DNA of 64,000 bases from Fusobacterium sp. JB019 (GTDB taxonomy: Bacteria; Fusobacteriota; Fusobacteriia; Fusobacteriales; Fusobacteriaceae): NCBI GenBank assembly GCA_030673965.1, contig JAUTCN010000003.1, positions 62,001-126,000 on the forward strand. The letters run 5' to 3'. Shown piece by piece: positions 1-64,000 of this stretch (position 1 is its first letter; each line of letters begins with the position of its first letter). The notes below the pieces were generated by a model. It made no database searches. It was not told the DNA's origin and saw only the letters and a program-made list of their open reading frames with translations. Made by a program: the position numbers and the translations under genes.

Positions 1-1269
1 ATATCTAAAGAACATTCCTCTACTAAAACCTAAACCTAATTCTGATATAAAGGCTGTCATTACTTTTTGAACAATCTTAGTTACATCTTCCTCAGTTTGA
101 ACCTCTAAAATTAACTGCTCTATTGTATTCATTTTTCTTAAATTCTCTTTTAATTTTTTATTTCTTTGTTTTAATGTTCTTTGATTATCTTCTAATTTTC
201 TAAGCATACGCTTTATTGCTACTGCTAATGTTTTAATCTCTCCATTAGTATTATCTAATCTTATCCTAGTTGAGTAATTTCCTTCACTAATTTTTTCTGC
301 TGATTCTGTAATTCCCTTTAATGGCCATAATAATTTTTGTAACATTTTAGCAAAAATTGTTGTACTTAACATTATCAAAGTAATTACAATTATAGTTATA
401 AATAATCCTATAATAAACTTTGTAGTAAATAATTTTTCCCTTGAAATAGCTACTCCAAAACATCCAACATTATTATCATGATAATCTTTTAAAGATAAAA
501 CACCTAAATAATATGGTATCTTTCCTATTTTCTTTTTACTATAATAGTATTTATATCTATTTGCTTTTAAAGTTTCTAGATTTTGTTTACTAATTATTTC
601 TTTGTCTAGACTATCCTTAAAATCTCCTGTTACATAAGAGTCCCCTATAAATGCAAATATTTTATCTGATGACCCCAATTCTATATACTGTTTTATATAT
701 TGCAAAACATTTAACTCAAAAGGAATCGAAGCTACTATATATTCTTTTCTCTTAGTCATATTATTTTTATAACTATATATTATTCTTGAATAAGCTTTCT
801 CGCCTTTTTTTATAATATAACTTTCTTTTGCCCCTAATCCTTCTAAACTTTTACTAGTAATATTTATTCCTGTATTAAATACTTCTTTATCTCCAGTAAA
901 TCCTAATATTTTTCCTTGGTCATTGAGCATAGCTATTTCTATTTTGTAGTATTTTTGAAAATTTCCTTTAACAAGTTCATTTTTCAAAATATAAGAAAGT
1001 ATTTTATAACTACTATTATTTTGTCTTAAGCGAATAAAATCATCTTCTCTTGAAATTTTATTAATGTCTTCTCTTACACTAGTTAAATAGTTATTATAAG
1101 CTTTTTCAACTATATATATTTTCTCTCGAGACATATCCACTAGCCTTGACTCCATGTCTTCATAAGTTATAAAGGTTGTTATCAAAGCTACTGCTAAAGA
1201 TGTTATTATTATTGCTATATTATTGTAAAATATTATTTTTACAAGAAGAGAATCTCTATTTATTTTCAT
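1..1269 (-). CDS. membrane sensor protein with HAMP and GAF start (3' end outside window)
   Basis: The frame is open from an ATG at 1269 to the window edge (423 codons) and is truncated at its C-terminus. The translated N-terminus MKINRDSLLVKIIFYNN is followed by a membrane segment (about residues 12-32). A roughly 250-residue extracytoplasmic part looks like a dCACHE-type sensor. A second membrane segment (TTKFIIGLFITIIVITLIM) leads into a HAMP-like linker (LLWPLKGITESAEKISEGNYS) and a charged coiled coil. The last visible part (MNTIEQLILEVQTEEDVTKI onward) resembles the start of a GAF domain. The output domain lies outside, so kinase, GGDEF or another class is undecided. It follows tex by only 21 bases on the same strand and is probably co-transcribed with it. 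Confidence 0.75.
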   Translation of the reverse strand, partial: MKINRDSLLVKIIFYNNIAIIITSLAVALITTFITYEDMESRLVDMSREKIYIVEKAYNNYLTSVREDINKISREDDFIRLRQNNSSYKILSYILKNELVKGNFQKYYKIEIAMLNDQGKILGFTGDKEVFNTGINITSKSLEGLGAKESYIIKKGEKAYSRIIYSYKNNMTKRKEYIVASIPFELNVLQYIKQYIELGSSDKIFAFIGDSYVTGDFKDSLDKEIISKQNLETLKANRYKYYYSKKKIGKIPYYLGVLSLKDYHDNNVGCFGVAISREKLFTTKFIIGLFITIIVITLIMLSTTIFAKMLQKLLWPLKGITESAEKISEGNYSTRIRLDNTNGEIKTLAVAIKRMLRKLEDNQRTLKQRNKKLKENLRKMNTIEQLILEVQTEEDVTKIVQKVMTAFISELGLGFSRGMFFRY

Positions 1270-1290
1270 AATAATTCCTCTTAAATATAA

Positions 1291-3456
1291 TTATTTTGTC
1301 TTTCTTGTTAACCCAACTCTTTGTCTTGCCATATCAATATCTTTTACTTTTACTTTTATTATTTCACCTACTGAAAGCTCTTTACTAGGATCACTTACAA
1401 ACTTATCTGATATTTCTGAAATGTGAAGTAATGCATCATTTTTTAACCCAATATCTACAAAAGCTCCAAATTTAACTACATTTCTTACTGTACCTTCTAA
1501 TTCCATTCCTGGTTTTAAATTATCTATCTTTAATATATCTGATTTTAAAAGTGGTTTTGCTAATTCATCTCTAGGATCACGTCTATCTTTTATTAATGCA
1601 TCATAAATATCTTTTACAGTTTCATTCCCATAATCTTTTTCTTTTGCAAAATTATCAATTTTAAATACTTTTAATTTTTCTCTACTAATATCTAAAGTCT
1701 CTCTATATTCTTTTAAAGAAATATCATTTTTTTCTAAAATTTCTTCTGCTATTTTGTAAGATTCTGGATGTATTATAGTACTATCTAAAATATTTTTTCC
1801 ATCTTCGATTATTAAGAAACCTGCCATTTGTTCATAAGCTTTTTTCCCAACACCCTTTACTTTTAATAATTGTTTTCTATTTTCAAAATTTCCATTTTCT
1901 TTTCTATAATCAACAATATTCTTAGCTATATTTTTTTTAATTCCTGATACATGTTCTAGTAATGCCCAAGAAGCTGTATTTACATTTATTCCAATATTAT
2001 TTACCACTGACTCTATAACTTCATTTAAAGATTCAGTTAAACGTTTTTGATCAACATCATGTTGATACATTCCAACACCTATAGATTTAGGGTCTATTTT
2101 AACTAGCTCTCCTAAAGGATCTTGTATTCTTCTAGCTATTGAAATTGCTCCTCTTACCGTTACATCCAAATCAGGAAATTCTTCATTAGCAAGTTTAGAT
2201 GCGGAATAAACTGAAGCACCTGCTTCATTCGTAATTATATACCTAGTATCTTTTTTTGCTTCACCTATAACTTTAGCTACAAAACCTTCTGTTTCTCTAG
2301 AAGCTGTTCCATTCCCTATTGAAATAATATCTATATCATATTTATCTATATATTTTAAAATCTTATTTTTTGATATTTCTAAATTTTTAGGAGAATCCAT
2401 TGCTTCTACTAAACGGAAAACATCATTATCTACATAAAATCCATTTTTATCAACTATCGCTACCTTACATCCAGTTCTATATCCTGGATCTAAACCTAAA
2501 ATATTTTTTTCTTTTAATGGTGGTTGAAGAAGTAGATTTTTCAAATTTTCTTTAAAGATATCTATTGCTTCTATCTCACTTTTATCAGTTAAAATATTTC
2601 TTACTTCTCTTTCTATTGAAGGAAGAATTAGTCTATCTAAAGAATCTTTAACTATAGACTCATGAATTTCTCTAAGTCCATTATTAGAAAATCCTCCTAA
2701 AATTATATTTTCTATTTTAGTCCTTATATTATCCTCTGTTTTTATATTAACTTTTAATATATCTTCTTTTTCACCTCTATTAAGGGCTAATACTCTATGA
2801 GATAATATAGTTTTTATTGATTCTGAATATTCATAATAATCTGCATAAACCTTCTTTTCATCCAATTCTTCTGCTTTTTTAGTTTTTTTAGAATATACTA
2901 ACCCTTCTTTCAATAAAATACTTCTTATTCTTTCTCTATATTCTGCTTGCTCAGATATTCCTTGAGCAACTATAAGTTTTGCACCTTCTACAGCTTCTTC
3001 AACTGTATTTACTTCATCATTTATATATTTTTTAGCATTATTTAAAAAATCTTCTAAATTTTTTGCTAAGTATACATATTGAGATAATGGTTCTAATCCT
3101 TTTTCTATAGCTTTATCTGCTTTAGTTTTTCTTCTTTTTTTATAAGGTAAGTATAAATCTTCTACCTCTTGTAACTTTTCAGCTGTTAAAATTTTATTTT
3201 TTAAATCATCTGATAGTTTTCCTTGTTCTTCAATTGAAGATAAAACTTCTTGCTTTCTTTTTTCTAAATTTCTTAAATAAGTTACTGACTTTAAAATATC
3301 CCCTATTTGATTTTCATCAAGATTCCCAGTAACTTCTTTTCTATATCTAGATATAAATGGAACTGTTGCCCCCTCATCTAAAAGCTTTACAGTACTTTCT
3401 ATTTGAGAGATTTTTATTCCTAATTCTTTGCTAATAATTTTAAAAAGATTATCCAT
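1291..3456 (-). CDS. tex: Tex-family RNA-binding transcriptional accessory protein
   Basis: A 721-residue protein of normal Tex length. Visible domains in order: helical Tex N-terminal region (about 1-190), a YqgF/RNase H-like fold beginning ILGLDPGYRTGCKVAIVD (about residue 320), paired helix-hairpin-helix elements (SGIKKNIAKNIVDYRKENG and VKGVGKKAYEQMAGF, about 490-560), and a C-terminal S1 RNA-binding domain (PGMELEGTVRNVVKFGAFVD to the end). Tex binds RNA and influences transcription and stress tolerance in other bacteria; its exact role is not settled. The start has a good SD (AAGGAGAAAGT then ATG). The gene has its own extended -10 promoter and is followed closely by the truncated sensor gene. 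Confidence 0.95.
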   Translation of the reverse strand: MDNLFKIISKELGIKISQIESTVKLLDEGATVPFISRYRKEVTGNLDENQIGDILKSVTYLRNLEKRKQEVLSSIEEQGKLSDDLKNKILTAEKLQEVEDLYLPYKKRRKTKADKAIEKGLEPLSQYVYLAKNLEDFLNNAKKYINDEVNTVEEAVEGAKLIVAQGISEQAEYRERIRSILLKEGLVYSKKTKKAEELDEKKVYADYYEYSESIKTILSHRVLALNRGEKEDILKVNIKTEDNIRTKIENIILGGFSNNGLREIHESIVKDSLDRLILPSIEREVRNILTDKSEIEAIDIFKENLKNLLLQPPLKEKNILGLDPGYRTGCKVAIVDKNGFYVDNDVFRLVEAMDSPKNLEISKNKILKYIDKYDIDIISIGNGTASRETEGFVAKVIGEAKKDTRYIITNEAGASVYSASKLANEEFPDLDVTVRGAISIARRIQDPLGELVKIDPKSIGVGMYQHDVDQKRLTESLNEVIESVVNNIGINVNTASWALLEHVSGIKKNIAKNIVDYRKENGNFENRKQLLKVKGVGKKAYEQMAGFLIIEDGKNILDSTIIHPESYKIAEEILEKNDISLKEYRETLDISREKLKVFKIDNFAKEKDYGNETVKDIYDALIKDRRDPRDELAKPLLKSDILKIDNLKPGMELEGTVRNVVKFGAFVDIGLKNDALLHISEISDKFVSDPSKELSVGEIIKVKVKDIDMARQRVGLTRKTK

Positions 3457-3503
3457 ACTTTCTCCTTTACCAAGCTATAACTAATATTTAATAAAACTAT
3501 ACT

Positions 3504-3512
3504 ATTATATCA
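3504..3512 (-). promoter_or_regulatory. extended -10 promoter for tex
   Basis: On the minus strand TGATATAAT (TGn plus perfect TATAAT) lies about 50 bases upstream of the tex ATG. The matching -35 region (TAGAAA) is weak, as is usual for extended -10 promoters. Confidence 0.55.
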
Positions 3513-3549
3513 TATTTTGATTTCGATTTCTATTTATAACATTTATTAA

Positions 3550-3578
3550 AAAAGACAACCTATAAAGGCTGTCTTATT
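3550..3578 (-). terminator. intrinsic terminator of the ylxM-ffh-rpsP operon
   Basis: On the minus strand AAGACAGCC-tttata-GGTTGTCTT is followed by seven T. It lies just after the rpsP stop and separates this operon from tex. Confidence 0.85.
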
Positions 3579-3600
3579 CTTATTTCTAGTATAATTCTTA

Positions 3601-3861
3601 CTATTTTTTTAATTCTTCAAATTTAGCCCATACTCCAGCTTTAGTTAATAAAGATTTTACTGTTCTTGTTGGTTGAGCTCCATTTTGTAAGTGTTTTAAA
3701 ATTTCTTCTTCTTTTAATTCAACTCTAGAGTCTTCTAAAGGAAAATAGTTTCCTAAATATGCTACTGCTTTACCATCTCTTTTTGATAAATTCTCCATAG
3801 CTACTACTCTGTATATTGGATTTTTTCTGCTTCCTAATCTTGTTAATCTTATTTTTAACAT
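3601..3861 (-). CDS. rpsP: 30S ribosomal protein S16
   Basis: An 86-residue protein beginning MLKIRLTRLGSRKNPIYRVV, the S16 signature. It is a small-subunit protein needed for 30S assembly. It ends the ylxM-ffh-rpsP cluster; ffh next to rpsP is a common arrangement in Firmicutes and Fusobacteria. The terminator lies immediately downstream. rimM and trmD, which often follow rpsP, are absent here. Confidence 0.98.
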   Translation of the reverse strand: MLKIRLTRLGSRKNPIYRVVAMENLSKRDGKAVAYLGNYFPLEDSRVELKEEEILKHLQNGAQPTRTVKSLLTKAGVWAKFEELKK

Positions 3862-3906
3862 TTTCTCACTCCTTATTTTTTAATTTATTATATTTTTATT
3901 TATTCT

Positions 3907-5268
3907 TTAAAAAAACTTCTTTCTTCCTCTTCCCATTCCCATAGGCATTTTAGGCATTCCTGCGCCTAAGTTTGGCATTTTTCCAGAACTTAACATTTTC
4001 ATCATATTTTTCATTTGTGAAAATTGCTTTAATAACTTATTAATATCGGAAACATCTGTTCCACTACCTTTAGCTATTCTTAATTTTCTACTAGCCTTTA
4101 ATATCTCTGGTTTTTTTCTTTCTTGCAATGTCATTGATTGAATAATCGCTTCTGTCTTTTTCATTTCTTTTTCAGCTGGAGCTAAATCTCCTAAATCCGA
4201 ATTCATTCCTGGAATCATTTTTAAAATACTTCCAAGTGGTCCCATCTTCTTTATTGTTTGTAGCTGTTTTAAGAAATCATTCAAATCAAATTGTTGTGTC
4301 TTTATTTTTTCTTCAAGAGATTTAACATCTTTTTCATCAACAACCTCTTGAGCTTTTTCAACTAAAGAAACAACGTCTCCCATCCCTAAAATCCTTGAAG
4401 CTAATCTTTCAGGATGAAATAATTCTAAATCTGCTATTTTTTCTCCAACCCCTACAAATTTAATAGGTTTTCCTACAACAGACTTAATGGAAAGAGCAGC
4501 TCCTCCTCTTGTATCTCCATCAAATTTAGTAAGTACTATTCCATCTATATTTAATTTATCATTAAAATTTTTAGCTAAATTTACCGCATCTTGACCTATC
4601 ATAGCATCTACTACTAATAATATTTCTTGAGGTCTTACTGCTTTTTTTATATCTCCCAATTCATCCATAAGATTTTCATCTATGTGAAGTCTTCCAGCAG
4701 TATCTATTATCATATATGAATAATTATTAGCTCTTGCTTGTCCAAAAGCTTTTTTAGATATATCAATTGGATCTTTATTTCCCTCATCTATATAAGCAGG
4801 TATATTTATTTGCTTAGCTAACACTTCTAACTGTTTCATTGCTGCAGGTCTATATACGTCAGCAGCTACTAGATAAGGAGTTTCTCCATCTTTTCTCAGT
4901 TTATTTGCTAATTTTGCAGCAAAAGTTGTTTTACCTGCCCCTTGAAGTCCTGCAAGCATTATTACTGTAGGATTTTTAACTCCCTTAGTTAATCTAGAAT
5001 TTGTTCCTCCTAGCAACTCAACTAATTCATCATTAACAATCTTTATAAATTGCTGTCCAGGATTTATCCCTCTTAAAACTTCTGTTCCTATGGCTTTTTC
5101 TTGAATTTTTTTTATAAAATCTTTAACCACTTTATAATTTACATCAGCTTCAAGTAACGACATTTTAACTTCTTTTAAAGCTTCTTTTATATTTTCTTCG
5201 CTTAGCTTTCCATGACCTCTTACTTTTTTAAAAATATCTTGAAATCTATTCCCTAAGTTCTCTAACAT
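3907..5268 (-). CDS. ffh: signal recognition particle GTPase Ffh (SRP54)
   Basis: A 453-residue protein. N-terminal helical N domain (1-90). NG GTPase domain with P-loop GLQGAGKTTFAAKL (about 106), DVYRPAA, DTAGRLHID and TKFDGDTRGGA. C-terminal methionine-rich M domain (from about 325, ending in MKNMMKMLSSGKMPNLGAGM) that binds SRP RNA and signal peptides. It delivers nascent membrane proteins to FtsY. It starts 13 bases after ylxM and is followed by rpsP, so the three form one operon. The SRP RNA gene was not found in the window. Confidence 0.98.
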   Translation of the reverse strand: MLENLGNRFQDIFKKVRGHGKLSEENIKEALKEVKMSLLEADVNYKVVKDFIKKIQEKAIGTEVLRGINPGQQFIKIVNDELVELLGGTNSRLTKGVKNPTVIMLAGLQGAGKTTFAAKLANKLRKDGETPYLVAADVYRPAAMKQLEVLAKQINIPAYIDEGNKDPIDISKKAFGQARANNYSYMIIDTAGRLHIDENLMDELGDIKKAVRPQEILLVVDAMIGQDAVNLAKNFNDKLNIDGIVLTKFDGDTRGGAALSIKSVVGKPIKFVGVGEKIADLELFHPERLASRILGMGDVVSLVEKAQEVVDEKDVKSLEEKIKTQQFDLNDFLKQLQTIKKMGPLGSILKMIPGMNSDLGDLAPAEKEMKKTEAIIQSMTLQERKKPEILKASRKLRIAKGSGTDVSDINKLLKQFSQMKNMMKMLSSGKMPNLGAGMPKMPMGMGRGRKKFF

Positions 5269-5281
5269 ATTTTCTCCTAAT

Positions 5282-5593
5282 TTAACTTAATTCTTCAATA
5301 ATATCTTCTAAATTTTCTTTTTTAAAATCTTCTCTCAAATTTAAAAGCTTCTTATAAATTCTTCTATCTTTTTTATAAAAACCTAATTTTTGTTCATATG
5401 TCTTTAAAATTTTAACCCCTCTTTTTATATTATCATGAACAGCCTGCCTAGTTATTCCATTTTCTTCTGCTATCTCTGTAAATGATAAATCTTTATCAAA
5501 ATACCCTATTAGATATTTTTTTTGTTTTTCGCTCAATAGAGGTTTATAATACTCTAAAAGTATTCCTATCTCAATAATTTCATTTAATTCCAT
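5282..5593 (-). CDS. ylxM: YlxM-type SRP-associated helix-turn-helix protein
   Basis: A 103-residue protein with a sigma-70 region 4-like helix-turn-helix (FTEIAEENGITRQAVHDNIKRGVK, about residues 36-60). The family sits directly upstream of ffh in Firmicutes and related groups and is thought to assist or regulate the SRP. Size, HTH and position immediately before ffh all fit. The C-terminal third is charged and helical. Confidence 0.92.
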   Translation of the reverse strand: MELNEIIEIGILLEYYKPLLSEKQKKYLIGYFDKDLSFTEIAEENGITRQAVHDNIKRGVKILKTYEQKLGFYKKDRRIYKKLLNLREDFKKENLEDIIEELS

Positions 5594-5647
5594 GTTATCA
5601 CCAAGATATTATATTCATTTTTCATCTTTTTGTCAAGTGTTTTATGT

Positions 5648-6313
5648 TTACATCTCTATTATTTTTTGTATATTTTTACAGATACTATCAACTATTTCTC
5701 CTGTAATCCCCCATATCATTTCGCCTTCATAAGGATATAAAAACACTCTTCTTTCCTTTCCCCAAGGTTCACAATATATACTTGGTAATCCTAATTCCTT
5801 TGCTGGAAAATTTATGTTTTTCCCATTTTTATTAAAAGATGGAATGTTTTCAACCATAACTTTTTCTACTATAGGTTTATTCTTCATAAAGTATTCTAAA
5901 GGAACTAAAAAAACTTTATCTACTTCATCTTTATTTATATCTAGTTCATCAAAAGAAAAATTATCTATATAACCTATATTAACTTGAATTATTACTCCTG
6001 TAGGTATCACTAATGTCCCATATTTTCTTTTTCTTTTTATTCTTTCTGGTTTTATTCCTATTTCTTCAAATGTTTCTCTTAAGGCTGTTTCCATAGAGAC
6101 TTTATCTCTTTTTTCCTTAACTCCTCCTGGAAAAGAAACTTCTCCACCTTGACTTATTGACTCTGCACGTTTCTCAAACAAAATATTAACTTTCCCCTCA
6201 AATTCACAAAATAAAACTAATACTGAAGAATTAATATTTCTTTCGCTTCCTATTATTATATTTTCTCTTTCCTCATTATCTAAAAATTTTTCTATTATAC
6301 ATTCTTTTAACAT
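5648..6313 (-). CDS. Nudix hydrolase, CoA pyrophosphatase-like
   Basis: A 221-residue Nudix protein. The region SFPGGVKEKRDKVSMETALR followed by ETFEEIGI is the Nudix box, and the SFPGG start is the pattern seen in the CoA pyrophosphatase (UPF0035) subgroup. The box departs slightly from GX5EX7REUXEEXGU: the first Glu position is Lys by strict spacing. The CoA-ase subfamily hydrolyses CoA or acyl-CoA to 3',5'-ADP and phosphopantetheine. The assignment to CoA rather than another NDP-X substrate is an inference. The monocistronic gene precedes ylxM on the same strand with a 54-base gap. Confidence 0.85.
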   Translation of the reverse strand: MLKECIIEKFLDNEERENIIIGSERNINSSVLVLFCEFEGKVNILFEKRAESISQGGEVSFPGGVKEKRDKVSMETALRETFEEIGIKPERIKRKRKYGTLVIPTGVIIQVNIGYIDNFSFDELDINKDEVDKVFLVPLEYFMKNKPIVEKVMVENIPSFNKNGKNINFPAKELGLPSIYCEPWGKERRVFLYPYEGEMIWGITGEIVDSICKNIQKIIEM

Positions 6314-6388
6314 TAGGCATCACTTCCTTATATCATATAAGTATATAGTTATATAATACCATCTTAATTACATAATTTCTATCTATAA

Positions 6389-6424
6389 TATAAAAAAGAA
6401 GCCTACTTTTTTGTAGACTTCTTT
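6389..6424 (-). terminator. intrinsic terminator of the acyl-CoA synthetase fusion gene
   Basis: An imperfect hairpin AGAAG-C-CTAC / GTAG-A-CTTCT with a T-rich loop, directly downstream of the stop at 6429. On the minus strand its 3' flank is TTTTTTAT. Confidence 0.7.
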
Positions 6425-6428
6425 CCTT

Positions 6429-8894
6429 TTATTTTTCCAACTCTTCTTTTATAATATTTTCTAATTTTATGCTAAACTCTTCATAAGTTATATCTTGATC
6501 CGGATAAACTTTATCCAAAAACTTTATATTCACTTCTCCTGATCTAGGATATTTAGAATTTCTAGGATATAATTCATAGGCTCCTTTTATTACAAAAGGT
6601 TGAACAGGAACATTCAATTCTTTTGATAATATTGCAAAGAATTTCTTAAATTTACTTAATTTTCCATCTCGTGTTCTTGTCCCTTCAGGAAATATAACTA
6701 TATTTTTATTTTCTTTTAAAGCTTTTGCTAACATTTGCATAGATCCTATTAGATTTTTATTAATATCCACTAAAATTACATTAGAATTTTCCCCCATAAA
6801 CTTCATATAACTTTTTTCAAAATGTTTTAATTTAGCAAAATAATATGTTTTATCTAATATTTTATTTGGCAAAACTTGATTTAATAAAAAAGCATCTAAA
6901 AAGCTCTGATGATTCCCCACAAAGATAACTGGTTCATTATTTTTTAAGTTTTCAACCTCATCTTTATTTATTTTTATATAAAATGTAAATGGAATTTTTA
7001 ATATTCCCTTAAATATTTTACCCATAATATTAGACTTAGGTAACCTTTCTTCAGGTAACTTCATCAATCTATCATGCCAGTTAACTTGAACATCTAATAT
7101 TTCATTAGAGTGCTTCGCTACATACTTAGCTAACTTTTCAACTGTACAATGCTCTATAAAAATTTTTTCATTTATATTCACCCCAAAAGTAGCTTCTATA
7201 TATGAGACAAATTCAACTATATCTAAGGAATCCATCCCTAAATCTAATTCAAAATGTGCTTTAGGTGTTACTTTTTTATTTTTCAATTCTTTTATATAAT
7301 TAGATATATTTATATATTCTTCAAAAGTAGGCTCTTCATAATCTTCTATTTCTTCATCCTTTTTATTTATCAAATCCTTTAACATAAATCTTCTAACTTT
7401 TCCTATTTTAGTTTTAGGAAATTCCTGCTTACTAATTTTAACATCTAATATTTTACGATATTTAGGTGCTTTTTTATTATATTTCTCTATAACCCCTAAT
7501 TTAAATGTTTCTATTATATTTGTAATTTCATTTTCATGTAATTTATAAAAATCAGGATGAATTAAAGCTGTTAATTTTCCTTCATAGTCTATAATTGCAA
7601 CTTCTTTTATTAAATTAGTTTCTTTTATTAAATATTGTTCTATTTCTATTGGATTAATATTTTTACCATTAGAAAGTACTATCATTTCTTTCTTTCTTCC
7701 AGTTACATATAATTGATTTCCTTTAATTTCTCCTAAATCTCCTGTATGAAACCAACCATCTTCATCTATAACAGCTGCTGTTGATTCAGGTTTATTATAA
7801 TAACCTTTCATAACATTTCTACCTCTAACAACTATTTCTCCATCTCCCATTATCTTTACTTCAATTCCTGACAATAATCTCCCTGCTGATCCAGGAACTA
7901 TTTGTCCAACTGGTGTAAAACTTATCATCGGGGCTGTCTCTGTTAACCCATAACCTTCACAAATATCTATCCCTAAAGTTAAGAAATCAGAAGCTATTTT
8001 AGAATCTAATTTTGAGCCACCAGAAACCAAAAATCTAATTCCTCCACCTAATTCTTCATGGACTTTTTTAAATATCTTTTTTCTTATATTTTTATTTTTT
8101 ATTTTAGTAGCTATTTTAAAAACCAATTTTGTAATCTTTTTAGAATTAATTTTCCCCATAATTTTTTTATGTAAAACTTCCCAAAGTTTTGGAACTCCCA
8201 CAATAAAAGTTATTTTATATTTCTTTAAAGCTTCTAACATGGCTTGAGATGAAACTTCTTTTAAAAATACCAATGTTGAACCTTCAACTAGGGGTAATAT
8301 TCCTGAACCTAACAAAGGTAGAATATGATGCATAGGAAGCAAACCTAATATCCTATCCTCTGATCTATACATTTTATATTCTCTTAATCCTTCCATATTA
8401 ACTAATAAGTTATCTAAAGTAAGCATAACTCCTTTAGGTTTACCTGTTGTTCCTGAAGTGTACAGCATAATAGCTACCATATCTACATCGTCTAGGGCTA
8501 TAGTTAAATCATTTCCCTTATAATCCATCGGGATATCTTCCACCATTAATATTTGAATATCTTTTTTAGATAATTCAATTCCTTTTTTTACTACTTCTAA
8601 TTTTTCCTTAGAAGTAAATATATATTTAGGACTACAATCAGAAATATAATATTCTAACTCTTCACTTGTAAAACTAGAATCTATAGTTACACATGTTCCT
8701 TTTTTATCCCATATCCCAAAAAAACTATATACTAATTCTGGCCTATTTTCCATAAAAATCATAACTTTGTCTTCTCTTTTTATATTCAATCTCTGTCCGA
8801 ATGACTTTGAATATTTAACAATCTTTTCATACGAAATTTTGCATTCGTTATAAATGATACCAATTTTATCATGGTCCTTTAAAAATATCATCAA
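6429..8894 (-). CDS. acyl-CoA/ACP synthetase - ACP - acyltransferase fusion protein
   Basis: An 821-residue three-part fusion. Residues 1-510: AMP-forming adenylation enzyme with P-loop YTSGTTGKPKGV (145-156), GYGLTE (314-319) and the hinge TGDLGE. Residues 525-600: acyl-carrier domain with the phosphopantetheine attachment site LGMDSLDIVEF (Ser556). Residues 625-821: PlsC-like acyltransferase with NHQSFLD (661-667) and FPEGTRTRDG (735-744). Inferred role: activates a free fatty acid, holds it on the built-in carrier and transfers it to a lysophospholipid or glycerol phosphate, recycling or scavenging fatty acids at the membrane. E. coli Aas combines acyltransferase and synthetase in the opposite order and has no carrier domain. 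The gene stands alone with its own terminator. Confidence 0.88.
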   Translation of the reverse strand: MMIFLKDHDKIGIIYNECKISYEKIVKYSKSFGQRLNIKREDKVMIFMENRPELVYSFFGIWDKKGTCVTIDSSFTSEELEYYISDCSPKYIFTSKEKLEVVKKGIELSKKDIQILMVEDIPMDYKGNDLTIALDDVDMVAIMLYTSGTTGKPKGVMLTLDNLLVNMEGLREYKMYRSEDRILGLLPMHHILPLLGSGILPLVEGSTLVFLKEVSSQAMLEALKKYKITFIVGVPKLWEVLHKKIMGKINSKKITKLVFKIATKIKNKNIRKKIFKKVHEELGGGIRFLVSGGSKLDSKIASDFLTLGIDICEGYGLTETAPMISFTPVGQIVPGSAGRLLSGIEVKIMGDGEIVVRGRNVMKGYYNKPESTAAVIDEDGWFHTGDLGEIKGNQLYVTGRKKEMIVLSNGKNINPIEIEQYLIKETNLIKEVAIIDYEGKLTALIHPDFYKLHENEITNIIETFKLGVIEKYNKKAPKYRKILDVKISKQEFPKTKIGKVRRFMLKDLINKKDEEIEDYEEPTFEEYINISNYIKELKNKKVTPKAHFELDLGMDSLDIVEFVSYIEATFGVNINEKIFIEHCTVEKLAKYVAKHSNEILDVQVNWHDRLMKLPEERLPKSNIMGKIFKGILKIPFTFYIKINKDEVENLKNNEPVIFVGNHQSFLDAFLLNQVLPNKILDKTYYFAKLKHFEKSYMKFMGENSNVILVDINKNLIGSMQMLAKALKENKNIVIFPEGTRTRDGKLSKFKKFFAILSKELNVPVQPFVIKGAYELYPRNSKYPRSGEVNIKFLDKVYPDQDITYEEFSIKLENIIKEELEK

Positions 8895-9058
8895 TTATCT
8901 CCTTTAAGAAAATTTGTTTTTTTATATACTTAAAAAGTATATCATATTTCATATATTTTGAGTATAAATAAATTTCAAGTGTTATTTTATGCCTTTAAAC
9001 TCCCATTACATTATATCATAACGATATTATAATATAGATATTTATTTAAAAATTTTAA

Positions 9059-9085
9059 TTGACTTTCTTTTTAAAATAATATAAT
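9059..9085 (+). promoter_or_regulatory. sigma-70 promoter for the LysO-like pair
   Basis: TTGACT, a 15-base spacer, then a perfect TATAAT, about 30 bases before the SD and start of the first LysO-like gene. The spacer is short but both hexamers are good. Confidence 0.6.
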
Positions 9086-9118
9086 CTATTAAATAACATT
9101 AATTTAAGGAGGTTTTAT

Positions 9119-9421
9119 ATGAATCAAATTATTCTTTATGTTTTTATTCTCATTTTAGGAGCTGCTCTAGTTAGAAAAAAATTAATTCCTTCCTTTATAG
9201 AAAAAAAATTAGGCACTTTACAAACAATTTCTCTTTTTATTCTTTTAGGAACTATGGGATATAAAATAGGTATTAATGAAACTATCATTAGAAATTTTGG
9301 GAATATTGGTTTTCAAGCTAGTATTTTTGCTATTCTAACTTGCATATTTAGTGTAATTATTACTTTTTTATTATTTAAACTCTTTAAACTACCAGCTAAA
9401 AAAAAGGAGGATAAATGTTAG
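9119..9421 (+). CDS. LysO-family exporter, N-terminal half (separate gene)
   Basis: A 100-residue protein with three predicted membrane helices, ending in a positively charged tail (KLPAKKKEDKC). Sequence pattern and the following gene match the N-terminal portion of the LysO/YbjE (DUF340) lysine exporter family, which in E. coli is one polypeptide of about 300 residues. Strong SD AAGGAGG seven bases before the ATG. The last codons contain the SD for the next gene. Known function of the family is L-lysine (and thialysine) export; the substrate here is inferred. Confidence 0.75.
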   Translation: MNQIILYVFILILGAALVRKKLIPSFIEKKLGTLQTISLFILLGTMGYKIGINETIIRNFGNIGFQASIFAILTCIFSVIITFLLFKLFKLPAKKKEDKC

Positions 9422-10017
9422 GAATATTACTTTCAATTATAATAGGTGGTTTTTTTGGCTATTTTTTTCAGAATGATTTTTTAACTAAAAATAGTGATTC
9501 TTTAGTTAATATAGGCCTTTGTTTATTACTTCTTTTTGTTGGAATGGATATTGGAAAAAATCAAACTGTCTTTTCTAAACTTTCTAAATTTGGAAAAAAA
9601 ATTTGGTTATTACCTATTGGAACTATAATAGGTTCTTTTATAGGAGGATATATCGCATCATTTATAACTCATATGTATGTTGGAGAAGGAATTGCTATTA
9701 GTATGGGTCTTGGATGGTACTCTTTATCCGCTATTGAACTTTCTAAAATCAGTGCAGAACTTGGAAGCCTTGCTTTTTTAACTAATGTCATTAGAGAAAT
9801 CTTAGCTATCTTAACCATTCCTTTTGTTGCAAAATATGTTGGCCATTTAGAATCTGTTTCTGTCGCTGGAGCAACTTCTATGGATACTCTTTTACCAATA
9901 ATAAATAAAAGTACTTCTCCTGATATATCTATTATTGCTTTTTTTACTGGAATCACTTTGTCTACAGCTGTTCCTTTCCTAGTAACTGCCTGTGTTACAT
10001 TTTTTAATTTATCTTAA
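9415..10017 (+). CDS. LysO-family exporter, C-terminal half (separate gene)
   Basis: A 200-residue membrane protein with about six helices. It contains the family-typical stretch GLGWYSLSAIELSKISAELG followed by LAFLTNVIREILAILTIPF. The ATG overlaps the stop of the preceding gene by a few bases in another frame and has SD AAGGAGG within that gene, so the pair is translationally coupled and most likely forms one two-subunit exporter. No lysine riboswitch was seen upstream of the pair. Confidence 0.8.
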   Translation: MLGILLSIIIGGFFGYFFQNDFLTKNSDSLVNIGLCLLLLFVGMDIGKNQTVFSKLSKFGKKIWLLPIGTIIGSFIGGYIASFITHMYVGEGIAISMGLGWYSLSAIELSKISAELGSLAFLTNVIREILAILTIPFVAKYVGHLESVSVAGATSMDTLLPIINKSTSPDISIIAFFTGITLSTAVPFLVTACVTFFNLS

Positions 10018-10057
10018 AAAAAGCTCTATTCTTAAAAAATTAGAATAGAGCTTTTTA
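10018..10057. terminator. bidirectional terminator between LysO pair and nitroreductase
   Basis: AAAGCTCTATTC / GAATAGAGCTTT with an 11-base loop, flanked by A-runs and T-runs on both sides. It serves the convergent genes ending at 10017 and 10058. Confidence 0.88.
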
Positions 10058-10567
10058 TTATTTTATATACCTTATTTTTTTTTCATCATATCTATCTATA
10101 AATCTATTTGATTGATTTTCACCAGGATATCCAATTGGAATAACACAATAAGGCACCTCACCTTTTTGTAATTTTAAAACATCTACTACAAAGTCCATTC
10201 TTTCTGATAAAGGCGATACCCCCAACCATACTGCTCCTAATTCTAAATATACAGCTTCCAAAAGCATATTTTCAACTACCGCTCCTAAATCTTGCTCTAA
10301 ATTTTCAGGAAATCTTGCTACGTTTTCATCTTTTAAAACAACTATAGCAACTGAACATTTCTCAATAGGAGCTGCATACAAGCTTAAGTTTGATAATTTT
10401 TTCAAAACTTCTTTATTTTCAATTACTACAAATTTATATGCCCTTTGATTTCCAGCAGTAGGAGCTTGCATCCCAGCTCTTAATATTTCTTCCACTTTAT
10501 TACTTTCTACTTTTTTATTGGAAAATTCCCTTATACTCCTTCTTACAAAAATTTCTTCCATACTCAT
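10058..10567 (-). CDS. nitroreductase-family flavoprotein
   Basis: A 169-residue protein of the NfsB/FRP-like FMN nitroreductase fold. It opens with MEEIFVRRSIREFSNKKV (FMN phosphate-binding R-R-S-I-R), contains AGMQAPTAGNQRAYKFVVI, and ends with GYPGENQ. These enzymes use NAD(P)H and FMN to reduce quinones, nitro groups or flavins. The small size matches the compact nitroreductases common in anaerobes. It diverges from the two-component operon at 10680; the 112-base gap carries the plus-strand promoter. Confidence 0.9.
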   Translation of the reverse strand: MSMEEIFVRRSIREFSNKKVESNKVEEILRAGMQAPTAGNQRAYKFVVIENKEVLKKLSNLSLYAAPIEKCSVAIVVLKDENVARFPENLEQDLGAVVENMLLEAVYLELGAVWLGVSPLSERMDFVVDVLKLQKGEVPYCVIPIGYPGENQSNRFIDRYDEKKIRYIK

Positions 10568-10592
10568 CTCCTTATAAATACCTTAATTTTAA

Positions 10593-10621
10593 TTGCCTTT
10601 CTTATAAAATGATTATATAAT
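10593..10621 (+). promoter_or_regulatory. sigma-70 promoter for the two-component operon
   Basis: TTGCCT, 17-base spacer, perfect TATAAT, about 55 bases before the response-regulator ATG. Confidence 0.65.
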
Positions 10622-10679
10622 AAACTATATTAAAAATAAAGCTTTGAAAAAATTTATGCTTTTTATTTAGGAGAATTTT

Positions 10680-11363
10680 ATGAAAAAAATATTTATAATC
10701 GATGATGAAAATTATATTTTAGAACTACTTAAAATAAATTTAGAAATGGAAGGATTTCAAGTCGTTACATCAAATACTGGAAAAGATATTGTTCCCACTT
10801 TAGACTATGAAAAACCAGATTTAATTCTTTTAGATTTAATGTTACCCAGAATAAATGGTCTTGATATATGCAAAGAGATTAAATCTTATAAAAAATATAA
10901 AAATATAGGGATTATTATTATTAGTGCTAAGTCAGAAGAAACTGACAAAATTCTTGGACTAGAAATAGGTGCTGACGATTATATAACTAAACCATTTAGC
11001 ATTAAGGAAATGATTGCACGTATTAATGCAGTTATTAGAAGAATAACTAGAAATAATAATAACACTGAAAATAAAAATCAAATTTTATTAGATTCTGAAA
11101 ACAACATAATTTTAAAAAATGGAAAAATTCTAGACTTACAGACTAAAGAATTTAATTTATTAAAGTATCTAATTAAAAATAAAGGCCGAATTATCTCTAG
11201 AAAAGAAATTTTAGAAAATGTTTGGAATTACGATGGAAATGCCAACACAAGATCTTTAGATGTTTATATTAGAAAATTAAGAATCAAACTTCAAGATGAA
11301 AACGAAAATATCATCACTACAATAAGAGGACAGGGTTATAAATTCTTAGACTCTGATTCTTAA
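10680..11363 (+). CDS. OmpR/PhoB-family response regulator
   Basis: A 227-residue protein with an N-terminal receiver domain (acidic pair DDE at 9-11, phosphoacceptor Asp52 in LILLDLMLP, Lys in ITKPF) and a C-terminal winged helix (ILDLQTKEFNLLKYLIKNKG through SLDVYIRKLR and TIRGQGYKF). It is followed 15 bases later by its kinase. The target is unknown. The convergent neighbours are tctCBA, but no binding site links them. Confidence 0.93.
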   Translation: MKKIFIIDDENYILELLKINLEMEGFQVVTSNTGKDIVPTLDYEKPDLILLDLMLPRINGLDICKEIKSYKKYKNIGIIIISAKSEETDKILGLEIGADDYITKPFSIKEMIARINAVIRRITRNNNNTENKNQILLDSENNIILKNGKILDLQTKEFNLLKYLIKNKGRIISRKEILENVWNYDGNANTRSLDVYIRKLRIKLQDENENIITTIRGQGYKFLDSDS

Positions 11364-11378
11364 TAAGGAGATTAATTT

Positions 11379-13115
11379 ATGAAAAAAAAATTATTATTAA
11401 TTTGTTTTACATTAATAATAACAAGTTCTCTTATAACGGGGACTCTCTCTACAAATATAATTCAAAACAATTACAAAGAAAATCTCTTCACAACAGGAGT
11501 TTCAAATGGAAACTTAATTAAAAAATTTTTAAAAAATAACCCTGGAATAAATAAGTATTTTTTTAAAATTTCTCAACAACTTTCAAATTTAATTGACTCT
11601 AGAATAACTTTCATAGATATAAACGGAAAACCTCTTGCAGATTCTTTTGATAATAGTATTATTTTTAAAAACTTTAACGATAATATCCATTTTAATATTG
11701 CAAAAAATGGAAAAAATAATTATCAAATAACTAAATCTTCTGAAAAAAGATATGAAACAATGGAGATTTTTCTTAGTCCTATTGAAATAAATTCAAAAAA
11801 TATTATTATAATGATATCTAGCGAAATGTCTATGTTTAAAGAATATAAGAAAAATATTTTCATTGCTATTTCTTTAAGTATTTTAATTTCAGGATTTCTT
11901 TCATTTATTTTATCTTTTTTATTTTTAAGAAGATTTATTAATCCTATCAATAAATTAACTAAAGCGAGCGAAGAAATGTCCAATGGAAATTTCAGCTCTA
12001 ATCTAATTATTCAATCCCATGATGAAGTAGAAAAATTAGCTAAGAGTTTTAATAAAATGAACTTTAAAATAAATGAGTTATTAACTGAAATAAACAACAA
12101 AGCCAATGATTTACAAAGCATCATTGATAATATCATGCAAGAAATATTTGTTATTAATAAAAACGGAGATATTATTTTAATAAATAAATTTGCTAAAAAT
12201 GAATTCTACATAGAAAATAATATTGATAATATATATAAATCTAAAAAATTAAAAAACTTTATTAAATATATATCTATTTCTTTAAATGAAAATAAGAATA
12301 TAAAAATGGAGATAGAAGATAACTCTAAAATTTATCTTCTATCTACAAACTTCATAGAAAATAAAATAGACCAAATTATAATCATTATAGAAGATATATC
12401 TAAAATAAAGAAAGTTGAAGAGCTTAGAAAAAATTTCATTTCAAATGCATCTCATGAATTAAAAACACCTCTTACTATTATAAGTGGATTTATAGAAACT
12501 ATTAAATTAGGACATTTTAAAGATACTTCTCAAATATTATACTTTATTGACATCATAGATAAAGAAGTTGTCCGTTTTAAAGCTCTTGTTGAAAAAATTC
12601 TTTCTCTTTCAAGATTAGAAAATTCTTTAGAAGAAAAAGCATCAATCAACAGAATTAATACTAATTTAGTTTTCAATGAAATTGTTGAAAGTTTTAAAAT
12701 ATCTGCTGCTAAAAAAAATATAGTAATTAAAAGTAATTTTAACTCAGATATTATTTTAGGTTATTTTTCTCATGAATGGTTTCGTATAATTATTGGAAAT
12801 TTAATTGACAATGCTATTAAATTCAATAAAAATAATGGAGAAATAACTTTATCTTCTTATATTTCAGAAAATAATCTAATTTTAAAAATAAAGGATACTG
12901 GAATTGGAATGGATAATCAAATTTTAGAAAATATTTTTATTAAATTTTATAGAGGAGATTCTTCTAGAAATAGTAAAATATCAGGAACAGGTTTAGGATT
13001 ATCCATAGTTAAAACTATGCTAGATAATATTAACGGAAAGATTTATGTTTCTAGCAATCTTGGACAAGGTTCTACCTTTAAATTAACTATTCCTTTTATT
13101 TCAAAAAACAATTAA
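11379..13115 (+). CDS. PhoR/ResE-like sensor histidine kinase
   Basis: A 578-residue kinase. TM1 about 5-25, an extracytoplasmic domain of about 130 residues, TM2 about 160-183, HAMP 184-236, a PAS-like region 245-345, HisKA with phosphoacceptor His359 (SNASHELKTPLT), and HATPase with the N box (GNLIDNAIKFN), DTGIGMD and GTGLGLSIVK. It phosphorylates the regulator encoded just upstream. PhoR-like architecture suggests envelope or phosphate-type sensing, but no pst or pho genes are nearby, so the stimulus is unknown. Confidence 0.93.
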   Translation: MKKKLLLICFTLIITSSLITGTLSTNIIQNNYKENLFTTGVSNGNLIKKFLKNNPGINKYFFKISQQLSNLIDSRITFIDINGKPLADSFDNSIIFKNFNDNIHFNIAKNGKNNYQITKSSEKRYETMEIFLSPIEINSKNIIIMISSEMSMFKEYKKNIFIAISLSILISGFLSFILSFLFLRRFINPINKLTKASEEMSNGNFSSNLIIQSHDEVEKLAKSFNKMNFKINELLTEINNKANDLQSIIDNIMQEIFVINKNGDIILINKFAKNEFYIENNIDNIYKSKKLKNFIKYISISLNENKNIKMEIEDNSKIYLLSTNFIENKIDQIIIIIEDISKIKKVEELRKNFISNASHELKTPLTIISGFIETIKLGHFKDTSQILYFIDIIDKEVVRFKALVEKILSLSRLENSLEEKASINRINTNLVFNEIVESFKISAAKKNIVIKSNFNSDIILGYFSHEWFRIIIGNLIDNAIKFNKNNGEITLSSYISENNLILKIKDTGIGMDNQILENIFIKFYRGDSSRNSKISGTGLGLSIVKTMLDNINGKIYVSSNLGQGSTFKLTIPFISKNN

Positions 13116-13124
13116 AATAAAAAA

Positions 13125-13185
13125 CCACAGATAAAATTAATTATCTGTGGTCCCTGACTACTTTAACATTAAGTAGTCTTTTTAA
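13125..13185. terminator. two opposed terminators between convergent operons
   Basis: Hairpin 1, CCACAGATAA/TTATCTGTGG (13125-13150), has a T-run only on its minus-strand 3' side (TTTTTTATTTT) and so ends tctA. Hairpin 2, GACTACTT/AAGTAGTC (13156-13178), has TTTTT only on the plus side and so ends the kinase gene. Each transcript passes the other's hairpin before reaching its own. Confidence 0.85.
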
Positions 13186-13192
13186 TTATAAT

Positions 13193-14692
13193 TTATTGTT
13201 TATCGTTTATTTCAACAGATCTTCTTTGTAATTTTTTCATAATTACAGGTGAAAATAACGAAAGTACAGTTATTGTAATTAAGAACTTACAAACTAAACT
13301 TGAGAATAAAATTGAAATATCCCCATGGTTCATTATTATACTTCTTCTAAGTCCCGCTTCTCCTATAGGCCCTAATATAAGGGCTAAAACGATGGAAGCT
13401 GAATTTAATTCAAATTTATTAACAAAATATCCTATAATTCCAAATATAAACATTATCACAACATCTGCTATTTGATTATGAATTGCATAAGAACCTATTA
13501 CACTCAACGAAAAAATTAAAGGTATTAAGTAATTATCTGGGACTCTAGAAATTTTAGCAAACCATCTTGCTCCTGTTAATCCTAATATTAACATAAATAC
13601 ATTTACAACTATAAAACCTGCAAAGAAAGTATATGTTATCTTTCCATGAATTGTAAATAAATCAGGTCCTGGTTGTAATCCTTGAATTAATAACCCTCCT
13701 AATAAAACCGCGGTTACACTTTCTCCTGGAATTCCTAATGTAAATGTTGGAATTAACGATCCTCCTGTAACTGCATTATTAGCTGCCTCTGAACCTGCTA
13801 TTCCTTCTATACTACCATGTCCAAATTTTTCTTTTTCTTTAGAAAATCTTTTAGCTTCATTGTACCCTAGAAAAGATGCTATACTTGCTCCTGCTCCAGG
13901 AAGTATCCCTACTAAATTCCCTATTATTGTTGATCTTATTGTTGTTGGCAAAATTTGCTTAAATTCTTTTTTAGTTAATAAAACTCTATCATCAAATTCT
14001 ATCATTTTTCCTGATTTTTTTATCTTCTTTTCAGCTAATAATAAAACTTGTGACATTGAAAATAACCCTATTAAAGAAGCTGTAAATGGAACTCCTGATA
14101 ATAAAACTGGAAGACCAAAATAAAATCTAGGATTTCCAAACATAGGATCCATTCCTATAGTAGAAATCATTAATCCTAGCATTCCTGAAATAAGACCTTT
14201 TAATATAGATTTAGTACTTGCTCCTGCTATAATAGTCAATCCAAATATTGATAACCAAAAATATTCTGCTGGTCCAAATTTTAATGCTAATTTAGCTAAA
14301 GTTGGAGCAAATAAATATAAAGAAATACTACTTAATATTCCACCAATAAAAGAAGCTGTTACTGCTGTTCCTAAAGCTTTTCCTGCTTTCCCTTTTAAAG
14401 TTAATTCATAACCATCTATTGCTGTTGCTGCTGCTGCTGGAGTTCCTGGAGTACGAATTAATATTGCTGATATTGATCCCCCAAAAATAGCTCCACAATA
14501 TACCCCCGCAAGAACTATCAATCCTGTTGATGGATTCATACCAAAAGTTATTGGAATTAATAAGGCTACTCCCATAGCTGCTGATAAGCCTGGTAAAGCT
14601 CCTATTGTAATACCCACTCCCACACTTAAACAAGCGGCTATTAAATTTATTGGACTAATTGCTGTTAAAAATCCAAAAATTATATCTGACAT
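13193..14692 (-). CDS. tctA: tripartite tricarboxylate transporter, large membrane subunit TctA
   Basis: A 499-residue protein with many membrane segments. It shows TctA hallmarks: GALPGLSAAMGVALLIPITF near the N-terminus, GGSISAILIRTPGTPAAAAT (about 70), and GILPGAGASIASFLGYNEAK with GSEAANNAVTGGSLIPTFTL. It is the 12-TM permease of the TctABC secondary transporter driven by the ion gradient. It lies 16 bases after tctB in a tctC-tctB-tctA order with a strong terminator behind. Citrate or another carboxylate is the expected substrate. Confidence 0.95.
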   Translation of the reverse strand: MSDIIFGFLTAISPINLIAACLSVGVGITIGALPGLSAAMGVALLIPITFGMNPSTGLIVLAGVYCGAIFGGSISAILIRTPGTPAAAATAIDGYELTLKGKAGKALGTAVTASFIGGILSSISLYLFAPTLAKLALKFGPAEYFWLSIFGLTIIAGASTKSILKGLISGMLGLMISTIGMDPMFGNPRFYFGLPVLLSGVPFTASLIGLFSMSQVLLLAEKKIKKSGKMIEFDDRVLLTKKEFKQILPTTIRSTIIGNLVGILPGAGASIASFLGYNEAKRFSKEKEKFGHGSIEGIAGSEAANNAVTGGSLIPTFTLGIPGESVTAVLLGGLLIQGLQPGPDLFTIHGKITYTFFAGFIVVNVFMLILGLTGARWFAKISRVPDNYLIPLIFSLSVIGSYAIHNQIADVVIMFIFGIIGYFVNKFELNSASIVLALILGPIGEAGLRRSIIMNHGDISILFSSLVCKFLITITVLSLFSPVIMKKLQRRSVEINDKQ

Positions 14693-14708
14693 AATCTATT
14701 CCCCTTTT

Positions 14709-15143
14709 TTATATTAACATTCCACTTGGAACTGGCACTCTTAAAAAAATAACAAATATAACATATATTAAAACACAAAACACGGCACTTGTTGCTATAC
14801 TTATTTTTTTATTAGCTTTTAATCCAATCATAATCATATTTAAATAAATAAATGTTGAAATAAAGAATCCAAATACATCTATTACAAATATATATATTAG
14901 TGAAACTACTAAAACTAATGAAAATTGTTTCCATTCTACACTTTTGAACATCTCTTTTTTATCATTTTCTTTTATTTTACTAGCAAATGACTTTATTCCT
15001 AAAATTAAAGTTAAAACAAACATTAAACTAAGAACAAATAAAGGATACTTTGCTGCTTTTTCTGGAAGTCCCTTTATTAAAACAAAATAAAAACTTTCTA
15101 AAATAAGTAGAGCTATTGTTAAGAATCTATCATATTTAACCAT
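14709..15143 (-). CDS. tctB: tripartite tricarboxylate transporter, small membrane subunit TctB
   Basis: A 144-residue protein with four hydrophobic segments (about 8-25, 33-50, 75-95, 118-138), the size and topology of TctB. Position between tctC and tctA supports the call more than sequence, since TctB is poorly conserved. The start codon has SD GGAGAA. Confidence 0.88.
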   Translation of the reverse strand: MVKYDRFLTIALLILESFYFVLIKGLPEKAAKYPLFVLSLMFVLTLILGIKSFASKIKENDKKEMFKSVEWKQFSLVLVVSLIYIFVIDVFGFFISTFIYLNMIMIGLKANKKISIATSAVFCVLIYVIFVIFLRVPVPSGMLI

Positions 15144-15154
15144 TTTCTCTCCTT

Positions 15155-16117
15155 TTATAATCCTAATTTAGGAACTATCTCTTTTATATATTTTTCTTGA
15201 TTATTAATATATTGCCCTAATTCTTCTGGTGACATATACATTAATGGAAGATTTGAATTATTAGACTTTTCAATATTTGATTCAGATTCTAAAGCTGTTT
15301 TTAAAACTGAATTTAAATAATCTAATCTATCTTGAGGTGTTCCTTTTGGAGCTACTATTGCACGAGCTGATCCAAATATTACATTATACCCTTTTTCTTT
15401 TAAAGTTGGAATATCTTTAAATTTTTCTAATCTTTTATCAGTAAATGAAGCTAACAAACGTAATTCTCCACCTTTAACTAAATTAGTTATTTCACTAGCT
15501 TTAGCAACTGTAGCATCCACATGTCCACCACGAAGAGCTGCAATCATATCTGTACTTCCTCCAAAAGGAACATGAGTTACTTTTATTCCTGATTCATATG
15601 CAAAATGGGCTGCTCCTATATGATTAGATGCTCCTGTTCCATTATTTGATATTGTTAATTCTTCTGGTCTTTCTTTTGCAGCTTTTACAAACTCTTCTAA
15701 TGTTTTCCAAGGGCTATCTGCTCTAACAACTAAAACTCCAGGATCATAAACATGGTTCATAATTGGTGCTGCATCTTCTTTACTAAATTTAGTATGTCTT
15801 TGTAATGGAAGACTCACAAATGTTGGTAAATTTATAAATCCTATTGTATATCCATCTGGTTTTGCTGTTAAAAGTTCTGTATATCCAACTTCCCCATCAG
15901 CTCCTGGTTTATTAACGATTACAAATGGTTGTGGAAAATCTTTTTGTGCCTCAGACATTAAAATACGAGCCCCTACATCAGTTCCTCCACCAGCTTTATA
16001 AGCCACAATAACTTCAACTGGTTTAGATGGATACTTTTTCTCAACTTTTTCTTTTCCACATGCTCCTAGTAAAGCTAAGACACATGAAACCCCTAAAACT
16101 TTTAAAAACTTCTTCAT
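15155..16117 (-). CDS. tctC: tripartite tricarboxylate transporter substrate-binding lipoprotein TctC
   Basis: A 320-residue TctC/Bug-family binding protein. A signal peptide with lipobox LLGAC (Cys20) predicts a lipoprotein. The mature part begins with the family pattern YPSKPVEVIVAYKAGGGTD (the beta-alpha loop that binds carboxylate) and has the later NNGTGASNHIGAAHFAYESG. It captures a carboxylate in the periplasm for TctAB. It begins 8 bases after the MgtC-like gene, so it is probably not first in its operon. Confidence 0.95.
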   Translation of the reverse strand: MKKFLKVLGVSCVLALLGACGKEKVEKKYPSKPVEVIVAYKAGGGTDVGARILMSEAQKDFPQPFVIVNKPGADGEVGYTELLTAKPDGYTIGFINLPTFVSLPLQRHTKFSKEDAAPIMNHVYDPGVLVVRADSPWKTLEEFVKAAKERPEELTISNNGTGASNHIGAAHFAYESGIKVTHVPFGGSTDMIAALRGGHVDATVAKASEITNLVKGGELRLLASFTDKRLEKFKDIPTLKEKGYNVIFGSARAIVAPKGTPQDRLDYLNSVLKTALESESNIEKSNNSNLPLMYMSPEELGQYINNQEKYIKEIVPKLGL

Positions 16118-16125
16118 ACTTCCTC

Positions 16126-16587
16126 CTAAATTTTATTTTTTAATTTTTTAAATGTTGCTAGAATAATAATTACTAAAAATGTTGAAACAATTGAAATAAA
16201 ATACATTCCCCAACCAATAGAAATTCCTATGCATGCTGTAACCCACAATGTTGCTGCAGTTGTCAAGCCTATGATTTTCTTTTTTTCCTTCATTATTGCT
16301 CCTGCTCCTAAAAATCCAACTCCACTAATAACTTGAGCTCCATACCTTCCTAGATCACTACTAAATAATCCTCCTAAGTCCGGGTGAAGAAGAGATAATT
16401 CCAAAGACTTTCTTCTTAATTCTTCTTGAATTAAAGAAACAACACAAGCTCCTATACACACTAACACATGTGTTCTAAGTCCCGCAGACCTATTTTTTAT
16501 TTCTCTTTCATAACCAATTGAACCTCCTATAATTATTGAAATAAAAATTCTAAATATAATGTCCACTTTATTAAAGCTTGATTCCAA
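16126..16587 (-). CDS. MgtC/SapB-family membrane protein
   Basis: About 153 residues from a TTG start at 16587. SD AAGGAG lies 7 bases upstream of it, inside the longer open frame that reaches 16608. Four hydrophobic segments and the family stretch GGSIGYEREIKNRSAGLRTH (Glu/Arg pair plus RTH), then GVGFLGAGAIMKEKKKIIGL TTAATLW. MgtC-like proteins modulate membrane energetics and Mg2+ homeostasis. The protein is shorter than Salmonella MgtC because it lacks the C-terminal ACT-like domain. The gene leads the tctCBA operon. Confidence 0.88.
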   Translation of the reverse strand: MESSFNKVDIIFRIFISIIIGGSIGYEREIKNRSAGLRTHVLVCIGACVVSLIQEELRRKSLELSLLHPDLGGLFSSDLGRYGAQVISGVGFLGAGAIMKEKKKIIGLTTAATLWVTACIGISIGWGMYFISIVSTFLVIIILATFKKLKNKI

Positions 16588-16615
16588 TTTTTTCTCCTTT
16601 TTTAACAATTTAATA

Positions 16616-16645
16616 TTTTTAACATATTTAACATATTTAACATTT
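16616..16645. repeat. three 9-bp direct repeats at the mgtC-like transcription start
   Basis: AACATATTT repeats with a 9-base period (AACA at 16621, 16630 and 16639). They lie between the -10 hexamer and the SD, covering the predicted start of transcription. They could be an operator or chance AT-rich repetition. Confidence 0.45.
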
Positions 16646-16647
16646 GA

Positions 16648-16676
16648 ATTATAATATATTTTCTATAAACTGTCAA
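16648..16676 (-). promoter_or_regulatory. consensus sigma-70 promoter for mgtC-like/tctCBA
   Basis: The minus strand reads TTGACA, 17-base spacer, TATAAT: both hexamers perfect and spacing ideal. Predicted start of transcription is near 16641. Confidence 0.85.
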
Positions 16677-16744
16677 TTGAAATGTATTATTATAATTTCT
16701 TTATTGAAAAAAAAATATATTCTGTACTATTATGGTTACAAAAA

Positions 16745-16776
16745 AACAGAAAAAGCCCAGATAGGCTTTTTCTGTT
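16745..16776 (-). terminator. terminator after the DUF1015 gene
   Basis: ACAGAAAAAGCC / GGCTTTTTCTGT with a 6-base loop and a minus-strand T-run. It abuts the stop codon at 16776. Confidence 0.85.
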
Positions 16777-18038
16777 TATCTAATTTTTCTAGATTCTAAA
16801 TAATAACGTTTTTCCTCAGCTTCCCCCATAGAAAATGTTTTTCTAGGCAGAACACCATTTAATAAAATAGTCTTAAATAATTGTGATTTTTTTATACTCT
16901 CTAAAATTATCCCCACCTTACCATCTGTTGAAAATTCCAAAATTTCTTTCTCTCCATGAATATAATCTATTTTTCCTCCAAACTCTTTTAAATATTCATC
17001 TAAAAATATTTGAATACTTCCAACTGCTAAATTATGTCTTGGACTTTTTATCTTTAGTTTAATTTTTTTCTTTTCTTTTACCAATATTATATTTTGAGTT
17101 TCATAATTTGTTTTTCTATTTTCTAAAGAATATTCTTCTAATTTCTTTAGAAAATGATCTTGATCAACATCAAAAATAAGTCTATGTATTCCTTGAAACT
17201 TTAAAGAATTATCGTGTAAATTATTAATTTCAACCAAAGCAAACCTTGATAAACTTTTCTTAGCTTTCTCATCTCCTATTTCTTTTTTTAAATCTTCGTA
17301 ACATTTTTTAGCTGTTGCTAGAGAATGATTTCCATCCCCCATGGCAAATAAAAATGGCTTCTCTCCTTGTAAATTATATTTTTTTTCAAAATATTCTTTT
17401 CCTATTAATTTTGATAATTTATTTTCTACTATTCCAATATCTTTTTCTTTTAATAAGAATCCTTCTATATGTCCTCCACTTTTCATCAAATCAAAGGAAT
17501 ATACCTTTTCTAATTCTCGCTTCTTTTTTGAAAATTGTTCTATTATTTCTTTTTTTTCATCATCTATTAAAACTAATATATGCGGCACCTCTAAAGAAGC
17601 TTTTTTTCTAACCTTTACTCTTGGAGGTAATCTATCCATAACAGTTCCTTCTGTAGCTCTAATCAAAGAATTAGATCCTATATTAAAATCATATTCCTCT
17701 AAATCTAAAGCTCCTACTATTCCCTTCCTTATACTTCCATCTAATAATTTTCTTTCTACATATATCATTGAATTTTTATATTCTTTAAATATGTCATTTT
17801 TTAAATATTCTTCCATCTTCAAATTAATATCGTTTATTTTATTAGCAAAATCTATACTTCCTAAATAAACTTCTGGAAATACAATATTATACGCTGAAGG
17901 ATAACCTTTTGTTATTTTTTCAACATCCTTCCAATAATTAATATTAGATGTAAATTGATCACAAGCAATTGTACTCCATTTTTCTAAATCTTTTTTAGGT
18001 AATAATATATCCGTTTTGCAAAATCCTATATTTTTCAT
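16776..18038 (-). CDS. DUF1015-family protein
   Basis: A 420-residue protein. The opening (DILLPKKDLEKWSTIACDQF), the FAMGDGNHSLATAKKCYEDL stretch and NNLHDNSLKFQGIHRLIF match the DUF1015 family, which occurs widely in clostridia and Fusobacteria and is often near serine or amino-acid metabolism. The biochemical function is unknown to me. It is a single gene with its own terminator, no signal peptide and no membrane segment. SD GGGAGGC before ATG. Confidence 0.85.
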   Translation of the reverse strand: MKNIGFCKTDILLPKKDLEKWSTIACDQFTSNINYWKDVEKITKGYPSAYNIVFPEVYLGSIDFANKINDINLKMEEYLKNDIFKEYKNSMIYVERKLLDGSIRKGIVGALDLEEYDFNIGSNSLIRATEGTVMDRLPPRVKVRKKASLEVPHILVLIDDEKKEIIEQFSKKKRELEKVYSFDLMKSGGHIEGFLLKEKDIGIVENKLSKLIGKEYFEKKYNLQGEKPFLFAMGDGNHSLATAKKCYEDLKKEIGDEKAKKSLSRFALVEINNLHDNSLKFQGIHRLIFDVDQDHFLKKLEEYSLENRKTNYETQNIILVKEKKKIKLKIKSPRHNLAVGSIQIFLDEYLKEFGGKIDYIHGEKEILEFSTDGKVGIILESIKKSQLFKTILLNGVLPRKTFSMGEAEEKRYYLESRKIR

Positions 18039-18097
18039 TAATGCCTCCCAAAAAATTTCTTACTTCCATTATAAGTATAACATAATTATAAATATTA

Positions 18098-18130
18098 AAA
18101 AACCGCCAACTTGCATCGGCGGTTTTTCAT
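18098..18130 (-). terminator. terminator after gltS
   Basis: AAAAACCGCC / GGCGGTTTTT with a 10-base loop, downstream of the gltS stop at 18154; a T-run is present on both strands. Confidence 0.85.
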
Positions 18131-18153
18131 ATATATATAATAAATAAACGGGT

Positions 18154-19362
18154 TTACTTAAAGAAATTTAGGAAAGATGTTATTATAACCGCATTTGTTA
18201 AGTTACATATTAATCCTCCTAGTAAAGGAACAACAAAGAATGCTAGTTTAGAATAACCAAACTCATCACAAACTGTTTTCATTGTAGCCATTGCAACTGG
18301 TGTTGCTCCAAGTCCAAATCCATTATGACCAACAGCCATTATTGCTGCATCGTAATTTTTACCTAAGAATCTGAATGTTAATTGTGTTACAAATAAGTAA
18401 GCAAGCAACACTTGACAAGCTAACATAACAACCATAGGAATAGCTAATCCTGCTAATTGCCATAATTTCATTGTCATAATTGACATTGTGATAAACATTG
18501 CTAAAGATATTTCTCCAATTATATCAACAGATTGAAATATATCTGGGCTTTCTCCATGTATTTTTTCATAGAAGTTTCTTACTAATAAACCACCAACCAT
18601 ACACATTACATGAATTGGTAATTTAACTCCTGGAACAAGTGTTTTAAATAAGTTAAAGAAAACTGATCCAATTCCTATTGCTATAAACATTAAGCATACT
18701 GCAAGCATTGATTTTTTAGGATCCACAAAGTTTTTAAGTTGACTCTCTTTTTCCATTTCTTCAATTTCTTCAGAAGAAAATTTCCCTTTAAGATTATGTT
18801 TTTCTACTAATCTTTTTCCTAATGGTCCTCCTACTATACATCCTGCAACAAGTCCAAATGTTGCTGCTGCTAAAGCAACCTCCATAGCTCCTGTAGCTCC
18901 CATCGCTTCTGCAACTGGTGCAAAAGCTGCTGCATTTCCATGCCCACCTGTCATTGGTGTAGATCCTGTCATTAAAGCTATTAATGGATTAATATTAAAT
19001 ATTTTCCCAACTCCTATAGCCAAGAAATTTTGTAATGTTTCTAATATTGCTACTAATATTGTAAAAATTATTATTAATTTTCCACCTTTTTTTAATAATT
19101 TTAATCCTACTGCTGCTCCTGCTGCTGCAAAGAAAACACAATAGAAAAACTTATTAATAACACCTTTATCAAATGTAAATTGAACTATTTCAAAATTATG
19201 TAACCCTAAAGCAACTAACGCAAATAATAGTCCACCTACAACTGAAGCAGGAATACAATATTTCTTTAAAACTCCAAATTTACTTCTCAAATAATTTCCT
19301 ATCCATATTAATAATACTGTAACCCCTAACGTTTGAAACATATCAATTTTAACATTCAACAT
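18154..19362 (-). CDS. gltS: sodium/glutamate symporter GltS
   Basis: A 402-residue membrane protein with two inverted halves. Signature motifs: SVVGGLLFALVALG near 40, GSTPMTGGHGNAAAFAPVAE (about 133-152) and in the second half GHNGFGLGATPVAMATM (about 344-360). GltS imports glutamate with Na+. It follows the TAXI binding-protein gene by 12 bases and is under the sigma-54 promoter at 20384-20402. A periplasmic binding protein partner is not part of the known GltS mechanism, which makes the pairing notable. Confidence 0.95.
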   Translation of the reverse strand: MLNVKIDMFQTLGVTVLLIWIGNYLRSKFGVLKKYCIPASVVGGLLFALVALGLHNFEIVQFTFDKGVINKFFYCVFFAAAGAAVGLKLLKKGGKLIIIFTILVAILETLQNFLAIGVGKIFNINPLIALMTGSTPMTGGHGNAAAFAPVAEAMGATGAMEVALAAATFGLVAGCIVGGPLGKRLVEKHNLKGKFSSEEIEEMEKESQLKNFVDPKKSMLAVCLMFIAIGIGSVFFNLFKTLVPGVKLPIHVMCMVGGLLVRNFYEKIHGESPDIFQSVDIIGEISLAMFITMSIMTMKLWQLAGLAIPMVVMLACQVLLAYLFVTQLTFRFLGKNYDAAIMAVGHNGFGLGATPVAMATMKTVCDEFGYSKLAFFVVPLLGGLICNLTNAVIITSFLNFFK

Positions 19363-19374
19363 AAAATCACTCTC

Positions 19375-20364
19375 CTACTCTATTTTTCTTTTTAAAATAC
19401 CTTTTTCTTTATAATATTTAATCGCCCCATTATGAAATGGAATTTTAATATTTTCTAAAGAACTTTCTAAAAATACATTTCTTCTGATAACTTCATTTTC
19501 TGCTTTTAAATCTTCTAAATTCTCCAAAATACTTTTAGTTATATCATATACTACTTTATCTGATAATTTCTCATCACATATAACTATATCCTTAACCCCA
19601 ACTGTATATACATCTTTGTGTAAATTATAAATATCTTTATCTATAATTTCCTTATGAAAAAATGGATATTTAGCAACTAATTTTTTTATCTTACTCTCTT
19701 CTATAGAAACAAAAGAAATATTTATATTTTTCTGTAAATTAGTTATCACTGGATTAGGAACACCATTTGTTAAAAATATCGCATCTAAAACTCCCTTTTT
19801 AAGTTGTTCCACTAACTCTCCTGGAGAAGCATAAACCACTTTCGTATCAGAATACTCCATTTTGTGAACCCCATAAATTAACCTCGCATTTAATTCTACC
19901 CCTGAATTATAAACACCTAATCCTACTTTTTTTCCTTTTAAATCTTCAAATTTATTAATATTTGAATTCCCTCTAGTTATTATTTGAACATAATTATAAT
20001 GAAGTCCCATGATGCATCTTAAATTCTTAGCCGGTCCTTTATTTTCATATGCTCCAACTCCATTATACGCTTGAACAACAGAATCTGACATTGCTATTGC
20101 AATTTCAACTTTATCACTTAAAATTAAGTCAATATTATCCCCAGATCCTCCTGTTGATCTAACTGAACAATTATACCCAGCTTCCTTTATAAATCTTGAA
20201 AAACTAAGACCTATTGGATAAAAAAGTCCACTAATGGGAGCTGTCCCTATAGTTATAAATTCCTTATTACTCCTATCACTCTCCCTAGTTTCCATCCCTA
20301 AAATTCTTAAATTAAAAATTATTAACAACAGAATTAATAACAAATTACTTTTTTTTAGTTTCAT
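19375..20364 (-). CDS. TAXI-family periplasmic solute-binding protein
   Basis: A 329-residue protein with an N-terminal signal peptide (KKSNLLLILLLIIFNLRILG) and no lipobox. The mature region ITIGTAPISGLFYPIGLSFS and STGGSGDNIDLILSDKVEIA are TAXI (TRAP-associated extracytoplasmic immunogenic) hallmarks. TAXI proteins normally feed TRAP DctQM permeases, and some characterised ones bind glutamate. Here no TRAP permease is present and gltS follows in the same operon. Predicted role: capture of glutamate or a related acid, inferred from gltS. It is the first gene after the sigma-54 promoter. Confidence 0.9.
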   Translation of the reverse strand: MKLKKSNLLLILLLIIFNLRILGMETRESDRSNKEFITIGTAPISGLFYPIGLSFSRFIKEAGYNCSVRSTGGSGDNIDLILSDKVEIAIAMSDSVVQAYNGVGAYENKGPAKNLRCIMGLHYNYVQIITRGNSNINKFEDLKGKKVGLGVYNSGVELNARLIYGVHKMEYSDTKVVYASPGELVEQLKKGVLDAIFLTNGVPNPVITNLQKNINISFVSIEESKIKKLVAKYPFFHKEIIDKDIYNLHKDVYTVGVKDIVICDEKLSDKVVYDITKSILENLEDLKAENEVIRRNVFLESSLENIKIPFHNGAIKYYKEKGILKRKIE

Positions 20365-20383
20365 ATTTCCACCACCCTTTTAT

Positions 20384-20402
20384 ATAGCAATTTTTATGCC
20401 AA
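20384..20402 (-). promoter_or_regulatory. sigma-54 (-24/-12) promoter of TAXI-gltS
   Basis: The minus strand reads TTGGCATAAAAATTGCTA: GG of -24 and GC of -12 correctly spaced, matching YTGGCAYRNNNNTTGCW. +1 is predicted at about 20375, giving a leader of only 11 bases. The adjacent genes encode an NtrC-class sigma-54 activator and its kinase. Confidence 0.88.
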
Positions 20403-20479
20403 ATTTTATTTTTTTCTAACTTATGTTTTTTTCTAGAATAATTTTCTCCATTTCAAAACTATTCCCCCTATAATAATTT

Positions 20480-20524
20480 AATGCGGCAACTTTTTCCTAA
20501 AACACCGGAAATAATTGCCGCATT
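20480..20524. promoter_or_regulatory. 10-bp inverted repeat, candidate activator site and/or hairpin
   Basis: AATGCGGCAA (20480-20489) and TTGCCGCATT (20515-20524) are perfect inverses separated by 25 bases, with a nested TTTCC/GGAAA. They lie about 80-120 bases upstream of the sigma-54 -24 element, the usual enhancer distance. The repeat also lies just after the regulator gene's stop and could end its transcript, but no clear T-run follows on the minus strand. Confidence 0.6.
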
Positions 20525-20548
20525 AATACTAAAGAGAACTTTTTTCCT

Positions 20549-21925
20549 CTATAACTCATATTCTTTTATTTTATTACGTAAACCTCGTTCGCTAATACCT
20601 AACATTTCTGCTGTATTTTTTCTATGACCCTTATTTTTATCCAAACATTTTTTTATTAGTATCCTCTCTGCATCTTTTAATGTTAAACCTAATAAATTCT
20701 CTAATTCATCTATATCTTCATCTGAAAAATTATTGCCATATTTTTCTTTCCCTTTAAAATTTTCTAATATATTATAAGGCAATGATTTAACATCTATTTT
20801 TTCATCAACCGCCAGTATAACTCCTCTTTCAATTATATTAGATAACTCTCTTACGTTTCCAGGATAATCATAATCTAATAAAAATCTTTTAGCTTCCGTT
20901 GTCAATCCTCTAATATTTTTATCCATTTCCTTGTTATATATTTTTATAAAATGCTCAAATAAAAATGGCAAATCATCTTTTCTTTCCCTCAAAGGACTCA
21001 GTTTAATCTCAACAACATTTAATCTAAAATAAAGATCTCTTCTAAACATTCCATCTTCTACCATCTTTTTTAAATTTTTATTTGTCGCTGATATTATTCT
21101 TACATCCGTTGTTATAATCTCATTTGACCCAAGAGGAATAAATTTTTTATCTTGAAGAACTCTTAACAATTTAGACTGTAAACTTAAACTCATATCTCCT
21201 ATTTCATCTAAAAAAATAGTTCCTCCATCTGCATATTGAAATTTTCCAACTTTGTCTGCAATAGCATTTGTAAAAGTTCCTTTCTTATGTCCAAAAAATT
21301 CCTCTTCTAAAAGTCCTTCAGGAATAGCCGCACAATTAACTTCTACAAAATTCTTATCCTTTCTTTTCCCTGAAAAATGAATAGCTCTAGCAACTAATTC
21401 TTTTCCAGTTCCACTTTCTCCAGAAATCAATACTCCTGTATCTACATCTTTCAACCTCTCTACAAGAGAAAATATTTCTTTCATCGATTTACTTTTCCCT
21501 ATAATCCCCTTATACTCATATTTATTTTGCAATTCTTCACTTAAATATTCAACCTTTTCATTTAATTCTTTAAAATTTAAAGCTTGTTCTATTGTCAAGT
21601 ATAACTCCTCTATATTTAAAGGTTTAGTTAAATAAGTGTATGCTCCTTTTTTCATAGCATCAACTGAAGACATTATTGATCCATAAGCAGTCATAATTAT
21701 AACTATTATTTTCTCATTAATTTCTTTTATTTTCTCTAACAATTCTAAACCGTCTACTTCTCCTATCTTAAGATCTAATAAAATTAAATCTATTTGTGTA
21801 TTTTTGATTAACTTTATTCCTTCTTCAGGATTTGTTGTGGCTTTAATTTTATATTTATCTTCTAATGCATATGTTAAAGAGGAGCAAATATATTTTTCAT
21901 CATCAATAATAAGTATTCTTTTCAT
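20549..21925 (-). CDS. NtrC-family sigma-54-dependent response regulator
   Basis: 458 residues from the ATG at 21925. The longer frame begins at a TTG inside SD GAGGAGG and is rejected. Receiver domain 1-115 (Asp51 in LILLDLKIG, Lys101), AAA+ domain 138-375 with Walker A GESGTGKE (169-176) and Walker B GTIFLDEIGD, and a C-terminal Fis-type HTH (DAERILIKKCLDKNKGHRKN, ISERGLRNKI). The sigma-54-contacting loop reads GTFTNA (216-221) rather than canonical GAFTGA. The stop of the kinase gene precedes its ATG by one base. The likely target is the adjacent TAXI-gltS promoter. Confidence 0.93.
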   Translation of the reverse strand: MKRILIIDDEKYICSSLTYALEDKYKIKATTNPEEGIKLIKNTQIDLILLDLKIGEVDGLELLEKIKEINEKIIVIIMTAYGSIMSSVDAMKKGAYTYLTKPLNIEELYLTIEQALNFKELNEKVEYLSEELQNKYEYKGIIGKSKSMKEIFSLVERLKDVDTGVLISGESGTGKELVARAIHFSGKRKDKNFVEVNCAAIPEGLLEEEFFGHKKGTFTNAIADKVGKFQYADGGTIFLDEIGDMSLSLQSKLLRVLQDKKFIPLGSNEIITTDVRIISATNKNLKKMVEDGMFRRDLYFRLNVVEIKLSPLRERKDDLPFLFEHFIKIYNKEMDKNIRGLTTEAKRFLLDYDYPGNVRELSNIIERGVILAVDEKIDVKSLPYNILENFKGKEKYGNNFSDEDIDELENLLGLTLKDAERILIKKCLDKNKGHRKNTAEMLGISERGLRNKIKEYEL

Positions 21926-21926
21926 T

Positions 21927-23909
21927 TTAAGCCTCCTCAAATTTTATTATAAATTTTGTATATTCATTTTCTTTACTTTCTACAAATATTTCTCCATTAT
22001 TTTTTTCTATCAATTGTTTTGATACTGCTAACCCTATACCTGTTCCATTAGCTTTTGTTGTATAAAATATTTTAAAAATATTTTCCAATTCTTTCTTTTT
22101 CAAACCTATTCCATTATCAAAAAAACTCATGCATACTTTATTCTTTTCTCTATATCCATCTATTGTTATATTATATTTTTCTTTAACATCAAACTTTTCC
22201 TTTTTATCATTTATAGCATCTATTGAATTTAAAAGTATATTTATAATAACTTGCTTTAATTGATTTTTATCAGCTTTTATAATTAAATTATCATTTATAG
22301 TAGTTTTTAATTTAATTTTAGATTTTGAAACTGTTGGTTTTACCAAAAGAACACAAGACTCTACTAAATTAAAAATATTTATTTTTTCTATGTTCACTGA
22401 TCTTGGTTTAGAATAATCAATTAAATTTTCAATTAGTTTGCTCACCCTATCAACTTCCTTAGGCACTATTTCTACAAGTTCTTTTTTAAAAGTTTCATTA
22501 TCTTGCTTATAAGGCAATATCTCCACATAAGTCCTTATAGAGGTTAAAGGATTTCTTATTTCATGAGCAATTCCTGATATCATACTTGAAATTGCTGCTT
22601 CTTTCTCTTTTTCAGCCGCTCTTTCTTTCAGTAATTTTTCTCTAGTAGCATCTTCAATAGTTAAAAATACCCCAATAACATTTTTTTTATAATCTAGCAA
22701 CTGATAAATCATATATCTGAAATAATGTTCTTCCTCATTTACTATTTTTAATAAATCATTGGTAAAACTAATTTTTTCATTATTTATAATAGCTTTTAAT
22801 TTTTCTTGAGTAAGCATTTCATTTATAATAGGTATATTCTTTATATTTTCACCTATATATTTAGAAGATAAATTAAACATTTCCAAAGTATTATTATTTA
22901 AAAAATTAACTTCACCGTTTCTATTCAATATAACTATACCTCTTGGACTACTTTCACAAATAATACTATTTAACTCTGTAGTATTTCTAATTTCGATAAT
23001 TTTATCTTCTAACTGTTTATTAGATTCTAATAATTCTGATGTTTTCCCTTTAACTTTCTTTTTTAACTGAAAATTCCAAAAGAAAGAAATTAAAAATATT
23101 ATAATTAAAAAACCAGCTAACAATGAAATTCTAGTCATCATATTCGTAATCTTTTTTAATTTTTCTTTTTCAAAATTTTTAGTCCATTTATTATAAAGCT
23201 TTTCATATTCTCCATTTATTTTTATATTCTTTAATTCCGTATTTATAGAATCAAGTAAATCTTCATCTAATAAAGAAACTCCTATATAATAACTTATAGG
23301 AGCTGTATAGCTATTTATAAGTTCATATTTTTCTTCCACATCATCTGAAACTAGCAAATATTCTGCAACTTCTTTTACCCCAATACTAAAATCTGCTCTA
23401 TCCATTTTTAATAATTCAAATAAAGATTCCTGATCTAAAGTCACATTAAAATGAACTTTCTTTAAATTTTTTAAATATTCATATTCTGACGAATCTTTTT
23501 CCACAGCAACTACAAAAGCTTCTTCCCCAAAATTATTTTTCACTTTAGAACTATTCTTTTTAGAAGTTACTATACAAGTACTAGATTGAAGAATATTATC
23601 TGAAAACTTAACTTTATTTACTAAATCATCTTTAAATCTAATACCTAGTATTAAATCCACATTCCCTTTATCCAATTCATTTATAGAACGTTCTTTTCCC
23701 ATAGGAATATATTTAAAACTTACATTATTTCTTTTTCCTATAATATTTAACAAATCTATATTCAACCCTTTATATTCTCCATTTTCAATAAATTGAAAAG
23801 GAGGCATTTTAGGATCTATTGCAACTTTATATTCTTTCCCTATATTATTAGCTAGTATACTTAAAGAATAAGTTATGAAAAAAAAGACTATCTTTACAAT
23901 TTTCTTCAT
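21927..23909 (-). CDS. sensor histidine kinase with periplasmic SBP_bac_3 domain
   Basis: 660 residues. Signal or TM segment 1-20. Periplasmic amino-acid-binding-protein fold 25-245 (YKVAIDPKMPPFQFIENGEY, KGLNIDLLNIIG). TM 260-282, PAS 310-425, HisKA with His449 (SGIAHEIRNPLTSIRTY), and HATPase with NILLNSIDAIND, FDNGIGLK and GTGIGLAVSK. Such kinases sense a small solute directly. Tight coupling to the NtrC-type regulator and nearness to TAXI-gltS suggest an acidic amino acid as ligand (inference). The gene begins 25 bases after trxB. Confidence 0.93.
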   Translation of the reverse strand: MKKIVKIVFFFITYSLSILANNIGKEYKVAIDPKMPPFQFIENGEYKGLNIDLLNIIGKRNNVSFKYIPMGKERSINELDKGNVDLILGIRFKDDLVNKVKFSDNILQSSTCIVTSKKNSSKVKNNFGEEAFVVAVEKDSSEYEYLKNLKKVHFNVTLDQESLFELLKMDRADFSIGVKEVAEYLLVSDDVEEKYELINSYTAPISYYIGVSLLDEDLLDSINTELKNIKINGEYEKLYNKWTKNFEKEKLKKITNMMTRISLLAGFLIIIFLISFFWNFQLKKKVKGKTSELLESNKQLEDKIIEIRNTTELNSIICESSPRGIVILNRNGEVNFLNNNTLEMFNLSSKYIGENIKNIPIINEMLTQEKLKAIINNEKISFTNDLLKIVNEEEHYFRYMIYQLLDYKKNVIGVFLTIEDATREKLLKERAAEKEKEAAISSMISGIAHEIRNPLTSIRTYVEILPYKQDNETFKKELVEIVPKEVDRVSKLIENLIDYSKPRSVNIEKINIFNLVESCVLLVKPTVSKSKIKLKTTINDNLIIKADKNQLKQVIINILLNSIDAINDKKEKFDVKEKYNITIDGYREKNKVCMSFFDNGIGLKKKELENIFKIFYTTKANGTGIGLAVSKQLIEKNNGEIFVESKENEYTKFIIKFEEA

Positions 23910-23934
23910 TACATCCTCCCTTTCAATAATACTT

Positions 23935-24855
23935 TTAATTATTTTGAGTCAATAAATATTTTATAACTTCCATTCCTGCTACTGTTCCATCACTTACAGC
24001 TGTTGTAACTTGTCTAGCTTTCTTACTTACTACATCTCCAGCTGCATAAATACCTTCAAAATTTGTTTTCATAGTTTCATCTGTAACTATCAATCCATCT
24101 TCATCTAAATTAGCAAATTCTCCTAAAAGTTCTGTTGAATTTTTAGTTCCTAAATATAAAAAAGCATATTGAATTGGAAATTCTTTTTTCTCCCCATTAA
24201 TCTCAACTTCTGCTTTCTCTAAAATACTATCCCCTTTTAGTTCAGTTACTTTAGAATTTAAAATTATTTCAACTTTTTCATTCTCTTTTAAAGTTTTTAA
24301 TATGTTTTCATTACATTTTAATTCTTCTCCTGTAACAAATATATATATTTTTTGTGAATATTTAGTTAGGAATAATGCTTCTTCTGCTATTTCTTCACCT
24401 TGGCCAAATAAAGAAACTGTTTTATTTCTTGTAAAAGCTCCATCGCAAGTTGCACAGTAAGAAACTCCCTTTCCTAAAAATTCAGCCTCTCCTTTTAATT
24501 TTTTTCCTGTATTTTTAGCCCAGCCTGTAGCAATGACTATAGATTTAGCTTTAATATTAACTTTATCTGTCTTTACTATTTTAGGATTATCATATATATC
24601 TATTCCTAAAAAAGTAGCATCTAAAAACTCTGATCCAAATCTTTTAGCTTGATCTTTCATTTGATTTTGTAATTTTGTTCCTGTAATACCTTCTGGAAAT
24701 CCAGGATAATTATCAATTTGATGGGCCATTTGAATACTTCCTATATTTTTTCTTTCTATAACTAGCACAGATAAATTAGATCTACTTGCATAAATAGCTG
24801 AAGTTAATCCTGCAGGTCCTCCCCCTACTACTACTAAATCATAAATTTTTTCCAT
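23935..24855 (-). CDS. trxB: thioredoxin-disulfide reductase (TrxB-like)
   Basis: 306 residues. FAD-binding GGGPAG (11-16), redox centre Cys134-Ala-Thr-Cys137 (SYCATCDGAF), NADPH-site region, and C-terminal FAD motif GIYAAGDVV. It reduces thioredoxin or a thioredoxin-like partner with NADPH. No thioredoxin gene is adjacent. The second nucleotide-binding motif reads SLFGQGEEIAEEAL, not the usual GGGDSA, so an NADH-using or ferredoxin-like subclass cannot be excluded. It lies between the MBL hydrolase and the kinase on the same strand. Confidence 0.88.
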   Translation of the reverse strand: MEKIYDLVVVGGGPAGLTSAIYASRSNLSVLVIERKNIGSIQMAHQIDNYPGFPEGITGTKLQNQMKDQAKRFGSEFLDATFLGIDIYDNPKIVKTDKVNIKAKSIVIATGWAKNTGKKLKGEAEFLGKGVSYCATCDGAFTRNKTVSLFGQGEEIAEEALFLTKYSQKIYIFVTGEELKCNENILKTLKENEKVEIILNSKVTELKGDSILEKAEVEINGEKKEFPIQYAFLYLGTKNSTELLGEFANLDEDGLIVTDETMKTNFEGIYAAGDVVSKKARQVTTAVSDGTVAGMEVIKYLLTQNN

Positions 24856-24877
24856 TAATTCTCCCCCTATTTATAGT

Positions 24878-25507
24878 TTATTTTATTATCCCCATTCTTC
24901 TTAAAAATACTCTTTCTTCTCCTATTGTTGTTGGCTCTGTATGTCCACTATAAACTACTGTATCTTCCGGTAACTGACAAAGTTTTCCTAAACTTTCAAA
25001 CAACATCTCACCACTACTTCCTGGAAAATCATATCTTCCAAAACTTCTTCTAAACATTGTATCCCCTGATATTAATAATTTTGATTTTTCACAGAAAAAA
25101 CTTTTAGAACCCATTGTATGCCCTGGAGTGTCTATAACTTTAAATTCCCCTATCATATCCCCTTCTTTAACTTCAATAAACTCTTGTTTATATTCAAAAT
25201 TTATACCAAATATATAATTAGAGTGATTTAACTTTGCATCTCCTAAACACTCACTATCTTCTTTTCCTATAAATACTGTAGCCTGAGGATAAAGTTGCTT
25301 TAATAAATTTAATCCACAAATATGATCAGAATGTCCATGAGTTAAGACAATATATTTAACATCTAACTCATTAGCTTTCACAAATTCTGCTAGCTGACCC
25401 AATCCTTCTCCTTCACAATCAAATATGTAAGCAATTTTATTGTCATCCCAAACTAAATAGCTATTAGTTTGAAAACCACCAGTTAGAAATGTCTTTATAT
25501 TCATCAT
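24878..25507 (-). CDS. MBL-fold hydrolase, glyoxalase II-like
   Basis: A 209-residue metallo-beta-lactamase-fold protein with the metal-binding motif THGHSDH (His57, His59, Asp61, His62), a later DTPGHTMGS and a final SGHTEPTT. The compact size and pattern match the YcbL/glyoxalase II-like group common in anaerobes. The substrate is unknown. It is the first gene of a possible MBL-trxB-kinase-regulator transcript; gaps are only 22, 25 and 1 bases. Confidence 0.88.
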   Translation of the reverse strand: MMNIKTFLTGGFQTNSYLVWDDNKIAYIFDCEGEGLGQLAEFVKANELDVKYIVLTHGHSDHICGLNLLKQLYPQATVFIGKEDSECLGDAKLNHSNYIFGINFEYKQEFIEVKEGDMIGEFKVIDTPGHTMGSKSFFCEKSKLLISGDTMFRRSFGRYDFPGSSGEMLFESLGKLCQLPEDTVVYSGHTEPTTIGEERVFLRRMGIIK

Positions 25508-25674
25508 AATTAATTCTCCTCCTAAAATATTTTTATAATTACATACTTATAAACTATCATTTTTCTAGAAAAAAATAAAGGATTATTATTAGAATTTATA
25601 TAAATAATATGATAGAATTATTATTATATTAAAAATTAAAATAATTATTATTTTATACAATTTAGGAGGAAAAA

Positions 25675-26133
25675 ATGAACATAGTTTTATACGAACCAGA
25701 AATCCCTTATAATACAGGTAATATTGGGCGTTCTTGTGTCTTAACAAATTCAACTTTACATCTTATAAAACCACTTGGGTTTTCTCTAGATGAAAAGCAA
25801 GTAAAAAGAGCAGGACTTGATTATTGGCATTTAGTTAAAATAGTTGAATGGAATAATTGGGAAGAATTTTTAGCAGCTAATCCCGATGGAAATTTCTTCT
25901 ATGCCACAACCAAATCACATCAAACTTATAGTGATGTAACTTATCATGAAAATGACTTTATAGTTTTTGGACCTGAGTCTAGAGGAATTCCAGAAGAAAT
26001 TTTAAAAAAGAATCCTGAAAGATGTATAACTATTCCTATGATTCCTATGGGACGTTCTTTAAATCTTTCAAATTCTGCAGCTATTATTTTGTATGAATCT
26101 TTGAGACAAACTGGTTTTAACTTCGGAGAATAA
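25675..26133 (+). CDS. trmL: tRNA (cytidine/uridine-34-2'-O)-methyltransferase TrmL
   Basis: A 152-residue SPOUT methyltransferase. It begins MNIVLYEPEIPYNTGNIGRS, has GPESRGIPEEIL and the knot motif IPMIPMGRSLNLSNSAAI. TrmL methylates the wobble ribose of tRNA-Leu using SAM. SD AGGAGGA before ATG. folA follows after 4 bases. Confidence 0.95.
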   Translation: MNIVLYEPEIPYNTGNIGRSCVLTNSTLHLIKPLGFSLDEKQVKRAGLDYWHLVKIVEWNNWEEFLAANPDGNFFYATTKSHQTYSDVTYHENDFIVFGPESRGIPEEILKKNPERCITIPMIPMGRSLNLSNSAAIILYESLRQTGFNFGE

Positions 26134-26137
26134 AAAT

Positions 26138-26602
26138 ATGATAAATATAATTGTTGCTATGGATAACAATTTTCTTATTGGATCTAAAGGAAGACTTCCT
26201 TGGAATATTCCTGAAGATTTAAAACTATTTAAAAAATTAACAGAAAACAATATTGTTATAATGGGAAGAAAAACTTTTGAAAGTATAGGAAAACCTCTTC
26301 CTAACAGAATTAATATTGTAATTAGTAATACACTTAAAAAAAAATCTCATGTAATTATATTCACTTCTTTAGAAAAAGCAATAATCTTTGCAAAAAAATT
26401 TAATAAAGAAATTTTTATTATGGGAGGAGCTAATATTTACAAAGAAACTCTAGATAAAAAATTTGCAGAAAAAATCTGCATTTCCCATATAAAAAAGAAT
26501 TATTATGGAGATACATTTTTCCCAATAATTAACTTAAACAAATTAAAACAAATACAAGAAACTAACTTTTGTGAATTCACATATAGAGAGTATTTGCTCT
26601 AA
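26138..26602 (+). CDS. folA: dihydrofolate reductase
   Basis: A 154-residue DHFR. MINIIVAMDNNFLIGSKGRL, PWNIPEDLKLFKKLT (with the catalytic acid), NIVIMGRKTFESIGKPLPNR and FIMGGANIYKETL are all present. It reduces dihydrofolate with NADPH. No thyA or other folate gene is adjacent. It is translationally close-coupled to trmL; the SD must lie in the end of trmL (TTCGGAGAAT). Confidence 0.96.
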   Translation: MINIIVAMDNNFLIGSKGRLPWNIPEDLKLFKKLTENNIVIMGRKTFESIGKPLPNRINIVISNTLKKKSHVIIFTSLEKAIIFAKKFNKEIFIMGGANIYKETLDKKFAEKICISHIKKNYYGDTFFPIINLNKLKQIQETNFCEFTYREYLL

Positions 26603-26622
26603 ATTTCTAACTAAAAAAACAC

Positions 26623-26651
26623 TTGTAATTTAAAATAACATATGTTATTAT
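26623..26651 (+). promoter_or_regulatory. sigma-70 promoter of the FadL-like gene
   Basis: TTGTAA, 17-base spacer, TATTAT. The spacer, -10 and start region are covered by the three palindromic repeats at 26635-26678, so occupancy of these would block transcription. Confidence 0.55.
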
Positions 26652-26678
26652 AACGTGTGTTATTATTACATGTGTTAT
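26635..26678. promoter_or_regulatory. three phased 14-bp palindromic operators
   Basis: ATAACATATGTTAT (26635-26648, perfect palindrome), ATAACGTGTGTTAT (26650-26663) and ATTACATGTGTTAT (26665-26678). The starts are spaced exactly 15 bases apart. They lie directly upstream of the FadL-like gene's SD and overlap its promoter. The TetR-family gene two positions downstream is the obvious candidate binder (inference). Confidence 0.8.
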
Positions 26679-26701
26679 TTTTATTTTAGGAGGTTTAAAA
26701 T

Positions 26702-28021
26702 TTGAATTTAAAAAAATTAGGGATTATTAGTACATTATTATCTACAACTATTTTTGGTGCTTCAATTGATCATGTACAAAATTATACACCCGAATATAAT
26801 GCAAACCCAGCTCAACAAGGGGCTATCAACAAATCAGCTACAGTTTATTTTAACCCTGCAGGTATTATGAGATTAGAAGAAGGAACATATTTCACTGGAG
26901 GTCTTCAAGTTGCTATCGGTCAAGAAACTATGAAATATGATAGCAAAAGTGGAGAAAGTAATACTTATGATGCAGACTTACTAGCTCCAATACCTAACTT
27001 TGCAATATACAAAGTACAGGAAGATAAGGGATACTTCTTTACCTTTGGTCCACAAGCTGGTGGAGGAAAACTAGAATATAAGGATGGAGTATCTGGAATC
27101 AAAGTTTTAGAAGATTTTTCTAATTTAGGAATACTTGATCCAAAACTTAATGATTTTACTGCTATAGCTAACTCTCATTCAGCAACTGGAGAAAATATGT
27201 ATGCTCAAGCTACTTTGGGAACTGCTTGGAATGTTAATAGCAAATTATCTTTATCTACTGCAGGTAAGGTTGTATATGGATATAGAAAATTAAGCGGTAA
27301 TTTAAATGCTACATTAACAAAAAAACAAGATGATACAATAGTTGCCAAAATCCCTTTAAATGCATCCATAGATTCTGAAAGAACTGCTTGGGGATTTGGA
27401 GGTCAATTCGGTCTTAACTACGCTCCTAATGAAACTTGGAATATAGGAATAAGATATGATACTCCTATAAAAATGAAATTTAAAACAAAATCTACTTCTA
27501 ACACTACTCTTCCTGGTTTTGGATTTGAAATGTTTTTTCCTCAATATGCTGATGGGGCTAGTTATAGAAGAGACTTACCTGGAATCTTAGCTGTTGGTGC
27601 TTCTCAAAAAATAACTGATAAATGGACAATGTTCTATGGTGGGAATTATTATTTTAATGAATCTGCTAATATTGATAGAGATGTTCCAGAACATTCTTTT
27701 GAATATAAAAATGGATGGGAACTTTCTTTAGGAACTGAGTACTGGATTAATGAAAAAGTTGCTATTCTTTCAGGAATTAACTATGCTAAAACTGGTGCTA
27801 AGTCAGAAAGTTATTCTGATATTGAATTTGCTCTAGATTCTTTCTTAGTTGGTGGAGGTATAAAATATCTTCCTAATGAAGATACTGAAATAGTATTCTC
27901 GGTTAGCCACTATTTCTATGAAGAAGATTCATATGATAAATATGGAAAACTGGGTGCTAATCCATTAGTTTACGATAAAAATATTTCTTCTGTAGGAATA
28001 TCTTTCACTAAAAAATTATAA
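26702..28021 (+). CDS. OmpP1/FadL-family outer-membrane transport protein
   Basis: 439 residues from a TTG start with SD AGGAGG six bases upstream. Signal peptide (LKKLGIISTLLSTTIFGA). The family pattern SATVYFNPAGIMRLEEGTYF lies near residue 47, followed by amphipathic beta-strand-rich sequence to the C-terminal strand VGISFTKKL. FadL proteins carry long-chain fatty acids or other hydrophobic compounds across the outer membrane. The N-terminal plug and final strand indicate a complete barrel. It is controlled by the phased operators upstream and followed by a TetR regulator. Confidence 0.92.
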   Translation: MNLKKLGIISTLLSTTIFGASIDHVQNYTPEYNANPAQQGAINKSATVYFNPAGIMRLEEGTYFTGGLQVAIGQETMKYDSKSGESNTYDADLLAPIPNFAIYKVQEDKGYFFTFGPQAGGGKLEYKDGVSGIKVLEDFSNLGILDPKLNDFTAIANSHSATGENMYAQATLGTAWNVNSKLSLSTAGKVVYGYRKLSGNLNATLTKKQDDTIVAKIPLNASIDSERTAWGFGGQFGLNYAPNETWNIGIRYDTPIKMKFKTKSTSNTTLPGFGFEMFFPQYADGASYRRDLPGILAVGASQKITDKWTMFYGGNYYFNESANIDRDVPEHSFEYKNGWELSLGTEYWINEKVAILSGINYAKTGAKSESYSDIEFALDSFLVGGGIKYLPNEDTEIVFSVSHYFYEEDSYDKYGKLGANPLVYDKNISSVGISFTKKL

Positions 28022-28098
28022 TGTAAATATTGAATTTTATTGATTTTAATTGTAAAATATTACAAGCTAAACAATTTATTATATAAAGGAGGAAAACT

Positions 28099-28662
28099 AT
28101 GCCTAAAAAAGCAGTCTTTCAAAAGGACCAAATTTTTAATAAAGCATTTGAGATTTTTGAAAAGGAAGGTCTAGATGTTATTACAGCCAGAAATTTAGGA
28201 AAAGCTCTAAAAGCATCACCTGCACCTATCTATGCTCATTATGCTTCTATTACAGATTTAAAAAATGAGCTTATCGAGCACGCTAAAGACAGATTCTTAG
28301 AATATTTAAACAGACCTTTTTCAAGTTTAATATTTTTGAATATTGGAATGGGAATTTGTGTGTTCGCTAGAGAAAACAAATCTTTATTTTCCTCTATTTT
28401 TTTAAGAGAACAATCATTTGATGATTTAATCAGAAAATTTAGAGATGCAACTAAAGAAGAAATAAACAAAGATCATAGATTTGATGAATTACCATCTGAT
28501 TTTAAAGATGATCTACTTTTAGATTGTTGGACTTATGCTCACGGTCTTGCTACTTTAATTGCTACTGGGTTTTTTGAACCAACTGATAAAGAAATAAAAG
28601 AAAGACTTTTAAAGGGAGCAGCTACTATGCTTTATAAAAGACTTGAAGATTTCAAAAAATAA
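28099..28662 (+). CDS. TetR-family transcriptional regulator
   Basis: 187 residues. N-terminal HTH (IFNKAFEIFEKEGLDVITAR, NLGKALKASPAPIYAHYASI) of the TetR type with the characteristic Y-x-H-Y recognition-helix end, then an all-helical ligand-binding part. It lies 77 bases after the FadL-like gene in the same direction. Likely regulates that gene through the operators at 26635-26678, with a fatty acid or acyl-CoA as a reasonable ligand (inference from context only). SD AAAGGAGGA. Confidence 0.88.
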   Translation: MPKKAVFQKDQIFNKAFEIFEKEGLDVITARNLGKALKASPAPIYAHYASITDLKNELIEHAKDRFLEYLNRPFSSLIFLNIGMGICVFARENKSLFSSIFLREQSFDDLIRKFRDATKEEINKDHRFDELPSDFKDDLLLDCWTYAHGLATLIATGFFEPTDKEIKERLLKGAATMLYKRLEDFKK

Positions 28663-28676
28663 AAAATCATTATTTT

Positions 28677-28706
28677 AAAAGTGAGATACTTGTCTCACTT
28701 TTTTAT
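28677..28706 (+). terminator. terminator after the TetR gene
   Basis: AAAGTGAGA / TCTCACTTT with a 6-base loop, followed by TTTTTATTTT. Confidence 0.88.
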
Positions 28707-28848
28707 TTTGATGTTTTTTAATGAAAAAATAAGTGTAATTTTATTATTTTTATATGCTTTATTTTATAAGTTTTAAGAATACTTTTTTTGTTATCAATGT
28801 GTTTTTTGATTTAAATTTACGTTATTTCTTCAAAAAAGATCCTAACAA

Positions 28849-28857
28849 TGTTATAAT
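28849..28857 (+). promoter_or_regulatory. extended -10 promoter for the FabK/NMO-like gene
   Basis: TGTTATAAT (TGn plus TATAAT), about 33 bases before the TTG start. No good -35 is visible. Confidence 0.55.
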
Positions 28858-28890
28858 ACAGGTGTAATTTTATTATATGGAGGTTATGAT

Positions 28891-29829
28891 TTGATAAATA
28901 TAAACGGTTTAAAAATAAATGTCCCTATTATTCAAGGGGGAATGGCAATTAAATGTTCTATGGCTAAACTTGCTGCTGCTGTAGCAAATGAAGGAGGAAT
29001 TGGTGTTATCGCAGGTACCGCTCTTACAATAAAAGAATTAACTGATGAAATAAGAGAAGCTAGAAGATTAATCACTAACAAAACTGGAGCTTTAGGAGTT
29101 AATATTATGTTTGCAGCTACAAACTTTGCAGAACTTGCTCAAGCTTGTATTGATGAAAAAATAGATGTTATTATTTGTGGTGCTGGTTTTTCAAGAGATA
29201 TTTTCTCTATGGTTAAGGGAACTGATACTAAATTATTCCCTATTGTTTCTTCTTTAAAACTTGCTAAGATTTCTCAAAGATTGGGAGCTGACGCTATTGT
29301 AGTAGAAGGTGGAAATGCTGGTGGACATTTAGGAACAGATAAAGATTCTTGGGATATTATGGAAGAAATAACTAAAAATATTGATATTCCTGTATTTGGT
29401 GCTGGTGGAGTCATCACTCCAGAAGATGCAGAAAGAATGCTTGCTCTTGGGACTGTGGGAGTACAAATGGGAAGTCGTTTTGTTGCTTCTCACGAATGCG
29501 ATGTTAGTGATGAATTTAAAAAAATGTATATTGATTGTAAAGAAGGAGATGTTGTTGAAGTAATGAGTTCTGTAGGTCTTCCTGCAAATGCTATTGTCAG
29601 TCCTTTTGCTAAAAAAGTTTTAGATGATAATACTCCTGCTCCAAAATCTTGTACTAATTGTTTAAAACATTGTAATAGAAAATTTTGTGTAAATCATAGA
29701 TTAGTTGATGCACACGAAGGAAATTATGAAACTGGACTATTCTTCGCAGGAAGAGATGCTTGGAAAATTAATGACATCCTTTCAGTTAAAGAAATATTCG
29801 ATAAGTTCAAACCTGTTTTTAATAAATAA
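28891..29829 (+). CDS. FabK / nitronate monooxygenase-family flavoprotein
   Basis: 312 residues from a TTG start with SD GGAGG. TIM-barrel FMN oxidoreductase: VPIIQGGMAIKCSMAKLAAA, NEGGIGVIAGTA, VEGGNAGGHLGT and VFGAGGVITPEDAERMLALG then GVQMGSRF. The family covers the enoyl-ACP reductase FabK and nitronate monooxygenases. The GGNAGGH motif is shared. A C-terminal four-cysteine cluster (CTNCLKHCNRKFC) is an addition seen in some anaerobe homologues and may bind metal or an Fe-S centre (inference). Location next to a FadL/TetR pair favours lipid metabolism but does not prove FabK. Confidence 0.85.
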   Translation: MININGLKINVPIIQGGMAIKCSMAKLAAAVANEGGIGVIAGTALTIKELTDEIREARRLITNKTGALGVNIMFAATNFAELAQACIDEKIDVIICGAGFSRDIFSMVKGTDTKLFPIVSSLKLAKISQRLGADAIVVEGGNAGGHLGTDKDSWDIMEEITKNIDIPVFGAGGVITPEDAERMLALGTVGVQMGSRFVASHECDVSDEFKKMYIDCKEGDVVEVMSSVGLPANAIVSPFAKKVLDDNTPAPKSCTNCLKHCNRKFCVNHRLVDAHEGNYETGLFFAGRDAWKINDILSVKEIFDKFKPVFNK

Positions 29830-29832
29830 AAT

Positions 29833-29872
29833 AAAGCCTTAGTAAATACAATATTTACTAAGGCTTTTCTTT
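29833..29872. terminator. bidirectional terminator
   Basis: A 16-bp stem AAAGCCTTAGTAAATA / TATTTACTAAGGCTTT with a 3-base loop and a T-run on the plus side, shared by the convergent genes ending at 29829 and 29873. Confidence 0.9.
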
Positions 29873-30904
29873 TTATATAAAATTCTTTAAATCTTTAATA
29901 ATAATTTCATTAAACTTATTATTTAGAATTTTTATTATTTCTTCTCTTTCATTTCCATAAGTCATTCTATTTTCATATTTTTCTGTAACCACATTATAAT
30001 TTTTTCTAATTTCAAAATATTTTGATCTTGAAAAGTTCCCACCATTATTAGTTAACAATCTATAGCTTCCTCTAATTATCAATTCTTTATGTTCTGTTAT
30101 CACCTCTTTATCAACTTTTTTTTCTGTTTCAAGTCCTTTTGAATAAGCTCTACATTCTGAGAAATCCATAGCTACTAAATATTGATTATTATTCCTAGGA
30201 ATTAATTTTGAATAACTATCAAAATAAACATATTTTTCTATTTCTCTTCCTTTATTTTTAGATGAAAAATCGTATAGTGCTTCACTAACTATTGAATTTA
30301 TGTAATTGTATCTCATAAAAGAACTTGTTAAATAAACTTTTTTAGTTACTTGAGTTTCTAAAGATGATATAATATTGTAAACTTTATTACTATTCATATA
30401 ATAGTTTAAATTTCTATAATAATTTATCTTTTCTATTTTTCTATTTCTTGGTAAGTTTATTGAATTTCTATTATCTCTAATTACATAATTTTCAAATATT
30501 TTATTTATTTTTTTTCTAGAGTTTCTATAAACATTATAATCAAATTTTAAATTTTTAACTTTATAGTTTATTTTTGAAGCTTCTTCATTTAAAACAATAT
30601 ATACCTTTAATCTTTCTATATCGTTAATGGAAGGATATTTCTTTTTTAAAATATTATCTTTTTCTTTAGCTATTTCAATCGATTGCTTATTAAAACATTC
30701 TATTCCAGCTACTGAATCAGGTATATATTTAAGACCACTAGCTAATTTTTTAACCCCATAAGAAGTCACACCTTTTGAATTATATATCTGCAATCCGTTC
30801 TCTATTCTTTTTTCTCCAACATAAGTCATAAGAGAAGTGCACCCATTAAACACAAACAAAAACATAAGCATAATTATTAATCTATTTATTTTTTTTATTT
30901 TCAT
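29873..30904 (-). CDS. uncharacterised lipoprotein
   Basis: 343 residues. Signal peptide with lipobox FNGC (Cys22), then a Lys/Asn/Tyr-rich sequence with no domain that I recognise. Start CTSLMTYVGEKRIENGLQIY and a mid-protein charged helical part suggest an envelope-associated soluble lipoprotein. It is downstream of the SIMPL gene by 28 bases on the same strand, so probably co-transcribed; it may act with it in the periplasm. No function assigned. Confidence 0.8.
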   Translation of the reverse strand: MKIKKINRLIIMLMFLFVFNGCTSLMTYVGEKRIENGLQIYNSKGVTSYGVKKLASGLKYIPDSVAGIECFNKQSIEIAKEKDNILKKKYPSINDIERLKVYIVLNEEASKINYKVKNLKFDYNVYRNSRKKINKIFENYVIRDNRNSINLPRNRKIEKINYYRNLNYYMNSNKVYNIISSLETQVTKKVYLTSSFMRYNYINSIVSEALYDFSSKNKGREIEKYVYFDSYSKLIPRNNNQYLVAMDFSECRAYSKGLETEKKVDKEVITEHKELIIRGSYRLLTNNGGNFSRSKYFEIRKNYNVVTEKYENRMTYGNEREEIIKILNNKFNEIIIKDLKNFI

Positions 30905-30932
30905 ATTTCTCTTAAATTTCTCCCCTTTTATT

Positions 30933-31646
30933 TTAATCTACTAAATAATATTTCACTGTACTTACCACCCTTACTCTTTTTATTTGAGGGTTTCCAGCAT
31001 CCCTGCTATATATAGAAAATTGTCCTTGAGTTGCAGATTTAATTTTTCCAACAGAACTATTGGAATCTTTAGCAAATTTTTCTGCTACTAATCTAGCATT
31101 TTTAGTTGCCTCTTCTATCATTTTAGGCTTCACTTGATTTAAACCTGTAAATATATATTCTATTGGAGTTGTATATTGATTTCCACTCAAATAAACTCCT
31201 TCTTTCAACAATTCTTGTAACTCTTTCTTTATAGTATTTACTTCATTTACTTTTTTTGTATATACTGTTATTTTTTGAGTTCCTAGATATCTATATTCTA
31301 ATTTTTCTCTATCAGAATATCTTCTTCTATCTTCTATTTCAATATTAGAAATTGTAATTTCTTTCTCATCTATCCCATTTTTCAATAAAAAATCTTTAAC
31401 TTTATTCTCTGAATATTTAAGAGAGTTATATAGATCTTTCAAATCATTGGAATTAACAATATATTCTACTGGCATCAATACAGTATCTGCCATAAAATCT
31501 TTTTGTGATAAACCTTTCACTGTGACCACTCTTTCATATTCCTTTATTTTTACTGCTGATTTTCCTGCTAAATAGCCAAGAGATGAAAAACCAATAACAA
31601 TACATACTCCTAGTATTAACGCCCATAGATTATTCTTTTCATTCAT
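30933..31646 (-). CDS. SIMPL-domain (DUF541) periplasmic protein
   Basis: 237 residues. An N-terminal membrane anchor or signal (LWALILGVCIVIGFSSLGYL) and the SIMPL domain: VVTVKGLSQKDFMADTVLMP, paired strands, EATKNARLVAEKFAKDSNSS and a final RVRVVSTVKYYL. The family includes Bp26/YggE, an envelope-stress and oligomeric channel-like protein. Exact role unknown. It is the first gene of a two-gene unit with the lipoprotein. Confidence 0.88.
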   Translation of the reverse strand: MNEKNNLWALILGVCIVIGFSSLGYLAGKSAVKIKEYERVVTVKGLSQKDFMADTVLMPVEYIVNSNDLKDLYNSLKYSENKVKDFLLKNGIDEKEITISNIEIEDRRRYSDREKLEYRYLGTQKITVYTKKVNEVNTIKKELQELLKEGVYLSGNQYTTPIEYIFTGLNQVKPKMIEEATKNARLVAEKFAKDSNSSVGKIKSATQGQFSIYSRDAGNPQIKRVRVVSTVKYYLVD

Positions 31647-31671
31647 AAAAACCTCCCTTTAATAAAAATAA

Positions 31672-31712
31672 AAACATTGTAATATATTTAATTATATCAC
31701 AATGTTTTTATT
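31672..31712 (-). terminator. terminator of the amino-acid ABC transporter operon
   Basis: AAACATTGT / ACAATGTTT with an 18-base AT-rich loop; minus-strand flank TTTTTATTTTTA. It lies just after the stop at 31726. Confidence 0.8.
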
Positions 31713-31725
31713 TTTAATTAAGTTA

Positions 31726-32490
31726 TTATTCTCCAAACCATTTAACAGATATTTTTTTATACGTTCCATCCCTCTTCATTTCATCAATTATTCTATCTAT
31801 CTCTTCTCTTAAAGATACATCTTTTTTTCTAAAAGCAACCCCAGAACCATCTCCCTCTAATAAGCTTTCACTAGACATAGCTAATGTTTTATTTTTAGAA
31901 TTATAATATCCCCCTGCTGATGATGCTGCTATAACTGCATCTAATCTTCCTGCCTCTAAATCCATTAAAGATTCTACTAAAGTTCCATACTTCTTAACTT
32001 TTTTCACCTTCGTAAACACTGAAGAATTTTGAAGAGCATAATCTCCTGTACTTCCAAGCTGCAATCCTACAACTTTCCCAGCTAACTGATCAACTTTTGA
32101 TATTTTATTATCTTTTTTAGTAAAAATAACCTGCCCACCTTGATAATAAGGTTTTGAAAAGGAAGCTTGTTTTTCTCTTGCTGGGGTTATAGACATTCCA
32201 TTCCAAACCATATCTATTTTCCCGCCATTAAGCTCAAATAAAATACCATCCCACTCACAAGGTTTAAATTCAACTTTAACTCCCATCCTTTTAGCTGTTT
32301 CTTTTGCTAAATCAATATCAAATCCTACTATTTCACCATTTTCATCTCTAAATCCCATTGGTGCAAAAGTATCATCTAAACCAATTATAAACTTTCCTTC
32401 TTTTTTTACTCTAGCTAATGAATTTTCTTTAGAAAAACTTACCGTGTATAATCCTAAAACTAATATAATTAATGCTATTATTTTTTTCAT
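31726..32490 (-). CDS. polar amino-acid ABC transporter binding protein, copy 2
   Basis: A 254-residue SBP_bac_3 protein. Signal peptide MKKIIALIILVLGLYTVSFS with no lipobox, hence soluble periplasmic. Ligand-binding motifs FAPMGFRDENGEIVGFDIDL (about 43-62), CEWDGILFELNGGKIDMVWN and ITPAREK. It is the last gene of the operon, 2 bases after the ATPase, and paralogous to the first gene at 33760-34530, including a 70-base stretch of identical DNA. The his-type leader upstream of the operon suggests histidine or a related basic amino acid as substrate. Confidence 0.93.
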   Translation of the reverse strand: MKKIIALIILVLGLYTVSFSKENSLARVKKEGKFIIGLDDTFAPMGFRDENGEIVGFDIDLAKETAKRMGVKVEFKPCEWDGILFELNGGKIDMVWNGMSITPAREKQASFSKPYYQGGQVIFTKKDNKISKVDQLAGKVVGLQLGSTGDYALQNSSVFTKVKKVKKYGTLVESLMDLEAGRLDAVIAASSAGGYYNSKNKTLAMSSESLLEGDGSGVAFRKKDVSLREEIDRIIDEMKRDGTYKKISVKWFGE

Positions 32491-32492
32491 TT

Positions 32493-33131
32493 CTACCTCC
32501 TATTTTCTTTTATCTCTTTAATATAGCCTCCATCAAAAACAACTATCCTATCTGATACTTTATTTACAAAATTCATTTCATGACTAACTATAATCATTGT
32601 AATATTACTTTCTTCTCTTAGTTTCTCTATAACATTTAAAACTTCCTTTACCATTTCAGGATCTAACGCTGAAGTTGGTTCGTCAAACAATAACACTTCT
32701 GGATTTCTTGCAAGAGCTCTAGCTATTGCAACTCTTTGTTTTTGACCGCCTGACAAAGTTTTAGGATAAACATTAGCTTTATCTTTTAAACCTACTCTAT
32801 CTAATAACTCAAGTGCTATTTTTTTAGCTTCTTTTTTTTCCATTTTATCAACAACAATTAATGATTCCATTATATTATGTGCCACTGTTTTGTGAGGAAA
32901 TAAATTAAACGACTGAAAAACCATTCCCATTTTTTTTCTATCTGGTATTTTTATTTCTCCATAATTTATATCTTCAAGCCCTATAAGACATCTTAGAAAA
33001 GTTGACTTTCCACCACCGGAAGAACCTATTATAGAAATAGCCTCTCCTTTCTGAATTTCTAAATCTATTCCTTTTAAAACTTGGTCTTCATTATATTTTT
33101 TCTGTAAATTTTTCACCTGAATAAAACTCAT
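32493..33131 (-). CDS. polar amino-acid ABC transporter ATPase
   Basis: 212 residues, short for the HisP/GlnQ family (usually about 240). Walker [10 protein letters not shown] (about 35), Q-loop [16 protein letters not shown], signature [15 protein letters not shown], Walker [16 protein letters not shown] and switch His in [10 protein letters not shown] are all present. The shortening removes only the C-terminal tail. The ATG overlaps the permease stop (TAATG). Confidence 0.95.
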
Positions 33132-33757
33132 TATATCATCACCTTTTCTTCTAGTTTTTTAAATAACCAAATTATAACAACTGACATTAAAAAATATAAA
33201 GCTCCACAAATTGCAAATGGAATTATTGAAAAATCTCTTGTTACAAGTTCTCTAGAATTTCTAAGAATTTCAGCCATTCCTATAGCTGAAACTAAAGAAG
33301 TATCTTTAACTAACGCTATTGCTTCATTTGATAATGGTGGAAGAGCTGTAATTAAAGATTGAGGAATAATTATTCTAATCATTGTTTGCCAGTAACTAAG
33401 TCCTAAAACTTGAGCTGCTTCATATTGTCCCTTATCTATACCTAATATACTTCCTCTAAAAATTTCACAATAATAAGCAGCATAATTTACTACAAATGTA
33501 AGAGTAGCTGCTGAAAAAGCTGACAAAGTAATTCCAACTATAGGAAGACCATAATAAACAAAGAATAATTGTAATAATAGTGGTGTACCCCTAAAAATAG
33601 ATGTGTAAGCCACAATTATATTATTAATTATTCCTTTATTTTTTAATCTCCCTAAAGAAAATAGAATTCCTAAAGGAAGAGAAAAAATCATAGTCATAAT
33701 GTATAGATTAACAGTTAATCCCATACCTTTTAGTATAAATAAAATATCATTTTGCAT
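33131..33757 (-). CDS. polar amino-acid ABC transporter permease
   Basis: About 208 residues from the ATG at 33757. SD GAGGAG lies 8 bases upstream, inside the longer open frame that reaches 33784, and the preceding gene's stop is 2 bases before this ATG. Five membrane segments of the HisMQ/GlnP type with the EAA loop [22 protein letters not shown]. Only one permease gene is present, so the transporter is expected to use a homodimer. Confidence 0.93.
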
Positions 33758-33759
33758 AA

Positions 33760-34530
33760 TTAATTCTCCTCTTTTCCAAACCATTTTTCATAAATTACTT
33801 TAAAAGTTCCATCAGCTTTCATCTCATCTAAAGTATTGTTAATTGCTTCTCTAAATGTTTTATCTTTGTTTCTCATTCCCACACCATAATATTCTTTAGT
33901 TAAAGACTCTGAAGAATAAGTTAAATTATTCTTTTTAGAATTGTAATATTTCCCAGCAACTGCATCAACTACAACTGCATCTAATCTTCCAGCTTCTAAA
34001 TCCATTAAAGCTTCTACATTTGTTGCATACTTTTTAACTTCTTGAATTCTTCCAAAAACTTCACTTTTTTGAACTGCAAAATCTGCAGATCCTCCAAGTT
34101 GTACTCCTACCTTTTTTCCTTCAAGTTCATTTACTTTATCTACTTTATTTTCACGTTTTGAAAATATTATTTGTCCATCTTCAAAGTACGCTTTAGAAAA
34201 AGTAATTTGTTTTTCTCTTTCAGGTGTTATTGTCATCCCATTCCAAACCATATCTATTTTTCTACTTTTTAAATCAAAAATTATTCCATCCCACTCACAA
34301 GGTTTAAATTCAGCTTTTATCCCTAATCTTCCTGCAACCTCTTTTGCTAAATCAATATCAAATCCTACTATTTCACCATTTTCATCTCTAAATCCCATTG
34401 GTGCAAAAGTAGCATCTAAACCAACTACCATCTTTCCTGCTTTTTTAATTTTAGCTAAAGATTTATCTGCTCCAAAACTCATTGTTCCTATCCCTAAAAC
34501 CATAATAATAATTGCTAATAATTTCTTCAT
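33760..34530 (-). CDS. polar amino-acid ABC transporter binding protein, copy 1
   Basis: A 256-residue SBP_bac_3 protein with a cleavable signal peptide (MKKLLAIIIMVLGIGTMSFG) and no lipobox. Same ligand loop FAPMGFRDENGEIVGFDIDL as copy 2. It is the first structural gene after the histidine leader and terminator. SD GGGGGA. Having two divergent binding proteins for one permease/ATPase suggests two related ligands or two affinities. Confidence 0.94.
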   Translation of the reverse strand: MKKLLAIIIMVLGIGTMSFGADKSLAKIKKAGKMVVGLDATFAPMGFRDENGEIVGFDIDLAKEVAGRLGIKAEFKPCEWDGIIFDLKSRKIDMVWNGMTITPEREKQITFSKAYFEDGQIIFSKRENKVDKVNELEGKKVGVQLGGSADFAVQKSEVFGRIQEVKKYATNVEALMDLEAGRLDAVVVDAVAGKYYNSKKNNLTYSSESLTKEYYGVGMRNKDKTFREAINNTLDEMKADGTFKVIYEKWFGKEEN

Positions 34531-34565
34531 AATTTTCCCCCTTTAAATTTTTAATTAATTTTTAT

Positions 34566-34603
34566 AAAACAAAAAGCCACTTAGAATATATCTAAGTGGC
34601 TTT
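34566..34603 (-). terminator. attenuator terminator of the histidine leader
   Basis: The minus strand reads AAAGCCACTTAGA-tatat-TCTAAGTGGCTTT followed by TTGTTTT: a 13-bp stem and T-run. It lies about 40 bases before the first structural gene and 100 bases after the leader-peptide stop, exactly where an attenuator belongs. Confidence 0.9.
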
Positions 34604-34638
34604 CTTCCTAAAGAAAAAATGTTAAGATTTAATTCCAC

Positions 34639-34687
34639 CATAGATACAGACTCAAAATTTGTATTTCAATATGAGTCTGTATCTATG
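34639..34687 (-). promoter_or_regulatory. 16-bp leader hairpin with alternative pairings
   Basis: Perfect arms CATAGATACAGACTCA (34687 to 34672) and TGAGTCTGTATCTATG (34654 to 34639). The 3' arm plus next bases, TCTATGGTGG (34644 to 34635), can instead pair with CACCATAG in the His codons (34720 to 34713) or, with one bulge, with CCACTTAGA of the terminator 5' arm. This is the competing-stem arrangement of the enterobacterial his attenuator. Confidence 0.8.
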
Positions 34688-34708
34688 ACAATGTCATTTA
34701 CAAACTCT

Positions 34709-34762
34709 CTACCTATGGTGATGATGTATAATGTTTATTAAACTAAATCCTTTTACTAACAT
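34709..34762 (-). CDS. histidine leader peptide (HisL-like), 17 residues
   Basis: ATG at 34762 with SD GGAG (34769-34772); translation MLVKGFSLINIIHHHHR then TAG. Four consecutive His codons (CAT CAT CAC CAT) directly precede the Arg and stop, as in classical HisL peptides. The leader lies between a sigma-70 promoter and an intrinsic terminator, upstream of an amino-acid ABC transporter. Ribosome stalling at the His codons under histidine limitation would let the operon be read. No T-box could fit: only about 25 bases separate the predicted +1 from this ATG. Confidence 0.9.
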   Translation of the reverse strand: MLVKGFSLINIIHHHHR

Positions 34763-34794
34763 AATTTTCTCCTTTTTTATTAATTGTTGGATAT

Positions 34795-34823
34795 AGAATA
34801 CATCCTATCGTCTTTTTTGTCAA
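34795..34823 (-). promoter_or_regulatory. sigma-70 promoter of the histidine-attenuated operon
   Basis: On the minus strand TTGACA (34823-34818), 17-base spacer, TATTCT (34800-34795); predicted +1 near 34788. The region 34531-34894 between genes is fully used by this promoter, the leader peptide, the hairpin and the terminator. Confidence 0.8.
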
Positions 34824-34894
34824 CAATTTTTTTTGTTTTTTTTTGCATTCTACCTTTTAATCCTGTTTTTTTCTAAATTTATATAAATTATACT

Positions 34895-36001
34895 TTAAGC
34901 TATTTTCACAAATTCAACTAAAATATTTACAACTTTTACCAACTCTTCAATAGAAACTTCTTCTTCCAAACTATGAGCTTTTTCCATACCACAAGAAAAA
35001 TTAATTGCCTTAATTCCATTTTCTATCATAATATTTGCATCGCTTCCTCCACCAGAAGCACATATTTTTGGATACACCCCTTTATTTTCACAAGCTATTT
35101 TTAATTTTTCTATAAATTCATCTTTTTCTGAATATTTATAGCTTTTATATGTTTCACTAAAACCACCTTTAAATTCTCCATTATATTTTTCACAAGCTTT
35201 TTCTATTTTTTCCAACATATGATCCATTTGTTTTTTTAATTTTTCAGGATTTAAACTCCTTACTTCCCCTAATATTCTAGTTTTTCCAGAAATTATATTA
35301 GTTGCATAATCAGAAAACATACCCGAAATATTTGCTGTTGTTTCTTTATCTATTCTTTGAAGTTTCATATTAGAAATAGCCTCACAAGCCATTCTAACAG
35401 AACTTTTACCTGCTTCTGGATTTGAACCAGCATGAGAACTTGTCCCTATAAAAGTTCCATCTAAAACTACATGCCCTGGAGCTGAATTTATTATTTTTCC
35501 TGCTTTCCCTCCAACATCTAAAATTATTCCACTCTTAGAATTTATCCGAGAATAATCTAAACTTAAAGCTCCTTTCAATCCCATTTCTTCAGCAACAGTA
35601 AAAATAAATTCTATTGTAGGAGAATCAATTTTCTCTTCTTTAATCCTTCTTAAAAGTTCTATTATTACAGTTATTCCTGCCTTATCGTCCGCCCCTAATA
35701 TTGTATCTCCAGAAGATAAAATTTTACCATTTTTTATTATAGGTTTTATTCCAATTCCTGGCTTTACTGTATCCATATGAGCTGAAAACATTATTGGTTC
35801 TTTTTTATTATTCCCTTCAAAAGTACAATAGAGATTTCCACTATTTCCACCAATACTCTTCCCCGCCTCATCAAAATAAACACTACATCCTAGTTCTTTA
35901 AAGTCTTTGGCTAATTTCATGGCAAAATCTTTTTCTAAATAACTTTCACTATCAATTGCTACATATTTAAAAAACGTTTCAACTAATCTTTCTTTACTCA
36001 T
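34895..36001 (-). CDS. M20 family metallopeptidase (PepT-like)
   Basis: 368 residues. Metal-binding motifs SAHMDTVKPG (about 75), GADDKAG (about 102), VAEEMGLKGA (about 135), GTSSHAGSNPEAG (dimerisation/active region) and ASGGGSDANI near 320. This set fits the peptidase T-like subfamily, which cleaves tripeptides, rather than DapE. Cytoplasmic, no signal peptide. It is a single gene whose downstream region is the histidine leader promoter. The family role is salvage of amino acids from peptides. Confidence 0.9.
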   Translation of the reverse strand: MSKERLVETFFKYVAIDSESYLEKDFAMKLAKDFKELGCSVYFDEAGKSIGGNSGNLYCTFEGNNKKEPIMFSAHMDTVKPGIGIKPIIKNGKILSSGDTILGADDKAGITVIIELLRRIKEEKIDSPTIEFIFTVAEEMGLKGALSLDYSRINSKSGIILDVGGKAGKIINSAPGHVVLDGTFIGTSSHAGSNPEAGKSSVRMACEAISNMKLQRIDKETTANISGMFSDYATNIISGKTRILGEVRSLNPEKLKKQMDHMLEKIEKACEKYNGEFKGGFSETYKSYKYSEKDEFIEKLKIACENKGVYPKICASGGGSDANIMIENGIKAINFSCGMEKAHSLEEEVSIEELVKVVNILVEFVKIA

Positions 36002-36020
36002 ATAAATCCTCCTAATAAAA

Positions 36021-36064
36021 AATTCCAGTATAATTATTTAGGATAGTTATACTGGAATTTTATT
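36021..36064 (-). terminator. terminator after the ClC gene
   Basis: AATTCCAGTATAA / TTATACTGGAATT with a 13-base loop; T-rich on both sides. Confidence 0.82.
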
Positions 36065-36095
36065 ATTTTGTCAAATTTATTTTTTTGTTTTATAC

Positions 36096-37682
36096 TTAAT
36101 TTTGTCTATCTATAATTATTTTTTCTCCCATTTCCATTAACTTCAAAGTCATATTATTAGCTGTTCCTTCATCTGTTAAAATAACAACTATATCTCCACT
36201 TTGAACCTTATCATTTCCATTAGGAATAATTTCTTCTTCTCCTCTTTCTAAAGCAACCACCAAACATCCTTCTGGCCATTCTATATCTTTGATACATCTA
36301 TTATCAAATCTTGTATCTGGTCCAACAGCAATTCTTGTGATCACCTTTTTCTTACAACGTCTTTCTTGGAATTTTGTTTTTGGTAACATATTTAGAAGCA
36401 AAATATCATATATTGGTTTCATTTCTAATAATTCTGAAATTAAGAAAGTAGCCATACAAGTTACTACTAAAGGAAAGAAATGAGCAAAAGAACCAGTCAT
36501 TTCTAGAATCAATATAGTTCCTGTTAGAGGTGATTTAACAACAGCTGTTAAAAAAGCTGCCATTCCTAAAATAACAAAATAAACTTCATAACCTGAAGTT
36601 AGACCATGAAAATGATTTATTACAAACATTCCAAAAAACTTTCCAACTAAAGCCCCTAAAACTAATATTGGTAAAAATATTCCACCTGGAGCACCAGAAC
36701 CATAACACATTAATGTAAATACAAATTTTAAAATAAATAATATAATCAATGTTTTATATGCAAAAGGCTCGTGAATTATTTTTTCTGCTAATCCATGCCC
36801 TCCTGAAGTAACATCCATACAAAACAAGCCTAACGCAATACTTGTAATTACTACAACTATTGGTCTAATCATTGGAGGGATTTTTATTTTTGAATATAAT
36901 TTTTGAAAATAAACAATTCCATCAGAAAATAATTTACCTAAAATAGTTACAATAACTGCAAAAATCAACAATAAAAAATAATATTTTAATTGATATATTG
37001 TAGTAACATCCTTCAAATCAAAACTTGTCCCAAATCCAAAAAAGAATTTAGTAACAAATTCAGCACATACAGAAGCTATTAAAATACAAGTAATTAAAAG
37101 TGGTGACATAAATTTATGAATTTCTTCTATGGCGAAAACAACCCCTGCAAATGGAGCTCCAAAAGCTGCAGTTAATCCTGCACTGGCCCCGCAAGTCACT
37201 AAATATTTTTTATCATAATCTTTTCTTTTAAAAATATCAAAGATTCCTCTTCCTAATTCAGCTCCAAGTTGAACAGAAGGACCTTCTCTACCCATTGACA
37301 TTCCTGTTCCTATTGCAACAACTCCACCAAAAAATTTAGTTCCCAATTCTCTTGCCCAATTAAAATCCATTTGTCTTGCTATTATTCCCTTTACTTGAGG
37401 AATTCCACTCCCTTTTACCATGGGATACTTAACTATTATGAATCCCAAAATCAAAGAAGTTACTATAGCAAATAAAATCAATATTCCAATAGTTTCAAAG
37501 TTTAAATTATTCCTTGCATAAGTATAATAAAAATTTCTATACTTATTTGTAAAATCTAGGCATATTCTATATGCCACTGCTACTATTCCTGATAAAAGCC
37601 CCACAATAGCTGCTAATAAATAAAGATCCATATGGGATCTCAAATAGCTTCCTACCGCTCTTCTCGCCGTGTCCCTTTTCAT
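36096..37682 (-). CDS. ClC-type chloride channel/antiporter with C-terminal TrkA_C domain
   Basis: 528 residues. The ClC core has the selectivity motifs GSGIPQVKG, GREGPSVQLGAELG (gating Glu present) and GAPGGIFLPILVLGAL. A Glu-Glu pair follows VVFAI, so the intracellular proton-gate acid is present and H+/Cl- antiport is expected. C-terminal residues about 440-528 form a TrkA_C-like regulatory domain (RIAVGPDTRFDNRCIKDIEW, VQSGDIVVILT). Roles in acid resistance or ion balance are typical. Single gene with terminator. Confidence 0.93.
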   Translation of the reverse strand: MKRDTARRAVGSYLRSHMDLYLLAAIVGLLSGIVAVAYRICLDFTNKYRNFYYTYARNNLNFETIGILILFAIVTSLILGFIIVKYPMVKGSGIPQVKGIIARQMDFNWARELGTKFFGGVVAIGTGMSMGREGPSVQLGAELGRGIFDIFKRKDYDKKYLVTCGASAGLTAAFGAPFAGVVFAIEEIHKFMSPLLITCILIASVCAEFVTKFFFGFGTSFDLKDVTTIYQLKYYFLLLIFAVIVTILGKLFSDGIVYFQKLYSKIKIPPMIRPIVVVITSIALGLFCMDVTSGGHGLAEKIIHEPFAYKTLIILFILKFVFTLMCYGSGAPGGIFLPILVLGALVGKFFGMFVINHFHGLTSGYEVYFVILGMAAFLTAVVKSPLTGTILILEMTGSFAHFFPLVVTCMATFLISELLEMKPIYDILLLNMLPKTKFQERRCKKKVITRIAVGPDTRFDNRCIKDIEWPEGCLVVALERGEEEIIPNGNDKVQSGDIVVILTDEGTANNMTLKLMEMGEKIIIDRQN

Positions 37683-37811
37683 AAAAATCTCTCCTTAACC
37701 TTTTTTTACTTTCTTATGCTTTATTTTTAAAACATATGTTCTTAAAATACCACTTTTTACGAATAAAATCAACATTTTTTTGTCGTTTTCTCATAAATTT
37801 ATGTTTTTTTA

Positions 37812-40379
37812 TTAAAATAATACTTTTATATTTTCAGTAGCATATATTTTTTTGCCATTTTTTAATTTATTTAAACTGTTAATTTTTTCTCTTCTTGATA
37901 ATTTTTTTGACCATATATCTTGCTTTGTTTTTAAATCTTCTTCATCTATTATTTCAACATTATCTAAAACTTTATATTCATCAAATATATTTTTAAATCC
38001 TGAAACTTTAATATCTTTTTTACTTAATATCAAACTATTCATAGAATATTTTTCTGCCTTAGCATCTAAATATATATAAAAACTATAACCTTCTTTTATT
38101 TCATTTGAAATATCTATGTAGTTCGCTAACTCTTTTCTTTTATAAGAATTAATCTTAGTAACTAAAAGACATTTTTTGCCTATACTTCTATAATACAACG
38201 AAATTGTTTTTATTAATATCCCTATTCCTCTATTATGCTTATAAACGCCCAATATTTTTTGCTTATCCTTAAAAATCCCTCTTAATATTTTCTTTTGAAA
38301 TAAATTATAATTTAAGTCTCCTAACAAATAATTTTTTATTTCTCTAAAAATTTCTCCATCTTTTAATTTATAAGTTTCAAAATTATAATCTCTTTCTATT
38401 TTTATATAAACATTAAAATTTTCATCTGTACTTATAATTTTTTCTAAAGAAATTTTAAAATTATAACCAAAATATTCTCTAGCTTTTGTTAAAATATAAG
38501 AAACTACTTCATCTAATTCTCCAACTGTAATTTTTCTATCTGTAACATAAATTTTATCTTCATTATAAACTAAATTTAAGTTATCGCTTATTTCTTTTCT
38601 TGTATAAAAAACTGTTTTTATAGGATATTTAACATCATATACTTCAATATTTTTAATTACTTCTGTATTTTCATATTCTGATTTTTCAACAGATTTCTTT
38701 ATATCTTCTACAAATATTTTATATTGATATCTACTTCTATACCTTTCCATTTTTAATTTAAAAGCTATATTCAATGTATAACTTTCTCCTATAAAATTAT
38801 ACATATCTTCAGCATTAAACCAAACACAATTTTTTATTTCTATATTATTTTTTAGTAAATTAAACATTAAATGATTTTTTTCTTTACCTATTTTTCTTAA
38901 ATTAGAATAAGTACAATTTTCAAGAGAAAAAATTGGCATAGAATTTCCAAATCCAAAAGGCTCTAACAAAGATAACTCATCTAAAAAATCATATGATATT
39001 TTATGCATTCCTATTTTTTTATCTATTTTTATCGGCTTCAATAAAAATTTATCCCCTAAATGTTCTTTAACATATTTATCTAATCTAACTTTAAATTCTT
39101 CTATATTAGCAACATCTATCGAAAGACCTGCTGCACCAGCATGACCACCATATTTTAAAAATAACTCTCTCATAGAATTTAAAGCTTGAATAATATTAAA
39201 TCCCTCTATACTTCTACATGATCCTACTGCTATTCCCTCTTCTTTTTTTATGTCTAATATTACTGTAGGCCTATAATATCTATCCACTATTTTAGAAGCA
39301 ACTATTCCTATTACACCACTATGAAAGCCCTCCCCCGCAACTATTATAGCCCTTTTTTTAAATATTTTTTTATTTTCAACTTCATATTCTACCTTAGATA
39401 ATATATTTTCTTGTATTTCTTTTCTCTCTTTATTATTATTTAACAATTCATAAGAAATAACATCACATTCTTTATTATCTTCACTAATCAATAATTTTAC
39501 GCTTTTCTTTGCATCTTCTAATCTTCCAGCTGCATTAAATATTGGAGCTATTCTAAATCCTATATCATAAGTATTATATTCTCTCGTTCCACTATTTTCA
39601 TAAAGTTTTCTCAATAAAAATTTTAATCCTCTCCATTTAGTTTTTTCTAAACATTTAAGTCCATTCTTTACTATAATCCGATTATCTTCAACTAAAGGTA
39701 CTATATCTGCAACTGTACCTATTGCAACTAAATCAATATATTTATAAACTTTCTCTTCTATATCTAATTTTCTATATAGACCAAGTATCAACATAAAAGC
39801 TGTTCCTACTCCTGCCAACTTGTCAAAAGAAAAATTATTTTCTTTTCTTTTACAATTAATAATGGCCAATGCTTTTGGCAATTCATTATTAATATCATGA
39901 TGATCTGTAATAATAATATCCATACCTATTTCATTTGCATATTCAATTTCTTCAACAGAAGATATACCGCAATCAACTGTTATAATTAAATCTAATCCTC
40001 TACTTTTTATTTCTTTTATGGCATCTTTATTTAATCCATAACCCTCATCTCTAAGGGGAATATAATAATCCACATTTATTCCAAGTTCTTGAAAAGCTAA
40101 ATATAAAACTGTAGTTGAAGTTACTCCATCAACATCATAATCTCCATAAATACATATTTTTTTATTTTCTTCTCTTAATTTTAATATTAAATCAATAGTT
40201 CTATCCATATCTTTTAAATCAAAAGGATTTCTCAAATCTTTTAAATCTGCATTTATAAATTTTTCAACATCTTCTTCAAAAACTCCTCTTTCTTCTAAAA
40301 TAGAAAGAATATCTTTACTATATTTACTATTTTTATAATGATTTCCTTTTTCTTTATATATCCATCTAGTATCCCTCAT
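37812..40379 (-). CDS. recJ: single-stranded-DNA-specific exonuclease RecJ
   Basis: 855 residues, longer than the E. coli enzyme (about 577). DHH core: IYGDYDVDGVTSTTVLYLAF (about 77), VDCGISS, TDHHDIN, with a DHHA1 motif YGGHAGAAGLSID (about 418) and an OB-like domain to about 570. The extra C-terminal part of about 280 residues holds a possible regulatory region as in Gram-positive RecJ; GVYKHNRGIGILIKTISLYY looks like a degraded helicase-like P-loop region. RecJ digests 5' ends in recombination and mismatch repair. Its C-terminal extension is unassigned. Confidence 0.93.
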   Translation of the reverse strand: MRDTRWIYKEKGNHYKNSKYSKDILSILEERGVFEEDVEKFINADLKDLRNPFDLKDMDRTIDLILKLREENKKICIYGDYDVDGVTSTTVLYLAFQELGINVDYYIPLRDEGYGLNKDAIKEIKSRGLDLIITVDCGISSVEEIEYANEIGMDIIITDHHDINNELPKALAIINCKRKENNFSFDKLAGVGTAFMLILGLYRKLDIEEKVYKYIDLVAIGTVADIVPLVEDNRIIVKNGLKCLEKTKWRGLKFLLRKLYENSGTREYNTYDIGFRIAPIFNAAGRLEDAKKSVKLLISEDNKECDVISYELLNNNKERKEIQENILSKVEYEVENKKIFKKRAIIVAGEGFHSGVIGIVASKIVDRYYRPTVILDIKKEEGIAVGSCRSIEGFNIIQALNSMRELFLKYGGHAGAAGLSIDVANIEEFKVRLDKYVKEHLGDKFLLKPIKIDKKIGMHKISYDFLDELSLLEPFGFGNSMPIFSLENCTYSNLRKIGKEKNHLMFNLLKNNIEIKNCVWFNAEDMYNFIGESYTLNIAFKLKMERYRSRYQYKIFVEDIKKSVEKSEYENTEVIKNIEVYDVKYPIKTVFYTRKEISDNLNLVYNEDKIYVTDRKITVGELDEVVSYILTKAREYFGYNFKISLEKIISTDENFNVYIKIERDYNFETYKLKDGEIFREIKNYLLGDLNYNLFQKKILRGIFKDKQKILGVYKHNRGIGILIKTISLYYRSIGKKCLLVTKINSYKRKELANYIDISNEIKEGYSFYIYLDAKAEKYSMNSLILSKKDIKVSGFKNIFDEYKVLDNVEIIDEEDLKTKQDIWSKKLSRREKINSLNKLKNGKKIYATENIKVLF

Positions 40380-40451
40380 AATATTCTCCCCCTTTATTTT
40401 TCAATCTATATTATACACTAATTTATTTAAAAATATAAATATATTTAAATA

Positions 40452-40490
40452 AATAGGAGTATTGTTTTAAGACAATACTCCTATTTATTA
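40452..40490 (-). terminator. terminator after the nucleosidase gene
   Basis: AATAGGAGTATTGT / ACAATACTCCTATT with a 6-base loop; minus-strand flank TATTTAAAT gives a moderate T-run. Confidence 0.75.
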
Positions 40491-40503
40491 ATTTAATCTT
40501 GAA

Positions 40504-41259
40504 TTATATATTTTTTAACATTAACTTAACTATTCTAGCTGAATTATTAGCTGCTATTATTTTAAATTTAGGATAATCCATATGAGAAGAATCATCTGCT
40601 TTATCAGATATTGATCTTAAAACAACAAATGGAATGCCGTATATTTGGGAAACCTGAGCTACTGCTGCTCCTTCCATCTCCACTGCTTTTGCATTAAAAA
40701 TAGCACCTATTTTTTGTACTTTTTTTCTATTTGTTATAAACTGATCTCCTGTAGCTATAATTCCTAATTTAACTCTATCTTCTCCAACTACATTTATTGC
40801 TGCCTTTCTTGCTATTTCTATTAATTCTTTGCTACTTTTAAAAATAACTTCTTTCTCTCCTTCTACTAATCCAAGAGGACTTCCAAAAGCAGTACAATCA
40901 AAATCATGTTGAACTAACCCTTTAGCTATAACTATATCTGCTATATTTAAATTTTTATCAATAGCACCTGCTATCCCTGTAAATATAATTTTATCTACCT
41001 TAAATTCTCTTATTGCAACATCTGCTCCTATGGTAGCATTAACTTTTCCAACACCCGATTTAAATAAAACTATTTCTTTTCCATCTAAATTTCCTTCATA
41101 ATAAACTATTCTTCCTATCTTAGTTTCCTTTACATCCTTCATTCCTTTTTTTAACAAATCAATCTCTTCATCCATAGCTCCCATTACAGCTATCTTAGAA
41201 AAAGTAATTACACTAAACATAAAAAAAGCTACAACACTAAAAAATATTTTTTTCATCAT
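40504..41259 (-). CDS. mtnN: 5'-methylthioadenosine/S-adenosylhomocysteine nucleosidase with signal peptide
   Basis: 251 residues. The catalytic domain starts KIAVMGAMDEEIDLLKKGM and has FTGIAGAIDKNLNIADIVIA, VEMEGAAVAQV (substrate Glu) and LRSISDKAD (catalytic Asp). It splits MTA, SAH and 5'-deoxyadenosine. Unlike the usual cytoplasmic enzyme, about 21 residues precede the fold start (MKKIFFSVVAFFMFSVITFS), a clear Sec signal peptide, so the protein is predicted to be periplasmic. SD GGGGGAATG overlaps the double-Met start. Confidence 0.92.
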   Translation of the reverse strand: MMKKIFFSVVAFFMFSVITFSKIAVMGAMDEEIDLLKKGMKDVKETKIGRIVYYEGNLDGKEIVLFKSGVGKVNATIGADVAIREFKVDKIIFTGIAGAIDKNLNIADIVIAKGLVQHDFDCTAFGSPLGLVEGEKEVIFKSSKELIEIARKAAINVVGEDRVKLGIIATGDQFITNRKKVQKIGAIFNAKAVEMEGAAVAQVSQIYGIPFVVLRSISDKADDSSHMDYPKFKIIAANNSARIVKLMLKNI

Positions 41260-41358
41260 TCCCCCATTTTTATTTTTTTCTTATTTCCAAATGAAAGAAT
41301 ACACCTTTTTTTCTTTCTTGTAAAGATTTTTTTAATTTCTTAATTTTCTATTAATTTT

Positions 41359-41387
41359 TTGCTTTATATATACTTTCATTGTAAAAT
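41359..41387 (+). promoter_or_regulatory. sigma-70 promoter of the two-component/CcdA-thioredoxin operon
   Basis: TTGCTT, 17-base spacer, TAAAAT, about 30 bases before the GTG of the regulator gene. Confidence 0.65.
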
Positions 41388-41416
41388 TAAATTAATAAAT
41401 AGGGAGGTGTTATTTT

Positions 41417-42103
41417 GTGAAATTATTAATCGTTGATGATGACAAAGATATCTTAAATATGATTAAAATATATTTAAGTTCTGAAGGATATGAAATATTA
41501 GAAGCAAATAATGGTTTAAAAGCTTTAGAAATATTAGATAAAAATCCTGATATAGCTCTTATTATTTTAGATATCATGATGCCTAAATTAAATGGTTTTG
41601 ACACTTGTGAAAAAATAAGAAAAAAATATACCATGCCAATAATTTTTTTAACTGCAAAAATGGCTGAAATTGATCAAATTTTAGGATTTTCATCTGGTGG
41701 AGATGATTATATTATAAAACCTTTTACTCCAATAGATCTTTCTCTTAGAGTTAAAGCTAATATTAGAAGATATTTTAATTATTCCAAATCAAATATGGAT
41801 GATTCTATAATTGAAATTGGTGATTTATGTATAAATACTAATGCTCATATTATCACAAAAAATAAGCGACTTTTAAAATTAACTAAAACTGAATTTGGAA
41901 TTCTTCAATTACTTGTATCTAATAGAGGAAGGATTTATAGTATTGAACAAATTTATGAATATGTTTGGAATGAAAATTGTATTATTAATGTAGATAACAC
42001 TGTTTCTGTTCATATAAAAAAACTAAGAGATAAAATAGAAGATGATGGAAAAAATCCAAAATATATTAAAACTGTTTGGGGAGTTGGCTATCGTGTGGAT
42101 TAA
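41417..42103 (+). CDS. OmpR-family response regulator (ModR-like context)
   Basis: 228 residues from a GTG start with SD AGGGAGGTG. Receiver domain with DDD (7-9), Asp52 (LIILDIMMP) and Lys in IIKPF; winged helix from about 130 (LLKLTKTEFGILQLLVSNRG, NTVSVHIKKLRDKIED, TVWGVGYRVD). It overlaps the kinase gene. Its downstream partners include a CcdA-thioredoxin fusion, resembling the oxidative-damage-responsive ModRS/MsrAB locus known from Fusobacterium nucleatum, although no msrAB gene is present here. Confidence 0.92.
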   Translation: MKLLIVDDDKDILNMIKIYLSSEGYEILEANNGLKALEILDKNPDIALIILDIMMPKLNGFDTCEKIRKKYTMPIIFLTAKMAEIDQILGFSSGGDDYIIKPFTPIDLSLRVKANIRRYFNYSKSNMDDSIIEIGDLCINTNAHIITKNKRLLKLTKTEFGILQLLVSNRGRIYSIEQIYEYVWNENCIINVDNTVSVHIKKLRDKIEDDGKNPKYIKTVWGVGYRVD

Positions 42104-43433
42104 AAAAATTTCTTATTCTATAAATAATTCTTTAAAAGGATATTTAATTTCACGCTTTTTATTTTTTCTTATCCTAAATTTTTCAATTTTTATAGCTTCA
42201 GAACCTCTAGAAAATATAATTGTAAGTCACCACGTAAAAATTCAATTTAAAAAGGATATAAAAGAAATTGATAAAATTATAAATTCTATACAAAATGAAA
42301 TCAAAAAAAATAATTTAACCATCAGCGAATCTTTACATATAAAAGAACTAAACTCTCTTAGAAATTATAAAATATTATTCTTAAATTCTAAAAATTTTGA
42401 TTTAAACAGTTTTGAACTTTTTACTGGAGTAGATTTAGAATATGCTAATTTATTTACTAAAAAATACAATATCCAGTTTAAAAATGAAAAAGGAACTTTT
42501 TATATTCTTCCTTCTAATATTCAAGATATTTTTGGATATTATGACATTATTCTTTTAACAACTTTATTTTTAATTTTAATCGTTGAGATGATTCTTGTTT
42601 TAAAAAAACCTCTTAATTATATAAAAGAAATTGAACAGGATATAAATAAAATTTCAAATGGAAATTTTGAACATCGAATTCCTTTAAGATATTCAAATGA
42701 ACTTACAAAACTTTGTCAAACAGTAAATAAGGCTGCTGAACTTATTTTAAAAACTTTAGAAAATGAAAAAGAAAATGAAATAAAACAAAGAAAATTAATT
42801 ACAAATATGTCTCATGATTTAAGAACTCCTTTAACTTCTATTATAGGATATTTAAATTTAATTTCATTAGAAAATAAATTTACCAATGAAGAAAAAGCAA
42901 AATATATAAGTGTAGCTTTAAATAATAGCTATAGATTAAAAAGTTTAATCGATGAATTATTTTATTATTCTAAACTTATCAACAACGATCTTAAATTAAA
43001 TTTTAATATTATTAATATTGGGTTATTTTTAAACCAATACATTACTGAAGAAGCCTATGACTTAAAAATAAATTTTAATTCTAAAAAAATATTTTTAAAT
43101 CTTGATATTCCACAAACTCAAAGAATACTCGATAATATATTTAGTAATATCCGAAAATATAAAGATAAAGACAGTGAAATAACTATAAAAATAATAAAGA
43201 AAAATAACATGGCCCAAATTATTTTTGAAAATTATACTGAAGAGAACTTAAAAAACAAAGTTCACCTTCTTTTTGAAAGACTTTATGTTTCTAAAGAGGA
43301 AAGAAATGATTCCTCTGGGCTTGGACTTGCAATTGTTAAAGAAATTGTAAAAAGTTTAAAAGGAAATGTTTACGCAGAATATGAAAACAAATTATTTAAA
43401 TTAATTTTAGAATTTCCTATTGTTAATTTATAA
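42093..43433 (+). CDS. sensor histidine kinase (partner of the regulator upstream)
   Basis: About 447 residues from the GTG at 42093, which follows GGGGAG by 9 bases and overlaps the regulator's last codons. Longer frame starts inside the regulator are unlikely. TM1 about 18-38, periplasmic part of about 110 residues, TM2 about 150-170, HAMP, HisKA with His241 (NMSHDLRTPLTSIIGYL), and a HATPase with degenerate N box (DNIFSNIRKYKD) and SSGLGLAIVK. The signal is inferred to be redox or envelope stress from the neighbours. Confidence 0.9.
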   Translation: MWIKKISYSINNSLKGYLISRFLFFLILNFSIFIASEPLENIIVSHHVKIQFKKDIKEIDKIINSIQNEIKKNNLTISESLHIKELNSLRNYKILFLNSKNFDLNSFELFTGVDLEYANLFTKKYNIQFKNEKGTFYILPSNIQDIFGYYDIILLTTLFLILIVEMILVLKKPLNYIKEIEQDINKISNGNFEHRIPLRYSNELTKLCQTVNKAAELILKTLENEKENEIKQRKLITNMSHDLRTPLTSIIGYLNLISLENKFTNEEKAKYISVALNNSYRLKSLIDELFYYSKLINNDLKLNFNIINIGLFLNQYITEEAYDLKINFNSKKIFLNLDIPQTQRILDNIFSNIRKYKDKDSEITIKIIKKNNMAQIIFENYTEENLKNKVHLLFERLYVSKEERNDSSGLGLAIVKEIVKSLKGNVYAEYENKLFKLILEFPIVNL

Positions 43434-43455
43434 AATATTTAAGGAGGAATTATAT

Positions 43456-44031
43456 ATGAAAATAAACAAATTATTATTAGGAGGACTATTTATTTGTTCT
43501 ACCGCATTTGGAGCTACTAAAACATCTCAATTCTCAGTTTTACCTGGTGTTCAATTTGGAGCTACCAAAGAAGATTCTATATCTTCTTTCAGTTTTAACA
43601 TTCTTGGAGCTGAAAATAAAAATGTTTCTGGATTTGATTTATCTTTAATTGGGTATAGAAAGGTTAATGGAGATTTTAGCGGTTGTCATTTAAATATTTT
43701 CCCTGATATCTTTATGGTTGATGGTGACGTTCATGGATTTACGTGGTCTACTTGGAATAATGTAAAAGGAAATTTATATGGGGTCACTCTAGGAGGAGTT
43801 AATACAATTGGACAAGATTCTGGATTTAACCTTGGACTTGTAAATTATGTTCAAGGACAATCAGGAGCTCAAATTGGTCTTTTTAATTATTCTGAAAGTG
43901 TTAAATTTTTCCAATTAGGTTTAGTCAATGGAACTAAAAATATCAACGGAGTTCAAATAGGATTAATCAATTATGCTGCTGATGGACTTGTTCCTGTTTT
44001 ACCTCTTGTAAACTTTAGATACTCTTTTTAA
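43456..44031 (+). CDS. surface-repeat outer-membrane-like protein (LA_2272-type)
   Basis: 191 residues from the ATG at 43456, with SD AAGGAGG 8 bases upstream. Signal peptide KINKLLLGGLFICSTAFGA. The mature part is a glycine-rich repeat of about 20 residues with the theme G-x-Q-x-G-L-x-N (AQIGLFNYSESVKFFQLGLV, NGTKNINGVQIGLINYA) and a C-terminal RYSF ending in Phe, as in outer-membrane proteins. This resembles LA_2272 family surface repeats first noted in Leptospira. Function unknown. It sits between kinase and CcdA fusion in one operon. Confidence 0.78.
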   Translation: MKINKLLLGGLFICSTAFGATKTSQFSVLPGVQFGATKEDSISSFSFNILGAENKNVSGFDLSLIGYRKVNGDFSGCHLNIFPDIFMVDGDVHGFTWSTWNNVKGNLYGVTLGGVNTIGQDSGFNLGLVNYVQGQSGAQIGLFNYSESVKFFQLGLVNGTKNINGVQIGLINYAADGLVPVLPLVNFRYSF

Positions 44032-44050
44032 TAAAATATAAGGAGGGACT

Positions 44051-45172
44051 ATGATTTTTGTTATTGCTTTTTTAGCTGGAATATTTTCTTTTTTTTCTCC
44101 ATGTATTCTTCCTGTATTACCACTTTATCTTGGTTATTTAGGAATTAACGATTTTAAAAATAAAAAATCTATAATTATAAACACTATTTCGTTTGCTATA
44201 GGAATTTCATTTGCTTTTTTCTTATTAGCTCTTGCTTTTTCTAGTTTTGGAAATTTATTTAATAATTATAAAAATATAATTATTAAATTAGGTAGTATTT
44301 TTATTATTTTATTAGGACTATTTCAGTTGGATATTCTTAAGTTTGATTTTTTAAAAAAGGAATATAAATTTCCAATTAAATTAAATAAGATGAATCCATT
44401 AATTGCTTTTATTTTTGGATTTACATTTAGTTTTTCTTGGACTCCTTGTATTGGACCAGCCTTATCTTCAATTTTGATAACAATTTCAACTTTAGAAAGT
44501 TTTGACAAAGGAATTCTTCTTATAACTTTTTATACATTAGGATTTATTATACCTTTCTTAATTACAGGGTTATTTTCTTCTTATATTCTAAAATTAATAA
44601 AGAAAAATCAAAACTTAATTAAATACACTAATAAAATTATGGGGATAATTATAATTTTAATTGGATTATTTTCTCTATTTAATTCTAATGATTTTGAAGT
44701 TAAAAACTATTCAGAAAATACTAAAATTGAAACTACTGAAAAGCAAAATTTCAATTTAAAAAATAGTATCGCTCCTGATTTTAATTTAAAAAATCAATAT
44801 GGAAATATTGAATCATTATCCCTTTACAAAAATAAAGTTATTTTTCTTAATTTTTGGGCAACTTGGTGCCCTCCTTGTAGAAATGAAATGCCTCATATAC
44901 AAGAATTATATGAAGAATACGGAGAAAATAAAAATGATGTTATTTTTATAGGAGTTAATAACGAAAATCAAGAATCTATGATTAATTTTTTAAATAAAAA
45001 TAATTATTCTTTTCCTGTTGTAACAGATGTTGAAGAAGAAGTCATGAAAAATTATAAAATAAATGCTTTTCCTACTACCTTTATTATAGGAAAAGATGGA
45101 AAAATAGTTGATTTTATAATTGGGGAAGCTTCAAAAAAAACAATGAAAAAATATATTGAAAAAGCAAGATAA
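44051..45172 (+). CDS. CcdA-like transporter fused to a TlpA-like thioredoxin
   Basis: 373 residues. N-terminal CcdA/DsbD-type membrane domain (six TM, paired cysteines Cys18 in FFSPCILP and Cys133 in SWTPCIGP). After TM about 197-214 and a linker comes a TlpA/ResA-like thioredoxin domain with NFWATWCPPC (Cys273/Cys276) and AFPTTFII. The CcdA part moves electrons from cytoplasmic thioredoxin across the membrane, and the fused domain would reduce periplasmic disulfides. Partners such as methionine sulfoxide reductase must be elsewhere. Last gene of the operon. Confidence 0.92.
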   Translation: MIFVIAFLAGIFSFFSPCILPVLPLYLGYLGINDFKNKKSIIINTISFAIGISFAFFLLALAFSSFGNLFNNYKNIIIKLGSIFIILLGLFQLDILKFDFLKKEYKFPIKLNKMNPLIAFIFGFTFSFSWTPCIGPALSSILITISTLESFDKGILLITFYTLGFIIPFLITGLFSSYILKLIKKNQNLIKYTNKIMGIIIILIGLFSLFNSNDFEVKNYSENTKIETTEKQNFNLKNSIAPDFNLKNQYGNIESLSLYKNKVIFLNFWATWCPPCRNEMPHIQELYEEYGENKNDVIFIGVNNENQESMINFLNKNNYSFPVVTDVEEEVMKNYKINAFPTTFIIGKDGKIVDFIIGEASKKTMKKYIEKAR

Positions 45173-45174
45173 AT

Positions 45175-45203
45175 AAAAAATGGGAGATATCTCCCATTTT
45201 TTA
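45175..45203. terminator. bidirectional terminator
   Basis: AAAAAATGGGAGATATCTCC followed by CATTTTTT: a near loopless perfect palindrome with A- and T-runs, between convergent genes ending at 45172 and 45204. Confidence 0.88.
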
Positions 45204-45869
45204 TTACCCTAATTTTTTTATTTCTTTTTCTAAAGCCAAAACATCCTCTGCAAAGATTTTTGCTCCATTCTCTAGTAAAATATCTTTATCTCTAAATCCC
45301 CATAAAACTGCTATCATTTCCATAGATGAATTTTTACCTGTTAATACATCCACTTCAGAATCACCTATATAAACAGCTTCTTCTTTATTTATTCCTAAAT
45401 TTTCTAAAGCTCTATAAACATTATCTGGAGATGGTTTTAAAGGTGTTTTTTCATTATCTCCTATTGTAAAATCGACTATATCTCCAAAAAACTTTTCTGT
45501 TATTATTTTAGCTGAAGCCTCTGCTTTATTAGTTATAATAGCAATTCTATATCCTTCTTTATGAAGTCTTTCCATTAATTTCTTAACTCCTTTGTAAGGA
45601 GCTGTTTTTATCATAGAATGCTTCTTATAATAAACTAACATTTCTCTATAGCATTTTTCTATAACTTCTTCACTAGTTCCTTTAGGAACAGCTCTTATAA
45701 TAGTCCATTTTATTCCATGACCTACAAAATTTCTAACTTCTTCCTTGGTTCTTTTAGGAAGATTATTCTTTTCTAAGATATAATTAGTACTATCTGTTAA
45801 GTCATCCAATGTATTCATTAATGTCCCATCCATATCAAATAATATTGCTTTAATTTTATTTTCTTTCAT
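45204..45869 (-). CDS. HAD-family phosphatase, phosphoglycolate phosphatase-like
   Basis: 221 residues. HAD motifs: I FDMDGTLMNTLDDL (9-13), II IITNKAE (about 113), III Lys in TPLKPSPD, IV GDSEVDVLTGKN (about 169). Helical cap between I and II (C1 type). The DMDGTL...TNYILEKNNLP pattern fits Gph-type enzymes, but HAD substrate cannot be read from sequence. Overlaps the sfsA gene by 14 bases. Confidence 0.88.
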   Translation of the reverse strand: MKENKIKAILFDMDGTLMNTLDDLTDSTNYILEKNNLPKRTKEEVRNFVGHGIKWTIIRAVPKGTSEEVIEKCYREMLVYYKKHSMIKTAPYKGVKKLMERLHKEGYRIAIITNKAEASAKIITEKFFGDIVDFTIGDNEKTPLKPSPDNVYRALENLGINKEEAVYIGDSEVDVLTGKNSSMEMIAVLWGFRDKDILLENGAKIFAEDVLALEKEIKKLG

Positions 45870-46596
45870 ACTTTTCTTTTCCTTTCCCCGATTCTATTAT
45901 ATTAATTTTTTTATCAACATAGTATATATTACCATTTTTCAATTTTAATTGTACAAAAAATATTTTTACTCCCTTGTTTATAGCTTGATAAAATTTTTCA
46001 GAAAATACTCTATCTGTTTGCCAATTAGGACTAAATGAATTACAATCTCTAAACACTAAAAACATAATAGAAGCTTTTCCCTCTTCTTTAGTTATATCAA
46101 TTAAGGTATCTAAATGTTTAGATGCTCTCAAAGAAGGTGCATCTGGAAATATCGCTTCTTTATTTTCAACCAAAGATGCTCCTTTAATTTCTAGCCATAT
46201 TTTTTCATTATTTTTTTCAAGCAAATAATCTAATCTGCTATGACCTTTTTTTACCTCCGCTTTTAAAAAATCTATTTTTCCAAAGGGAGAAATTTCTTCA
46301 TCATTTAATATATTTTCTGAAATATATCTATGAAAAGCTGAGTTTAATAATATATCTTCGCCGTCATCAGCTCTAGCAGAAATTAAGTCCCATTTTGTTT
46401 TTCTTTTTTCTATATTTTTAGCTCTTCTTATTTTCACTTTATTACCTTTATATAGTAATTCTTTAATTCTACCACTATCATGAACATGAACTAAAACTTC
46501 TTCATTATCTAATTTAACTTTACATATAAACCTATTTGGTCTGTCTATAAATATTCCTTCTTCAGTTTTTCCTATTTCATATAATATTTTCTCCAT
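45856..46596 (-). CDS. sfsA: SfsA family nuclease/DNA-binding protein
   Basis: 246 residues with family patterns FIDRPNRFICKVKLDNEEVL, HVHDSGRIKELLYKGNKVKI and a conserved EIKGASLVENKEAIFPDAPS near 150 to 170 (nuclease-like Asp/Glu/Lys set). SfsA was named for sugar fermentation stimulation in E. coli; an OB fold plus a PD-(D/E)XK-like nuclease core is known for homologues. Role here unknown. Operon order acetyltransferase-sfsA-HAD. Confidence 0.92.
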   Translation of the reverse strand: MEKILYEIGKTEEGIFIDRPNRFICKVKLDNEEVLVHVHDSGRIKELLYKGNKVKIRRAKNIEKRKTKWDLISARADDGEDILLNSAFHRYISENILNDEEISPFGKIDFLKAEVKKGHSRLDYLLEKNNEKIWLEIKGASLVENKEAIFPDAPSLRASKHLDTLIDITKEEGKASIMFLVFRDCNSFSPNWQTDRVFSEKFYQAINKGVKIFFVQLKLKNGNIYYVDKKINIIESGKGKEKYERK

Positions 46597-46608
46597 AAAT
46601 CTCCTTTT

Positions 46609-47214
46609 TTATAATAAATCCATTTTAGAATCTTTTTTTGTTATTTTTCTAATTGCTTTACAAGGATTTCCATAAGCTAAATAATTAGAAGGAATATCTT
46701 TAGTTACAATACTTCCCGCTCCAATTACCACATTATCTCCTATATTAACTCCATCTATTACAACTACATTACTAGCAAGCCACACATTATTTCCTATTGT
46801 AATTCCTTTAGCATATTCGCTCATAGAAATATGACCATCTTTATATTTCATAAAAATTCTTTCTTCTGCTATTAATGGGTGATTTGTAGACATCAAAGAA
46901 ACATTGGGACCAAACATAACATTATCCCCTATATTAATTTTTCCATCATCCATTATCACTGTATTAAAATTAGCAAAAAAATTCTCTCCAATATAAGTAT
47001 GTGTTCCATAATTAAATTGAATAGGTCCTTGAAAATAATATTTTTGACCTATCCCACCTATAAATTCTTTTATGATTTTTAATCTATTTTCATCATATTC
47101 ATCCATAGAATTAAATTTTTGACAAAGTTTATGAGCTTTATGTTTTATATTTTTCAATTCTTTTTTCCTTGCATCGAATAATTTTCCATTAAAAATTCTT
47201 TCTTCCTCTCTCAT
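46609..47214 (-). CDS. maltose/galactoside O-acetyltransferase-like enzyme
   Basis: 201 residues. N-terminal Maa-type helical region (IFNGKLFDARKKELKNIKHK) followed by left-handed beta-helix hexapeptide repeats (IGENFFANFNTVIMDD, INIGDNVMFGPNVSLMSTNH with active-site His, ITIGNNVWLASNVVVIDGV, NIGDNVVIGAGSIVTKDI). It acetylates sugars with acetyl-CoA in the Maa/LacA/NodL group. 12 bases upstream of sfsA. Confidence 0.92.
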   Translation of the reverse strand: MREEERIFNGKLFDARKKELKNIKHKAHKLCQKFNSMDEYDENRLKIIKEFIGGIGQKYYFQGPIQFNYGTHTYIGENFFANFNTVIMDDGKINIGDNVMFGPNVSLMSTNHPLIAEERIFMKYKDGHISMSEYAKGITIGNNVWLASNVVVIDGVNIGDNVVIGAGSIVTKDIPSNYLAYGNPCKAIRKITKKDSKMDLL

Positions 47215-47265
47215 AAACCCCTCCTAAAAATTAATATAATATTGATTATACTACATCAAATAAAA

Positions 47266-47288
47266 AAAAGCTCCCTAAGGAGCTTTTA
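47266..47288 (-). terminator. terminator after the lipoprotein gene
   Basis: AAAAGCTCC / GGAGCTTTT with a 4-base loop; minus-strand 3' flank TTTTATTTG. Confidence 0.82.
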
Positions 47289-47293
47289 AATTT

Positions 47294-47782
47294 TTAATTT
47301 GAATAACTATATTCAACAACATCTTCTAATTTATCAAATTTTTTTTCTATAACTGCATCATCTTTTTTATATTTTAAAACAAATCTATTATCTACATTTG
47401 TTAATATTCCATTTATTTTTTCTTTTCCCTCTTCATTATAAACTATAAATTCTTTTCCAATAATTGATTTTATAAATGGTGCCCCATTAACATAGAAAAC
47501 TTTAAATTCTCCTTGAATTATTCCATCTTTATAATTTACTTCTTTATATTTTTTCCCATCAAAATAATACTTTAAAACTTTACCTGTTTTTTCATTTTTT
47601 TCAGAAATAACTTGTCCATTATTATTATAGATTTCTTGTTTTTCTAAATTATTTTCTGTTGAATTAATTTTAGAATAAACTTTTTCTACATTTTCTTTTA
47701 TCTTTCCTTTTTCACTTTCTGTTTGTCCACAAGCAATAAAAAATAAACATAAACAAGCCAAACTTACAACTAACTTTTTCAC
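47294..47782 (-). CDS. small lipoprotein with MORN-like repeats
   Basis: 162 residues; signal peptide with lipobox FIAC (Cys18). After a charged stretch come repeats of the type EIYNNNGQVISEKNEKTGKV, LKYYFDGKKYKEVNYKDGII and GEFKVFYVNGAPF, the alternating pattern of MORN-variant (YwqK-like) proteins. Predicted to be periplasm-facing and lipid-anchored. Function unknown. Single gene. Confidence 0.78.
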   Translation of the reverse strand: MKKLVVSLACLCLFFIACGQTESEKGKIKENVEKVYSKINSTENNLEKQEIYNNNGQVISEKNEKTGKVLKYYFDGKKYKEVNYKDGIIQGEFKVFYVNGAPFIKSIIGKEFIVYNEEGKEKINGILTNVDNRFVLKYKKDDAVIEKKFDKLEDVVEYSYSN

Positions 47783-47820
47783 AATGCATCTCCTTTAATT
47801 TTTTTAATATTTATAATTAA

Positions 47821-47850
47821 ATGGCTTTAAATTTAATATCAAAAGCCATC
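47821..47850 (-). terminator. possible weak terminator after the DUF1835 gene
   Basis: ATGGCTTT / AAAGCCAT separated by about 13 bases. The minus-strand 3' flank is only TTAATTATAAAT. Apart from this the 188 bases between 47783 and 47970 show nothing further. Confidence 0.4.
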
Positions 47851-47970
47851 ATTAAACAACTATATTATTCAGGACAGCACGTATACTACTCCTTTTAATT
47901 AAAGAAGTCAACAGATATTTCTTTTATTTTAAAATAACTTTATTTTTGTTTACTTTATCATCTTTTTGTA

Positions 47971-48666
47971 TTAATTAGAATTATTTTCTAATATTGTTTT
48001 TAATCTATAAATTATAAAATTTTCTGATAATTGTTGATTAACTAAACTCATCTCCCCCATAATTTCTCCAATTAATTTCATGCTAATATTTTCTTTTCCC
48101 TCTAATTTTTCTCTAAAAAAATTATCAAAATAATTCTCATCTATATCTAAAATTAAATTTCTATCATTTATCCTCAATAATTTATCATTATTTAAATGTT
48201 CTTTATACTTTTTATTATAATTTTCTTTTTCCGTTTCACTTAATAATTTTTCTTTTCCAATACATTTTGCCACATATTCAGGAGATAATTGAGCAACTGA
48301 TTTTATTGATTTATCCTTACTAAAATCAATTGTATAGATTTTTCCTTTAAAAATTGTACAAACTAATTCTAGCATCAACTTTTCATTTATATTATTAGAA
48401 TACCAAACAATGACTTTTTTTTCTTTATTTATTTTTTTCAATAATTCATACAACTTTATTCTTTTTTCAACTTCTTCTTCTTTAAAAAATTCTTTATATA
48501 ATTTTTTTAAATATTCTCTCCTCTCCTTTGAAAAATATGTATTTATTTTCCCAAGAGATAACTCATCATTAAAATTTATAATCTCTTCTATAACTTTATT
48601 ACTTTGTAAAACATACTTTAATATCCCATAAGCTGAATCTCCAAAAACTATATTTATTTTTTCCAA
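47971..48666 (-). CDS. DUF1835-family protein
   Basis: 231 residues beginning INIVFGDSAYGILKYVLQSN, the DUF1835 opening, with the later VIVWYSNNINEKLMLELVC typical of the family and a helical C-terminal part (DUF3658-like). No membrane segment. The biochemical function is not known to me. It is divergent from the sigma-54 activator at 48768 across a gap of 101 bases. Confidence 0.8.
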   Translation of the reverse strand: MEKINIVFGDSAYGILKYVLQSNKVIEEIINFNDELSLGKINTYFSKERREYLKKLYKEFFKEEEVEKRIKLYELLKKINKEKKVIVWYSNNINEKLMLELVCTIFKGKIYTIDFSKDKSIKSVAQLSPEYVAKCIGKEKLLSETEKENYNKKYKEHLNNDKLLRINDRNLILDIDENYFDNFFREKLEGKENISMKLIGEIMGEMSLVNQQLSENFIIYRLKTILENNSN

Positions 48667-48767
48667 TATATCCCATCCTTTAATTATCGACTATATTTAA
48701 TTAATTATATACTAATATTAAAAATAATGTATAATTAATTAAATATAAAATTTCAAAGGAGACAACA

Positions 48768-50840
48768 ATGAAAACTATATCTGTTATCGCTTTAGATTCT
48801 AGAGCTAGTAAATTTTATGCTAAACAAATTAAAAAATTATTTGGAGACTATGTTAACGTTTATAACTATAACGTTCTTGAAATGACTGTAGTTAATATGA
48901 TTCGCTCAGATTTATATGTTATTACACCTGATGCTTTTAATAATAGAAATGAAATCCCTAACTATATTCCTTTAGAAGCTGAAATTAGCCAGCTTTATGT
49001 TACTTTCACTTGGGAATCAATTAGAACTCTTCAACAAATTCCTTCTGGAACAACTGCCTATTTTGTAAATTTAACTGAAAAAATGGTCAGAGAAGCTACA
49101 ACAACTTTAAATCAACTGGGAATAAATCACATTAACTTTATTCCATTTTATCCTGGATCCATTCCCAATAAAGAAATAACTATAGCCATTACACCTGATG
49201 AAGAAAGATATGTTCCAAAACACATAAAAAATATAATTAACCTAGGGCAACGTTCTTGTACTTCTAATACTATGATTGAAATTGCTTTAAAGCTTGGACT
49301 TGAACACTTACTTGAACATGATAATTTTAAAAGTTATTTTTCAAAAATTGCTGCAAGTACTTTTAATTTTGATTTAATGATTACAAAAACTAGAAAACTT
49401 GAAAGTCGTTTTAATATACTTACAGAAATATTAGATGTAGGTATCATTGGAATAAACGAAAAATTGGAAATTTTTTCTGCAAATAAAAATTCTGAAATTA
49501 TTACAGGTCTACCAAAAAAATTTCTTCTAGGAAAAAGATGTAGTGAACTTTTACCAAATATCCCATTTTCAGAATGTATTAAAACTAAAAAAAAGTTAGA
49601 AGCTAAAGTCATTAAAATAAACAAAGAAAATATAAACATAGATATTATTCCTGTAATAAGAGAAGAAGAATGTATTGGAGCTTTTGCAATATTACAAAAA
49701 TTTAATGATGCTGAAAATCGTCAAAATAAATTAAGAACTCAATTAATAAAAACTGGATATCAAGCTAAATATACATTCCAAGATATTATTGGAGAATCTG
49801 AAAGCATAACAAAAATAAAAAAAATGTTAATGAAAATGTCTAAAAAAGAACTTCCTATTCTTTTAATAGGAGAAACCGGAACTGGAAAAGAATTATTTGC
49901 ACATGCCATTCATAATGCTTCAAATAGAAAAGATGGACCTTTCTTAGCTATTAATTGTGCTGCCATGCCTGACAATTTACTAGAAAGTGAACTTTTTGGA
50001 TATGAAGAAGGAGCCTTTACTGGAGCAAAAAAAGGTGGAAAGATTGGATTATTTGAATTTGCACATAATGGAACCTTATTTTTAGATGAAGTGGAATGTA
50101 TGAGCACTTCTCTTCAAGTAAAGCTATTAAGAGTCTTACAAGAACATGAAATTATGAAAATTGGTGGAAATAAGATTATAAATATAAATGTTAGAATTAT
50201 TGCTGCCACAAATGAACCTCTTGAAAATAAAATTAAATCAGGGACTTTCAGAAAAGATTTATATTATAGACTTAATACTCTTCCTGTTCTTATACCTCCT
50301 CTTAGAGATAGGGATAATGATATATTTTTATTAATTGAAAATTTCAAGAAAAAAATAAATGCCCGTTTTATTTTTTCTGAAGAAGTTAAATTTATTTTAA
50401 AAAATTATTCTTGGGAAGGAAATATCCGAGAATTATATAATTGGATTGAATATTTTAATTTCACAGAAAATTCTTTAATAAAACAAGAAGATTTACCACC
50501 AACATATAATTTTAACCAAACTTTAAATAAAAAATCAAAAAAATTTATATCTACTAATGAAAATTTTAAAAATATTTATGAGATTTTTAAAAACAAAAAT
50601 ATTATTAAAGAAGAATATATGGCTGTTCTTACTCTGCTACATGTAGCCTTTAAAAACAATGAAAATTATGGGAGAGAAACTATTTTACATAATTTAAAAA
50701 CAAATAATATTAATTTATCTCAAAAAGAACTAAGAACAATATTGTCTATTCTATCTGATTTTCAATTAATTAAAATTAGTAAAGGAAGAGGTGGAAGTAA
50801 AATAACTAAAAATGGAATAAACTATCTTGAAAATTTATAA
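48768..50840 (+). CDS. sigma-54-dependent activator with PAS domain and C-terminal winged helix
   Basis: 690 residues. Residues 1-190 are an N-terminal sensory region of no recognised family, then a PAS-like region (213-310). AAA+ domain 335-565 with Walker A GETGTGKE (368-375), canonical GAFTGA (415-420), Walker B GTLFLDEVE and NVRIIAATN. Residues 600-690 look like a winged helix (YMAVLTLLHVAFKNNENYGR, SILSDFQLIKISKGRGGSKI), not the usual Fis-type HTH. There is no receiver domain, so it likely senses a ligand. It lies directly upstream of the sigma-54 operon beginning with malY/patB. SD AAAGGAGA. Confidence 0.92.
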   Translation: MKTISVIALDSRASKFYAKQIKKLFGDYVNVYNYNVLEMTVVNMIRSDLYVITPDAFNNRNEIPNYIPLEAEISQLYVTFTWESIRTLQQIPSGTTAYFVNLTEKMVREATTTLNQLGINHINFIPFYPGSIPNKEITIAITPDEERYVPKHIKNIINLGQRSCTSNTMIEIALKLGLEHLLEHDNFKSYFSKIAASTFNFDLMITKTRKLESRFNILTEILDVGIIGINEKLEIFSANKNSEIITGLPKKFLLGKRCSELLPNIPFSECIKTKKKLEAKVIKINKENINIDIIPVIREEECIGAFAILQKFNDAENRQNKLRTQLIKTGYQAKYTFQDIIGESESITKIKKMLMKMSKKELPILLIGETGTGKELFAHAIHNASNRKDGPFLAINCAAMPDNLLESELFGYEEGAFTGAKKGGKIGLFEFAHNGTLFLDEVECMSTSLQVKLLRVLQEHEIMKIGGNKIININVRIIAATNEPLENKIKSGTFRKDLYYRLNTLPVLIPPLRDRDNDIFLLIENFKKKINARFIFSEEVKFILKNYSWEGNIRELYNWIEYFNFTENSLIKQEDLPPTYNFNQTLNKKSKKFISTNENFKNIYEIFKNKNIIKEEYMAVLTLLHVAFKNNENYGRETILHNLKTNNINLSQKELRTILSILSDFQLIKISKGRGGSKITKNGINYLENL

Positions 50841-50845
50841 TCATC

Positions 50846-50890
50846 CTTTAACCAATTAAGCTACATTCAATAGTATCTTTAACCAATTAA
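50846..50890. promoter_or_regulatory. pair of direct repeats, candidate activator sites
   Basis: CTTTAACCAATTAA at 50846-50859 and again at 50877-50890, an exact 14-base match with a 31-base period (three helical turns). They lie about 80 to 125 bases upstream of the sigma-54 -24 element, the usual enhancer distance. Confidence 0.7.
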
Positions 50891-50971
50891 TGCATATTTA
50901 TCTTCAGATTAAAAAGTTTAATTTACATATTAAAAGTTCATTTCTAGTATAGTTATGGACTTTTTTTGTTT

Positions 50972-50989
50972 TTGGCACTGAAATTGCTT
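50972..50989 (+). promoter_or_regulatory. sigma-54 (-24/-12) promoter of the malY-symporter-UPF0597 operon
   Basis: TTGGCACTGAAATTGCTT matches TGGCAC-N5-TTGCW fully. Predicted +1 is near 50999, 25 bases before the ATG, and the SD is AAGGGGGAA. Confidence 0.92.
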
Positions 50990-51023
50990 ACTATAAAGAT
51001 ATAAATATTTTAAGGGGGAATTT

Positions 51024-52199
51024 ATGAAATATAATTTTGATGAAATAGTTGATCGTAATCAAAATAGATCTGCTAAATATGATGAAAGAATTAAAAAATT
51101 TGGGACTAATGATGTTATTCCTTTATGGATAGCTGATATGGATTTTAAAACTGCTCCGCCTATTATAAATGCTATGATTTCTAAAGCTGAGGAAGGAATT
51201 TGGGGTTATACTTCTAGACCTGATTCTTATTTTCAATCTATTTGTGACTGGCAATTAAGAAGAAATAACCGTAAATTAGATAAAAATTTACTGAGTTGGA
51301 GTTTAGGAGTTGTTCCTGCTCTCTCTTCAATAGTTAATCTCTTTTCTTGTAAAGAGGACAATATACTAATTCAAACTCCTGTTTATTCTGAATTTTATGA
51401 TGTAGGAGAATCTTGGAATAGAAAGGTTCTTGAAAATAAATTAATTGAAAAAAATGGCAATTGGTCAATAGATTTTGAAGACTTTGAAAAAAAAGCTAAA
51501 ATTTCTAAAATTTTTATTTTATGCAACCCTCACAATCCTTTAGGTATTGTTTGGACAAAAGAAGAATTAACTAAGCTTACTGACATTTGTATTAAACATT
51601 CTGTTTTAATTGTATCAGATGAAATTCATTCTGATTTGATTTTTCACAATAAAAAATTTATACCTACTGCATCTCTATCAGAGGAAGTTAATCAAAATAC
51701 TATAACTTGTATTTCAGCTACTAAAACTTTTAATTTAGCTGGACTTCAAGCTTCTACAACTGTATTTCCTAATTTAGAAATGAAAAATCAATTTGATAAG
51801 TTTTGGTTAAAATTAGAAATTCATAGAAACAATTCATTTAGCTCAAATGCTATGGAAGTTGCTTTTAATGAAGGAGAAGAATGGTTAGAAGAATTACTTC
51901 ATTATATCTCTGATAATTTTGATTTTATAAAAGAATACTGCAACAAATATATTCCTAAAATAAAACCAAATATACCTGATGCTACTTATTTGGTATGGTT
52001 AGATTGTCGTGATTTAAATTTATCAAATGAAAAACTACATAACTTTATGATTAAAGAAGCTAAACTTGGTTTAAATGATGGATACACTTTCAGCAGAAGT
52101 CTTTCAGGATATATGCGTTTAAACGCTGCCTGTCCTAGAAAAACATTAGAGAAAGCTCTTTCTCAATTAAAAGCAGCTGTTGATAATTTAAATAAATAA
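51024..52199 (+). CDS. MalY/PatB-family cystathionine beta-lyase
   Basis: 391 residues, fold-type I PLP enzyme. It starts YNFDEIVDRNQNRSAKYDER, has WIADMDFKTAPPI, NPHNPLGIVWTKEEL, VSDEIHSDLIF and the PLP lysine in SATKTFNLAGLQ. MalY/PatB enzymes split cystathionine (or cysteine conjugates) to pyruvate, ammonia and a thiol. First gene after the sigma-54 promoter. With the symporter and UPF0597 genes it forms a plausible uptake and degradation pathway for sulfur amino acids. Confidence 0.93.
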   Translation: MKYNFDEIVDRNQNRSAKYDERIKKFGTNDVIPLWIADMDFKTAPPIINAMISKAEEGIWGYTSRPDSYFQSICDWQLRRNNRKLDKNLLSWSLGVVPALSSIVNLFSCKEDNILIQTPVYSEFYDVGESWNRKVLENKLIEKNGNWSIDFEDFEKKAKISKIFILCNPHNPLGIVWTKEELTKLTDICIKHSVLIVSDEIHSDLIFHNKKFIPTASLSEEVNQNTITCISATKTFNLAGLQASTTVFPNLEMKNQFDKFWLKLEIHRNNSFSSNAMEVAFNEGEEWLEELLHYISDNFDFIKEYCNKYIPKIKPNIPDATYLVWLDCRDLNLSNEKLHNFMIKEAKLGLNDGYTFSRSLSGYMRLNAACPRKTLEKALSQLKAAVDNLNK

Positions 52200-52215
52200 T
52201 AAAGGGAGGATTATT

Positions 52216-53445
52216 ATGAGTAAAAAATCACGTTGGGAAAATTATAAATTTCCTATAATTTTATTAGCTGGTATATTTTCTGGAGCTCTACTTGGAGTCA
52301 TATTAGGAGAAAAGGCTACAATCTTGTCTCCATTAGGGGATATATTTCTAAATCTTATGTTTACAATTGTTGTACCTATGGTTTTTGTTTCTATTTCAAG
52401 TTCTGTAGGAAATATGTTAAATATGAAAAGACTTGGTAAAATTTTAAGTAGTCTAATTTTAGTTTTTGTTGGCACAGGAGCTATTGCAGGAATTTTAGTT
52501 TTAGCTGTCGTTAATATTTTCCCTCCTGCTGTTGGAACTAGTATCTCTTTTGCGCAAACAACTTTAAAAGAAACTGCAAGTGTTGGAGATATGATTGTAG
52601 GAGCTTTAACTGTTAATGATTTTTCTGGACTTATGAGTCGAAATAATATGTTACCTATAATTGTTTTTTCTATTTTAACTGGTTTCTGTGTTAGTGCTTG
52701 TGGTGGCCAAGAAAGTCCAGTTGGAAAGCTTTTAAATAATCTTAACGATGTTATAATGAAAATCGTTGGAATTATTATGCTTTATGCACCTATTGGACTT
52801 GGAGCTTATTTTGCAGCTTTAGTTGGGAAATTTGGTCCTAAATTATTAGGGGATTATGGACATACTATGCTTGTTTACTATCCTATGTGTTTATTTTATT
52901 TCTTCACTGCTTTTCCTCTTTATGCTTTCTTTGCAGGCGGGAAAGAAGGAGTTAGAAGAATGTTTAACAATATATTAAATCCTGCTGTTACAGCTTTCGC
53001 TACACAAAGTTCTGTGGCAACTCTACCCATCAATTTAGAAGCTTGTGATAAAATGGGTGTTCCTAAAGATATTAGAGAAATAGTTTTACCTATGGGAGCA
53101 ACTATGCATATGGATGGATCTGTTCTTTCTTCTATAATAAAGATAAGTTTCTTATTTGGAATATTCAATCAACCTTTTACAGGAATAGGAACATATATGA
53201 TGGCTATGCTTGTTTCTATACTTAGTGCTTTTGTTTTATCCGGAGCTCCTGGAGGAGGATTAGTAGGAGAAATGCTTATAGTTAGTTTATTTGGTTTCCC
53301 ACCTGAAGCTTTCCCTCTAATTGCAACAATAGGTTTTTTAGTTGACCCTGCTGCAACTTGTCTAAATGCAAGTGGAGACGCTGTAGCTTCAATGATGGTA
53401 ACTAGAATAGTAGAAGGCAAAGAATGGATAAATAATAAACTTTAA
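52216..53445 (+). CDS. dicarboxylate/amino-acid:cation symporter (DAACS family)
   Basis: 409 residues. SDF-family motifs: MFTIVVPMVFVSISSSVGNM in TM3, AFATQSSVATLPINLEAC (serine-rich hairpin), MGATMHMDGSVLSSI in place of the NMDGT motif, and a C-terminal DPAATCLNASGDAVASMMVT. The family imports acidic or neutral amino acids, or cystine, with Na+ or H+. The operon context suggests cystine, cysteine or a related S-amino acid. 16 bases after malY. Confidence 0.92.
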   Translation: MSKKSRWENYKFPIILLAGIFSGALLGVILGEKATILSPLGDIFLNLMFTIVVPMVFVSISSSVGNMLNMKRLGKILSSLILVFVGTGAIAGILVLAVVNIFPPAVGTSISFAQTTLKETASVGDMIVGALTVNDFSGLMSRNNMLPIIVFSILTGFCVSACGGQESPVGKLLNNLNDVIMKIVGIIMLYAPIGLGAYFAALVGKFGPKLLGDYGHTMLVYYPMCLFYFFTAFPLYAFFAGGKEGVRRMFNNILNPAVTAFATQSSVATLPINLEACDKMGVPKDIREIVLPMGATMHMDGSVLSSIIKISFLFGIFNQPFTGIGTYMMAMLVSILSAFVLSGAPGGGLVGEMLIVSLFGFPPEAFPLIATIGFLVDPAATCLNASGDAVASMMVTRIVEGKEWINNKL

Positions 53446-53453
53446 TATTTTTT

Positions 53454-53491
53454 AATAACTTGTATTGATTTTAAAATCAATACAAGTTATT
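53454..53491. repeat. 38-bp perfect palindrome between symporter and UPF0597 genes
   Basis: Two 19-base arms, AATAACTTGTATTGATTTT (53454-53472) and its exact reverse complement (53473-53491), with no spacer. In RNA it would form a very stable hairpin. Neither strand has a T-run directly after it, so it is not a standard terminator. It could stabilise or split the mRNA, or bind a protein. Confidence 0.75.
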
Positions 53492-53521
53492 ATTGTCTTA
53501 AACACTTAAAGGAGATTTTAA

Positions 53522-54802
53522 ATGAAAACTTTAATAGATTTAATAAAAAAAGATATGAAACCTGCTTTTGGAGTAACTGAACCAGGAGCTATTGCACTTG
53601 CTGTTTCAACTGCTAGAAAATATTCCAATGAAGATATCTTAGAGATAAAAGTAACTCTTAACTCTGGAATTTATAAAAATGGTTTTACTTGTGGAATACC
53701 TAATTCTAATCAAGTAGGTAATTCCTTTGCTGCTGCTCTTGGAGCTGTTGCTGGTAATCCCGAAAAAGGATTAGAATCTTTAATCGATGTTAAAGAAAAA
53801 GATAACAATTTAGCTTTAAAATTAATTTCTGAAAATAAAATTAAAATTATTTTAGGAGAAATAACTTCTGAAATATATATAGAAGTTATTTTTACAACTA
53901 AAAATGATATTATTAAAGTTTTAATTCAAGGTTCACATGAAAATATAGTAGAAATTTCTAAAAATAATAAAATTATTTTAAAAAAAGAAACTAAAAATTA
54001 TTCAAAAAACAACAAAGAAAATTTCATTAATATTCATGATTATTCTCTAAAAGAAATAATTAATTATATAGATAATATCAATATCAAAGAATTATTTTTT
54101 ATTGAAGATGCTTATAAAGTTAATTTAGAATTATTTAATGAAGGATTTGAAAATAAACGTACTACTTTTTCTAGAAATCTATTTAAACTTAATTATAATA
54201 AAATAATTTCAGAAGACGTTAATAAAACAGCTAATTTATTATGTGGAGGAGCTATCGAAGCAAGAGTTATAGGCCTTAATAAAGCAGCTATGAGTATAAC
54301 TGGCTCAGGAGCTCATGGAATCATTGCTACAATGCCTTTATATGCAGAACACCTTGTAAATAAAGCTTCTAAAGAAAAATTATTAAGAGGAACTATTTTA
54401 AGTTATCTAATATGTACATATATTAAAGAATATTCTGGCAAACTTTCTGCTTTTTGTGGTTGTGCAATTGCTGCCGGAACAGGTATGGCCTGTGCTATAA
54501 CTTATATGAGAAATGGAAGCTATAATGAAATTGTTGGCACTTTGAATAATATGGCCTCTAGTATTACTGGTATGATTTGTGATGGGGGAAATCAAGGATG
54601 TACAATGAAAGGAATTGTCGCAACTGATGCTGCCTTTAGATCTGTTGAACTTGCTATGAATAATTCTTTTATCTATAATATTCACGGTATATGTGATGAC
54701 AAACCAGAAAACACAATGAAAAATATGGGCCTTATTGCTTCCCCTGGAATGATTGAGACAGAAAAAACTATCGTTGAAATTTTCAACAATAAAAATAAGT
54801 AG
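53522..54802 (+). CDS. UPF0597 / L-cysteine desulfidase-like protein (serine dehydratase alpha fold)
   Basis: 426 residues. The family pattern KPAFGVTEPGAIALAVSTA at residues 13-31, then cysteine-containing motifs LLCGGAIEARVIGLNKAA, CGCAIAAGTGMACAIT and GMICDGGNQGCTMKG, which are expected Fe-S ligands. Members (YhaM/CyuA, CdsB-like) remove H2S from L-cysteine to give pyruvate and ammonia, consistent with the upstream lyase and symporter. SD AAAGGAGA. The palindrome precedes it, so it may be expressed at a different level from malY. Confidence 0.9.
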   Translation: MKTLIDLIKKDMKPAFGVTEPGAIALAVSTARKYSNEDILEIKVTLNSGIYKNGFTCGIPNSNQVGNSFAAALGAVAGNPEKGLESLIDVKEKDNNLALKLISENKIKIILGEITSEIYIEVIFTTKNDIIKVLIQGSHENIVEISKNNKIILKKETKNYSKNNKENFINIHDYSLKEIINYIDNINIKELFFIEDAYKVNLELFNEGFENKRTTFSRNLFKLNYNKIISEDVNKTANLLCGGAIEARVIGLNKAAMSITGSGAHGIIATMPLYAEHLVNKASKEKLLRGTILSYLICTYIKEYSGKLSAFCGCAIAAGTGMACAITYMRNGSYNEIVGTLNNMASSITGMICDGGNQGCTMKGIVATDAAFRSVELAMNNSFIYNIHGICDDKPENTMKNMGLIASPGMIETEKTIVEIFNNKNK

Positions 54803-54827
54803 TGTTAAACACTACTTATTTTTTACC
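54793..54827. terminator. bidirectional terminator
   Basis: AAATAAGTAGTGTT / AACACTACTTATTT around a single A, with TTTT on the plus side; the UPF0597 stop codon lies inside the left arm. Confidence 0.85.
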
Positions 54828-55629
54828 ATTCTAATTCTAAACCTACACCAACTTCATTTATCTTAAAATATTTTCCTAATTCTAGCTTCACTTTAAGAGA
54901 AACACAATGACAAGGATATAAATTTTCATTTATTTTATTCTTTTTTAAATATTTTATAGTCTCATCTAATTGATTATCTATATCAAATAAATGAAATCCA
55001 CCAATAATCCCCAAAACTCTATTATCTTTATAAATATTTTTTGCATATTCTATAATATTACATATACCACTATGAGAGCATCCAGTTATAATATAAATCC
55101 CTTTTTTACTCTTATAAACTAAAGCACTATCATCTAAATTATAATCATCCATATATCTTCCTTCTATTTTTATCTTACCTAAAGGAATTTTATTTTCAAA
55201 ATTATTTTTTCTAGGAATTTCTCCTAAAAATATAATATTTTTAGTTATTTTCTTAGGAGTATTACTATAAATTACTTTTGTTTTTTCTAATATTTCTACT
55301 TCTTCCATGGGACAACTTATTTTTAAGTCATTATATTTTTTTTCATTAAAAATTCCAAAACATCCTATAATTTCTGGTTTATTTTTATAATTATCAAAAT
55401 AATATTTTAATCCTCCAGTATGATCATCATGAGCATGAGATAATACTATTTTTTGAATTTCATTTAAATCTATCCCCATTTTTTTTGCATTTTTTATATA
55501 CAAACCTGAATATCCTACATCGAATAATATCTTTTCTCCCTCATCTTCAATATAATAAGAAACTCCAGGTTCTCCGTAATAATATTCATCAATATAGGTA
55601 TTATTATCTACTAAAACTTTTAATTTCAT
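54823..55629 (-). CDS. MBL-fold metallohydrolase (AIDINB/dihydropterin-type)
   Basis: 268 residues from the ATG at 55629, with SD AGGAGGAGA nearby; the frame start at 55689 has no SD. Metal-binding SHAHDDHTGG (about 64-73), with DDSALVYKSKKGIYIITGCS, HSGICNIIEYA and GGFHLFD. This arrangement matches the 7,8-dihydropterin-6-yl-methyl-ribofuranosylaminobenzene phosphate synthase-like MBL group. Function in this organism is unknown. Single gene, convergent with the cysteine operon. Confidence 0.85.
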   Translation of the reverse strand: MKLKVLVDNNTYIDEYYYGEPGVSYYIEDEGEKILFDVGYSGLYIKNAKKMGIDLNEIQKIVLSHAHDDHTGGLKYYFDNYKNKPEIIGCFGIFNEKKYNDLKISCPMEEVEILEKTKVIYSNTPKKITKNIIFLGEIPRKNNFENKIPLGKIKIEGRYMDDYNLDDSALVYKSKKGIYIITGCSHSGICNIIEYAKNIYKDNRVLGIIGGFHLFDIDNQLDETIKYLKKNKINENLYPCHCVSLKVKLELGKYFKINEVGVGLELEW

Positions 55630-55781
55630 ATAATCTCCTCCTAAGTGAATCTTAAAATAGATTATAATATAACAATATATTCTTGTCAAATTACATTCTT
55701 TAGTTATTTTGTTTTCTTCTATTTATGGGGTATAATAAGTATTAATAAAGAAGTTCAAATAGTTTTTGAAGGGAGATTTTT

Positions 55782-57128
55782 ATGTTAAAAAACAAAAAAA
55801 TTAAAATTTTTGCTATTTTTATAATAACCTTTTTTTCATTAGCTTTAATTTTGTTCCATTTCACAAAAAAAGAAATGATTCAAAAAAAAGAAAAATATAA
55901 ATATATTGCTATCAATCATTCAAATATAATTACTGGATATCTTAATACTGTTATGGCTAGAATTTATACTGTAAAAGCTTTGGCTATAAATGAAAAAGGT
56001 GAAATTATAAACTTTAATAAAATTGCTAATGCTATAACAGAAGAAGCTCATATTTCTAGCGGTGTAAATATAAGAAATATTGCCATAGCACCAAAAGGAA
56101 TAGTTTCTAATATTTATCCTTTAAAAAACAATGAAAAATTTTTAGGCTTTAATTTCTTAGATTCAACTAAGCCTGGAAATTCATATGCTATAGAATCTTA
56201 TAAAACAAATAAATTTTTAATTACAGAACCTTTTAATTTTATTCAAGGAGGACAAGGAATTGGAGGAAGACTTCCAATTTATAATAATTCAGATTTTTGG
56301 GGAATAATAACTCTTACTCTAGATTTAGATAATGTCTTAAAAATTATTGGTCTTAATATTTTTAATGAAAATAACATTTCCTACGAACTCTCTTATCTTA
56401 GTCAAGATAAATCTTATAAAATTATTGCTGCTTCTGACAAAAAAGTGATAAGTCCTGTTTCTTTTAACTTTAATCTACACAATTTAAAATGGAATATTAA
56501 ACTTTCTCCTGAAAATGGATGGGTAAATTATTATGAAATTATTTTTGATTTATTATTTGCTTTAATATTTGCTGGCTTTTTATCTCTTATTTTTTTAAAC
56601 AAAGAGAAAATAACAGATATTAATAAATATCTAGAAAAAATATCTATTATTGATCCCTTAACTGGAGTTTTTTCTAGACAATATATAACAAAGTTTATAG
56701 TAAAAGGTGAGACTGAAAAATGGATTAACCCTTCTCAAAAATATTCTATGGCTATTATTGACATTGATTTATTTAAAGAAATAAATGATAACTATGGTCA
56801 TGATTTTGGAGATATTGTTTTAACTGCTGTTGCTATTGAATTTAAAAAATTTACTGATAAGGATGATTGTATTATTAGATTTGGAGGAGATGAGTTTATT
56901 ATTTTATTTTCTTCTATTGATAAAATAAAATTTAAAAAGATACTTAATAATTTAAAAAATCATATCAATTCTCTAAATTTCGAAAAAAAAGAAGTTAAAA
57001 TTTCTATAAGTATAGGAGGCACTTCATATGAAGAAGCTAATAACTTAAGCTTTAAAGAATTATTTAAACTAACAGATGCTAAACTTTATAAAGCAAAAAA
57101 AGAAGGACGTAATAAAGTAATTATATAA
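55782..57128 (+). CDS. membrane-bound diguanylate cyclase with CHASE domain
   Basis: 448 residues. TM1 8-28, CHASE sensor about 45-235 (VNIRNIAIAPKGIVSNIYPL), TM2 252-272, and a GGDEF domain with IDIDLFKEINDNYGHDFGD and RFGGDEF (active-site GGDEF 368-372). The inhibitory I-site RxxD at 359-362 is absent (Asp359 in place of Arg), so product feedback is not expected. It makes cyclic di-GMP in response to an external ligand. It is followed by an ABC transporter operon. Confidence 0.93.
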   Translation: MLKNKKIKIFAIFIITFFSLALILFHFTKKEMIQKKEKYKYIAINHSNIITGYLNTVMARIYTVKALAINEKGEIINFNKIANAITEEAHISSGVNIRNIAIAPKGIVSNIYPLKNNEKFLGFNFLDSTKPGNSYAIESYKTNKFLITEPFNFIQGGQGIGGRLPIYNNSDFWGIITLTLDLDNVLKIIGLNIFNENNISYELSYLSQDKSYKIIAASDKKVISPVSFNFNLHNLKWNIKLSPENGWVNYYEIIFDLLFALIFAGFLSLIFLNKEKITDINKYLEKISIIDPLTGVFSRQYITKFIVKGETEKWINPSQKYSMAIIDIDLFKEINDNYGHDFGDIVLTAVAIEFKKFTDKDDCIIRFGGDEFIILFSSIDKIKFKKILNNLKNHINSLNFEKKEVKISISIGGTSYEEANNLSFKELFKLTDAKLYKAKKEGRNKVII

Positions 57129-57130
57129 TT

Positions 57131-57168
57131 TAATAAGTATTGATATTCTTTATCAATACTTATTTTTA
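57131..57168 (+). terminator. terminator after the diguanylate cyclase gene
   Basis: AATAAGTATTGATA / TATCAATACTTATT with a 5-base loop, followed by TTTATA. The next gene's SD is only about 15 bases downstream, so partial readthrough into it is likely. Confidence 0.78.
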
Positions 57169-57195
57169 TACCTAATAAAGGACCGGTGATATAAA

Positions 57196-58005
57196 ATGAG
57201 AAAAAAAATAGTTTATTTAACAATACTTACAATCTTAATCTTAGGTTTAGTAGGATGTAATAATAATAAAGGCAAAGATAAACCTTTAGTTATAGCTATG
57301 GAATTAGCTTATCCTCCATTTGAGATGAAAGATACTAATGGAAATCCTGCTGGTATCAGTGTGGATTTTGCTAGAGACTTTGGAAAATATATTCATAAAA
57401 AAATAAAAATAGAAAATATTGCTTGGGAAGGACTTATTCCTTCTGTACAAACTGGAAAATCAGACTTAGTAATTTCTTCTATGTCTATTACTGAAGAAAG
57501 AAAAAAAATAGTAGATTTCTCCATCCCTTATTCTAATTCTCTTCAGGGTATTTTAACAAATAAAAAATCCAATATTAAAAATTTTAAAGATCTAGATAAA
57601 AAAGGAAATACTATTGCTGTTAAAACAGGCTCTACTGGTTTCATTTTTGCCATGAAAAATGTTAAAAATGCTAAAATTATTGCCCTTGCTGATGAAAGTG
57701 CTTGTGTTACTGAAGTAGTACAAGGAAAAGCTGATGGATTTTTCTATGATCAATTAACTATTTATCGCAACTGGAAAAAAAATAAAAAAACTACTACAGC
57801 TGTTTTTATCCCTTATCAAGATGTTGATGTCTGGGGAGTTGCCGCTAAAAAAGGAAATACTGACCTAATTAATAAACTTAATACATTTATTGATAAATAT
57901 CAAAAAGAAGGAGGATTTGACAAACTAAGTAACAAATATTTATCTGAAGAAAAAAAAGACTTTGATACCCTTGGATTCAAATGGTTCTTTGACTTAAAAA
58001 ATTAA
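57196..58005 (+). CDS. amino-acid ABC transporter binding lipoprotein
   Basis: 269 residues with lipobox LVGC (Cys21). SBP_bac_3 fold: MELAYPPFEMKDTNGNPAGI, then WEGLIPSVQTGKSDLVISSM and SITEERKKIVDFSIPY. It captures a polar amino acid for the permease and ATPase that follow. Unlike the other transporter's binding proteins it is a lipoprotein. SD AAAGGA before ATG. Amino acid not predictable. Confidence 0.93.
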   Translation: MRKKIVYLTILTILILGLVGCNNNKGKDKPLVIAMELAYPPFEMKDTNGNPAGISVDFARDFGKYIHKKIKIENIAWEGLIPSVQTGKSDLVISSMSITEERKKIVDFSIPYSNSLQGILTNKKSNIKNFKDLDKKGNTIAVKTGSTGFIFAMKNVKNAKIIALADESACVTEVVQGKADGFFYDQLTIYRNWKKNKKTTTAVFIPYQDVDVWGVAAKKGNTDLINKLNTFIDKYQKEGGFDKLSNKYLSEEKKDFDTLGFKWFFDLKN

Positions 58006-58042
58006 CAATATTTTTTAATTACATATTTGATTGGAGATAATT

Positions 58043-58828
58043 ATGAACATAAAAAATATATTTATTACTGAAAATAAAAATAATTTATCCTTTGGTAAAA
58101 TTTTATTTAACTTAATTTTATTAACTACTTTTTTAATACTAATATTTTGGATATCATTAGCTAAGATTAATGTTTCTTTTAATTTCTTTTTTATTCGTGA
58201 TTTTAAAATACGTATTTTAAAAGGGTTTTTAATGACTTTTTACTTAAGTATTAGTAGCCTTATTGTTAGTCTTATTATAGGAATTGTTACCGCTATTTGT
58301 AACAATTCTAAAATATTATTTATTAGATACCTTGCTATTGCATACGTTAAATTTATAAGAGGTACTCCCCTTATCATGCAAATTTATTTATTCTTTTATA
58401 TTATAGGAACTGCTTGGGGAATAGATAATAGATTTTTTTCAGGAATTCTAATACTTTCTATATTTGAAGGAGCATACATTAGTGAAATTATAAGAGGTAG
58501 TTTTATTTCAATTGATAGTTCTCAATTAGAAATTGCTAAAGCTGTGGGTTTCACAAAAAACCAGACTTTGAAATTTGTTATTCTTCCACAATTAATAGCC
58601 AGAACTCTACCTGCTTTAACTGGTCAATTTTCATCAATTATAAAAGATTCTTCATTACTTTCTATGATTGCTGTTATTGAACTTACTCAAACAATGAGAG
58701 AAATTAGCTCTATTAATTTTAAATTATTTGAATGTTACATATTTTTAGGATTACTTTATTTAATTTTAACATTACCTATTACATATATAAGTGAAATACT
58801 TGAAAGGAAATTTAATTATGAAAGTTAA
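58043..58828 (+). CDS. amino-acid ABC transporter permease
   Basis: About 261 residues from the ATG at 58043; the longer TTG start at 58031 would lie within the SD (TTGGAGATA). Five TM, HisMQ/GlnP type, with an N-terminal extension of about 55 residues containing one membrane segment. EAA loop LEIAKAVGFTKNQTLKFVIL PQ is present. Ends within the ATPase start region. Confidence 0.92.
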   Translation: MNIKNIFITENKNNLSFGKILFNLILLTTFLILIFWISLAKINVSFNFFFIRDFKIRILKGFLMTFYLSISSLIVSLIIGIVTAICNNSKILFIRYLAIAYVKFIRGTPLIMQIYLFFYIIGTAWGIDNRFFSGILILSIFEGAYISEIIRGSFISIDSSQLEIAKAVGFTKNQTLKFVILPQLIARTLPALTGQFSSIIKDSSLLSMIAVIELTQTMREISSINFKLFECYIFLGLLYLILTLPITYISEILERKFNYES

Positions 58829-59555
58829 ACTTATCAATTTAAATAAAAATTTTGGAAAAAATAAAGAAGTTTTTTCTAATATAAATTTTGATAAAAATAT
58901 AAATTCTCTTGCTATTATAGGTCCTTCTGGAGGAGGTAAATCAACTCTATTAAAAATAATAGGAGGACTTTTATCTCCCTCTTCAGGAAAAATGTATATA
59001 GATGATAAACATATTTCTTTTAATGAGGATTCATTAAATTCTTATCGGAAAAAAATAGGCTTTGTTTTTCAACATAGTGGATTATTTAAACATATGACTG
59101 CTATTGATAATATTAAAATTCCTCTTATCCACGTACATAATTATTCTGAAGAAGATGCTGAAAAAAGAGCTTTAGAATTACTTAAAAGATTTGGACTTGA
59201 AAATGATGCCTATAAAAAACCTAATGAATTATCTGGAGGACAAAAACAAAGAATTTCAATAGCTCGAGCTGTAGCTCCAAAACCTGAATTTCTTTTATTT
59301 GACGAGCCTACATCTGCTTTAGATCCTGAATATACTGTTGAAGTTCTCGATATTATCAACGAATTAAAAAAAGATAATATTGATTTTATTATTGTTACTC
59401 ATGAAATGGGATTTGCTAGACATGCTTGTAATAATGTTGCTTTTCTAGCTGATGGAAAACTCCTAGAATTTGGAGAAAGTGAAGAAGTCTTTAGAAATCC
59501 AAAAAATAACAAACTAAAAAAATTTCTAAGTAAACTTTTAGAATGGAATATTTAA
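58818..59555 (+). CDS. amino-acid ABC transporter ATPase
   Basis: 245 residues from the ATG at 58818 (SD AAAGGA); the frame start at 58791 lies inside the permease without SD. Walker A GPSGGGKST, Q loop IGFVFQHSGLFKHMT, signature [15 protein letters not shown], Walker [16 protein letters not shown] and switch IIVTHEMGFAR. Overlaps the permease by 11 bases, so translationally coupled. Confidence 0.95.
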   Translation: MKVKLINLNKNFGKNKEVFSNINFDKNINSLAIIGPSGGGKSTLLKIIGGLLSPSSGKMYIDDKHISFNEDSLNSYRKKIGFVFQHSGLFKHMTAIDNIKIPLIHVHNYSEEDAEKRALELLKRFGLENDAYKKPNELSGGQKQRISIARAVAPKPEFLLFDEPTSALDPEYTVEVLDIINELKKDNIDFIIVTHEMGFARHACNNVAFLADGKLLEFGESEEVFRNPKNNKLKKFLSKLLEWNI

Positions 59556-59580
59556 AAAAGGGATTACTCCCTTTTTTTTA
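59554..59580. terminator. bidirectional terminator
   Basis: AAAAAAGGGA / TCCCTTTTTTTT with a 4-base loop, between convergent genes ending at 59555 and 59578. Confidence 0.88.
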
Positions 59581-59910
59581 TTCTTGTAAATATCCTTTAT
59601 AATACCATTTTCTTCCTTTTTTTAAAAAATAGCTAACTTCATGATGAATTTTTTCTTCACCAGTTTCTTTTTCAGTATATTTAGCTTGAAATTCAACTAT
59701 TCCATCCTTATCTAATTTTTCTCCTCTTTCTACTCTTAATATTTTTAATTCTAGCCATTGAACTGAATTATTCCATATTTTTACTTCTTCCCAATTTATT
59801 TTTTTGCTTTCTTTTTTATCCCAAGTTTTTTTTACATATTCTATATCACTAACTTTATACGCTTCATATCTTGATTTCATTAATTCTAACGCTGTTTTTG
59901 GATTTTCCAT
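59578..59910 (-). CDS. YchJ-like protein lacking SEC-C zinc motif
   Basis: 110 residues: LELMKSRYEAYKVSDIEYVKK, KTWDKKES, LKILRVERGEKLDKDGIVEF and GRKWYYKGYLQE follow the middle NTF2-like domain of YchJ. The usual N- and C-terminal CxCGS SEC-C zinc motifs are absent. Function unknown. Single gene with terminator. Confidence 0.78.
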   Translation of the reverse strand: MENPKTALELMKSRYEAYKVSDIEYVKKTWDKKESKKINWEEVKIWNNSVQWLELKILRVERGEKLDKDGIVEFQAKYTEKETGEEKIHHEVSYFLKKGRKWYYKGYLQE

Positions 59911-59991
59911 AATTCACCTCTTTATTTTTATAATATCTTATTATATAATATTCTTTCACGAAATTACAAAAATAACTTTATCAAAACATTG

Positions 59992-60020
59992 TTGACATCT
60001 ACAAATCTAAAATGTATACT
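59992..60020 (+). promoter_or_regulatory. sigma-70 promoter of the DUF3955-mutL-rlmH operon
   Basis: TTGACA, 17-base spacer, TATACT, about 35 bases before the ATG of the DUF3955 gene. Confidence 0.78.
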
Positions 60021-60055
60021 CAAATTAGTTATTTTAAATTTAAAAGGAGGGTAAT

Positions 60056-60286
60056 ATGTTTAAAAATTATATTTCATCTTATATTCTAATTTTTCTTGCA
60101 TTTTGTTGCAACATAGCTTATAAATTAATCGGATCTAGCGTTGATAAAGAAGGCTTTCTTAAGGAACCTTTTTTTCTTATTCCAATTGGGTACTTTTTAT
60201 TTTTCTTATCCATATTATTTTTCTTAATAACTACATTAAAAAAAATTAAAAGTAAATTTAGAAAAAACAAACATAAACTTAATTAA
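60056..60286 (+). CDS. small two-helix membrane protein (DUF3955-like)
   Basis: 76 residues with two hydrophobic segments (about 8-25 and 38-60) and a basic C-terminal tail. Between them SSVDKEGFLKEPFFLIPIGY matches the DUF3955 core. Function unknown. SD AAAGGAGGG. It is first in the operon ahead of mutL, with a gap of 18 bases. Confidence 0.82.
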   Translation: MFKNYISSYILIFLAFCCNIAYKLIGSSVDKEGFLKEPFFLIPIGYFLFFLSILFFLITTLKKIKSKFRKNKHKLN

Positions 60287-60304
60287 AAATATTTAGGAGG
60301 ATAA

Positions 60305-62125
60305 ATGGGCTTAATAAAAATTTTAGATGAAAAAGTTTCTAATATGATTGCTGCTGGAGAAGTTGTTGAAAATCCTGCTAGTATGATAAAAGAATTGCTT
60401 GAAAATTCAATTGATGCAAAAAGTACTGAAATTATAATCTCAGTTAAAAATAATAATAGATCTGTAAAAATTTCTGATAATGGAAAAGGAATGTCCAAAG
60501 AAGACTTACTTCTTTCCATAGAAAGACATGCCACTAGTAAAATCTATACTAAGGAAGATTTATCTAATATTTTAACTTATGGATTTAGAGGGGAGGCTCT
60601 TTCTTCGATTTCTTCTGTTTCTAAAATTAGAATAACTACAAAAACTATTGAAAGTGAGCAAGGAAGTGTTTTAAATGCTCTTGGTGGGAAAATAACAAAC
60701 ATTAAAGATATTTCTAGAGAGGTTGGTACTGAAATTGAAATAAAAGATTTGTTTTTTAATACTCCTGCTAGATTAAAATTTCTAAGAAAAACAACTACTG
60801 AATTTAGAGCTATAAAAGAAGCTGTTATCTTAGAAGCCTTAGCTAATCCTAATATTTCTATAACTCTAATTAATAATGATGTACAAATTTTAAAAACTAG
60901 TGGTAGAGGAATGAAAAATACTATACTTGAAATTTTTGGAAGAAATACATTACAAAACATCATTCCATTTCCTTTAGGATATCTTGGAAATATGTCTCTT
61001 AATCGTTCTAATAAAGATGGAATCTATGTATTTATCAATAATAGACCTATTAAATCTAAAATTATAGAAGAAGCTTTAATTGATGGATATTATACTAAAT
61101 TAATGAAAGGAAGATATCCTTTCGCTATTTTATTTATTGAAATTGATCCTAAAGAAATTGATATTAATGTCCATCCTTCTAAAAAAATTGTAAAATTTTC
61201 TGATGAAAAATATATTTATAATCTTGTTTATGAAAATGTTAAAAATAAACTTTTAGGAGATGTTGATTTTATTGCTCCTACAATTACCCCTGAAAATGGA
61301 AAAAAATTTTTAAATATTCAGGATTTTAAGAAGGAAATTATTAAAACTGAACCTATTAAATTAGAAACTAATAAAAGAAATTTCAACTATGATTTTAACA
61401 TTGAAGAGAAAAATAAAGTTGATCTTGATTATGAAAATAAAGCTACAAATAAAATTTTTGATTCATCTAAAGAAAAAATTAAAAATGATGAGATTTTTTC
61501 AAAAAATTACTTTTCAAATAATGAAAAAACTGATAAACTAGAAAGAGTTAGTAATGTTAAAAATGATTATAAAATAATTGGACAATTTGCAAATTCTTTC
61601 ATAATATTAGAACGCAATAATGTCCTTGAAATCTATGATCAGCACATAATTCATGAAAGAATTTTATATGAAAAATTTAAAAATGATTATAAAAATAAAA
61701 GTATCTCTATACAACAACTGTTAGTCCCTGTTAAATTTTCTGTTTCAGCTAAAGATAAAGAAACTATTGAAAATCATCTTGAACTTTTAAGAGATTTTGG
61801 TTTTGAAGTTGATTTTTTTGGAAAAATTGATATTATTATCCGAGCAGTTCCAAATATAAAATTTCTTTGTAGTATTGAAGAATTATTTAGGAATATTATC
61901 GAAGATTTAAAGAATACTAATTTAAGAAATTCCTTAATTGAAGATACTATTATTATGTCTTCTTGTAAAAATGCTATTAAAGCAAATCAACCTTTAAATA
62001 ATACAGAAATTAAGATATTATTAGACCAATTATTTTTATTAGATGAATATACTTGCCCTCATGGAAGACCTATTTTAATGAAACTAACTCTTAATGATAT
62101 TGAAAAATTATTTAACAGAAAATAA
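60305..62125 (+). CDS. mutL: DNA mismatch repair protein MutL
   Basis: 606 residues. GHKL ATPase motifs ELLENSIDAKSTEI, ISDNGKGMSKEDL, RHATSKI and GFRGEALSSISSV; a low-complexity linker from about 340 to 420; a C-terminal dimerisation/endonuclease domain with DQHIIHERILYE (DQHA-X2-E-X4-E with Ala changed to Ile) and a final CPHGRP. The endonuclease motif implies nicking MutL, as in organisms lacking MutH. No mutS in the window. SD TTAGGAGGA. Confidence 0.97.
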   Translation: MGLIKILDEKVSNMIAAGEVVENPASMIKELLENSIDAKSTEIIISVKNNNRSVKISDNGKGMSKEDLLLSIERHATSKIYTKEDLSNILTYGFRGEALSSISSVSKIRITTKTIESEQGSVLNALGGKITNIKDISREVGTEIEIKDLFFNTPARLKFLRKTTTEFRAIKEAVILEALANPNISITLINNDVQILKTSGRGMKNTILEIFGRNTLQNIIPFPLGYLGNMSLNRSNKDGIYVFINNRPIKSKIIEEALIDGYYTKLMKGRYPFAILFIEIDPKEIDINVHPSKKIVKFSDEKYIYNLVYENVKNKLLGDVDFIAPTITPENGKKFLNIQDFKKEIIKTEPIKLETNKRNFNYDFNIEEKNKVDLDYENKATNKIFDSSKEKIKNDEIFSKNYFSNNEKTDKLERVSNVKNDYKIIGQFANSFIILERNNVLEIYDQHIIHERILYEKFKNDYKNKSISIQQLLVPVKFSVSAKDKETIENHLELLRDFGFEVDFFGKIDIIIRAVPNIKFLCSIEELFRNIIEDLKNTNLRNSLIEDTIIMSSCKNAIKANQPLNNTEIKILLDQLFLLDEYTCPHGRPILMKLTLNDIEKLFNRK

Positions 62126-62140
62126 TAAAGGGGAAAAAAT

Positions 62141-62608
62141 TTGAATATAAATATAGTATGTGTAGGGAAAATTAAAGATAAGTATATCAGTGATGGAATT
62201 AAAGAATTTTCCAAAAGAATGCAAAGTTTTGGAAAATTTTCCATAATAGAATTAAAGGAATTTGGAAATGATTCTGATAGAGCATCTTCAATAAAAAAAG
62301 AATGTAAAAATATTTTAGAAGTTCTTGATAAAAAAAGAGGATATAATGTTTTATTAGATATCCAAGGTAAAAATTTTTCATCTGAAGAAATGTCTAAAAA
62401 AATTGAAGCTATTTGTATAAATGGATATAGCACTATTAACTTTATTATTGGAGGATCTTATGGAGTTTCAGATGAGATTAGAAAAGCTTCTCATCTTTTA
62501 CTTAGTTTTTCTAAAATGACTTTTCCTCATCAATTAATGAGACTTATTCTTTCGGAACAAATTTACAGATGGTTTAGCATTATAAACAACATTAAATATC
62601 ACAAATAA
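62141..62608 (+). CDS. rlmH: 23S rRNA pseudouridine-1915 N3-methyltransferase RlmH
   Basis: 155 residues from a TTG start (SD AAAGGGGA). INIVCVGKIKDKYISDGIKE at the start, the SPOUT knot FIIGGSYGVSDEIRKA, and the C-terminal HQLMRLILSEQIYRWFSIIN then KYHK. It methylates pseudouridine 1915 in helix 69. Downstream of mutL by 15 bases. Confidence 0.96.
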   Translation: MNINIVCVGKIKDKYISDGIKEFSKRMQSFGKFSIIELKEFGNDSDRASSIKKECKNILEVLDKKRGYNVLLDIQGKNFSSEEMSKKIEAICINGYSTINFIIGGSYGVSDEIRKASHLLLSFSKMTFPHQLMRLILSEQIYRWFSIINNIKYHK

Positions 62609-62622
62609 TTTAGGAGGTTTTT

Positions 62623-62961
62623 ATGTTTTCACTAGGAGACTATTTCACAAAAGAAATAAGTGGAAATGAATACGATTTTGAAATAATTGACAATGTAACT
62701 TATGAATCAGAGGATTATCTTCTTGCAGATAATGAAGAAGGAGAAACTTTTGTTTTTATTGACACTGAAGGAGACAAACCAGAATACTTAGATGATCCTG
62801 ATTTATCTGATGAAATTTTAGATTTTTGGAGATATTCTGAAGATACTTCTTTAGATAATATTGGAGATTGGGAAGAAGATGAATACTATGATAGAGAAGA
62901 TAGACTTAATACTTCTCAACGTTTTGATAATGAAAATTATGATGAAGATAGTGATTATTAA
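62623..62961 (+). CDS. DUF1292-like acidic protein
   Basis: 112 residues, strongly acidic, with YDFEIIDNVTYESEDYLLAD followed by EGETFVFID and a tail rich in Asp/Glu (DWEEDEYYDREDRLNTSQRF). The N-terminal half follows the DUF1292 pattern. Function unknown. It ends TAATG, overlapping the next gene. SD TTAGGAGG. Confidence 0.75.
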   Translation: MFSLGDYFTKEISGNEYDFEIIDNVTYESEDYLLADNEEGETFVFIDTEGDKPEYLDDPDLSDEILDFWRYSEDTSLDNIGDWEEDEYYDREDRLNTSQRFDNENYDEDSDY

Positions 62962-63329
62962 TGAAAGTAAACTTATTTATTAAAACTACTGAATCAAATA
63001 ATAAAACTACAGCTTATGAAGTTGCAGCTATAAAAAAAATTAATAGATATTCTATTTCATATAGATATATCGATGACTCTGGAAAAACAAAATTAGAGAT
63101 ATTCTCTAATTCTATTTTAATTAATCGACTGGGGAAAATTAAAAGTTCTTTTATTTTAAGAAAAGATTCTAATACTTCTTTTGAATATAAAACTGATTAT
63201 TTTTCTTCCAATTTAAATATTTTTACCAAAAAATTAGTTATCTACCCTGATGGCTTTGATTGTTCTTATTCTATTTTTCAAGAAAAAACATTGGTAAACA
63301 ATATTTCTATTTCAATACGTGAAATCTAA
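62961..63329 (+). CDS. DUF1934-like beta-barrel protein (YwiB-type)
   Basis: 122 residues, all-beta. Patterns ISYRYIDDSGKTKLEIFSNS, LINRLGKIKSSFILRK, FEYKTDYFSSNLNIFTKKLV and FDCSYSIFQEKTLVNNISIS follow the calycin-like DUF1934 family. No signal peptide. Translationally coupled to the DUF1292-like gene. Function unknown. Confidence 0.72.
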   Translation: MKVNLFIKTTESNNKTTAYEVAAIKKINRYSISYRYIDDSGKTKLEIFSNSILINRLGKIKSSFILRKDSNTSFEYKTDYFSSNLNIFTKKLVIYPDGFDCSYSIFQEKTLVNNISISIREI

Positions 63330-63340
63330 AAGGGGGAATT

Positions 63341-64000
63341 ATGAAAAAATTCTTATATTTAATAATTTTAACTAACTTGTTTTATAGTTGCCAAAATTTA
63401 AATACTGTAAAGCAACCTAAAATTATTAAACCAAGTATACTTGTTCAAGATAACTTCATACTTAATAATTCTGGAATTAACTATTTTTTAGATATTACCA
63501 AAGATAATATTAAAAATAAAACTTCTAGAACATATTTAACAAATAATCACCCTGAAGTTTATTTAGGAGAATATGCTATTATTCCGATAGATAATATAGA
63601 TTCTTTTTCAAAAGAAATACCTAAAGTACAATCTTATGACGCTTTCATAAAAGATAATAATTTTTATTTTAGAAGTATATATCAAGGATTTTACTCATTT
63701 TCTTTCATAAAAGATAATCAAATATTAAAAACTATTACTATTAATAATATCTCACGTTATAAAATATCAAAAGCTAATTTAGAAAATATGATTTCTGAAA
63801 ATATTACTATTAAAGACTTGGAAAATTTAGAAAATAGTGTTACACTATTTAAAATGCTTTTTCCAGAAAATTCAAAAAATAAAGAATTTTCTATAGCCTT
63901 ACTAGATTTAGCTATAGAGAACTCTGATATTAATATTTTTAAGAAAGAAAGTAAATATTTAGAAAATAACTTTGATCTTAGTTCTCTTGAAAAAATTAAA
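63341..64000 (+). CDS. lipoprotein, 3' end outside window
   Basis: The frame is open from ATG 63341 (SD AGGGGGAA) to the window end (220 codons). Signal peptide with lipobox-like LFYSC (Cys17). After about 130 residues of beta-rich sequence come repeated helical, TPR-like pieces (ITIKDLENLENSVTLFKMLF, ALLDLAIENSDINIFKKESK), suggesting a periplasmic scaffold. The rest of the gene is missing, so no family is assigned. Confidence 0.7.
   Translation, partial: MKKFLYLIILTNLFYSCQNLNTVKQPKIIKPSILVQDNFILNNSGINYFLDITKDNIKNKTSRTYLTNNHPEVYLGEYAIIPIDNIDSFSKEIPKVQSYDAFIKDNNFYFRSIYQGFYSFSFIKDNQILKTITINNISRYKISKANLENMISENITIKDLENLENSVTLFKMLFPENSKNKEFSIALLDLAIENSDINIFKKESKYLENNFDLSSLEKIK

Follow-up and report, generated by a model that had tools for sequence, protein, structure and literature searches.

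The window, a 64,000-nucleotide stretch of a Fusobacterium sp. JB019 contig, carries on its minus strand (34571-34823) a promoter, a 17-codon leader encoding MLVKGFSLINIIHHHHR, a 16-bp hairpin and a terminator, followed by an amino-acid ABC transporter operon. The operon opens with the gene for a 256-aa family-3 amino-acid substrate-binding protein (SBP; 33760..34530, minus strand, as are all window features given below) and continues with those for a polar amino-acid ABC permease (33131..33784) and an amino-acid ABC ATPase (32493..33131). The same strand also encodes another substrate-binding protein (31726..32490), which shares 62% identity with the first and probably belongs to the same operon. 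NCBIfam gave no curated-cut-off match naming the substrate of the SBP.

The promoter, read from the sequence and from a promoter scan, consists of a -35 hexamer TTGACA (34818..34823), a 17-nt spacer and a -10 hexamer TATTCT (34795..34800); taken singly, such a match is at chance level in this AT-rich stretch (four found vs 3.5 expected). The Shine-Dalgarno sequence AAGGAG (34769..34774) precedes the leader ORF (34709..34762), which is kept in relatives and whose regulatory His codons form the run CATCATCACCAT (34715-34726). Directly 3' of the stop codon lies segment B (GAGTTTGT..ATGAC; 34693..34707), recognized by covariation and spacing. Segments C (GTCATAGATACAGACTCA; 34672..34689) and D (TGAGTCTGTATCTATGGTGG; 34635..34654), both placed by covariation, flank the C-D loop (34655..34671) and form a perfect 16-bp hairpin (34672-34687 paired with 34639-34654). 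Segment E (34587..34602), supported by covariation and a terminator scan, comprises the 5' terminator arm AAGCCACTTAGA and the loop TATA, and segment F (34571..34585), supported by the same scan and by pair counts in the terminated state, comprises the 3' arm and T-run. Three of the segments have two possible partners: C pairs with B for antitermination or with D for termination, D with C or E, and E with D or F. The terminator with its T-run (34571-34605) is the sole terminator-like site in the region, where shuffles expect 0.0, and it lies 40 nt upstream of the SBP gene start. The leader folds with z = -8.3 relative to dinucleotide shuffles. At gathering cut-offs, no Rfam family matched within the window. 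The original prediction had listed this promoter, the Shine-Dalgarno sequence, a 17-codon ORF with four His codons, the 16-bp hairpin and the terminator, and all are present; it did not see the key segment B, the scaffold shared with other amino acids, or the likeness to the trpB motif described below.

Chance is excluded mainly because the element is conserved. A covariance model built from 12 His-SBP leaders (R1) located it ahead of the orthologous SBP gene in some 40 genomes of the Fusobacteriaceae, with the SBP gene directly downstream in 29 of the 30 best fetched loci; the remaining locus is cut off. The leaders of relatives keep the same arrangement with different peptides, and all contain a His run, as in MKREFILLNLATIHHHHHG (L012, a contig of Fusobacterium mortiferum L029), MFSKSFANFITVHHHHHR, MKLVITKNQKNSVTKFHHHHHHR and MYIIFNHHHHR. 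Thus, the His run and the terminator, whose loss from orthologous leaders the original prediction had named as decisive against it, are both conserved. When short His-rich ORFs with a Shine-Dalgarno sequence were sought in some 700 kb flanking SBP homologues, run-type His leaders were confined to the Fusobacteriaceae. A second covariance model (R2), run on 667 kb of sequence around SBP homologues that lie almost entirely outside that family, gave no match at E values up to 0.1, and no leader of this type was found near the SBP homologues of Firmicutes. In the Leptotrichiaceae, SBP leaders (L168, L170, L174, L175 and L204) contain Met, Cys and other residues beside His (SMCHHR), and the SBP there may respond to more than histidine.

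The segments can adopt two mutually exclusive folds. In the antiterminator, B pairs with the 5' arm of the hairpin (GAGTTTGT(..)ATGA with TCAT(..)ACAGACTC) and D pairs with E. Across 74 elements of all specificities, a set that includes one antisense-match row and is slightly diluted by it, 81% of the B:C and D:E positions are standard pairs, compared with 30-48% for slid partners; there are 159 double changes, and the covariation score was reached by none of 500 shuffles. When only the 12 His-SBP leaders are considered, the figure rises to 97% (vs 19-48% for slid partners), and the compensatory changes include A-U to G-C. The terminated state shows 93% standard pairs. C:D and E:F, and not B:C and D:E, guided the alignment, so the support for the latter two helices is not circular. 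Among the individual pairings proposed originally, TCTATGGTGG:CCACTTAGA is real and covaries. The short ATGAC:GTCAT pairing also exists, but it is only part of a longer helix, the main part of which, GAGTTTGT:ACAGACTC, had been overlooked. The pairing of TCTATGGTGG with CACCATAG in the His codons is present but does not covary: the third base of the penultimate His codon and its partner in D occur as T/A 13 times, T/G 8, C/A 2 and C/G 1, with no tracking, and we rejected this A:D helix.

The median gap to the start of segment B is 3 nt when counted from the stop and 21 nt from the first regulatory codon. A ribosome sitting on the stop would therefore cover B, whereas one stalled at the regulatory codons would leave it exposed. 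The element combines a short ORF with a Shine-Dalgarno sequence, a cognate codon run before the SBP, an intrinsic terminator with a mutually exclusive antiterminator, and ribosome-compatible spacing, as expected of a leader-peptide attenuator. When histidine is plentiful, the ribosome would reach the leader stop and cover B, no more than about 5 nt away; C would then pair with D, and the E:F terminator would form. When charged tRNA-His is scarce, the ribosome would stall at the His run, some 20 nt short of B, which would stay free; B would pair with C, the released D would pair with E, and polymerase would read through. Judging from anatomy, conservation, two-state covariation and the match between codons and genes, we put the probability at about 90% that the window element is an attenuator that senses charged tRNA-His, controls a predicted His importer and belongs to a family with swapped codons. 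A His leader-peptide attenuator on an amino-acid importer, as originally proposed, is the best reading of a locus that is conserved in about 40 genomes and has two covarying folds.

The effect of covering B was modeled by equilibrium folding of 69 leaders ended at E, with segment-specific pairs counted while B was free or covered. On average, covering B lowered the number of B:C pairs from 8.7 to 0.8, raised C:D pairs from 4.3 to 10.7 and lowered D:E pairs from 6.4 to 3.0, although the D:E shift runs the opposite way in 12 of the 69 leaders. In the window element, the C:D hairpin contributes -24.6 kcal/mol, more than the -20.6 kcal/mol of B:C and D:E combined, and is retained at equilibrium even with B free; several other His-SBP leaders likewise favor C:D. 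Switching in the window element would therefore need kinetic control: if the model holds, B:C must form first, trapping C before D is made.

Histidine as the substrate, which the original prediction had read from the leader codons, gains independent support from sister species. Four genomes of the same genus (G001, G003, G004 and G006) have no leader at the orthologous SBP. Instead, their SBP promoters (L007, L009, L010 and L011) carry TTTAGTAGACTAAAGT or near variants, with a second such site or half-site 3' of a small terminator. These palindromes match cacTTTAnnnnnnTAAAgtg, the published HisR consensus (PMC9413887). All four leaderless genomes encode a TrpR/HisR-family protein (PF01371; TIGR02531 YerC/YecD), which the three leader-bearing ones lack, and a similar palindrome lies upstream of the gene for this protein itself in three of the four (L234-L236). 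Because the bare HisR-type pattern is common in these AT-rich genomes, it is position and co-occurrence that carry weight. In these sister species, HisR-type operators and a TrpR/HisR-family gene stand in for the leader, a compact case, within one genus, of two regulators substituting for each other at one gene. In the genome of the window, a His leader on the same scaffold also precedes the his biosynthesis operon (hisZ, hisG, hisD), and in G005 a HisZ gene of the same type is likewise preceded by one.

R1 also matched elsewhere in the same genomes, where the same scaffold carries other codons before matching genes, the downstream genes being named independently by NCBIfam and Pfam. Asn leaders (NNNNNN) precede asnA; Pro leaders (NPMVP, NPTVP or PIPP), putP; Thr leaders (TTTT), thrS; and Thr/Ile leaders (TTTTIIM), asd. 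Tyr leaders (YYYYY) are found before tyrS and an AGCS symporter, Met leaders (MMMM) before metN, metG and hom, aromatic leaders (WYFYYYF or SWYWY) before DAHP synthase, Trp leaders (WW) before SNF symporters, and His leaders (HHHH) before hisZ or, in Clostridium, hisS. Cognate residues make up a mean of 33% of the leader ends, compared with 8.6% when gene labels are permuted, a value reached in 0 of 20000 permutations. Where family models stay ambiguous, the leader codons predict substrates: His for the window importer, Tyr for an AGCS symporter, and Trp for SNF and ABC systems. The counterpart of the C-D loop, AUUUUGURUUA, is unpaired and conserved in sequence in all family members despite their different specificities.

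Of the 98 Fusobacteriota genomes, 63 contain the family according to R2, as do 5 of 40 genomes picked by way of SBP homologues in other phyla and 4 of 398 sampled from the phylum of a Clostridium. R2 matches below about 42 bits are partly junk (coding sequence plus terminator, as at L180, L201, L202, L203, L207, L210, L214 and L215) and were left unused. The genome of the window has members upstream of the SBP, hisZ, putP (two identical copies), an SNF symporter, asnA and DAHP synthase. Identical inverted copies of a Pro leader with putP lie on one contig (G000:C5:30426-30599, plus strand, and G000:C5:174300-174473, minus strand), reflecting either a recent duplication or an assembly artefact. 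Some leaders of different specificity share peptide outside the regulatory codons: KNTSLVNTFSWCWC (SNF symporter) and KNISLVNTFSWYWY (DAHP synthase) in the genome of the window, MKRFREAMHHHR (SBP) and MKRFREAMCMS (metN) in the Leptotrichiaceae, and FRQLN..MMMLW, which is common to metN and metG leaders. Such peptides are what duplication followed by codon exchange would be expected to leave. We consider it likely that one ancestral scaffold was duplicated through the Fusobacteriota and sparsely into Clostridia, that codon swaps re-aimed it at His, Asn, Pro, Thr, Tyr, Met and Trp/Tyr/Phe, that it is the ribosome-based equivalent of a T-box, and that Rfam family RF04312 is this same system.

RF04312, the "trpB ncRNA motif", matched 16 of 27 tested elements at a low threshold, over its full length and exactly on C:D and E:F. 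The window element aligns across the whole model (1-107) in this way but scores 49.8 bits, below the 59-bit gathering cut-off, and is therefore not filed as a member. An R2 match from a genome of the Clostridia phylum (L240) scores 68.7 bits, above the cut-off; its leader ends in TWQNWRR, and the gene downstream encodes a TrpX-like solute-binding protein. The paper describing the motif (PMC11109978) lists it among eleven strong riboswitch candidates, present in Firmicutes and Fusobacteria before varying genes, "most commonly" an uncharacterized amino-acid ABC transporter, and leaves a classic attenuator open. Like our elements, RF04312 (SRC-39-1) has a P1 hairpin and an intrinsic terminator, an antiterminator in the right shoulder of P1, and varied amino-acid genes downstream; in our elements, that shoulder pairing is the covarying D:E. 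The published motif differs in starting at segment C, without the leader ORF and segment B. Most likely it describes the 3' half of this attenuator family, and the overlap, together with a Trp leader above the cut-off, argues for attenuation by the ribosome over binding of a ligand. What the published description lacked, namely the ORF, segment B and an explanation for its varied genes, is supplied here, offering a mechanism for this riboswitch candidate.

Could the element nevertheless be a metabolite-binding riboswitch, in which P1, the C:D hairpin, binds an amino-acid-related ligand and controls the terminator? The hairpin-plus-terminator layout shared with a strong published candidate and the sequence conservation of the C-D loop speak for it, but no single ligand explains asnA, putP, hisZ, thrS, tyrS, metG and the rest, whereas the codons match each gene; moreover, a translatable ORF with a Shine-Dalgarno sequence lies upstream of the elements, and covariation links segment B to C. 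We therefore regard a riboswitch as very unlikely. Slightly less probable still is a TnaC-like nascent arrest peptide, which would itself sense a free amino acid or the state of the ribosome rather than codon starvation: some non-regulatory residues, such as NTFSW, are common to leaders, yet peptide sequence, length and run position vary widely, and only the matching homopolymeric cognate runs are kept. Direct descent from enterobacterial hisL, whose six-segment A:B, C:D, E:F logic the locus had been said to copy, is the least probable of the three, since the functional analogy and a weak, A:B-like pairing of CATTATACA with TGTAAATG in the minimum-free-energy fold of the window element are set against the absence of any Rfam His_leader (RF00514) match, in the window at the gathering cut-off or even at E values up to 1, the failure of the His-codon pairing with D to covary, and the other codons carried by scaffold homologues, which place its ancestry within this attenuator family.

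The attenuator resembles Proteobacterial ones (hisL, thrL, trpL, pheL) in its codon run, stalling logic and exclusive antiterminator and terminator. To our knowledge, those Proteobacterial leader families do not share one scaffold. The fusobacterial scaffold, in contrast, is used for many amino acids (Asn, Pro, Met and Tyr among them), lies in another phylum and is found before importers too. Two reports describe His-run leader peptides before hisZ, hisS or the his operon in the Bacillus cereus group, Peptostreptococcaceae and Erysipelotrichales, and these low-GC attenuators are presented there for single lineages and for histidine only (PMC2965389, PMC9413887). The T-box (RF00230) is similar in that one scaffold is re-aimed by codon at many amino acids and acts by transcription antitermination; it differs in binding tRNA directly, without a ribosome or leader peptide. 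T-boxes are uncommon in the phylum, occurring in 20 of 98 Fusobacteriota genomes, and the RF00230 covariance model matched nothing in the window; the single match in that genome lies elsewhere, upstream of trpE. The mechanism itself is known, and the family, an attenuator scaffold re-aimed through its leader codons, is previously unrecognized: the literature searched held no description of these leader peptides in Fusobacteriota, and an earlier partial prediction may exist. Leader-peptide attenuation can be a reusable, codon-addressed module, beyond unrelated one-off elements.

Several members stand out individually. At L155:511-1132, aspartate-semialdehyde dehydrogenase is preceded by both a Thr/Ile leader attenuator and a tandem glycine riboswitch. 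Aromatic codons (FWF.YYF) also occur in the leaders at L194 and L195, although the genes that follow, for an iron-containing alcohol dehydrogenase and a PTS EIIC-like protein, have no obvious link to aromatic amino acids. Clostridial leaders ending in FNSQFR (L222 and L224) lie upstream of ABC permeases. Over the family element before the permease at L222:530-751 there is also a sub-cut-off match to Rfam RF02863 (Enterococcus sRNA_2410), which suggests that this Enterococcus RNA may be a leader as well.
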